The notes under the pieces are model-generated. The model saw only the letters and a program-made list of their open reading frames with translations, did no database searches and had not been told where the DNA came from. From positions 1-33,714 of the forward strand of contig CALXFK010000041.1 in NCBI GenBank assembly GCA_944387575.1: 33,714 nucleotides of DNA, written 5' to 3'. The stretch comes from an uncultured Clostridia bacterium (GTDB lineage: Bacteria > Bacillota > Clostridia > Oscillospirales > JAAYOS01). The position numbers and the translations under genes were made by a program. Below, in pieces: positions 1 through 33,714 of the stretch (position 1 is the stretch's first letter; each line of letters opens with the position of its first letter).

Positions 1-380
1 ACCGCTCCCGCGACGCTGACCCCGACCATTCCAAACCTATCGGACGCGGTTTTCAGCGATATCATCGATGCGAGTGCAAACACCGCCCCTGCAAGCGAGT
101 ACAACATCGCCGAAAAGCCCCCGAAAAGCAGACCACTCAACACAACCCGCACTATCGACACCGCGCAAGCCCAGCCCGAACCAAGCAGATACAGCGCACT
201 CATCACTCCCGAGTTCGCAAGCCCGAGCTTTATTCCGGGTATCCCAACGGGAAGCGGTACTAGCGTCTCGATATACGAGAGCACCATCGTTGCGGCGGTC
301 ATCACTCCCGCAAGCGCCACCCGTTTTGCGGCGCTCATGTCGCTCCGTCCACCGGAACGTTTCACACATCTCACACTCAT
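1..380 (-). CDS. Gx transporter family protein (heptaprenyl diphosphate synthase component I-like), partial
   Basis: The reading frame enters from the left edge, so only the N-terminal ~126 residues are present. They are very hydrophobic and include the segments VALAGVMTAATMVLSYIE and PLPVGIPGIKLGLAN, followed by two further membrane segments. The PxGIPGIKLGLAN-type loop is characteristic of the Gx/Hpre_diP_synt_I membrane family, often annotated as heptaprenyl diphosphate synthase component I and probably a small-substrate transporter. The ATG at 380 overlaps the stop of the upstream NusG-domain gene (ATGA), with GGAGGT about 12 bases before it. A second in-frame ATG at 338 has a nearby GGAG and is a possible alternative start. 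The pairing with a NusG-domain-II protein recurs in Clostridia, which supports the call. True substrate unknown. Confidence 0.8.
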   Translation of the reverse strand, partial: MSVRCVKRSGGRSDMSAAKRVALAGVMTAATMVLSYIETLVPLPVGIPGIKLGLANSGVMSALYLLGSGWACAVSIVRVVLSGLLFGGFSAMLYSLAGAVFALASMISLKTASDRFGMVGVSVAGA

Positions 381-739
381 GTGTCGGCGTCCACCTCCGG
401 ATCTTCTCCTGAATACGCCGTAATCACGACCCGATTCGGCAGGCAAACTATGCTCTCCCCCTCGCGGGACACCGGCGAGTGATCCACGCACAGCTTGTCA
501 GGACAGTCGGAGCACTTCACATACACCTCTCCATCAGAGACCGCGACAGTCACACCGCCCGCCTCGATTTCCGTGTCCCTGTCAAGCTGCAGCCGCGCCA
601 CTTCGACCCCGTCCAGCGTCACTTCAACATACTCCGCCGCGCCGCCTGGCAGAAAAATAAAGTATACACCGAGAGCGGCGGCAAGTGCCGCCGCTACCAG
701 CCACAAGTCCCACTTTCCAAAGAGGCAGAACCTTTTCAT
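377..739 (-). CDS. NusG domain II-containing membrane-anchored protein
   Basis: A 120-residue protein with one N-terminal membrane segment (about residues 11-30) and a small extracytoplasmic beta domain. The C-terminal part carries the NusG-domain-II pattern VKCSDCPDKLC (Cys76, Cys79, Cys84) followed by ESIVCLPNRVVI (Cys99). Despite the name, this family is not the transcription factor NusG but a stand-alone domain found in Clostridia beside Gx-family membrane proteins. The ATG directly follows the glnS stop codon (TGAATG) and the stop overlaps the next start, so translational coupling is likely. Its molecular role is not established; the cysteines suggest metal or redox chemistry, which is inference. 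Confidence 0.85.
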   Translation of the reverse strand: MKRFCLFGKWDLWLVAAALAAALGVYFIFLPGGAAEYVEVTLDGVEVARLQLDRDTEIEAGGVTVAVSDGEVYVKCSDCPDKLCVDHSPVSREGESIVCLPNRVVITAYSGEDPEVDADT

Positions 740-2395
740 TCAGTTTTTCTTCTTGGCATAGGGGTCCTTTAGCCCCACTATGCAGTTGTACACACCAGGG
801 TTCTTGTCCTTGCAGTAGTACCCACTGCGCACAAACTGGAACTTTTCGCCCGTCCCGATATCCGCCATGCACGCCTCGAGCTTCGCGTTCGGATATACGT
901 GCAGACTGTCGGGGTTGAGCAGGTCGCGGAAGTGACCTCCCTCCGGCAGGTCAAAGACGTTGGGCTGGGTGAACATGTAATCGTACACCCTCAGCTCGGC
1001 ATCCACCGCGTGTGCGGCGCTCACCCAGTGTATCGTGCCCTTGACCTTGCGCCCGTCGGCAGGGTTACCGTTTCCGGTCTCGAGGTCGGCGGAGCAGTGC
1101 AGCTCAGTGATGCTGCCGTCCTCGCCCTTTACCACCTCGTCGCACCGGACGATATACGCCCCCATCAGACGCACCTCTCCGCCCGGCTTGAGCCGGAAGA
1201 ACTTCGGAGGCGGAACCTCCTCAAAGTCGCTCCGGTCTATCCACAGCTCACGGGAAAACGCGACCTTGCGCGTCCCCGCATCCGGGTCCTGGGTGTTGTT
1301 CGCAACCTCAAAGTACTCTGTTTTACCCTCGGGGTAGTTGGTTATGACGAGCTTGACCGGGTCGGTCACCGCCATGCGGCGGGGCGCGGTGCGGTTCAGC
1401 TCCTCGCGTATACAGTGCTCAAGCAGGCTGATATCCGCAATGCTGTACGCCTTTGCAAGTCCACAGCGGCGCACAAAGTCTATTATCGCGGACGGAGTAT
1501 ATCCGCGGCGGCGAAGTCCACAGAGTGTGGGCATGCGCGGGTCGTCCCAGCCATCGACTGCGCCAGTCTCGACAAGCTCGCGCAGGAAACGCTTGCTCAT
1601 CACGGTGTAGGTCACGTTCAACCGCGCAAACTCGTACTGGTGCGGAGGATTCTCAAAACCGATGTTCTCGATGACCCAGTCGTAGAGCGGACGATGGTTT
1701 TCGAACTCTATCGAGCAGCAGGAGTGCGTTATCCCCTCGAGCGCGTCCTGAATCGGGTGCGCAAAGTCGTAGAGCGGGTATATGCACCACTTGTCCCCCT
1801 GGCGGTGATGGTGCGCGCGGACTATGCGGTATATCGCCGGGTCGCGCATGTTCATGTTCGGCGAGGACATGTCAATCTTTGCACGGAGCGTGCGGCTGCC
1901 GTCCGGGAACTCTCCCGCTCTCATGCGGCGGAACAGGTCGAGGTTCTCCTCGGGGCTGCGGTCGCGGTACGGGCTGTTCCGCCCCGGCTCGGTGAGCGTC
2001 CCGCGGTACTCGCGCATTTCGTCGGCTGAGAGGTCGCAGACATACGCCTTTCCCTCTTTTATAAGCTTCTCGGCAAACTCGTAACACTTCTCAAAGTAGT
2101 CCGACCCGTAGAATATCCCACCGGTCGGCTCATACCCAAGCCAGCGGATGTCCTCGAGTATCGACTGGACATACTCGTCGTCCTCCTTTACCGGATTTGT
2201 ATCATCATATCGCAGGTTGAAAAGTCCGCCATACTTCTGCGCGGTGTACGCGTTTGCCCAAATAGCGCGGGCGCTGCCGATATGCAGATACCCGTTCGGC
2301 TCGGGCGGGAACCGGGTGTGTATCTGCCGCATGTTCCCCGCGGCGCGCTCGGCATCAATAACGTCGTGTATAAAATTGGATACGTTCTCGTCCAT
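740..2395 (-). CDS. glnS: glutaminyl-tRNA synthetase (GlnRS)
   Basis: A class I aminoacyl-tRNA synthetase of 551 residues that charges tRNA-Gln directly with glutamine in the cytoplasm. The GlnRS form of the HIGH signature, PPEPNGYLHIGSA, lies at residues 30-42, and the KMSKS-equivalent VMSKR is at 265-269. The C-terminal third is the beta-barrel anticodon-binding region. The start at 2395 was chosen because GAGGAGA lies 8 bases upstream; an in-frame upstream ATG at 2434 would overlap gltX and lacks a good site. It is 13 bases downstream of gltX and clearly cotranscribed. Many Firmicutes instead make Gln-tRNA by GatCAB amidation, so GlnRS here probably reflects an old horizontal acquisition (family knowledge, not shown by the window). 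Confidence 0.96.
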   Translation of the reverse strand: MDENVSNFIHDVIDAERAAGNMRQIHTRFPPEPNGYLHIGSARAIWANAYTAQKYGGLFNLRYDDTNPVKEDDEYVQSILEDIRWLGYEPTGGIFYGSDYFEKCYEFAEKLIKEGKAYVCDLSADEMREYRGTLTEPGRNSPYRDRSPEENLDLFRRMRAGEFPDGSRTLRAKIDMSSPNMNMRDPAIYRIVRAHHHRQGDKWCIYPLYDFAHPIQDALEGITHSCCSIEFENHRPLYDWVIENIGFENPPHQYEFARLNVTYTVMSKRFLRELVETGAVDGWDDPRMPTLCGLRRRGYTPSAIIDFVRRCGLAKAYSIADISLLEHCIREELNRTAPRRMAVTDPVKLVITNYPEGKTEYFEVANNTQDPDAGTRKVAFSRELWIDRSDFEEVPPPKFFRLKPGGEVRLMGAYIVRCDEVVKGEDGSITELHCSADLETGNGNPADGRKVKGTIHWVSAAHAVDAELRVYDYMFTQPNVFDLPEGGHFRDLLNPDSLHVYPNAKLEACMADIGTGEKFQFVRSGYYCKDKNPGVYNCIVGLKDPYAKKKN

Positions 2396-2408
2396 AAATA
2401 CTGTCTCC

Positions 2409-4085
2409 TCAATTCCGGATACCGAGCTTTTCACCCGCCCGGCTCATTCTCTTCATTACAGCCTCGCTGCCCATTATATCCATAACGCTGAACAGGTCAG
2501 GCGACTGCCTGCGTCCACAGGTCGCCACTCGCAGCACCATAGACACGTCGCCTACCGAGCCCTTCCACTTCTCCGGCTCACTGCGGTAGAGCTTGGTGTC
2601 CGGGCAGTACCCGAGCCGCTCGCCCATCTGTTTTACAAGCGCGAACCACGCGTCGCCGTCGCCCGGCATACCGTCCTTAGCGCAGAGCTCCTGCCACTCG
2701 CAGACGATCTCTGCGGCGTCCTCCCGCGATACCTGCCAGTCGAATCCGTCCTGCTCATACTCCGGCACGAACGTCTCGTCATAGAAAAACGAGAGGTAAG
2801 CCGGTATCTCGGCGAGCGTCGCAAAGTCCTTACGAGGCTTCTTTCCGCCCCTGCCGATAGAAAGTGCAGCCTGTGAATACTCCGGCTTTTCGGTAAACAC
2901 TTTATAAAACTCAGGGTTGTACTTCTCCGCCCACTCGCTCTCGAGCGCGTATACCTCCTGCGCAGTCATTCTCGCAAGCACGTCCTTCGAGACGTCGCGC
3001 AGCTTGTTCTCATCGAAAAGCGATCCCGCAGGATTCATCTTCTTATACGAGAACTTGAACTCGGTGGCGGGGATATCGGGGTTTGCCCGCCGCCAGTCCT
3101 CAAAGTTCGAGTTGAGCACGCCAAGCAGGTACTCATACACCGAGCGCACCGGGAATCCCGCCTGCTCATAGAACGTGAGCGCGAGCTCCGGATCCTTGCG
3201 CTTGGAGAGCTTGCGCTTCGAGTCCCCATCCATCTTCATCAGCGGACCGATGTGGAGGTACTTCGGCGGCTTCCATCCGAGCGCCGCAAACAACTGTACA
3301 TGGAACGGCAGGCTTGGCAGCCACTCGTCCCCGCGCACGACATGCGTAGTACGCATGAGATGGTCGTCCACAACATGAGCAAAGTGGTAGGTCGGTATCC
3401 CGTCCGACTTCAGCAGGACGTGGTCTATGTCGTTCTCGGTGAGTTCAAGCGCGCCCTTTATAAGGTCGGTGAATTTCACCTTGTTTTCTATTGACCCCTC
3501 CGAACGGAATCGGAGCACCCAGGGCTTTCCCTCGGCGAGCTGCCGCTCAATGTCCTCGATGGGGCGGTCGCGCCACACGGCATACTTGCCGTAATACCCA
3601 AAGTTTTCCTTGTTTTTCTCCTGCTCGGCGTGTATGTCGCTGAGCTCCTGCTCGGTGCAGAAGCAGGGGTACGCCTTACCCTCCGCGGTGAGCTTCTTTG
3701 CATACACATGGTATATGTCACGGCGCTGTCGCTGGCGGTACGGACCATAATCGCCGATGTCGCCCTGTACGCTCGCGCCCTCGTCAAAGCGAATATCATA
3801 GAACTTCAGTGCTTCTATCAGCGTCTCCACCGCGCCCGCGACCTCGCGCTTCTGGTCGGTGTCCTCCACGCGCAGAAACAGAACTCCGCCCGACTGGTGC
3901 GTCATACGCTCGGAGGTGAGACCTTGTACGAGATTGCCAAGGTGCACAAACCCGGTCGGGCTCGGCGCCATGCGGCTCACTACAGCACCCTCCGGAAGCC
4001 CGCGCGGCGGAAATTCTGCCTCGAGCTCCTCCGGCGTCTTGACCACGTCCGCGAACAGCATGTCCGCAAGTTTCTGATAATCCAT
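2409..4085 (-). CDS. gltX: glutamyl-tRNA synthetase (GluRS)
   Basis: A 558-residue class I synthetase that attaches glutamate to tRNA-Glu. The ATP-binding signature is PSPTGFVHLGN at residues 41-51 (HLGN in place of HIGH) and the KMSKS-equivalent KLSKR is at 292-296. It has a longer N-terminal lead-in and a longer C-terminus than the ~485-residue Bacillus enzyme, fitting a Clostridia/Bacteroidetes-like GluRS type. The frame starts at 4085, with GGGTGGA five bases before the ATG. It is the first gene of a four-gene minus-strand operon with glnS. Whether it is discriminating (tRNA-Glu only) cannot be read directly, but the presence of GlnRS makes that likely. Confidence 0.95.
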   Translation of the reverse strand: MDYQKLADMLFADVVKTPEELEAEFPPRGLPEGAVVSRMAPSPTGFVHLGNLVQGLTSERMTHQSGGVLFLRVEDTDQKREVAGAVETLIEALKFYDIRFDEGASVQGDIGDYGPYRQRQRRDIYHVYAKKLTAEGKAYPCFCTEQELSDIHAEQEKNKENFGYYGKYAVWRDRPIEDIERQLAEGKPWVLRFRSEGSIENKVKFTDLIKGALELTENDIDHVLLKSDGIPTYHFAHVVDDHLMRTTHVVRGDEWLPSLPFHVQLFAALGWKPPKYLHIGPLMKMDGDSKRKLSKRKDPELALTFYEQAGFPVRSVYEYLLGVLNSNFEDWRRANPDIPATEFKFSYKKMNPAGSLFDENKLRDVSKDVLARMTAQEVYALESEWAEKYNPEFYKVFTEKPEYSQAALSIGRGGKKPRKDFATLAEIPAYLSFFYDETFVPEYEQDGFDWQVSREDAAEIVCEWQELCAKDGMPGDGDAWFALVKQMGERLGYCPDTKLYRSEPEKWKGSVGDVSMVLRVATCGRRQSPDLFSVMDIMGSEAVMKRMSRAGEKLGIRN

Positions 4086-4126
4086 AATATTCCACCCATT
4101 ATCGTTTTAAATAAAAAGATGTGTAT

Positions 4127-4155
4127 AGATTAGCACATGCCCCCAGATTTATCAA
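4127..4155 (-). promoter_or_regulatory. candidate sigma-A promoter for gltX-glnS operon
   Basis: On the minus strand, TTGATA (4155-4150) is followed after 17 bases by TAATCT (4132-4127), about 40 bases upstream of the gltX start. The -35 is a 5/6 match and the -10 is weak. No T-box leader is visible in the short space to the gene. Confidence 0.45.
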
Positions 4156-4178
4156 GTTTTTTCTATCGAATTGCCTTT

Positions 4179-4208
4179 TTTACAATTTTCGAACGTCCGA
4201 TGTATATA
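4179..4208 (+). promoter_or_regulatory. candidate promoter for the small membrane protein gene
   Basis: TTTACA (4179-4184) and TATATA (4203-4208) are separated by 18 bases, about 50 bases upstream of the ATG at 4261. It is divergent from the gltX promoter, so the 175-base gap holds two outward promoters and nothing else recognisable. Confidence 0.4.
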
Positions 4209-4260
4209 TTCGCGGAGATGTGGAAAAAATGTAATCAAAACAGGCATCAGGAGGCGTTTT

Positions 4261-4710
4261 ATGACCGACATACGTGCCGGCATAGCCGGTGGGGCGGCTA
4301 CTATCGCCCTGATAGCGGTGATATTTGCGGCGGTGTTTACCGGGGTGGAACCCCCGGTATCGCAGAGCACCGAGGTTTTAAACCCGCGAAGTGTGAACTC
4401 AAGCCCGTCATCCTCCGCAGGCTCCGATACCGGCAGTCTCGCCGATGCGGAGACCGATAACCGGACAAACCCGGCAGCGGTCACCGGCACCGCGTCCGCG
4501 GATGACATCACACCGACCGGAAACCAGTTCATACTGCGCGAGTACAACGGAATAATCGGCGTCTTTGAGCCGGAGTCGGACGCGCCGTTTCTCACTCTCG
4601 ACGTGTCGGTAGGCACTCTGCGCGCAGCAGATTCCGAAAACCTACGACGCGGAATAGTCGTAAACAGTGAAACCGAGCTTGCGCAGATCATGGAGGACTT
4701 CGACAGCTAA
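4261..4710 (+). CDS. membrane-anchored hypothetical protein with BofC-like C-terminal segment
   Basis: A 149-residue protein. Residues 8-28 form a single hydrophobic anchor, residues 30-85 are a low-complexity Ser/Thr/Asp/Ala linker, and residues 87-149 form a compact domain beginning FILREYNGIIGVFEP and ending with an acidic LAQIMEDFDS. That C-terminal pattern resembles the short domain found in BofC-type forespore proteins and many uncharacterised Clostridia proteins; this is a family resemblance, not a proven match. The start at 4261 follows GGAGG with 6-base spacing; an in-frame ATG at 4171 gives an implausible non-hydrophobic extension. It stands alone between divergent gltX and the DUF1292 gene. 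Possible sporulation or envelope role, uncertain. Confidence 0.65.
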   Translation: MTDIRAGIAGGAATIALIAVIFAAVFTGVEPPVSQSTEVLNPRSVNSSPSSSAGSDTGSLADAETDNRTNPAAVTGTASADDITPTGNQFILREYNGIIGVFEPESDAPFLTLDVSVGTLRAADSENLRRGIVVNSETELAQIMEDFDS

Positions 4711-4749
4711 TAAAAGCCGACAAAAAATCCTCTTCACTGCATTTGGGGC

Positions 4750-4778
4750 TTGCCAAGAGAGCAATTACGGTATACAAT
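4750..4778 (+). promoter_or_regulatory. sigma-A-type promoter for DUF1292 gene
   Basis: TTGCCA (4750-4755), a 17-base spacer, and TACAAT (4773-4778) lie 28 bases before the ATG at 4806. Good -10 match and ideal spacing. Confidence 0.6.
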
Positions 4779-4805
4779 CTCCGTAACAACACAAGGAGGC
4801 TTCAA

Positions 4806-5120
4806 ATGAGCGACATTGAGAAAGATTTCGGAGAAAACGAAAACGAGTACGGTCCGGATTATGTCACCCTTCAGGATGAGGACGGGACCGAGTATGAACT
4901 CGAAGTGCTCGGCGCGGTAGAGGTCGACGGAAAGGACTACATGGCGTTCTGCGACGCCGACACTCCCGACGACTCGGAGGCACTCGAAATAATAATATTT
5001 CGCGTCGAGGAAAACGAGGACGGTACGCTCGACTACGTCGGGCTAGAGGACGACGACGAACTCGAGCGCGTATATGCCGCATTTCTCGACGAAGCAACCG
5101 GGGATGAGGACGACGAATGA
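4806..5120 (+). CDS. DUF1292 domain-containing protein
   Basis: A 104-residue, extremely acidic protein (many Asp/Glu, acidic tail EATGDEDDE). The core pattern, VTLQDEDGTEYELEVLGAVEVDGKDYMAFCD followed after a gap by IIIFRVEENEDG, is typical of DUF1292 (UPF0473, YrzB-like). These small cytosolic proteins usually sit near yrrK/ruvX and yrrL in Firmicutes; ruvX lies about 1 kb away here on the opposite strand. The start at 4806 follows AAGGAGG with 6-base spacing; an upstream in-frame ATG at 4743 lies in the promoter and is rejected. Function unknown. Confidence 0.9.
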   Translation: MSDIEKDFGENENEYGPDYVTLQDEDGTEYELEVLGAVEVDGKDYMAFCDADTPDDSEALEIIIFRVEENEDGTLDYVGLEDDDELERVYAAFLDEATGDEDDE

Positions 5121-5141
5121 CCCCGGTGAAGAAATTCACTG

Positions 5142-5170
5142 TTGCGTGCAGCCGGTGAATATGCTATTAT
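5142..5170 (+). promoter_or_regulatory. strong promoter driving the 6S RNA candidate
   Basis: TTGCGT (5142-5147), a 17-base spacer, and TATTAT (5165-5170) predict a transcription start near 5177. A direct repeat CCGGTGAA (5123-5130 and 5152-5159) flanks the -35 element. Confidence 0.65.
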
Positions 5171-5176
5171 AGTGAT

Positions 5177-5386
5177 GCGGGGACGTAGTCCCTGCTGTTC
5201 CTGCCCGGCTCGTGGCCAAGAGTTGTTTAAACCCACATTTTTATTAAGGGATTGCTCCTTCGTCAGTGGTTCGCAGGCCTCCCGGCATATGCTGGAAGTT
5301 GGAAGCGGTAAAGCTGAAGAGTGCAAACCCACCTGCAGAGTCGTGCAGGTTTTTAAACCGCTCTCACGGCCGTGGCGGGACTCTAC
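5177..5386 (+). ncRNA. ssrS: 6S RNA (SsrS) candidate
   Basis: A non-coding stretch of about 210 bases between a good promoter and tcdA. It folds as 6S RNA should. A closing stem joins the ends: GTAG at 5185-5188 with CTAC at 5383-5386, TCCC 5189-5192 with GGGA 5377-5380, GGCC 5214-5217 with GGCC 5368-5371, AGAG 5219-5222 with CTCT 5361-5364. A large central bubble follows, then an apical stem ending in CCGGC-ATAT-GCTGG (about 5282-5295). The 3' side of the bubble has its own hairpin ACCTGCA/TGCAGGT (5331-5350), as known for 6S RNAs. The place, just upstream of tcdA (yrvM), matches one B. subtilis 6S gene. It would bind sigma-A RNA polymerase holoenzyme and damp transcription in stationary phase. 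Exact ends are inferred. Confidence 0.75.
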
Positions 5387-5405
5387 AATAGAATATCGTT
5401 TTCAA

Positions 5406-5434
5406 GAGGCAGGCTGCTTGAAGCGGTCTGCCTC
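5406..5434 (+). other. strong hairpin between 6S candidate and tcdA
   Basis: A continuous 12-bp stem (5406-5417 with 5423-5434, two G-T pairs) closes on a TTGAA loop. The next bases are not U-rich, so it is not a canonical intrinsic terminator. It sits 16 bases before the tcdA ribosome binding site and could be a processing or pausing element separating the RNA from the mRNA. Confidence 0.5.
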
Positions 5435-5456
5435 GATCAATATTCCGGAGGTCCAG

Positions 5457-6173
5457 ATGGAAGAACGTTTCATACGCGAAGAGATGCTGCTCGGGCACAA
5501 GGCAATGGAGCGCCTCGCCGCGGCGCATGTCGCGGTATACGGGCTTGGAGGTGTCGGTGGAAACGCTGCCGAGGCTCTCGTGCGTGGCGGCATAGGCAGG
5601 CTTACACTTATCGACGGTGACACAGTCGCGCCGAGCAACATAAATCGCCAAGCATTCGCACTCCAGTCCACCGTCGGTCTGCCAAAGACCGAAGCGGCTG
5701 CCCGGCGACTGCTCGACATAAATCCCAGCCTCGAGCTCGAACTGAAACAGGGAATGTACCTTCCCGAGTCGCGGGAGGAATTCTTTGTTGCTTGCGACTA
5801 CATAGTCGACGCAATCGATATGGTGACCGCAAAGCTCGACCTGATCGAGACAGCCCTCTCGCGCGGTGTACCGGTAATAAGCTCGCTTGGTACCGGCAAC
5901 AAGCTCGATCCGTCCCGCCTGCGGGTAGCAGACATAAGCGAGACGCGCATCTGTCCGCTCGCACGGGTGATGCGCCGCGAGCTGCGCAAGCGCGGTATCG
6001 AGCATCTTTGCGTTGTATTCAGCGAGGAGGAACCACTCGTGCCTCGGTTCCAGCCGAACGAGGAGCCCGGCACCGCCATCCGCCGCGCCACACCAGGCAG
6101 CGTATCATGGGTACCGCCGGCAGCCGGGCTGCTGCTTGCGGGTCACGTTATTGTTTCGCTCGTGGGCTCATAA
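5457..6173 (+). CDS. tcdA: tRNA threonylcarbamoyladenosine dehydratase (TcdA/CsdL/YrvM)
   Basis: A 238-residue E1-like enzyme of the ThiF/MoeB/HesA superfamily that cyclises t6A37 in tRNA to ct6A using ATP. The nucleotide-binding motif GLGGVGG is at residues 29-35, the acidic pair LIDGD at 51-55, and the NINRQ motif at 61-65. The C-terminal GSVSWVPPAAGLLLAGHV segment is typical of TcdA. The start at 5457 follows CCGGAGG with a 5-base gap; an upstream ATG at 5142 would run through the 6S RNA and is rejected. It converges on ruvX, and the two coding regions overlap by 26 bases at their 3' ends. Transcription may come from read-through of the 6S promoter. Confidence 0.93.
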   Translation: MEERFIREEMLLGHKAMERLAAAHVAVYGLGGVGGNAAEALVRGGIGRLTLIDGDTVAPSNINRQAFALQSTVGLPKTEAAARRLLDINPSLELELKQGMYLPESREEFFVACDYIVDAIDMVTAKLDLIETALSRGVPVISSLGTGNKLDPSRLRVADISETRICPLARVMRRELRKRGIEHLCVVFSEEEPLVPRFQPNEEPGTAIRRATPGSVSWVPPAAGLLLAGHVIVSLVGS

Positions 6174-6567
6174 GGTATCCCTCGAGAATGAGCGATGCCG
6201 CGACCGCGTCCACCGTCCGTTTGCGGTCCTTGCCGCGCTTTCCCACCTCGCTGAGTATCCGGTGCGCGTCCACCGTGGTGAGCCGCTCGTCCCAGAGGAC
6301 AGTCTCAATTCCGGTGGTCTGCCCAAGCTGCTTTGCGAACTCCTCACACAACTCGGCACGCGGTCCAGCGCTTCCGTCCATGTTCTTAGGATACCCGACG
6401 ACTATTCTTCCTACCTGTTTTTCAAGCGCCAAAGCGGCGACCTTTTCGAGCGCGCTTGAGGAGGTATACGCGGTGATAACAAAGGTCTCTCCGGCGAGAG
6501 CGCCGGTGACGTCGGACACCGCTATCCCGGTGCGTCTGTCGCCATAGTCGACCGCCATTATTCTCAT
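6148..6567 (-). CDS. ruvX: RuvX/YqgF Holliday junction resolvase-like, pre-16S rRNA nuclease
   Basis: A 139-residue RNase H-fold protein. It begins MRIMAVDYGDRRTGIAVSD, where Asp7 is the first catalytic acid of YqgF; then IVVGYPKNMDGSAGPRA, LWDERLTTVDAHR (acidic residues of the second motif) and VDAVAASLILEGYL with the third acid. YqgF processes the 5' end of 16S rRNA in characterised bacteria and was earlier called a Holliday junction resolvase. GGGAGAG lies 6 bases before the ATG. It follows the ClpE-like gene across a terminator hairpin, so it may have its own weak promoter or depend on read-through. Its 3' end overlaps tcdA by 26 bases. Confidence 0.93.
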   Translation of the reverse strand: MRIMAVDYGDRRTGIAVSDVTGALAGETFVITAYTSSSALEKVAALALEKQVGRIVVGYPKNMDGSAGPRAELCEEFAKQLGQTTGIETVLWDERLTTVDAHRILSEVGKRGKDRKRTVDAVAASLILEGYLMSPRAKQ

Positions 6568-6605
6568 ATTTTTCTCTCCCGTATCTGAATATTCCCAAAA
6601 GTCTG

Positions 6606-6636
6606 AAATCGGACGCCTTGCGGCGTCCGATTTTTT
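6606..6636. terminator. bidirectional intrinsic terminator hairpin
   Basis: A perfect 12-bp stem (AAATCGGACGCC 6606-6617 with GGCGTCCGATTT 6622-6633) has a TTGC loop. The plus strand continues in T to 6636. On the minus strand the stem ends in TTT and is followed by CAGACTTTT. It lies just after the ClpE-like stop codon (6640) and can end that minus-strand operon and also catch plus-strand transcripts from tcdA. Confidence 0.8.
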
Positions 6637-6639
6637 AGC

Positions 6640-8934
6640 TCACTCTACCGAGACCGAGATCTCCTTCCCATCCGCGCCGTCCACGACCGAGAGGGACACC
6701 CCGGTGACACCTCTCTCGTAGTTGTCTATCATTGCGGATGCTATCCGGTCCTCCACCTCTTTCTGTATCAGACGGCGTAGGTTGCGTGCTCCGAACTTGA
6801 CCGAGTACGACTTCTCGACGAGGTAACTCTCCACCTCCGGCATCCAATTCAGGGTTATCAGCTTGTTTGCAAGACCCTTCTTCAGGTCGCCCAGCATTAT
6901 TTCGACTATCTTTCCGAAGTCCTCTCGGCTGAGCTGGTTGAACACAACTATCTCGTCGACACGGTTTATGAACTCAGGACGCATCACGTCGCCTAGCGCC
7001 TTCATCGCGTTCTCCCGGGCTATCGACCCCGCGCCGCGCTCAAAACCGACCATTCCGCTGCCCTTGCGCTCGCTTCCGGCATTGGAAGTCATGATTATTA
7101 TCGTGTTCTCGAAGTTGACCACACGACCCTGGGCATCGGTTATTCTACCGTCATCCAGTATCTGAAGCATGATATTGAGAACGTCGGGATGCGCCTTCTC
7201 TATCTCGTCGAACAACACGACAGAGTATGGCTTGCGGCGTATCTTCTCGGTGAGCTGACCCGCCTCGTCGTACCCTACATATCCGGGAGGCGCTCCGATT
7301 ATGCGGCTTACCGCATGTTTCTCCATGAACTCGCTCATGTCCAGCCGTATAAGCGACTCGGGAGAGTCGAACAGGTCCTGTGCTAGTGTCTTGACAAGCT
7401 CGGTCTTTCCGACACCGGTAGGTCCGACGAAGATGAAGCTCACCGGCTTCCTCTTTTCCGAAATGCCGACTCTTCCTCGTCTGATCGCCGCCGCGACCGT
7501 CTCTACCGCCTCGTCCTGACCTATTATCCGGGTCTTGAGGCGGGCGGAGAGTCCCTTGAGTTTCTGGAACTCCGCCTCCTGTATGCTGGAGGCAGGTATC
7601 TTCGTCCACAGCTCTATGACATGCGCAAGGTTCTCTATTGTCAGCTCGGGGAGCTGGCTGTTTATCTCATTGAGTCGGTCGCTCAGCTGTAGTTCACGGC
7701 TACGGAGCGTCGCAAGTTTCTCGTAATTCTCATCGCTGTTCTCGGTGATGGCGGCTCGCTCACGCACGACCTCCTGGAGCTCATGGCGGAGCCGGTCACG
7801 CCGCGAGATGATCTCGCTTTTCAGGTTGACATCTGAGCACGCTTCGTCGATTAGGTCTATCGCCTTGTCCGGCAGGAATCGGTCGGTTATATACCGCTCG
7901 CTGAGGATGACTGCCTGGCGCGCAATTCTCTCCGGGATACGCACGCTGTGGTACTCCTCGTAGTAGTGCGCAATGCCCTTGATTATCTCGACGCTTTCCT
8001 CAAGCGACGGCTCACCCACCGTGACCGGCTGGAAGCGCCGCTCGAGCGCCGAATCCTTCTCGATATGTTTGCGGTACTCAGCAAAGGTGGTCGCACCGAT
8101 GACCTGGATCTCACCGCGCGAAAGTGCGGGCTTTAGGATGTTTGCGGCGTTCATCGAACCCTCCGCGTCTCCGGCGGAGGCTATGTTGTGCACCTCGTCA
8201 ATGACCAGGATGATATTACCAAGCCGCTTTATTTCGTCGATAAGCCCCTTCATCCGGCTCTCGAACTGACCCCGGAACTGTGTCCCGGCGACAAGCCCGG
8301 TGAGGTCGAGCAGGTAAACTTCCTTCGAGCGCAGCTTATCCGGGACCTGTCCGTCCACTATCCGCTGCGCAAGACCCTCCGCGATCGCGGTCTTACCGAC
8401 GCCCGGCTCGCCTATGAGGCAGGGGTTGTTCTTCTGGCGGCGGTTGAGTATCTGCACGACCCTCTCTATTTCGGTATCCCGCCCGACGATGCGGTCTATC
8501 TTTCCATTCTTCGCCTTATCGGTCAGCGAAATGCAGTACGCATCGAGGAATTTCCGCTTGTTTTCCTGGCGTGCCGCCCTCTTCTTCTCTCCCGTGGGCG
8601 GCGGCGACGTCGGCTGCGGATTTTCTCCGTTTGCTCCGAAGAGCCGATTCAAGAACGGGAAAGTCGCAGTCTTTCCCTCATCTCCCTCGAGTGACTCCGG
8701 GTCGTCCCTTTCAGCGAGGTTATTGCCGAGGGCGTTCATCATCTCGCCGGACATCTGCTCGATGTCCTCACTCGTTATTCCCATCTGGTCCATCATGTCC
8801 TGGACCGGTTTCAGACCGAGCTCATTTGCGCACTTCAGGCAGAGACCCTCGTGCTTTGTGACGCCGTTCTCTATTTTTGTGACGAATATCATCGCCAAAT
8901 TCTTTTTGCACCGTGTACAGAGTGTAGGCTGCAT
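6640..8934 (-). CDS. ClpE-like AAA+ unfoldase with N-terminal zinc finger
   Basis: A 764-residue Hsp100 ATPase. The N-terminus is a zinc-finger-like module, with CTRC at 6-9 and CLKC at 32-35, as in ClpE and McsA, instead of the double Clp_N domain of ClpC. A helical/linker stretch follows to about 145, then AAA module 1 (Walker A GEPGVGKT 175-182, Walker B ILVIDE 242-247), a coiled-coil middle region (about 375-430), and AAA module 2 (Walker A GPTGVGKT 504-511, Walker [14 protein letters not shown] near 572-584). A VGF tripeptide in GMVGFERG after the second Walker B matches the ClpP-docking loop, so it should feed substrates to ClpP. AGAAAGGG precedes the ATG. ClpE is usually ~700 residues; the extra length lies in the linker. 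No ctsR, mcsA or mcsB is seen here. Confidence 0.88.
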
Positions 8935-8970
8935 TATATACCCTTTCTTTGCGCGCTATCTTGACGCGAC

Positions 8971-9501
8971 TTATTTTTCCCGAACTATCTTACAATATCT
9001 CATCAGGTAGCTCACAAATGCCAATATCGTAAGTACAGTTGCTATACTAAGCATTACAAGCGAGACCACCCGCGGTATGTCAAACACCATCATGAGCGCG
9101 ATACTTACAAAAAACATCGTTGTAGCTGACTTGCCCACAATATTTGACGGCGGCATATCCGACATGCGCCGGTAGAGCCGGATCCCACCTATTAGCATGA
9201 ATATCTCTTTTATCACGAACACCGCCCCTATCCAGAGAGGGATCATACCTGCGACAAACAGCGATATCAGCGCCGTCGCTGTCATAAGCTTATCGGCGAG
9301 GGGGTCTAGGATACGACCCAGGCGCGTTATCTGGTTGAGCCTGCGTGCAAGGTATCCGTCAAGCATATCGGTCGCCGACGCCGCGAGGAAGATAAGCCCC
9401 GCTATCATATGAGCATGCTCTCCGCCCGAAAAAAATGCGACACAGAACATCGGCACGAGTATCAGTCTCAGCAGCGAAAGCAAATTCGGAATGTTCACCA
9501 C
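8971..9501 (-). CDS. pgsA: CDP-diacylglycerol-glycerol-3-phosphate 3-phosphatidyltransferase
   Basis: A 176-residue integral membrane enzyme that transfers the phosphatidyl group from CDP-diacylglycerol to glycerol-3-phosphate, the committed step to phosphatidylglycerol. The complete CDP-alcohol phosphotransferase motif is present: Asp45-x2-Asp48-Gly49-x2-Ala52-Arg53-x8-Gly62-x3-Asp66-x3-Asp70. Several membrane segments surround it. The start is one of two tandem GTG codons (9501 or 9498); GGGAGG lies 5 or 8 bases upstream. It follows the cvpA-like gene after 12 bases and precedes the ClpE-like gene by 36, so all three are probably cotranscribed. Confidence 0.92.
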   Translation of the reverse strand: MVNIPNLLSLLRLILVPMFCVAFFSGGEHAHMIAGLIFLAASATDMLDGYLARRLNQITRLGRILDPLADKLMTATALISLFVAGMIPLWIGAVFVIKEIFMLIGGIRLYRRMSDMPPSNIVGKSATTMFFVSIALMMVFDIPRVVSLVMLSIATVLTILAFVSYLMRYCKIVREK

Positions 9502-9513
9502 TCCGTCCTCCCT

Positions 9514-10152
9514 TTACCTAAACAGTTTTAAAAACGTCGGCGGGTCCGCGAAATACTTGTATATAAACGTGGCATCTATCTCCTCCGCCGTTACATACGC
9601 ATCGAAAAGCCCAATTATCCACGCCGCGGTTATCATGATGAGGATGCCAAGAGCAAGCCCTCCCAAAAGACCGAACAGCTTATTGAGCATGTGCAGTACC
9701 GGCAGCTTTGCCACGATGTCTATCGCCTTGAATATCATTCGGACGACTATCAGTATAACTACGAACGCGACCGCCGCGACCACCGCATACGCCACCACCC
9801 TCGATACCGCGGTCACGATATGCTGCGCTATCTGCTCCGCACCCTCGTTCAGGGCATCCGAGGCATCTCCGAATATCTCCAGCCCGGCAATGTTCACTCC
9901 GGCAAGACTCAATCCGGCAAGCGCATCCTCGTCTACGATCTCCGGAAGCTCTATTCCAGCGAGCAGCGGCTCTATCCACCCGGCAACAAGCGGGCTGAGC
10001 AACTGTGCCGCTATCCCTGCACCGATATACGCTATCACCACCGCGACAAGTGACGAGACGGTCATCACAAAACCGCGACGCGCACCGCGTATCGCAAACA
10101 ATGCTACCAGAAGCACTGTGGCTGCGTCAAGAATAATATTCAGTCCGACCAT
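9514..10152 (-). CDS. CvpA family membrane protein
   Basis: A 212-residue protein with an N-terminal CvpA-type membrane segment (NIILDAATVLLVALFAIRGARRGFV; the RGxRRGF turn is typical) and a second segment directly after it. A soluble, acidic extracytoplasmic loop covers about residues 65-110, and two or three further hydrophobic segments close the protein. CvpA proteins are inner-membrane proteins of unclear mechanism, linked to colicin V export and envelope stress. GGAGG lies 3-4 bases before the ATG. It sits between a DUF5711 gene and pgsA, an envelope-associated context. Confidence 0.8.
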   Translation of the reverse strand: MVGLNIILDAATVLLVALFAIRGARRGFVMTVSSLVAVVIAYIGAGIAAQLLSPLVAGWIEPLLAGIELPEIVDEDALAGLSLAGVNIAGLEIFGDASDALNEGAEQIAQHIVTAVSRVVAYAVVAAVAFVVILIVVRMIFKAIDIVAKLPVLHMLNKLFGLLGGLALGILIMITAAWIIGLFDAYVTAEEIDATFIYKYFADPPTFLKLFR

Positions 10153-10202
10153 GATCCTCCAATTTAAACACTGTTATTTGAATCAAATCATCTCTTCATC
10201 TC

Positions 10203-10216
10203 TGCGATACATCGCA
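10203..10216. repeat. short perfect inverted repeat
   Basis: TGCGAT (10203-10208) and ATCGCA (10211-10216) are separated by 2 bases, immediately after the DUF5711 stop codon and about 50 bases before the cvpA-like start. It could be an operator or part of a small mRNA hairpin; no promoter was recognised next to it. Confidence 0.3.
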
Positions 10217-10218
10217 CA

Positions 10219-11382
10219 TCAACCGTACGTATAAATATCCGCCGCATCGGAAGCAACTGTTATAACAGCACCGTCACCCATGAGAACCGACCTGCAGTCG
10301 CTTACAAGCGCACTCTGGGCAATCCTTTCCAGCTGCCTATTATACACCAGCACCGCATCGTTTGTCAAAATGCTGAACTCGTCTCCCTGCGCGCATATCC
10401 CGACAAGACCCCCGACAAGGAGTTCCTGTTCGACAGCGCCGTTCTGTGAAAGTATTGAGACGTGCGAACTTTCCGCCGACACTGATGAGTTCGGGCAGAC
10501 GACCACGAAATCATCGCCCTCCGCAAAGGCAGCAAGTCCGGAATCTCGGTAGTCGTACTCTCCAAGATATGTACCCTCTTCGTCGAGAAATACTAATCGC
10601 TGCTCGGTCATCACAAGCACTCCGTCATTTCCGAGAAATTCGACCCCGACCACGAGCTCTCCCGACGTCTCCCACGTCGCAAATGGGGTCTCGCTGGACA
10701 GGCTCATAAGTATTACCGACGAGATTATCTTCGCATCCTCCTGGCGCACCCCTGCAACCGCCAACTTCTCGGATTCGTCGCTCAGCGCACAGTCGACTAT
10801 GAATCGCTCGGACGAAAAGTATTTATACCTATTTGTACCCTCCGGCGTAAATACCGTGACCGCACCGCGCATCCCGCTCTCCTCCGCCGCCACCGCGCAC
10901 AAACCGGTGGGCGAAACGTCCGCCGAAATTATCGAGCTCGCGTACGAGATATTGTAGAGCTCGACTCCGTTTCCTAGTAGCAGAAACGCCGTACCGCCGA
11001 TGTCGTACGCCGCAAGGTATCCCCCAGCCTGCTCAAGCGCAGGACTCGCAAAATTCTTAGATATTGCAAGCAGTTGCTCACCAGTCCCGCTCTGCAACTC
11101 TATCCCGCTTGGCGAGAGCACCGCAAGCCCTCCCATATACGCGGCATACGTATTGTTGGAATTTGCGGCGAAGGTTAGCCGCTCAGAGTACCCACTCTGC
11201 AGCGGTTGCTGCTGGGGTGCTACTGCGTCGCGCAGCGCCTCCGGCGTGAGACTGTCGTATTTGAGCACTATGAGCAGCGCCACAAGCAGTGCCGCCACAA
11301 TGACAAGAACCCTCAGAACGGTTTTCAAAACACCCTGCACCGACGGCTTCGCCGTCTCAGAGGAAGATTTTCTTTCCCGCAT
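10219..11382 (-). CDS. DUF5711 family membrane-anchored protein
   Basis: A 387-residue protein with a short basic cytoplasmic N-terminus, one membrane segment (about residues 18-40) and a ~340-residue exterior domain of repeated beta-strand units (for example LSPSGIELQ, TPEGTNRYKYFS, LDEEGTYLGEYDYR). This resembles a beta-propeller/quinoprotein-like fold and the DUF5711 family of Clostridia. The start at 11382 follows GAGG; a frame extension to 11436 would overlap truA and lacks support. It lies directly downstream of truA (6-base gap). Function unknown; a surface sensing or scaffold role is speculation. Confidence 0.75.
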   Translation of the reverse strand: MRERKSSSETAKPSVQGVLKTVLRVLVIVAALLVALLIVLKYDSLTPEALRDAVAPQQQPLQSGYSERLTFAANSNNTYAAYMGGLAVLSPSGIELQSGTGEQLLAISKNFASPALEQAGGYLAAYDIGGTAFLLLGNGVELYNISYASSIISADVSPTGLCAVAAEESGMRGAVTVFTPEGTNRYKYFSSERFIVDCALSDESEKLAVAGVRQEDAKIISSVILMSLSSETPFATWETSGELVVGVEFLGNDGVLVMTEQRLVFLDEEGTYLGEYDYRDSGLAAFAEGDDFVVVCPNSSVSAESSHVSILSQNGAVEQELLVGGLVGICAQGDEFSILTNDAVLVYNRQLERIAQSALVSDCRSVLMGDGAVITVASDAADIYTYG

Positions 11383-11387
11383 AAACC

Positions 11388-12137
11388 TCACACAGAACTG
11401 TCGGCATACTTCACACCGGTCATGTACAGCCCGCACGCGGGAAGCGTTGGTCCCGCATCCTGCCGTCTCCCTCCGAGAAGCAGGCGGCTGACATCATCCG
11501 CCATGAGCTTTCTCTCCGATACATACAAAAGCGTACCGGCTATCGCGCGCGCCATGTTGTACAGAAACCCATTTGCTGCGACACATATGCTCACAAACTC
11601 CCCGTCCTTCAGCACCTCGCAGCGATAGACGGTCCGGACGGTGGTTTTAACGTTCGAACCGACCGAGCGCAGCGCCGCAAAATCGTGCTCACCTACCATC
11701 CGCTCCGCCGCTTCGCGCATCCGCTCAATATCGGGGGTGCGGGGATAGAAGTAGGCGCGGTTGACACTGAACGGGTCGTGTATCTTTCCTGGGTGAATGA
11801 GATATGTGTACTCCTTTTCCACCGCAGAAAATGTGGCGTGAAAATCGTATGGCACGTCTCTTGCAGAGAGTATCGCAATATCACGTGGCAGCCGCGCATT
11901 TATGGCATATGGCAGGCGTTCCGATGGGATCCTGCACTCGGAGCGAAAATTCGCCACGTATGTCCGTGCATGCACCCCCGCATCTGTCCTTCCGCAACCC
12001 ACAAGGGTTATCTGCTGCCCCACCGCGCCCTCGATAGCGTCTGACACTGTCCGGGACACGGTCACCGCATTCTTCTGTTCCTGCCATCCGTGATAATTTG
12101 TTCCGTCGTAGGCAAGCCTGAGCGCGATATTCCTCAC
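11388..12137 (-). CDS. truA: tRNA pseudouridine(38-40) synthase
   Basis: A 249-residue pseudouridine synthase that modifies positions 38-40 of the tRNA anticodon arm. It begins RNIALRLAYDGTNYHGWQ and carries the catalytic motif GCGRTDAGVHA, with Asp52 as the nucleophile. The start is a GTG at 12137 that overlaps the ecfT stop (GTGA), with GGAG 7 bases upstream; the longer open frame to 12281 lies inside ecfT and is rejected. The ecfA1-ecfA2-ecfT-truA order is a widely conserved Firmicutes arrangement, which supports both calls. Confidence 0.95.
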   Translation of the reverse strand: MRNIALRLAYDGTNYHGWQEQKNAVTVSRTVSDAIEGAVGQQITLVGCGRTDAGVHARTYVANFRSECRIPSERLPYAINARLPRDIAILSARDVPYDFHATFSAVEKEYTYLIHPGKIHDPFSVNRAYFYPRTPDIERMREAAERMVGEHDFAALRSVGSNVKTTVRTVYRCEVLKDGEFVSICVAANGFLYNMARAIAGTLLYVSERKLMADDVSRLLLGGRRQDAGPTLPACGLYMTGVKYADSSV

Positions 12138-12949
12138 GAGATCACTCCGATACCAAACAAATCGAAAAGCACAACCGCCGCCACCAGCAGAACAAATGCA
12201 GCGGCGCCATATGCATCCACCCTCGAAAACCGCAATACGCGCAGCCGGGTACGCCCCTCTCCGCCGCGGTAACACCGGCACTCCATCGCCACAGCCAGTT
12301 CGTCCGCACGGCGGAACGCACTGATGAACAGCGGGACAAGCAGCGGGACAAGCGCCTTTGCGCGCTGGAATATGTTCCCGCTCTCGAAATCCGCGCCACG
12401 CGCTTTCTGCGCACTCATTATCTTATCGGTTTCTTCGATGAGAGTCGGGATAAACCGGAGCGCTATCGTCATCATCATCGCGAGCTCATGCGCAGGCACC
12501 TTTATCCGCTTGAGCGGCGTGAGCAGCCGCTCTATGCCATCAGTGAGCAGTATGGGCGATGTGGTGTATGTGAGAAGAAACGTGCCGGTAATGAGCAGGA
12601 TTATACGCACCACCATGAATATCGCAGTGACAAGTCCCTGCTTCGTTATCGTGAATATCCAGAAAGAGAACAACTCGTCCCCTTGTGTATAGAACAGGTT
12701 GAGTATCGCAGTCACCACGATAACGAAAATCAGCGGTTTCATGCCCTTCATCGCGACCTTCGGGTTTATCCGTGAGACCACCATCGCTGTTCCGAGGAAC
12801 ACGAGCACCGCCGCATACGCTGCCACGCCCTCCGCAATGAACAGTACGACTATATATCCGATAGTGAGCAGTATTTTGGTTCTGGGGTCCATCCGGTGAA
12901 CCGGGCTATGCCCCGGAAAATACTGACCAAGAGTAATATCCCTAAGCAT
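12134..12949 (-). CDS. ecfT: ECF transporter transmembrane component EcfT
   Basis: A 271-residue membrane protein that couples the two ATPases to an exchangeable substrate-binding S protein. It has the N-terminal pattern HSPVHRMDPRTKI, several membrane segments, and the two cytoplasmic coupling-helix signatures, seen here as KARGAD and ECRCYRG. The start at 12949 has GGGAGGTG 6 bases upstream; the open frame continues to a GTG at 12958 that is less likely. It overlaps ecfA2 by 8 bases and truA by 3. No S component is encoded here, so this is a shared (group II) energising module for vitamins or metals whose S proteins lie elsewhere. Confidence 0.94.
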   Translation of the reverse strand: MLRDITLGQYFPGHSPVHRMDPRTKILLTIGYIVVLFIAEGVAAYAAVLVFLGTAMVVSRINPKVAMKGMKPLIFVIVVTAILNLFYTQGDELFSFWIFTITKQGLVTAIFMVVRIILLITGTFLLTYTTSPILLTDGIERLLTPLKRIKVPAHELAMMMTIALRFIPTLIEETDKIMSAQKARGADFESGNIFQRAKALVPLLVPLFISAFRRADELAVAMECRCYRGGEGRTRLRVLRFSRVDAYGAAAFVLLVAAVVLFDLFGIGVIS

Positions 12950-13817
12950 TCGGAACACCTCCCGCCGCGCCGTTTTTCAGCCGTGTGAGCTGCCGTACAG
13001 CCTCCTCAACAGTATAGGTCGCAGGGTCTATGTCCACACCGAGCTCACGCAGTCTCATACACACCCGTGTTATCTGCGGCACGGCAAGCCCCGCGCTCTG
13101 AAGTTCCTCCGCGCGAGAGAACACCTCGGCGGGCGTACCCTGCATAAAGACATGCGCCCCGTTCATCACCACAAGGCGCTCGGCATACCTCGCCGCGTCC
13201 TCCATGCTGTGAGTTACAAGCAACACCGCTGACCCTGTATTGCTGCGGTATTCCGCGATACGCGATAGGATCTCGTCCCGCCCACGCGGGTCGAGACCGG
13301 CGGTCGGCTCATCGAGTATCAGCGCCTCGGGGCGCATCGCGATTATACCCGCAATAGCCACCCTTCTCCTCTGCCCCCCGGACAGTTCGAACGGCGACTT
13401 CTCGAGAAGCTCCTCGTCGATACCGACGAAGCTCGCTGCCTCCCGCACCCGCTCCTTCAGCTCGTCCTCCGCAAGACCCATGTTCTTGGGACCAAACGCT
13501 ATGTCCTTGCCCACCGTCTCCTCGAAGAGCTGGTACTCCGGGTACTGGAATACTAGCCCCACCTTGAAACGCACCTTTCGCACGTCACTTTTCTCGTCCC
13601 AGATGTTCTTCTCATCAAAGTACACCGCGCCGCCGTCCGGCTTGAGCAGTCCGTTGAGGTGCTGAATGAGCGTGCTTTTTCCGCTGCCGGTATGCCCGAT
13701 GAGCGCGACAAACTCCCCCCGCTCCATCGCGAAGGATACGCTGTCCAGCGCAACATGTTCAAACGGCGTGCCTTTACCGTAAATATGCGTAAGATTTTCG
13801 CATCTAAGTATCGACAT
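12942..13817 (-). CDS. ecfA2: ECF transporter ATPase EcfA2
   Basis: A 291-residue ABC ATPase of the vitamin/cobalt energy-coupling class. Walker A GHTGSGKST is at residues 41-49, the Q-loop follows VGLVFQYPEYQLF, the signature LSGGQ is at 145-149, and Walker B LILDEP at 166-171. The FQYPEYQLFEETV segment and an N-terminal motif with GTPFEHVALDSVSF are typical of EcfA2. The ATG overlaps the ecfA1 stop (TAATG), with AAGGAAAG before it; the upstream extension to 13862 is rejected. Confidence 0.94.
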   Translation of the reverse strand: MSILRCENLTHIYGKGTPFEHVALDSVSFAMERGEFVALIGHTGSGKSTLIQHLNGLLKPDGGAVYFDEKNIWDEKSDVRKVRFKVGLVFQYPEYQLFEETVGKDIAFGPKNMGLAEDELKERVREAASFVGIDEELLEKSPFELSGGQRRRVAIAGIIAMRPEALILDEPTAGLDPRGRDEILSRIAEYRSNTGSAVLLVTHSMEDAARYAERLVVMNGAHVFMQGTPAEVFSRAEELQSAGLAVPQITRVCMRLRELGVDIDPATYTVEEAVRQLTRLKNGAAGGVPNA

Positions 13818-14671
13818 TACACTTTCCTTCCAGCAAACAGAGCACTCACCGCCTGCGCGCACTCCTCAACATCCAGACAGTTGAGCGGCAGGTCAAACCC
13901 CTTTTGACGAAGCGAGTACGCAAGCTCGACCGTCTGCGGCACCGCAAGACCCACCGATCGCAGTAGCTCAATCTCGGTAAAGACCGACTTCGGCGGTCCA
14001 TCCGCAATTATCTTTCCGCTATCCATAACGACCACGCGCGCACAACGCGCAGCCTCGTCCATGTGATGGGTTATAAGTACAATAGTGACGCCACTCTCTC
14101 TGTTCAATGCGGATATCGTGCGCATGACTTCCTCTCGTCCGGTTGGGTCGAGCATTGCGGTAGGCTCATCGAGCACTATGCACTCTGGCTTCATTGCAAG
14201 GATGCCCGCTATCGCTACCCGCTGTTTCTGACCGCCCGAAAGGCGGTGCGGCGCATGTTCGCGGTATCCGTACATCCCAACGGTACGCAGCGCATCATTG
14301 ACACGTTCGCGTATCTCCGCGCTCGGTACGCCAAGGTTTTCCGGTCCGAACGCGACGTCCTCCTCCACTATGTTCGCAACTATCTGATTATCCGGATTCT
14401 GGAACACCATCCCGACCCTACGACGTATCTCGTAGAGCAGTTCCTCGTCGGCGGTGGACATCCCATCGACATACACCGTACCTCCGGCTGGCAGAAGGAT
14501 GGCGTTAAAGTGCTTAGCGAGGGTACTCTTCCCCGAGCCGTTGTGACCAAGCACAGCGACAAACTCGCCGCGGTCTATCTCGAGCGAGAGCGACTCGAAT
14601 ACCTTCACCGGTCCTCTATCCGAGTCATATACGAAATCCAGATCCTCAACGCGAAGTAATGCGTCCTTCAC
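13817..14671 (-). CDS. ecfA1: ECF transporter ATPase EcfA1
   Basis: A 284-residue ABC ATPase, partner of EcfA2. Walker A LGHNGSGKST is near residues 41-50, the Q-loop is GMVFQNPDNQIV, the signature LSGGQ is at 144-148, and Walker B IVLDEP near 165-170. The FQNPDNQIVANIVEEDVAFGPEN region is diagnostic of EcfA1. The chosen start is the GTG at 14671, preceded by GGGGGTG with 5-base spacing; an ATG at 14689 lacks a close ribosome binding site. It begins the ecfA1-ecfA2-ecfT-truA block, 43 bases after the methyltransferase gene. Confidence 0.93.
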   Translation of the reverse strand: MKDALLRVEDLDFVYDSDRGPVKVFESLSLEIDRGEFVAVLGHNGSGKSTLAKHFNAILLPAGGTVYVDGMSTADEELLYEIRRRVGMVFQNPDNQIVANIVEEDVAFGPENLGVPSAEIRERVNDALRTVGMYGYREHAPHRLSGGQKQRVAIAGILAMKPECIVLDEPTAMLDPTGREEVMRTISALNRESGVTIVLITHHMDEAARCARVVVMDSGKIIADGPPKSVFTEIELLRSVGLAVPQTVELAYSLRQKGFDLPLNCLDVEECAQAVSALFAGRKV

Positions 14672-14714
14672 AGGCGCACCCCCATTCATAGTAGTGGTAG
14701 TGAACTCCCCAAAC

Positions 14715-15596
14715 TCAGCCTGCGACCCAACGCCCCGCCGCGCCGCAGGGCAACGCAAGACCGGTGACGCTCACCGGCAGCCCAAGCTCGCCACATTCCG
14801 CCGTACCTCCGAACCGGGGCGCAAGCACCGAGTTCAGCACATACGACAGAACCGACGGCGCAAGTCCGGTCGTATACGAATTTATAATAAAGAACAGCGG
14901 CTTCGCACTCAATACCTGTGCGCAGAGCTCTACAAGCGAATACAGACCCTCCTCGAGCCTCCAGACCTCGCCGGAAGGACCCCTGCCGTATGACGGAGGG
15001 TCCATTATCACCGCATCATAGCGCACCCCGCGTCTGATCTCCCGTTGCACGAATTTGAAACAGTCGTCCACTATCCAGCGCACCGGACGATCCGCAAGAC
15101 CGCTGCGCGCCGCGTTCTCCTTGCCCCACGCAACCATACCACGCGCCGCATCCACATGGCAGACCCGCGCCCCCGCGGCTGCCGCCGCGACCGTCGCCGC
15201 TCCGGTGTATGCGAACAGGTTGAGCACGCTCACCTCACGTGATGGGTCCCGCGCAGCCTGTCCGTGTATCTGTTCCATGATAAAGTCCCAATTTGCAGCC
15301 TGCTCCGGGAACACTCCGGTGTGCTTGAAGTTCATCGGTTTTATGCCAAACCTCAGCTCCCGGTAACCGATCTCCCAACTCTCATCTGGTATGCTGAACT
15401 TCTCCCAGTGCCCGCCACCGCTCTTGGAGCGGATATACCGCCCGTCGGGACAGTCCCACCGAGGATCGGAGCTCCCGCGCGCCCATATCGCCTGCGGGTC
15501 GGGACGGACAAGGCACACATTTCCCCAGCGCTCGAGGCGCTCTCCTCCACCGCAGTCTATAAGCTCATAGTCGCGCCATCCGTCACTCAACCACAT
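14715..15596 (-). CDS. class I SAM-dependent methyltransferase, RlmI/RlmK-like
   Basis: A 293-residue Rossmann-fold methyltransferase. Motif I is NLFAYTGAATVAAAAAG (about 126-142), preceded by the GVFPEQAANW substrate/loop motif (95-104); the catalytic-region motif is MDPPSYGRG (198-206). This combination is typical of the 23S rRNA m5C methyltransferase-like group (RlmI and relatives), though it lacks an N-terminal PUA domain and the exact target is not known. It follows metK after 20 bases, so a SAM synthetase and a SAM consumer are cotranscribed. Confidence 0.8.
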   Translation of the reverse strand: MWLSDGWRDYELIDCGGGERLERWGNVCLVRPDPQAIWARGSSDPRWDCPDGRYIRSKSGGGHWEKFSIPDESWEIGYRELRFGIKPMNFKHTGVFPEQAANWDFIMEQIHGQAARDPSREVSVLNLFAYTGAATVAAAAAGARVCHVDAARGMVAWGKENAARSGLADRPVRWIVDDCFKFVQREIRRGVRYDAVIMDPPSYGRGPSGEVWRLEEGLYSLVELCAQVLSAKPLFFIINSYTTGLAPSVLSYVLNSVLAPRFGGTAECGELGLPVSVTGLALPCGAAGRWVAG

Positions 15597-15616
15597 CTGC
15601 TAAAACCCCTAATCCT

Positions 15617-16798
15617 TTACACCGATTCCTTCAGCCGCTCCACGGCGCTGAGGCGCTCCCACGGCAGATCCACGTCCATTCTTCCGAAGTGACCATAAGC
15701 CGCGGTCGCACGGTATATCGGACGACGAAGGTCGAGATAGTCAATTATGGCAGCCGGACGAAAATCGAACTTCTCGCGTATCAGCTCGGCAAGACGATCG
15801 TCCTCCATGACGCCGGTGCCAAACGTCTCGACAAATACTGAGACCGGGTGCGCAACTCCGATCGCGTATGCGACCTCTATCTCGCACCTCTTTGCAAGCC
15901 CGGCTGCGACGACGTTCTTCGCCACATGGCGCAGCATGTACGACGCGGAGCGGTCGACCTTTGTCGGGTCCTTTCCCGAGAACGCGCCGCCGCCGTGACG
16001 TCCGAATCCGCCGTAAGTATCCACGATTATCTTCCGCCCGGTAAGACCGCTGTCCCCTGCGGGTCCGCCCACCACGAAGCGACCGGTCGGATTGATGAAT
16101 ATCTTCGTGTCCGCGTCGATGAGTCGGGGGTCTACCACCTTGTCGATTATCTCCGCGCGTACACCCTCACGCAGCTCCTCTATCGAAACGTCGGGTGAAT
16201 GTTGGGTGCTCACGACTATCGCCTCTATGCGCTTTACGCTGCCCCCGTCATACTCGACCGTGACCTGGCTCTTGCCGTCCGGGCGGAGGAAGGACAGGTC
16301 GCCCGCACGGCGCGCGTCGGTGAGACGCCTGCTGAGCTTGTGCGCCCATGCTATCGGAGCAGGCATGTACTCTGGAGTCTCGTCGGTCGCATACCCAAAC
16401 ATCATGCCCTGGTCACCCGCACCAAGCAGGTCGTAAGCATCACGGTCGGACGCCTTGAACTCCATCGAATGGTCAACGCCAAGCGCAATATCCGGCGACT
16501 GCTCATCGATCGAGGTGAGCACCGCACAGGTGTGCGCGTCGAACCCGAGCGAGGGGTCGTTATATCCTATCTCGTCTATCGTACGCCGGACAATAGAGGG
16601 AATGTCGGCGTAATGTGTCGTGCTGATCTCTCCCATTACGAGCGCCATTCCGGTTGTTGCAATACACTCACATGCGACCCTCGCATTTGCGTCGTGCGCA
16701 ATAATATCGTCGAGCACCGCGTCGCTTATCGCGTCGCACACCTTGTCCGGATGTCCCTCGGTGACCGACTCTGACGTGAAAAGTTTTTTGTTGTTCAT
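15617..16798 (-). CDS. metK: S-adenosylmethionine synthetase
   Basis: A 393-residue enzyme making SAM from methionine and ATP in the cytosol. Visible signatures are [20 protein letters not shown] (11-30), the methionine/ATP loop [12 protein letters not shown] (126-137) and the phosphate-binding [16 protein letters not shown] (269-284). Length is standard. It lies 35 bases downstream of ahcY, so the SAH-hydrolysing and SAM-forming enzymes share a transcript. No SAM riboswitch was recognised upstream of either gene. Confidence 0.97.
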
Positions 16799-16833
16799 TT
16801 CTATTCCCTTCCAGATCCATCTAAAAAAACATT

Positions 16834-18069
16834 TTAGAATCCTGCCATGTACGCCTTCTGCTCCTCGGTGAGCGTATCTATCTCGACGCCCATCGTCTGG
16901 AGCTTCACCTTCGCCACGCGCTCATCTATCTCGCGTGGAACGTCGTACACGTCCGCAGCAATATCTCTGTGTGCCGCAAGCCACTCAAGGCAGAGCGCTT
17001 GTATCGAGAAACTCATGTCCATTATTTCAGCCGGATGTCCGTTGCCGGCAGCGAGGTTGACGAGCCGCCCCTCGGCAAGCAGGTTGAGCCAGCGTCCGTC
17101 AGCCATGCGGTAACCGGTTACGTCAGCTTTCCGCTCACGGGTCTCGACCGCGAGCGCGTCGAGCGCGGTCTTGTCCACCTCAACGTCGAAATGCCCTGCG
17201 TTTGCAAGTATCGCGCCGTCGCGCATTTTCTCCATGTGCCGCCGCGTGACTACCTTGTTGCAGCCGGTCGCGCAGATAAATATATCTCCGAGTGGAGCCG
17301 CCTCGTCCATCGTCATGACCTCGTAGCCCTCCATCGCAGCCTCTATGGCGCGTACCGGGTTTACCTCGGTCACTATTACCCGCGCTCCCATTCCGCGAGC
17401 ACGCATCGCAATGCCTCTGCCGCACCACCCGAAGCCGGCAATGACCACCCGTTTAGATGCAACAACGTTGTTTGTGACCTGCATAACGGCGGTCCAGACC
17501 GATTGACCGGTCCCGTACCGGTTGTCGAAGAGGTACTTACAATCAGCGTCGTTTACCGACACCATCGGGTATTTCAGCGCTCCCGCAGCCACCCGAGCGC
17601 GCAGGCGGTGCACTCCAGTGGTCGTCTCCTCGCACCCGCCGATGAGCTCACTTCCGAGCTCAGAGTCGCTGCCATGAAGCAGCTCGATGAGGTCACCGCC
17701 GTCGTCGATTATCAGGTTCGGATGCTGTGAAAGCGCCATGCGCAGATGCCGGGTGTACCCCTCGGCGTCCACCCCCCTGCGCGCAAATACCTCGACACCC
17801 TCCTGCGTGAGCGCCGCCGCCACGTCATCCTGCGTCGAGAGCGGGTTGCAGCCGGTCACCGCGACCGTCGCACCGCCGTCCCGCAGAACGGTGGCGAGAT
17901 TCGCGGTCTTTGCCTCGAGATGAATGGACATCGTTACCTTCAACCCTTCGAACGGGCGCTCTTTTAGAAATCTGAGCCGTATGCGTTCGAGCACCGGCAT
18001 ATATGAACGCACCCAGTCGATCTTTCCCGCGCCGGACGGTGCAAGACCGCGATCGTATATTTCACTCAT
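16834..18069 (-). CDS. ahcY: adenosylhomocysteinase (S-adenosylhomocysteine hydrolase)
   Basis: A 411-residue NAD-dependent enzyme splitting S-adenosylhomocysteine into adenosine and homocysteine. The NAD-binding motif GFGWCGRG is at residues 212-219, and the substrate/NAD region [18 protein letters not shown] at 173-190. At ~410 residues it belongs to the shorter archaeal/Thermotoga-like form that lacks the ~40-residue insertion of the proteobacterial and eukaryotic enzymes. The start at 18069 follows GGGGAG with a short spacer; the open frame extends to 18336 through the promoter and is rejected. It heads the long minus-strand run with metK next. Many Clostridia use the Pfs/MTAN route instead, so its presence is informative. 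Confidence 0.95.
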
Positions 18070-18101
18070 TGTTGTCTCCCCAGGAAAAATCAAAGTCGCG
18101 G

Positions 18102-18123
18102 AAAAGCCGCATTGTTTTGCGGC
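18102..18123 (-). terminator. possible leader attenuator hairpin upstream of ahcY
   Basis: On the minus strand, GCCGCA and TGCGGC pair around an AAACAA loop and are followed by TTTT. It sits in the ~72-base leader, about 33 bases before the ahcY ATG. The stem is only 6 bp, so termination would be weak; no alternative anti-terminator was identified. Confidence 0.3.
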
Positions 18124-18148
18124 GCAACCCGCATTATTCGGTGCTGGT

Positions 18149-18177
18149 ATTATACCACGCGGCTCAATCTCTTGCAA
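18149..18177 (-). promoter_or_regulatory. strong promoter for the ahcY-metK operon
   Basis: On the minus strand, TTGCAA (18177-18172), a 17-base spacer, and a consensus TATAAT (18154-18149) predict a start near 18142 and a leader of about 72 bases. Confidence 0.8.
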
Positions 18178-18206
18178 CAAAAATACCTTAAAAATAGCAA
18201 CAAAAA
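18174..18206. repeat. tandem direct repeat over the ahcY -35 element
   Basis: GCAACAAAAA occurs at 18174-18183 and again at 18197-18206, 23 bases apart, roughly two helical turns. The first copy overlaps the ahcY -35 box. This geometry suits cooperative binding by a regulator; which one is unknown. The surrounding 18207-18320 stretch contains no gene or other recognisable signal. Confidence 0.4.
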
Positions 18207-18326
18207 CCACCTCTTGCCCGCCTATACGTACAGCGTTTTCTACATTTCGTTTTAAATGCCCGTATTCGCCGTGTTTTGGAGGCTTGTGCAGAAGTTTGCC
18301 AATTTTCCGGCTCGGAAAAACGTGTT

Positions 18327-18371
18327 TTGTAAACAATTCTTATTTACTTGAACCACCAATTTTGCTATTAT
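18327..18371 (+). promoter_or_regulatory. promoter and possible operator for the HTH-cupin gene
   Basis: TTTACT (18343-18348), a 17-base spacer, and TATTAT (18366-18371) lie about 80 bases before the ATG at 18451. Just upstream, TTGT-AA-ACAA (18327-18336) is an interrupted palindrome that could be an operator for autoregulation. Confidence 0.5.
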
Positions 18372-18450
18372 ACTTTTGTAGACCGCCGCACGTCCGAACG
18401 ACGAGCGGCAATGATTTTATTCTGAACCTACTCAGAAAGGAGCCACGGTC

Positions 18451-19002
18451 ATGACCGAGGATATAAAGCTGATAGCCGCACGCATACGCGAGCTCAGGGA
18501 CGTCTATGGATATACCACCGCCGAGGTGGCGGGAAAACTCGGAATATCCACCGAGCTCTATGAAAACTATGAAAAGGACGGGGAGGACATCCCTATAAGC
18601 GTCCTTTACCGTCTTGCCGGGCTGTACAATGTTGACCTCACCGAGATACTTACCGGCAGCACTCCTCGTCTCAACACTTTCACCGTCGTGCCCGCCGGTC
18701 ACGGCATAAATGTCGATAGGTACGCTGAGTACCACATCCAGAGCCTCGCTCACAACTTCCGGGACAAGGTCATGGAGCCGATGCTCGTCACCCTCGAGCC
18801 GGAAAAACACGAGCCCGCGCTCGTCACGCATAGCGGTCAGGAGTTCAATTACGTCCTGTCCGGTTCGATATACTTTCTCTTTGAGGAGAAGCGCCTTCTT
18901 CTGTCACAGGGCGACTGTGTCTATTTCAACCCGGCGCATCCGCACGGCCAGATGGCTGCAAACGGCAAGCCCGCTACCTTTCTCACAGTAATTACTGAAT
19001 AA
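18451..19002 (+). CDS. XRE-family HTH regulator with C-terminal cupin domain
   Basis: A 183-residue regulator. Residues ~8-65 form a Cro/CI-type helix-turn-helix (IAARIRELRDVYGYTTAEVAGKLGIS), and residues ~105-182 form a cupin barrel (GQEFNYVLSGSIYFLF and GDCVYFNPAHPHG) that likely binds a small carboxylic ligand or metal. AGGAG precedes the ATG. It is 21 bases upstream of an acyl-CoA synthetase and almost certainly cotranscribed with it, suggesting that it senses the synthetase's substrate or product. Divergent from ahcY; whether it also affects that promoter is unknown. Confidence 0.88.
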   Translation: MTEDIKLIAARIRELRDVYGYTTAEVAGKLGISTELYENYEKDGEDIPISVLYRLAGLYNVDLTEILTGSTPRLNTFTVVPAGHGINVDRYAEYHIQSLAHNFRDKVMEPMLVTLEPEKHEPALVTHSGQEFNYVLSGSIYFLFEEKRLLLSQGDCVYFNPAHPHGQMAANGKPATFLTVITE

Positions 19003-19023
19003 TCCAAGATCCGGAGGTTTCCC

Positions 19024-20691
19024 ATGTCTCTGATAGAACGTTTTCTGCCTCAGCAGACTTTCTCCTCATACGAGGACTTCGTGAAAAATTACCGCGTCAA
19101 CGTGCCGGAGAACTTCAATTTCGGCTTTGATATAGTCGACGCATGGGCGGCGGAGGACTTCGATAAGCCCGCGCTCGTCTGGTGCGACGACCACGGCGGA
19201 GAGAAAAAGTTCTCCTTCGGCGACATAAGTCTCGCATCCAACCGCATGGTCAACTACTTTCGCTCGCTCGGCATACGCAAGGGTGACATAGTCATGCTTA
19301 TACTCCGCCGCCGCTGGGAGTACTGGATAACCGCCACGGCGCTACACAAACTGGGCGCGGTGCTCATACCCGCCTCCCTCCAGCTCACTGCGAAGGACAT
19401 CCGTTACCGCGTCAACTCCGCGAGCGTCAAGCTGATATGCGCGGTAGACGACCCGTTTGTCGTCGAGCAGGTCGAGCTTGCCGAGCCCGACTGCCCCACC
19501 CTCACCGGCAAGATGCTCGTTGCAGGCGAGCGCGACGGCTGGCTGCGCTGGAGCGACTGCGAGAATTTCTCGGACAAGTTCGACCGTCCCACCGGCGATG
19601 ACGCTACCCGCGCCACCGACACGATGCTCATATACTTCACCTCCGGCACCACCGGTATGCCCAAGATGGCGCTGCACGACTATACATACCCGCTCGGTCA
19701 CATAGTTACCGCCAAATACTGGCAGCGCGTTCGCGAGGGCTGCCTGCACATGTCGATAAGCGACTCGGGCTGGGCAAAGTTCGGCTGGGGCAAGATATAC
19801 GGGCAGTGGATATGCGGAGCGGTGATATTCTGCTATGACATGGACAAGTTCATCGCCTCAAAGGTGCTCGAGAAGATCTCGCACTACCGCGTGACCACCT
19901 TCTGCGCTCCGCCCACCATGTACCGTTTCATGCTCCAGGAGGACATCTCTAAGTACGACCTCTCCTGCATAAAACACGCCTGCAACGCAGGCGAGCCGCT
20001 CAACGCGGACGTCATAGAGCGGTTCCGCGCAATTACCGGCGTGACCCTCACCGAGGGATTCGGGCAGTCTGAAACCTCGGTCATGATTGCGAATTTCGAA
20101 TGGTTTGAGCCGCGCTATGGCTCAATGGGCAAGCCCTCTCCCCTGTATGACATCGCCCTTGTGGACGAGGACGGCAATGAGGTTGACGATGGCGAGGAGG
20201 GCGAGATAGTTGTGCGTGGCGTGCTCGACGGACGGCGTCCGGTCGGACTGCTGCGCGAGTACTACCTCAACGACGAGGAGAACACCAAGGCTTTCAGGGG
20301 TAGAATGTACCACACCGGCGATATGGCATGGCGCGATTCGAGCGGGTACATGTGGTTTGTCGGACGAAACGACGACGTTATAAAGTGCTCCGGCTACCGC
20401 ATCGGACCGTTCGAGGTGGAGAGCGCGCTGGTGCAGCACCCCGCCGTCGTCGAGTGCGCGATTACCGCTGCGCCTGACCCGGTGCGCGGTCAAGTCGTCA
20501 AGGCAACAATAGTGCTTGCCGCAGGATACTCCCCCTCCCCCGAGCTTACAAAGGAGCTCCAGAACCACGTAAAACATGTCACCGCACCGTACAAGTACCC
20601 GCGCATTGTCGAGTATGTTGACGAGCTGCCCAAGACGATAGGCGGCAAAATAAAACGAGCCCAGATTCGTCATACCGACGCAAACGCCTAA
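19024..20691 (+). CDS. AMP-forming acyl-CoA synthetase (acetate/medium-chain acid type)
   Basis: A 555-residue ANL-superfamily ligase that activates a carboxylic acid to an acyl-adenylate and then to an acyl-CoA. The P-loop YFTSGTTGMPK is at 204-214, the GFGQSE adenylate motif in the middle, YHTGDMAWRDSSGYMWFVGR and DDVIKCSGYRIGPFEVE at the domain hinge, and the catalytic lysine in GGKIKRAQIR (Lys542) near the C-terminus. The sequence style resembles ACSM/acetyl-CoA synthetase-like enzymes; the acid used cannot be read from sequence alone. GGAGG precedes the ATG. It is paired with an HTH-cupin regulator upstream. Confidence 0.9.
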   Translation: MSLIERFLPQQTFSSYEDFVKNYRVNVPENFNFGFDIVDAWAAEDFDKPALVWCDDHGGEKKFSFGDISLASNRMVNYFRSLGIRKGDIVMLILRRRWEYWITATALHKLGAVLIPASLQLTAKDIRYRVNSASVKLICAVDDPFVVEQVELAEPDCPTLTGKMLVAGERDGWLRWSDCENFSDKFDRPTGDDATRATDTMLIYFTSGTTGMPKMALHDYTYPLGHIVTAKYWQRVREGCLHMSISDSGWAKFGWGKIYGQWICGAVIFCYDMDKFIASKVLEKISHYRVTTFCAPPTMYRFMLQEDISKYDLSCIKHACNAGEPLNADVIERFRAITGVTLTEGFGQSETSVMIANFEWFEPRYGSMGKPSPLYDIALVDEDGNEVDDGEEGEIVVRGVLDGRRPVGLLREYYLNDEENTKAFRGRMYHTGDMAWRDSSGYMWFVGRNDDVIKCSGYRIGPFEVESALVQHPAVVECAITAAPDPVRGQVVKATIVLAAGYSPSPELTKELQNHVKHVTAPYKYPRIVEYVDELPKTIGGKIKRAQIRHTDANA

Positions 20692-20744
20692 GTATCTTAG
20701 CACCCGAAAACTCAGATGAAATTTTACCCCTCCGGAGGTCACCA

Positions 20745-21713
20745 ATGCACAGAAAGCTGTCCTGCGCACTGCTCACCCTGTTAATTCTCGTCACTGCCGT
20801 CCTCTCTGTCTCGTGTTCATCCCCCGCCCCCTCCGAAAGTCCGGACTCCGGTTCGGACACGTATACATTCACCGATGACCTCGGACGGGAGGTCACGGTC
20901 GTCTCGACCGAGCGCACTGCTGCACTGCTCGGCAGCTTTGCGGATATATGGTACCTTGCAGGGGGCGAAATCTGTGCGACCGCCGATGACGCATGGGACG
21001 ACCTGAACCTGCCGCTGCCGGACGATGCGATAAACCTTGGCATGACAAAGTCGATAAGCCTTGAGCAGCTCCTGCTCGCCGACCCGACCTTCGTGCTCGC
21101 AAGCGCCAACACGCAGGGTAATATTGACATAATGGACACGCTCGAAGCAGCGGGGATCCCGGTCGCGTATTTCGACGTGAACAACTTTGACGACTATCTT
21201 CGCGTACTCAAGACCTGTACCGAGCTCACCGGTCGCGACGACCTGTATGAGCAGAACGGCACCGACGTTGCGGAGCAGATAGAGGCGGTCAAGGCGGCGA
21301 GCGCCGAGCGCATCGAGGGCGATGGTACCGCGCCAAAAGTGCTCAGCCTTCGCGCCTCCGCGTCCTGGATACGCGCAAAGGGCAGCAGCGGCAACGTCCT
21401 CGGGGAAATGCTTGCCGACCTCGGCTGCATCAACATTGCAGACAGCGACGAGTCTCTACTCGAGAGCATAGGCATGGAACATATAATTGCCCAAGACCCT
21501 GATTTCGTATTTTTTGTCCCACAAGGTGGGGATCCGGACGGGATACAGGCTGCCATAGACGAGTTCATTTCGGAAAACCCCGCGTGGGCGGAGCTACGCG
21601 CCGTAAAGAACGACAACGTGTTCTTGCTCGACAAGCAGCTCTACTCGCTCAAGCCGAACGCACGCTGGGGCGAGGCATATGAGAAACTTGAGGCGATCCT
21701 TGCAGATGAATAA
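20745..21713 (+). CDS. ABC transporter substrate-binding lipoprotein (iron-siderophore/cobalamin class)
   Basis: A 322-residue secreted lipoprotein. The N-terminus is a signal peptide with a lipobox-like LSVSC (modified Cys24), then a Ser/Pro-rich tether, then a TroA/BtuF-type two-lobe fold opening with TFTDDLGREVTVV. It is the capture protein for the permease and ATPase encoded next. GGAGG lies 6 bases before the ATG. It follows the acyl-CoA synthetase after 53 bases with no terminator, so read-through from the HTH-cupin promoter is possible. The ligand (ferric siderophore, heme or corrinoid) cannot be decided here. Confidence 0.88.
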   Translation: MHRKLSCALLTLLILVTAVLSVSCSSPAPSESPDSGSDTYTFTDDLGREVTVVSTERTAALLGSFADIWYLAGGEICATADDAWDDLNLPLPDDAINLGMTKSISLEQLLLADPTFVLASANTQGNIDIMDTLEAAGIPVAYFDVNNFDDYLRVLKTCTELTGRDDLYEQNGTDVAEQIEAVKAASAERIEGDGTAPKVLSLRASASWIRAKGSSGNVLGEMLADLGCINIADSDESLLESIGMEHIIAQDPDFVFFVPQGGDPDGIQAAIDEFISENPAWAELRAVKNDNVFLLDKQLYSLKPNARWGEAYEKLEAILADE

Positions 21714-22698
21714 AAGCCACGCTGCACTGCGTTTTATTTTAACCGGATCACTGCTGATAGCGGCGGTCCTGCTCAGCTTGTGCGTCGGCAGTTCGGGGCT
21801 CACCCTCTCAGAGCTTTTCAGCGCCATTGCAAACGGACCAGTCGACGTCGCAGGTCGCATATTCTGGTACGCGCGGCTCCCACGCACCGCCGCGTGTGTT
21901 CTCGCCGGAGCGGCGCTTGCCGTATCCGGCGCAGTTATTCAAGGGGTTCTTGCAAACAAGCTCGCCTCGCCCGGCATAATCGGCGTCAACGCCGGTTCGG
22001 GTCTTGCGGTGACTATATGCTGCGCCGTGGGCGCGCTCTCTGGATGGGTTGTCGCGGGTGCAGCGTTTGCAGGGGCGCTTATAGCCGTGATGACGGTGGT
22101 GCTCGCTGCGCAGAAACTGCGTGCCTCAAAGACGGTAGTAGTGCTCGGCGGGGTCGCGTTGAACAGTTGTCTCAGCGCAGCATCCGAGGCAATAACCGTG
22201 CTCGTGCCCGACGCGGGGGTGCAGGCAGCGGATTTCCGCATGGGCGGGTTCTCGTCGGTTGCGCACACCCGGCTTATTCCGGCAGGGATAATGATAATCG
22301 CTGCACTTGCGGTGATTTTTACCCTTTTGAATGAGCTCGAAGTTCTATCGCTCGGCGAGGACTCGGCACAGGGGCTTGGTCTGCCTGCCCGCAGGATGCG
22401 CACGATACTTCTCGGGCTTGCGGCGCTTCTTGCCGGTTCGGCAGTGAGCTTCGCAGGACTCCTCGGCTTTGTCGGTCTAATAGTTCCACACATGGCGCGT
22501 CGTATAATGCCGGGTGGCAGCAACCGTCTCATTCCGTTCTGCGCGATTGGAGGTGCGGCGCTCGTCACGCTGTGTGACCTTCTCTCGCGCACCCTCTTCT
22601 CGCCACACGAGATCCCGGCTGGTATACCCCTTGCATTCATCGGGGGTCCAGTGTTCATTCTGCTTCTCGTAAAGAGCCGGAGGGAGGAGAGCGAATGA
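21706..22698 (+). CDS. FecCD-type ABC transporter permease
   Basis: A 330-residue membrane protein of the FecCD/BtuC family with about nine or ten membrane segments. Family features include YARLPRTAACVLAGAALAVSGAVIQGVLANKLASPGIIGVNAGSGL near the N-terminus and GFVGLIVPHMARRI in the coupling region. The ATG at 21706 overlaps the lipoprotein stop by 8 bases; another in-frame ATG at 21679, with GAGG upstream, would add nine residues. A single permease gene implies a homodimer. Confidence 0.9.
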   Translation: MNKSHAALRFILTGSLLIAAVLLSLCVGSSGLTLSELFSAIANGPVDVAGRIFWYARLPRTAACVLAGAALAVSGAVIQGVLANKLASPGIIGVNAGSGLAVTICCAVGALSGWVVAGAAFAGALIAVMTVVLAAQKLRASKTVVVLGGVALNSCLSAASEAITVLVPDAGVQAADFRMGGFSSVAHTRLIPAGIMIIAALAVIFTLLNELEVLSLGEDSAQGLGLPARRMRTILLGLAALLAGSAVSFAGLLGFVGLIVPHMARRIMPGGSNRLIPFCAIGGAALVTLCDLLSRTLFSPHEIPAGIPLAFIGGPVFILLLVKSRREESE

Positions 22699-23474
22699 TA
22701 GTTTTGCACGACCTGTGTGCCGGGTATGGCAGCCGCGAGATACTCCACTCGGTAAACGCGACTTTTGAAAACGGAAAGGTCACCGCGCTTATCGGCCCGA
22801 ACGGATGCGGTAAGAGCACCCTTCTCAAGACGGTCGTACAGATAATCCGCCCGATGTCCGGGCAGGTGCTGATAGACGGGAAGCCCGCATCTGAGCTCAG
22901 TCCGATTGAGCTTGCACGCAGGGCGGCATACCTTCCGCAGAGCCGCCCGGTCCCCGAAATAACAGCGCTGCGCATGGTGCTGCACGGTCGGTTCTCTCAC
23001 CTGCACTACCCCCGTCGTTACCGCAGTGAGGACTACGCCGCGGCGGAGGAAGCACTTCGCTGGGCAGGTATGGAGGAGTACGCGCAACAGAGCATGACGA
23101 GCATGTCCGGAGGTATGCGGCAGAAGATATACATCGCTGCCGCGCTGGCGCAGGATGCCGGTGCGGTACTCATGGATGAGCCGACCACCCATCTCGATAT
23201 CTCGCACCAGCTTTTAGTTCTGGACACCGCACGCAGGCTCGCAGAAGGCGGGCGGGCGGTAATTCTCGTGTTACATGACCTGTCGCAGGCGCTTCGGACA
23301 GCGGACAGCGTACTGCTTCTCTCTAAAGGCGAGGTCGCGTACTGCGGCACTCCACACGACGTATACCGCAGCGGTGTGCTGGACGATGTGTTCGGCGTAC
23401 ACATCGAGCAGGTTCTCACCCGGTCGGGCGCGCACTATGTATGTTCAGCGCGCGGCGATACTCGCAGCGGTTAA
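22695..23474 (+). CDS. ABC transporter ATPase (FepC/BtuD class)
   Basis: A 259-residue ATPase energising the FecCD permease. Walker A GPNGCGKST is at 34-42, the Q-loop is in AAYLPQSRPVP, the signature is MSGG (137-140, Met replacing the usual Leu) and Walker B with catalytic Glu is VLMDEPTTHLD (158-168). The LHDLSQAL switch histidine is present. The start overlaps the permease stop (ATGA). It is the last gene of the operon; a fresh promoter follows within a few bases. Confidence 0.92.
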   Translation: MIVLHDLCAGYGSREILHSVNATFENGKVTALIGPNGCGKSTLLKTVVQIIRPMSGQVLIDGKPASELSPIELARRAAYLPQSRPVPEITALRMVLHGRFSHLHYPRRYRSEDYAAAEEALRWAGMEEYAQQSMTSMSGGMRQKIYIAAALAQDAGAVLMDEPTTHLDISHQLLVLDTARRLAEGGRAVILVLHDLSQALRTADSVLLLSKGEVAYCGTPHDVYRSGVLDDVFGVHIEQVLTRSGAHYVCSARGDTRSG

Positions 23475-23477
23475 CGA

Positions 23478-23506
23478 TTGACACCGGAGACAAGCTGGTT
23501 TACAAT
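23478..23506 (+). promoter_or_regulatory. near-consensus promoter for the reductase-like gene
   Basis: A perfect TTGACA (23478-23483), a 17-base spacer and TACAAT (23501-23506) lie just after the ATPase stop. A small leader hairpin, GCGGG-TATCT-CCCGC (23523-23537), follows before GGAGGTG and the ATG at 23578. Confidence 0.8.
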
Positions 23507-23577
23507 TTAACTGTCATGTACTGCGGGTATCTCCCGCGTATGTTCAGTCCAAAATAAAACGGAGGTGTGTCCAGACT

Positions 23578-24498
23578 ATGGCATGCACAATAAGCCCTGA
23601 GGAAATCAAGCGGGTAAAGGGACTTGGATTTCTCATCAATCGCGGCACAGACCTGTTCAACGCGCGCATAATCACTGTCAATGGCAAGATAACCGCTGCG
23701 CAGACACGGAAAATCGCGGAGGCTGCCGAGAAGTTCGGAAACGGTGAGGTTGAGTTTACCGTCCGCATGACCGTCGAGGTCCGCGGCATTCACTTCAACG
23801 ATATCGAACCGTTCCGCGAGTTCATTGCGGAAGCCGGGCTCGAGACCGGCGGTACCGGTGCACTTGTTCGCCCGGTCGTTTCCTGCAAGGGTACCACCTG
23901 CCAGTATGGTCTGTATGACACATTTGCACTCTCCGAGAAGATACACGAGCGCTTCTATCTCGGTTACCGCAAGGTCGCGCTGCCGCACAAGTTCAAGATT
24001 GCGACCGGCGGCTGCCCCAATAACTGTGTCAAACCCGACCTCAACGACGCTGGCGTCGTCGGTCAGCGCATTGTGAAGCTGGACGAGGAGAAGTGCCGTG
24101 GATGCCGTAAGTGCCAGATAGAGGCGCTCTGCCCGATGAAGGCGGCAAAAGTATCTGACGGCATTCTCACCATTGACCGTGACCTCTGCAACAACTGCGG
24201 CAGATGCTATGGGAAGTGCCCGTTTGGCGCTATGGAGAACGCCACACTCGGCTACAAACTCTACCTCGGCGGACGCTGGGGCAAGCGCGCCGAGCGCGGC
24301 AACCCGCTCAAGAAGATATTCACCTCCGAAAGCGAACTTCTCGACGCAATAGAGAGCGCGATACTCCTCTTCCGCGAGCAGGGCAACGCCGGAGAGAGGT
24401 TCGCGGACACCATTATCCGTCTCGGCTTCGAAAACGTCGAGCGTCAAATAGTCTCAGGCGAACTTCTCGCACGCAAGGACAAGATAATCCAGGGCTAA
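23578..24498 (+). CDS. sulfite/nitrite reductase-like protein with two [4Fe-4S] ferredoxin clusters
   Basis: A 306-residue cytosolic protein resembling small dissimilatory sulfite-reductase-like proteins. Residues ~1-90 form a ferredoxin-like half domain, followed by a siroheme/[4Fe-4S]-type cysteine set: SCKGTTCQ (Cys103, Cys108) and GGCPNNC (Cys146, Cys150). Two ferredoxin motifs are inserted after it: Cys173/176/179/185 and Cys204/207/210/214. The first siroheme pair is C-X4-C whereas assimilatory and dissimilatory reductases use C-X5-C, so cofactor and substrate may differ. It has its own strong promoter and a strong terminator, hence is monocistronic. Likely an electron-transfer reductase; substrate (sulfite, nitrite or other) unknown. 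Confidence 0.8.
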   Translation: MACTISPEEIKRVKGLGFLINRGTDLFNARIITVNGKITAAQTRKIAEAAEKFGNGEVEFTVRMTVEVRGIHFNDIEPFREFIAEAGLETGGTGALVRPVVSCKGTTCQYGLYDTFALSEKIHERFYLGYRKVALPHKFKIATGGCPNNCVKPDLNDAGVVGQRIVKLDEEKCRGCRKCQIEALCPMKAAKVSDGILTIDRDLCNNCGRCYGKCPFGAMENATLGYKLYLGGRWGKRAERGNPLKKIFTSESELLDAIESAILLFREQGNAGERFADTIIRLGFENVERQIVSGELLARKDKIIQG

Positions 24499-24602
24499 GA
24501 CAGCTTAGTTTCCGACGTTGATATTACAAACGCGGTAAAAAAGATTTCCCTTACATTCTCGATTCACATCTTATGCCCGCATTACACAAAAAATATTACC
24601 TA

Positions 24603-24638
24603 CCAGCGAAAAACCTCGTCGTTTTTCGCTGGTTTTTT
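24603..24638 (+). terminator. strong intrinsic terminator
   Basis: A perfect 12-bp stem (CCAGCGAAAAAC 24603-24614 with GTTTTTCGCTGG 24621-24632), a CTCGTC loop and six T residues (24633-24638). It ends the reductase-like transcript. The rest of the AT-rich 24499-24847 gap holds only this and the promoter below. Confidence 0.92.
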
Positions 24639-24705
24639 CATATCCAGAAAGTTTTTTGCGAGTTGTATTTTCGGATGCATGATTCGCTGTTTTCCGCAAA
24701 ACGCA

Positions 24706-24734
24706 TTGACATGATAAAGCTCAAAATGTATAAT
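24706..24734 (+). promoter_or_regulatory. consensus sigma-A promoter upstream of yfcE-like gene
   Basis: TTGACA (24706-24711), a 17-base spacer and TATAAT (24729-24734): both hexamers match consensus. The predicted start near 24741 gives a ~105-base leader. Confidence 0.85.
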
Positions 24735-24847
24735 ATATTATTGTGTAAGCGTAAAAAAATAATATAAAACAGCGTGCATCGCCGATAAACACGCGCTTTC
24801 CCGACAAGTTTCCGGCTGCACGGCTCTGCGAAAGAGAGTTGGCACGA

Positions 24848-25408
24848 ATGAAAATTTTTATTGCTTCAGACATACACGGTTCCGCCTTCTACTGCAAGAA
24901 GATGCTCGAGGCGTACCACCGCGAGTGCGCAGACAAACTGCTCCTGCTTGGAGACATTCTTTACCACGGTCCACGCAACGACCTGCCGGAGGGATATAAC
25001 CCCCGCGAGGTATGCGCGATGCTCAATGCGGTCGCGGGCGACATCCTATGTGTGCGCGGCAACTGCGACAGCGATGTCGACCAGATGGTGCTTGAGTTCC
25101 CGATAATGGCTGACTATTGCCTCGTCTGCTCAGGCGACCTTGCAGTGTTTGCCACCCATGGTCACGTCTACAACACCTCCTCCCTGCCCCCGCTGGGCGC
25201 GGTAAATATACTGCTGCACGGGCACACCCACATCCCGGTCTGCGAGCAGCACGAGAATTTTGTGTATATGAACCCCGGTTCGGTCTCTCTTCCCAAGGAG
25301 GGTTCAAATCACGGGTATATGATTGCCGAGAACGGCGTGTTTGAATGGAAAACCCTTGACGGAACGGTGTACCGCCGCTATCCTCTCCCGGACGGCGACG
25401 ACCAATGA
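24848..25408 (+). CDS. YfcE-type metallophosphodiesterase
   Basis: A 186-residue calcineurin-like phosphoesterase. Metal-binding motifs of the YfcE/MJ0936 class are all present: DIH (Asp8, His10), GD (Asp36), GNCD (Asn72), ATHGH (His104) and HGHTH (124-128), then MNPGS. Family members hydrolyse phosphodiesters in vitro; the natural substrate is not known. The ATG at 24848 is used; a TTG at 24839 is an alternative. Its stop overlaps the LysR start (ATGA), so the two are translationally coupled. The driving promoter is the best consensus match in the window. Confidence 0.9.
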   Translation: MKIFIASDIHGSAFYCKKMLEAYHRECADKLLLLGDILYHGPRNDLPEGYNPREVCAMLNAVAGDILCVRGNCDSDVDQMVLEFPIMADYCLVCSGDLAVFATHGHVYNTSSLPPLGAVNILLHGHTHIPVCEQHENFVYMNPGSVSLPKEGSNHGYMIAENGVFEWKTLDGTVYRRYPLPDGDDQ

Positions 25409-26343
25409 ACCTGCAACATCTGAAATATGCGGTCGAGGTCGCCCGCCTCGGCTCGATAAATAAGGCGTCAGACGTGTTGTTTGTGGGTCAGCCAAACCTC
25501 AGCCGTGCGATAAAGGACCTCGAGGCACACCTCGGAATCACCATTTTTGACCGCTCCGCAAAGGGGATGGTCCCCACCCCCGAGGGGGAGGATTTTCTCC
25601 AGTATGCGCGCGGCATCCTGCGTCAGGTCGACGAGGTCGAAGCCATCTACCGCGTTGGCGTTCCGACAAAGAGGCGTTTTTCGATATCGGTGCCCCGCGC
25701 AAGCTATATAAGCGAGGCGTTCGCGCAGTTCTCGCGCTCGCTCGACGACGACCCGGCGGAGCTCTTCTACATGGAGACCAACTCCTCTACCGCCATCAGC
25801 AACATACTTCAGGCGGATTACCGGCTCGGGATAATCAGATACGCCGACAACCACGAGCGCAACTTTGCTGCAATGCTCGATGAGAAGGGGCTTGACCACG
25901 AACTTGTCGCCGAGTTCCACTACATGCTTCTCATGAGCCGCAAAAGTCCTCTGGCTTCCGCGAGTGAGATATCATTTTCCGATCTTTTGCCACATATAGA
26001 GGTCGCACACGCCGACCCGTTCGTCCCATCGATACCCGCCGTCTCCACGCGTAAGTCCGAGATCCCTGCCGCACCAACACGGCGTATATACGTATTTGAG
26101 CGCGGCAGCCAGTTTGACATTCTCTCTGAAAACCCCGACACTTTCATGTGGGTCTCCCCGGTCCCTCAAAAACTTCTCGACCGGTACGGACTCATCCAGC
26201 GCTGGTGTCCAGACAACAGCGGTCTGCACCGTGATGTGCTCATACGTCGAAAGGAGTATAAATTTACCGACCTCGACAGCACATTCATCGCAAAGCTCTT
26301 TGAGGCAAAACGCACCTATCTTGACAGCATTCAGCGGTCCTGA
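25405..26343 (+). CDS. LysR family transcriptional regulator
   Basis: A 312-residue regulator. Residues 1-60 form the winged helix-turn-helix (LKYAVEVARLGSINKASDVLFVGQPNLSRAIKDLE), followed by a linker helix and a periplasmic-binding-protein-like effector domain from about residue 90. The start overlaps the phosphodiesterase stop. Only 116 bases separate its end from nfnA, with the same orientation, so nfnAB is the obvious candidate target, though autoregulation of its own operon is also possible. Effector unknown. Confidence 0.9.
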   Translation: MNLQHLKYAVEVARLGSINKASDVLFVGQPNLSRAIKDLEAHLGITIFDRSAKGMVPTPEGEDFLQYARGILRQVDEVEAIYRVGVPTKRRFSISVPRASYISEAFAQFSRSLDDDPAELFYMETNSSTAISNILQADYRLGIIRYADNHERNFAAMLDEKGLDHELVAEFHYMLLMSRKSPLASASEISFSDLLPHIEVAHADPFVPSIPAVSTRKSEIPAAPTRRIYVFERGSQFDILSENPDTFMWVSPVPQKLLDRYGLIQRWCPDNSGLHRDVLIRRKEYKFTDLDSTFIAKLFEAKRTYLDSIQRS

Positions 26344-26393
26344 TTTCAACAACATTTAATATTTACAACCCATACGCGACATGTTAAACTGTG

Positions 26394-26406
26394 TTTCAAG
26401 CTGAAA
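26394..26406. promoter_or_regulatory. inverted repeat upstream of nfnA, possible LysR operator
   Basis: TTTCA-AGC-TGAAA is a short palindrome about 55 bases before the nfnA ATG. A weak promoter can be drawn around it (TTAAAC at 26384-26389, 17 bases, TAACTT at 26407-26412). Assignment to the adjacent LysR protein is inference. Confidence 0.4.
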
Positions 26407-26459
26407 TAACTTGTGGCTAATGAAAAGAATAATTTGGCTGTATTAAGGAGCGTTCTCTT

Positions 26460-27299
26460 ATGTACAGAATACTAGAAAAAAAGCGTCTAAACCCCACCGT
26501 CACACTGATGCGCGTGGAGGCACCGCTCGTCGCGGCGAAGGCGGAGCCGGGTCAGTTCATAATTCTCCGCGTCGATGCGGACGGGGAGCGTATACCGCTC
26601 ACTGTTGCGGATTTCGATCGCGATTCCGGCAGCGTAACAATAATATTCCAAGTCGTCGGTGCGACAACCGAGAAGCTCAACCACCTCGAGCAGGGCGATT
26701 TCATACACGATTTCGTCGGACCTCTTGGACGCCCTACCCACACGGACGGGCTGAAAAAGGTAGCGGTCGTCGGCGGCGGTGTTGGATGCGCGATTGCGTT
26801 TCCGGTGGCAAAGAAGCTCTTTGAGCAGGGCTGTGAGGTCCACTCGATTGCCGGCTTTCGCAGCCGTGACCTTGTCATCCTCGAGGACGAATTTGCCGCT
26901 AACTCCACACGCTTCGTGCGCATGAGCGACGATGGTACATGGGGGGAGAAGGGTCTCGTCACCGACGCGCTGCGCAAGCTCATCGAGAGCGGCGAAAAGT
27001 ACGACGAGGTTATAACCATTGGTCCGCTCGTCATGATGAAGTTCGTCTGCGCGCTCACCCGCGAGTTCGGCATCAAGACGGTAGCGAGCATGAACCCGAT
27101 AATGATAGATGGCACCGGCATGTGCGGCGGCTGCCGCCTCACCGTCGGCGGAAAGACAAAGTTTGCGTGCGTGGACGGTCCTGAGTTCGACGGTCACGAG
27201 ATCGATTTCGACGAAGCTATTGCCCGCAGCAGCACTTATCGCGATTTCGAGCGTCACGCGTATGAAGAGACCTGCAATCTGTTCGAGGAGGCAAAATAA
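26460..27299 (+). CDS. nfnA: NfnA/SudB-type FAD/NAD-binding subunit of electron-bifurcating transhydrogenase
   Basis: A 279-residue flavoprotein of the ferredoxin-NADP reductase superfamily. It has an N-terminal FAD-binding beta barrel (GQFIILRV, IPLTVAD), an NAD-binding domain (VAVVGGGVGCA, 101-111) and a C-terminal [2Fe-2S] site with MCGGC (Cys222, Cys225) and Cys237 in KTKFAC. Together with the next gene it forms the NfnAB complex that couples NADH- and ferredoxin-linked electrons to NADP+. AAGGAG precedes the ATG, and its stop overlaps the nfnB start (TAATG). A dihydroorotate dehydrogenase electron-transfer subunit is similar, but the partner gene decides for Nfn. Confidence 0.93.
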   Translation: MYRILEKKRLNPTVTLMRVEAPLVAAKAEPGQFIILRVDADGERIPLTVADFDRDSGSVTIIFQVVGATTEKLNHLEQGDFIHDFVGPLGRPTHTDGLKKVAVVGGGVGCAIAFPVAKKLFEQGCEVHSIAGFRSRDLVILEDEFAANSTRFVRMSDDGTWGEKGLVTDALRKLIESGEKYDEVITIGPLVMMKFVCALTREFGIKTVASMNPIMIDGTGMCGGCRLTVGGKTKFACVDGPEFDGHEIDFDEAIARSSTYRDFERHAYEETCNLFEEAK

Positions 27300-28687
27300 T
27301 GGCTAACATGTCTCTGAAAAAGAATCCGATGCCCTCGCAGCCACCCGAGGTGCGCAACCGAAATTTTAGCGAGGTCGCGCTAGGTTACGACGAAAAGACG
27401 GCTATCGACGAGGCACAGCGCTGCCTGAACTGCAAAAACAAGCCGTGTGTTTCGAGCTGCCCGGTCTGCATAGATATCCCCGCATTCATACATAAGGTCG
27501 CCGAGGGCGACTTCGAATCCGCATACCAAATAATCGCCAAGTCCAGCTCGCTTCCCGCGGTCTGCGGACGTGTCTGTCCCCAGGAAAACCAGTGCGAGGG
27601 AAAGTGCGTGCGTGGTATCAAGGGAGAACCGGTCGGCATAGGCAGACTTGAGCGGTTCGTCGCCGACTGGCACAATGCGCATTCCACCGAGAAGCCGGTG
27701 CGCCCCAAGTCCAACGGTCACAAGGTCGCAGTCATCGGTTCCGGTCCGTCCGGGCTCACCTGCGCGGGAGACCTCGCAAAGCTCGGCTATCAGGTCACCG
27801 TATTTGAAGCCCTACACGTAGCGGGCGGAGTGCTCGTGTACGGCATCCCCGAGTTCCGCCTGCCGAAAGCCATCGTTCAGAAAGAGATAGACTCGCTTGC
27901 CGCGCTCGGCGTCGACATCCAGACAAACGTCGTCGTCGGCAAAACGATCACCGTCGATGAGCTGCTCGATAAGGGATACGAGGCCGTGTTCATCGGCAGC
28001 GGCGCGGGTCTGCCCAAATTCATGAACATCCCGGGCGAAAACCTCAAGGGAGTGTACTCGGCAAACGAGTTCCTCACCCGCATCAACCTCATGAAGGCAT
28101 ACCTGCCCGAGAGCGACACCCCAGTCCAGCAAGCAAAGCAAGTGGTCGTGGTCGGCGGAGGAAACGTCGCAATGGATGCCGCTCGATGCGCAAAACGTCT
28201 CGGCGCAGATGTGAGCATAGTCTACCGCCGCACCGAAGCCGAACTCCCCGCAAGGCGCGAGGAGGTCGAACATGCGATGGAAGAGGGCATCGTCTTCCAG
28301 TTTCTCACCAATCCCGTCGCCATTCACGGTGGCGAGAGCGGTTTTGTCTCCTCCATTACCTGCCAGCGGATGGCTCTCGGCGAGCCGGACGCGTCCGGTC
28401 GCGCCCGCCCCGTCCCACAGGAAGGAAGCGAGTTCGATATTGAAGCGGACTGCGTCATTATGGCACTCGGCACCTCTCCCAACCCGCTCATCCGCGACAC
28501 TACAAGCGGTCTCGACACCGAGCGCTGGGGCGGTATAATCGTAGAGGAGGAGACCGGTCTCACCTCCCGCGAGGGCGTATACGCCGGAGGTGACGCCGTC
28601 ACCGGAGCAGCGACCGTCATCCTCGCAATGGGCGCGGGAAAGACTGCCGCCGCCGCCATTGACCGGAAGATCCGCGGAGAGAACTGA
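27299..28687 (+). CDS. nfnB: NfnB (GltA-type glutamate-synthase-like) subunit of transhydrogenase
   Basis: A 462-residue flavoprotein often annotated as glutamate synthase (NADPH) small subunit. Two [4Fe-4S] clusters sit at the N-terminus (Cys42/45/50/54 and Cys89/93/99/103). Then come the FAD-binding GSGPSGLTCAGDLA (147-160), the NADPH-binding GGGNVAMDAARCAKRLGA and the C-terminal FAD motif VYAGGDAVTGAATVILAMGAG. No glutamate synthase large subunit is nearby and nfnA overlaps it, so the bifurcating transhydrogenase role is much more likely. It catalyses reversible NADH plus reduced ferredoxin to NADPH. Confidence 0.94.
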   Translation: MANMSLKKNPMPSQPPEVRNRNFSEVALGYDEKTAIDEAQRCLNCKNKPCVSSCPVCIDIPAFIHKVAEGDFESAYQIIAKSSSLPAVCGRVCPQENQCEGKCVRGIKGEPVGIGRLERFVADWHNAHSTEKPVRPKSNGHKVAVIGSGPSGLTCAGDLAKLGYQVTVFEALHVAGGVLVYGIPEFRLPKAIVQKEIDSLAALGVDIQTNVVVGKTITVDELLDKGYEAVFIGSGAGLPKFMNIPGENLKGVYSANEFLTRINLMKAYLPESDTPVQQAKQVVVVGGGNVAMDAARCAKRLGADVSIVYRRTEAELPARREEVEHAMEEGIVFQFLTNPVAIHGGESGFVSSITCQRMALGEPDASGRARPVPQEGSEFDIEADCVIMALGTSPNPLIRDTTSGLDTERWGGIIVEEETGLTSREGVYAGGDAVTGAATVILAMGAGKTAAAAIDRKIRGEN

Positions 28688-28730
28688 TAATCCAGCTTAT
28701 TTGCACAAAATTTCTTTTTAAACTTTTTCG

Positions 28731-28761
28731 CCGCCGTGCCATTCAAATCATGGCGCGGCGG
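28731..28761 (+). terminator. probable terminator after nfnAB
   Basis: A 12-bp stem (CCGCCGTGCCAT 28731-28742 with ATGGCGCGGCGG 28750-28761, one G-T pair) has a 7-base loop. The downstream tract TCACCGTTTTC is only partly U-rich, so it may be a weak terminator. Confidence 0.55.
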
Positions 28762-28796
28762 TCACCGTTTTCAATCTTTCAGTTATCGAATCTTGG

Positions 28797-28832
28797 TATA
28801 TCGATATATGCAATACTGATATGCTAATATCA
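28797..28832. promoter_or_regulatory. two palindromes upstream of the rex promoter
   Basis: TATATCGATATA (28797-28808) is a perfect 12-base palindrome, and TGATAT-GCTA-ATATCA (28817-28832) is a perfect 6-4-6 inverted repeat. Both lie just upstream of the candidate -35 element. The 4-base spacing recalls Rex operators, but the arms are not the usual TTGTGAA/TTCACAA. Confidence 0.4.
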
Positions 28833-28835
28833 TAA

Positions 28836-28864
28836 TTCCCAACCGGCGAGTATTCTGATATAGT
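28836..28864 (+). promoter_or_regulatory. candidate promoter for rex
   Basis: TTCCCA (28836-28841), a 17-base spacer and TATAGT (28859-28864) precede the rex ATG by 44 bases. GTGT-A-ACAC (28863-28871) overlaps the expected transcription start. Confidence 0.5.
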
Positions 28865-28908
28865 GTAACACGTAAACCGAGAGTAAGAGCACACTGGGAG
28901 GTGAACAG

Positions 28909-29538
28909 ATGGGACAGTCGCCAGTATCCAGGGCGGCGCTCGGCAGGATTCCGGATTACCTCAGATATCTCAGAAGCATTCCCCCTGGCGGGTGCGAATA
29001 TATATCGGCAACCGTCATTGCAAAAGCGCTTGGATTCGGCGAAGTACAAGTTCGAAAAGACCTCAACGCGATAAGCGGAGAAGGGCGTCCGAAGGTGGGC
29101 TATGCCACCGGCAAGCTCATAGAGGATCTCGAAGCTTGCATATGTGGCACACGTCACCGCGCGGTGATAGTGGGAGCCGGGAAGCTCGGACTCGCACTGC
29201 TCGACTACGGCGGCTTTTCCGATTACGGGCTTGATATAGTCGCAGCATTCGACTCGGACTCGTCAAAGCTCGGTCCACGCAATTCTGGCAAACAGGTTTA
29301 TCCCACGGAGGTCTTCAAGGACTTCTGCACACGCGAAAAGATCCGCATAGGCATCATCACGGTGCCGGTGCAGGCGGCGCAACAGGTTTGTGACGAAATG
29401 CTCAAAACGGGAATTACTGCAATATGGAGCTTTGCTCCGGTAAAACTTAACGTTCGACCGGGCATACTGTTGCAAGAAGAGAATCTTGCGCTTTCGCTTG
29501 CATATCTCAACAAACAAATTGACCGGCGGCAGGTGTAA
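28909..29538 (+). CDS. rex: redox-sensing transcriptional repressor Rex
   Basis: A 209-residue repressor that responds to the NADH/NAD+ ratio. The N-terminal winged helix (RIPDYLRYLRSI, then ATVIAKALGFGEVQVRKDL at 34-52) is followed by a Rossmann domain with GAGKLGLALLDY (89-100) and a conserved ITVPVQAAQQVCDEMLKTGI stretch. GGGAGGTG precedes the ATG. It lies 40 bases upstream of adhE, a common Rex target in Clostridia, and no terminator or convincing promoter separates them, so the two are probably cotranscribed and jointly regulated. Confidence 0.95.
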   Translation: MGQSPVSRAALGRIPDYLRYLRSIPPGGCEYISATVIAKALGFGEVQVRKDLNAISGEGRPKVGYATGKLIEDLEACICGTRHRAVIVGAGKLGLALLDYGGFSDYGLDIVAAFDSDSSKLGPRNSGKQVYPTEVFKDFCTREKIRIGIITVPVQAAQQVCDEMLKTGITAIWSFAPVKLNVRPGILLQEENLALSLAYLNKQIDRRQV

Positions 29539-29578
29539 TGCCTGTCTTGACAAACTAACCGGATACAGGAGTGAGAAC

Positions 29579-32263
29579 ATGACTAATAAGACGTATGAAA
29601 TCGTGGACAGCGTAGAGAAGCTCGAGGCTACCATCAAGCGCGTTACCGAAGCGCAGAGGGTGTTCTCGACATACACTCAGGAGCAAGTCGACAAAATCTT
29701 TCTTGCTGCCGCCCTTGCCGCGAACAAGGCGCGCATACCGCTTGCAAAGATGGCAGTCGAGGAGACCGGAATGGGCGTTGTGGAGGACAAGGTCATCAAG
29801 AACCACTATGCCTCCGAGTATATATACAACGCTTACAAGGACACCAAGACCTGCGGTGTCATAGAGGAGGACAAGGAGTTCGGCATTAAGAAGGTCGCCG
29901 AGCCGATAGGTGTCATCGCCGCCGTCATCCCCACCACTAACCCGACCTCCACCGCGATTTTCAAGTGCCTTATATCTCTCAAGACCAGAAACGGCATCAT
30001 CATCAGCCCGCATCCCCGTGCAAAGAAGAGCACCATCGCCGCGGCGAAGGTCGTGCTTGAGGCTGCTGTCGCAGCCGGTGCGCCGGAGGACATTATCGGC
30101 TGGATCGACGTGCCGAGCCTCGAAATGACCAACCTGCTTATGAAGACCGCCGACATTATCCTTGCCACCGGCGGACCCGGAATGGTCAAGGCCGCTTACT
30201 CGAGCGGAAAGCCGGCTCTAGGCGTCGGCGCGGGCAACACCCCGGCAATAATCGACGACACCGCTGACATTACCCTCGCAGTCAACTCGATAATCCATTC
30301 CAAGACCTTTGACAACGGAATGATATGCGCTTCGGAGCAGTCGGTCATCGTCCTCAACAACGTCTATGACGCTGTTCGCGCTGAGTTTGCCGCGCGCGGC
30401 TGCTACTTCCTCAACCCGAGCGAGACCGAGAAGGTGCGCAAGACCATAATCATAAACGGCGCTGTCAACGCAAAGATAGTCGGTCAGCCCGCCGCGAAGA
30501 TAGCCGAGATCGCCGGCGTCACCGTTCCGGAGGGAACCAAGATACTCATAGGCGAGGTCGAGTCGGTGGACATATCCGAGGAGTTCGCTCACGAGAAGCT
30601 CTCCCCCGTTCTCGCCATGTGCCGCGCCCGTGATATCGAGGATGCATTCGACAAGGCTGAGCACCTCATCGCGGACGGCGGCTACGGTCACACCTCCTCC
30701 ATCTACCTCAACGCGATCACCGAGCAGAACAAGATTGCCACTTTCGCTGAGCGCATGAAGACCTGCCGTATTCTCGTCAATACCCCCTCCTCGCAGGGCG
30801 GCATCGGCGACCTGTACAACTTCAAGCTCACCCCCTCGCTGACCCTCGGGTGCGGCTCGTGGGGCGGCAACAGCGTGAGCGAAAACGTCGGTGTCAAGCA
30901 CCTGCTCAATATCAAGACGGTCGCCGAGAGGAGAGAGAACATGCTTTGGTTCAGAGCGCCCCAGAAAGTTTATATGAAGAAAGGCTGCCTGCCGGTGGCT
31001 CTCGATGAGCTCCGCACCGTCATGGGCAAGAAGAAGGCGTTTATCGTCACCGACAACTTCCTCTATGCCAACGGTCACACCCGTCCGATCACCGATAAGC
31101 TCGATGAGATGGGCATCCAGCACACTACCTTCTTCGATGTCGAACCCGATCCGACCCTCGCATGCGCAAAGGCCGGCGCCGCTCAGATGGCTGCCTTCAA
31201 GCCGGACTGCATCATAGCTCTCGGCGGTGGTTCCGCTATGGACGCCGCGAAGATCATGTGGGTTCTGTATGAGCATCCTGAGGCGGACTTCATGGATATG
31301 GCAATGCGCTTCATGGATATCCGTAAGCGCGTCTACACCTTCCCGAAGATGGGCGAAAAGGCCTACTTCATCGCGATACCCACCTCCGCCGGCACTGGTT
31401 CCGAGGTCACTCCGTTCGCGGTCATCACCGACGAAAAGACCGGCGTCAAGTACCCGCTCGCAGACTACGAGCTCATGCCGAATATGGCTATCATCGACGC
31501 CGACTTCCACATGACCGCTCCTAAGGGTCTCACCGCAGCGTCCGGTATCGACGCAGTGACCCACGCACTCGAGGCTTACGCTTCGATGATGGCTACCGAC
31601 TACACCGACGCGATGGCTCTCCAGGCGCTCAAGATAGTCTTTGAGTATCTGCCGCGCGCCTATGACAACGGTCTGAACGACCCGGTCGCCCGCGAGAAGA
31701 TGGCGAACGCCGCCACCATGGCCGGTATGGCATTTGCAAATGCGTTCCTCGGCGTCTGCCATTCGATGGCACACAAGCTCGGTGCATTCCACCACATTGC
31801 ACACGGCGTCGCAAACGCCCTCATGATAGACGAAGTCCTTCGCTTCAACGCCGCGGAGATTCCGGTCAAGATGGGTACCTTCCCGCAGTACGGTCACCCG
31901 CACACCCTCGCCCGCTATGCAGAGGTCGCTAACTACCTCGGCATCAAGGGTGCAAGCGACGAGGAGAAGTTCGAGAACCTCATCCACGCCATCGACGAAC
32001 TCAAGGCTCGCGTCGGTATCAAGCCTACCATCCGCGACTACGTGCCGGACGAGGCTGATTTCCTTGCACGTCTCGACGAGATGGTCGAGCAGGCGTTCGA
32101 CGACCAGTGCACCGGCGCAAACCCGCGTTACCCGCTCATGAGCGAGATAAAGCAGATGTACCTCGACGCTTACTACGGCAAGAGCTTTGTGGAGAAGGAG
32201 ATCCCCTCCGCAGATCAGGCAGCTGAGAAGGCGTCCAAGCGTACCCGCAGCACCAAGGCTTAA
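29579..32263 (+). CDS. adhE: bifunctional aldehyde-alcohol dehydrogenase AdhE
   Basis: An 894-residue enzyme converting acetyl-CoA through acetaldehyde to ethanol with 2 NADH. The N-terminal aldehyde dehydrogenase half has the catalytic cysteine in NGMICASEQS (Cys250). After a linker (~450) comes the iron-dependent alcohol dehydrogenase half, with the NAD motif GGGSAMDAAK (549-558) and iron ligands Asp658, His662, His728 and His742, in the same spacing as E. coli AdhE. The start at 29579 follows AGGAG; a longer frame from 29486 overlaps rex and is rejected. A short Lys/Arg/Thr-rich tail ends the protein. AdhE is known to form spirosome filaments. Codon use is strongly biased (cytosine-ending codons), consistent with high expression. 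Confidence 0.97.
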   Translation: MTNKTYEIVDSVEKLEATIKRVTEAQRVFSTYTQEQVDKIFLAAALAANKARIPLAKMAVEETGMGVVEDKVIKNHYASEYIYNAYKDTKTCGVIEEDKEFGIKKVAEPIGVIAAVIPTTNPTSTAIFKCLISLKTRNGIIISPHPRAKKSTIAAAKVVLEAAVAAGAPEDIIGWIDVPSLEMTNLLMKTADIILATGGPGMVKAAYSSGKPALGVGAGNTPAIIDDTADITLAVNSIIHSKTFDNGMICASEQSVIVLNNVYDAVRAEFAARGCYFLNPSETEKVRKTIIINGAVNAKIVGQPAAKIAEIAGVTVPEGTKILIGEVESVDISEEFAHEKLSPVLAMCRARDIEDAFDKAEHLIADGGYGHTSSIYLNAITEQNKIATFAERMKTCRILVNTPSSQGGIGDLYNFKLTPSLTLGCGSWGGNSVSENVGVKHLLNIKTVAERRENMLWFRAPQKVYMKKGCLPVALDELRTVMGKKKAFIVTDNFLYANGHTRPITDKLDEMGIQHTTFFDVEPDPTLACAKAGAAQMAAFKPDCIIALGGGSAMDAAKIMWVLYEHPEADFMDMAMRFMDIRKRVYTFPKMGEKAYFIAIPTSAGTGSEVTPFAVITDEKTGVKYPLADYELMPNMAIIDADFHMTAPKGLTAASGIDAVTHALEAYASMMATDYTDAMALQALKIVFEYLPRAYDNGLNDPVAREKMANAATMAGMAFANAFLGVCHSMAHKLGAFHHIAHGVANALMIDEVLRFNAAEIPVKMGTFPQYGHPHTLARYAEVANYLGIKGASDEEKFENLIHAIDELKARVGIKPTIRDYVPDEADFLARLDEMVEQAFDDQCTGANPRYPLMSEIKQMYLDAYYGKSFVEKEIPSADQAAEKASKRTRSTKA

Positions 32264-32287
32264 TAGAAAAAGGGAGGTAAAAGCAGA

Positions 32288-33037
32288 ATGAAGCTCGACA
32301 GAATAATTGCTGTGAGAACCGCCAAGACAGTCTATCGCGACGGCGACAGATGTATAAAGGTCTTCAATGAGGACTATTCGAAGGCGGACATTCTCAACGA
32401 GTCACTCAACCACGCACGCGTCGAACAGACTGGTCTCAACATCCCCAAGCTCCTTGAGGTCACCACCATTGACGGGAAGTGGGCGATCGTCACCGAGTTC
32501 ATCAAGGGCAAGACTCTTGCCCAGATGATGCAGGAGGAGCCGACCCGCAAGGACGAATACCTCGCAAAGTTCGTCGACCTCCAGCTTGATGTCCAGGCTC
32601 ACACCTGCCCCAAGCTGAACATGCTCCAGGAGAAGATGCACCGGAAGATCAACGAGACCGACCTCGACGCCACCACCCGCTATGACCTGCACATGCAGCT
32701 CGAGGGCATGCCCAAACACAACAAGCTCTGTCATGGAGACTTCAATCCTTCCAACATCATTATCTCGGAGGACGGCGCCCCGTTCATAATCGACTGGGCG
32801 CACGCCACCCAGGGCAACGCCTCTGCCGATGCCGCGCGCACCTACCTCCTCTTCTGGCTCAACGGCGACATAGACGGCGCTACCAAGTACCTCGACCTCT
32901 TCTGCAAGAAGAGCGACACCGCAAAGCAGTACGTTCAGAAGTGGATGCCGATAGTTGCCGCCTCCCAGTCGGTCAAGGGCAACGCTAAGGAGCGCGAGTT
33001 CCTGCATTCCTGGGTCCACGTTGTCGATTATCAGTGA
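32288..33037 (+). CDS. APH-fold phosphotransferase (aminoglycoside phosphotransferase-like kinase)
   Basis: A 249-residue small-molecule kinase of the APH/choline kinase superfamily. A lysine candidate (CIKVFN, Lys24) and an acidic alpha-C residue (NES, Glu38) are followed by the hinge IVTEFIKGKTL (67-77), the catalytic loop CHGDFNPSN (Asp151, Asn156) and the metal-binding IIDWAHA (Asp169). It is unlikely to be an antibiotic resistance gene: codon use matches its neighbours and it sits 24 bases after adhE and 22 before ferredoxin genes. Good GGGAGG before the ATG. Substrate unknown; a role in tuning the AdhE/hydrogenase module is an inference from position. Confidence 0.82.
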   Translation: MKLDRIIAVRTAKTVYRDGDRCIKVFNEDYSKADILNESLNHARVEQTGLNIPKLLEVTTIDGKWAIVTEFIKGKTLAQMMQEEPTRKDEYLAKFVDLQLDVQAHTCPKLNMLQEKMHRKINETDLDATTRYDLHMQLEGMPKHNKLCHGDFNPSNIIISEDGAPFIIDWAHATQGNASADAARTYLLFWLNGDIDGATKYLDLFCKKSDTAKQYVQKWMPIVAASQSVKGNAKEREFLHSWVHVVDYQ

Positions 33038-33059
33038 TTACCAGTAGAGGTGAGTAAAA

Positions 33060-33299
33060 ATGAAAGTAACTGTTTGTATCGGCAGTTCCTGCCACATAAA
33101 GGGCTCGCGCAAAGTCATTGAGCAGCTTCAGTACCTCATTCGCACCAACGACCTCAGCGACAAGGTCGAGCTCAGCGGAACTTTCTGCATGGGCAAGTGC
33201 GAGCAGGGCGTCTGTGTAACCGTTGACGACCAGTTCCACTCCGTCTCTCCTGAGACTGTCGACCAGTTCTTCGCCTCCGAAATCCTCCCCAAAGCCTAA
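33060..33299 (+). CDS. thioredoxin-like [2Fe-2S] ferredoxin, first copy
   Basis: A 79-residue protein with the thioredoxin-like ferredoxin pattern: VCIGSSC (Cys6, Cys11) and FCMGKC (Cys43, Cys47), i.e. C-X4-C then C-X3-C. This is the NuoE/HydC-type [2Fe-2S] fold without the N-terminal helical domain. AGGTGAG precedes the ATG. It lies between the kinase and a paralogous copy and probably passes electrons to or from the hydrogenase-like protein encoded next. Confidence 0.88.
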   Translation: MKVTVCIGSSCHIKGSRKVIEQLQYLIRTNDLSDKVELSGTFCMGKCEQGVCVTVDDQFHSVSPETVDQFFASEILPKA

Positions 33300-33322
33300 G
33301 TCCGGGTACGGAAATAAAATAT

Positions 33323-33583
33323 ATGATTATTCAGGTTTGTGTCGGAAGTTCGTGCTGCCTGAAGGGCTCGTACGAAATAGTCGAGTTCCTACAAAAAGCG
33401 GTCGCCGACAACCACCTGGATGCGGACGTTACACTTGCCGGCAGTTTCTGCTCCGGCAGGTGTAACCGCATAGGGGTGACTATTTTTGTCGACGACGACG
33501 TATACACCGGGGTCACACCGGACACAATCAGCGCCTTCTTTAACGAGAAGGTGCTGGTCCCATTAAACGCCGAAAGGAAATGA
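33323..33583 (+). CDS. thioredoxin-like [2Fe-2S] ferredoxin, second copy
   Basis: An 86-residue paralogue of the preceding protein, with VCVGSSCC (Cys6, Cys11 and an extra Cys12) and FCSGRC (Cys43, Cys47) at identical positions. The C-terminus is longer (FFNEKVLVPLNAERK). No typical AGGAGG is seen before the ATG at 33323 (context GTACGGAAATAAAATAT), so translation may be weaker or coupled. It ends 5 bases before the hydrogenase-type gene. Confidence 0.87.
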   Translation: MIIQVCVGSSCCLKGSYEIVEFLQKAVADNHLDADVTLAGSFCSGRCNRIGVTIFVDDDVYTGVTPDTISAFFNEKVLVPLNAERK

Positions 33584-33588
33584 CCGGA

Positions 33589-33714
33589 ATGCCCAACTGT
33601 CTTACACTTAAAAAGTCCAACTGTAAAAACTGCTATAAGTGCATACGGCACTGTCCAGTCAAATCGATTCGTTTTTCGGGAAACCAGGCGCATATAATCC
33701 CGGAGGAGTGCATT
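33589..33714 (+). CDS. [FeFe]-hydrogenase-type iron-sulfur protein, N-terminal fragment
   Basis: Only 42 codons fit before the window edge. They read MPNCLTLKKSNCKNCYKC followed by IRHCPVKSIRF, a [4Fe-4S] ferredoxin motif (Cys12, Cys15, Cys18, Cys22), and the start of a second cluster at EECI. This N-terminus matches the group B [FeFe]-hydrogenase or related sensory hydrogenase proteins that in Clostridia follow thioredoxin-like ferredoxins. The catalytic H-cluster region is outside the window, so hydrogenase identity is inferred. Confidence 0.7.
   Translation, partial: MPNCLTLKKSNCKNCYKCIRHCPVKSIRFSGNQAHIIPEECI

Follow-up and report, generated by a model that had tools for sequence, protein, structure and literature searches.

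The locus raises the question of which cofactor and substrate a small reductase uses when its first cysteine pair is one residue closer than is usual and, if the cofactor is siroheme, where its host obtains it. Siroheme is usually seen as a cofactor made by its own user. In the genome from which the analysed 33,714-nucleotide stretch of DNA (the window) derives (87.9% complete), neither hemC, the gene for porphobilinogen deaminase, nor sirC was found. With no hemC found, a state it shares with two thirds of the sampled carriers of this reductase, the host is expected to be incapable of tetrapyrrole synthesis. The reductase gene and its cysteine motifs lie in the window as follows:

23578..24498, + strand: predicted siroheme-type sulfite reductase (group-III Dsr-like protein), 306 aa, assigned by Pfam, PDB and AlphaFold
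23884..23901, + strand: C103-X4-C108 (CKGTTC), the first two cysteines at the siroheme-coupled [4Fe-4S] site, aligned to C428 and C434 of F420-dependent sulfite reductase (Fsr); a family trait
24013..24027, + strand: C146-X3-C150 (CPNNC), with C150 aligned to Cys472, which bridges to siroheme in Fsr
24094..24132, + strand: first ferredoxin-type [4Fe-4S] motif, CX2CX2CX5C (C173-C185), by sequence and Pfam
24187..24219, + strand: second ferredoxin-type [4Fe-4S] motif, CX2CX2CX3C (C204-C214), by sequence and Pfam

The description of the product as reductase-like, made in an earlier sequence-only reading, was borne out by its domains and fold. The protein combines NIR_SIR (93.9 bits) and NIR_SIR_ferr (50.9 bits) domains, each above its Pfam gathering score, with an inserted dicluster ferredoxin domain. 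The top PDB match was Fsr, in its C-terminal half (7np8; E 2.6e-36), and a fold search with an AlphaFold2 model (mean pLDDT 91.4, from an alignment of 48 sequences, modelled without cofactors) returned Fsr chains as all of its top five PDB matches (TM 0.74-0.76). By sequence and modelled fold, the window protein is best described as a group-III Dsr-like sulfite reductase nearest to Fsr. With the C-terminal half of Fsr (7np8/7npa) it shares the fold, the inserted two-cluster ferredoxin domain, the sulfite-binding Arg/Lys residues and an aSir-type arginine, whereas Fsr has an N-terminal F420H2-oxidase half, a domain absent from the 306 residues of the window protein, and CX5C in place of C-X4-C. 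Group III Dsr-LPs, AsrC included, are characterized in the consulted portion of PMC3448663 by a siroheme motif, a peripheral and an additional [4Fe-4S] cluster, and four Arg/Lys. The window reductase likewise has two extra [4Fe-4S] sites besides its siroheme motif, and by these features it is predicted to be of the group III type with four Arg/Lys; it differs from the group in its C-X4-C and in scoring below the NCBIfam cut-off for AsrC. AsrC (TIGR02912) was nonetheless its best NCBIfam match (94.5 versus a cut-off of 324.1 bits), and none of the listed NCBIfam sulfite and nitrite reductase models reached its own cut-off. Membership of AsrC, DsrAB, NirB or CysI was rejected on these curated cut-offs.

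To compare the active site with that of Fsr, the residue numbering given in the available part of PMC10229431 was used. R98, K138 and K140 align with the sulfite-binding R423, K460 and K462, and R30, which is invariant in the A1 alignment, corresponds to R355 by position only, as it lies beyond the aligned stretch; the four sulfite-binding Arg/Lys are thus present, three by alignment and one by position. R63 aligns with R388 of Fsr, described in the same part of PMC10229431 as an assimilatory trait. In our alignments the substrate and cysteine residues are identical between reductases from genomes with and without hemC, and no new cofactor pocket is therefore indicated. We infer that siroheme is the cofactor of the window reductase and sulfite its substrate.

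Re-reading the codons at 23884-23901 (TGC AAG GGT ACC ACC TGC) gave C-K-G-T-T-C, which confirmed the C-X4-C spacing of the sequence-only reading and sets the protein apart from the strict CX5C-Xn-CX3C cluster motif; the second pair was correctly given as C-X3-C. That reading also called both ferredoxin motifs intact, which holds for the second, a canonical CX2CX2CX3C, and not for the first, in which two extra residues precede the last cysteine. A scan of 84,980 species genomes revealed at least 579 relatives, and the best 80 of these at least 579 were kept as a named set; these 80 come from Bacillota, mostly Clostridia with many Lachnospiraceae and one Erysipelotrichaceae, or from unclassified bacteria. 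Among 157 homologous loci, C-X4-C was found in 155 (80 from the named set and 75 others, partly non-independent, as L111/L148 and L121/L150, whose contigs match in length, seem to be the same genomes present in both sets), so that it is not a chance event or sequencing slip, and the proposal that it marks a subfamily held up. The remaining two (G068 and G033, with 36% and 31% identity to the window protein) are C-X5-C outgroups. The motif reads CKGTTC in 140 of the 155 loci, CKGTVC in 7, CKATTC in 3, CKGSTC in 3 and CKGTYC in 1, and the last locus (G425) has CKATTC downstream of an in-frame stop. What had appeared as an oddity is a common family trait. The portion of PMC8351635 at hand gives both CX4CXnCX3C and CX5CXnCX3C as canonical siroheme motifs; DsrB has still another spacing, CXnCCX3C (PMC10229431, same part). 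C-X4-C is a known tolerated variant, here fixed and one residue shorter than the usual cluster loop, and as such is no evidence for a new cofactor. Three loci (L071, L072 and L077) encode, some 3-4 kb from the C-X4-C reductase, a second and larger protein with a siroheme-type C-X5-C (512-529 aa, CIGASIC).

The genes that surround the reductase in its relatives point to siroheme and sulfur metabolism. At least two of sirC, hemA, hemC/D-cobA, hemB and hemL lie within 9 kb of it in 13/80 named-set loci, and siroheme-synthesis genes adjoin it in 3/75 of the other C-X4-C loci (G254, G257 and G272). A Ruminococcus bromii cluster places a sulfite reductase with hemA-cysG-hemC-cysG-hemB-hemL, according to the accessible text of PMC6378601. 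A CoA-disulfide reductase-rhodanese protein is fused to the reductase in 35/155 loci and lies within 3 kb in 53/155, a LysR gene is near 58/155 and a YeiH-type permease gene near 21/155. The domains of neighbouring genes were tested on representatives only: the one LysR representative scored best with the selenium-metabolism LysR and YeiE models, below the cut-off of both, and the rhodanese domain had a Pfam match in the fused L107 protein and none in the separate L068 protein, while a rhodanese-like cysteine loop is kept in 78/90 of the CoA-disulfide reductase-rhodanese proteins. In Salmonella, yeiH is under the control of YeiE and serves sulfite resistance, as stated in the part of PMC12880088 consulted.

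In L107 (7363-9945) and 34 further loci, CoA-disulfide reductase, rhodanese and sulfite reductase form a single chain of ~860 aa. Such a chain could link the cleavage of thiosulfate or persulfide to sulfite reduction, the rhodanese freeing sulfite and the reductase consuming it, an idea that concerns the relatives, as the partner is absent beside the window reductase. We take the partner proteins to be CoADR-Rhd/Npsr, with which they share the domain pair; the difference is that in 35/155 related loci the pair is joined to a sulfite reductase, and the window locus is without it. In open-licence PubMed Central, no publication was found that treats coenzyme A disulfide reductase, rhodanese and sulfite reductase together. 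A NirA fused to rhodanese, a different arrangement, is reported for Halobacteria in the excerpt of PMC11237513.

This context bears on two other views of the reductase. The sequence-only reading had suggested a different cofactor or substrate, and if the shorter loop excluded siroheme, both the fixation of C-X4-C and the lack of hemC in most sampled carriers would be accommodated. However, siroheme-synthesis genes sit beside members that share C-X4-C, CX4C is published as a siroheme motif (PMC8351635, in the portion cited above), and hemC is exchanged for an importer across genomes, as described below; on the first two of these grounds we rejected another cofactor due to the short loop, which we regard as very improbable. 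The suggestion as a whole finds no support, given the retained sulfite-binding residues, the Fsr fold and the siroheme-synthesis, YeiH and LysR genes near relatives. The protein might instead be mainly a nitrite (or hydroxylamine) reductase, given that Fsr also reduces nitrite (PMC10229431, part consulted) and that nitrite reductases match the window protein, at lower scores, but the sulfur genes that adjoin its relatives in the numbers given above make this unlikely.

Having assigned siroheme to the reductase with this degree of caution, we turn to its supply. The following features precede and follow the gene:

20745..21713, + strand: importer substrate-binding protein, class III (Peripla_BP_2, Pfam 94.9 bits), with a lipoprotein-like start; member of the reductase-linked family A3
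21679..22698, + strand: importer permease (FecCD, Pfam 270.3 bits)
22695..23474, + strand: importer ATPase (ABC_tran, Pfam 103.6 bits)
23478..23506, + strand: sigma-70-like promoter, TTGACA-17-TACAAT, between importer and reductase; 11/12 consensus bases, a consensus match only
24602..24633, + strand: terminator-like hairpin 3' of the reductase; weak, such sites being no commoner than in shuffles

Directly upstream of the reductase, positions 20745-23474 encode a FecBCD-type ABC importer. Its three components, namely the class III binding protein, the permease of the FecCD type and the ATPase, are those also found in IsdEF, BtuCDF and FeuABC. None of the listed curated NCBIfam models for heme, B12 or siderophore uptake reached its cut-off (for the ATPase, among the best 25 matches): IsdE (TIGR03659) scored 60.5 versus 298.65 bits, BtuC (NF003001) 191.7 versus 334 bits, and the FecE-, corrinoid- and heme-type matches of the ATPase were all below theirs. 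The promoter-like site and the terminator-like hairpin are each, alone, no evidence of function; as the former lies between the importer and the reductase, we do not claim a single transcript. The reductase leader contains a hairpin (23510-23548) and has a folding z-score of -2.4, and regulation there is possible.

What distinguishes this importer from IsdEF, BtuCDF and FeuABC is that its presence tracks the combination of reductase present and hemC absent. Two samples were analyzed, one of the order (117 genomes, 28 with the C-X4-C reductase and 12 with hemC) and one of the class (391 genomes, 56 with the reductase and 85 with hemC above the cut-off), which combined gave 75 carriers, 25 with hemC and 50 without; the C-X5-C outgroups G033 and G068 were left out of these counts. 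Importers were called genome-wide with profile A3, made from 36 reductase-linked binding proteins, 30 of them from sampled genomes; a score of at least 229 bits was required in the order sample and of at least 310 bits in the class sample, where G222 was counted from a match split into parts of 177 and 165 bits. This revealed an importer in 46/50 carriers without hemC versus 0/25 with it, where the 46/50 is partly by construction, since 30 of the 46 importers sat in the profile, and the zeros are unaffected. The other 16 were outside the profile, and 8 of them lie on other stretches than the reductase, which are all such cases among the 46 (G034, G066, G185, G201, G216, G288, G360 and G425). 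The reductase is close to a contig end in G201, G216, G288 and G425, so that the distance there is indefinite. An importer gene lies within 5 kb of the reductase in 38/50 carriers without hemC versus 0/25 with it (Fisher p 3.5e-11), and in 30/36 versus 0/22 of the loci with both flanks of at least 3.5 kb.

The same pattern was obtained from each sample. In the order sample, 17/117 genomes had an A3 match of at least 229 bits, the next best being 102; none of the 17 has hemC, and the reductase is of the C-X4-C kind in 16 of them and of the C-X5-C kind in G033. The importer was detected in 0/12 genomes with hemC and in 0/84 that lack hemC and show no reductase matching the window protein at 1e-20. 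In the class sample it was present in 34/36 carriers without hemC and 0/20 with it. In the remaining 335 genomes of the class sample, which gave no reductase match at 1e-70 (a threshold that missed a 40% relative in G259), 4 importers scored at least 345 bits and another 9 genomes scored 224-334 bits, with A3 scores in other genomes declining gradually from 446 without a gap. Within a single genus, G104 has hemC and no importer was found in it, while G062 has the importer and no hemC was found. The reductase tree (INDEPENDENCE; quick maximum likelihood, 74 reductases and an outgroup) requires at least 15 switches in hemC and at least 14 in the importer; being a gene tree obtained by a brief search, it does not distinguish gains from losses, and it omits G425 and G033, giving 45/49 there versus 46/50 elsewhere. 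In nine independent pairs that differ in hemC on starred branches, the importer differed in the opposite direction in 7.7 on average and in the same direction in none (median p 0.008, range 0.008-0.06).

Some genomes depart from the exchange. Four carriers have neither hemC nor importer (G050, which is 99% complete, G014, G093 and G164), and L136/G539 has hemC together with an adjacent importer. G467, counted as importer-bearing without hemC, encodes a divergent HemC domain below the NCBIfam cut-off that is fused to a tetrapyrrole methylase; recounting it as having hemC changes the result to 45/49 and 1/26. Two genomes without the C-X4-C reductase, G351 and G421, have hemC and importer-family matches (394 and 300 bits). 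Of the 80 named-set genomes, 50 were searched for hemC, chosen mostly for longer flanks: 39/50 have it, one of the 39 (L136) with an adjacent importer, as compared with 6/11 of those without hemC. Importers without a visible reductase occur in G440, at a contig end, and in G250, where sirC is within the importer operon; G144, G224 and G428 bear importers without a C-X4-C reductase at the search threshold, and in G224 a reductase-like fragment (38%) lies ~5 kb away. The importer of G259 directly adjoins a divergent C-X4-C reductase (40%), and that of G174 adjoins a CbiK gene, while ~8 kb away a further gene begins that is 62% identical to a C-X5-C reductase. A divergent branch of the importer lies near TP_methylase genes (L199, L200, L204 and L205 in G245, G196, G366 and G247, hemC not found); its imports may serve as precursors for cobamide synthesis, and the wider family may carry corrinoids.

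From the sequence alone the cargo of the importer is undecidable, as siderophore, heme and B12 binders all match its binding protein. The genomes are more informative. CbiK is a family of sirohydrochlorin chelatases, and SirC and CbiK act on sirohydrochlorin-type rings, not on heme. Of the 46 importer-bearing carriers without hemC, 42 lack SirC, CbiK and CbiX, the three families tested here among those that complete siroheme from its precursors. This points to siroheme itself as the cargo; sirC was found in G090 only and CbiK in G000, G023 and G092 only, there on a separate contig from the importer, and CbiX adds none. Genomes that keep a chelatase or dehydrogenase often have its gene near the importer: CbiK beside it in G033 and G174, and SirC next to it (L054 in G090, L073, L074, L078 and L088) or, in L198, inside its operon. 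The window genome encodes a CbiK-domain protein on contig C28, and as hemC and sirC were not found there, either sirohydrochlorin or siroheme could be what its importer takes up.

We consider it probable, mainly from the distribution of genes, that the locus pairs a siroheme sulfite reductase with a dedicated importer supplying it with siroheme (or sirohydrochlorin) in tetrapyrrole auxotrophs. The FecBCD-type importer would take up siroheme from neighbouring organisms and so load the small single-repeat reductase, which would reduce sulfite to sulfide on its siroheme-[4Fe-4S] centre with electrons arriving via the two ferredoxin-type clusters; where SirC or CbiK is kept, the imported cargo would perhaps be sirohydrochlorin or precorrin-2. 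An importer of ordinary heme, with the reductase or another protein of the auxotrophs using heme instead of siroheme, would suit the presence of 5gj3 (E 5e-8), which we take to be the heme binder RhuT, and IsdE (8.6e-6) among the closest solved structures in a single-sequence PDB search with the binding protein. Yet the IsdE score noted above is far below its cut-off, the substrate and cysteine residues are the same with and without hemC, SirC and CbiK neighbours do not act on heme, and the absence of the importer from 84/84 order-sample genomes lacking both hemC and reductase would be left unexplained; we therefore think heme an unlikely cargo. A ferric siderophore or corrinoid as cargo, with the importer adjoining the reductase through shared iron/sulfur or B12 metabolism, accords with the best PDB match of the A3 profile, the iron-uptake binding protein 2phz (7.3e-22, BtuF being weak), and with the divergent branch near TP_methylase genes, but neither need is tied to having the reductase and lacking hemC, as the observed pattern is, and this too appears improbable. 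A dedicated siroheme or sirohydrochlorin importer fits that pattern, and it is rather likely that gut Clostridia lineages which repeatedly lose tetrapyrrole synthesis keep their siroheme sulfite reductase by gaining such a FecBCD-type importer, which would make siroheme a resource shared across anaerobic communities.

What is new here is the importer with its hemC-opposed phyletic pattern; the reductase belongs to a familiar type, and its motif variant has been described before. In open-licence PubMed Central, no phrase for siroheme uptake, import, transport, salvage or acquisition was found, the 'auxotroph' wording there being fungal only, and neither was literature on sirohydrochlorin uptake or transport or on imported or exogenous siroheme; by their titles and abstract openings, publications on tetrapyrrole precursors, cobamides and ABC transporters do not report siroheme import. 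If siroheme is imported, it would be a new transporter cargo, testable with one binding protein, gut sulfide production and sulfite tolerance would depend on cofactor cross-feeding, and sulfite-reductase genes would not by themselves predict H2S formation.

Further genes of the window were also noted. Downstream of the reductase, a LysR gene (25405-26343) precedes two genes (26460-28687) that resemble a pair of a sulfide/dihydroorotate dehydrogenase-like FAD protein and GltA, presumably Nfn-like, for which electron supply to the reductase is possible. An ECF-type transporter set (CbiQ and two ABC ATPases; 12134-14758, - strand) adjoins a tRNA pseudouridine synthase gene, and a 6S RNA (Rfam RF00013, 84 bits) lies at 5195-5385 on the + strand.
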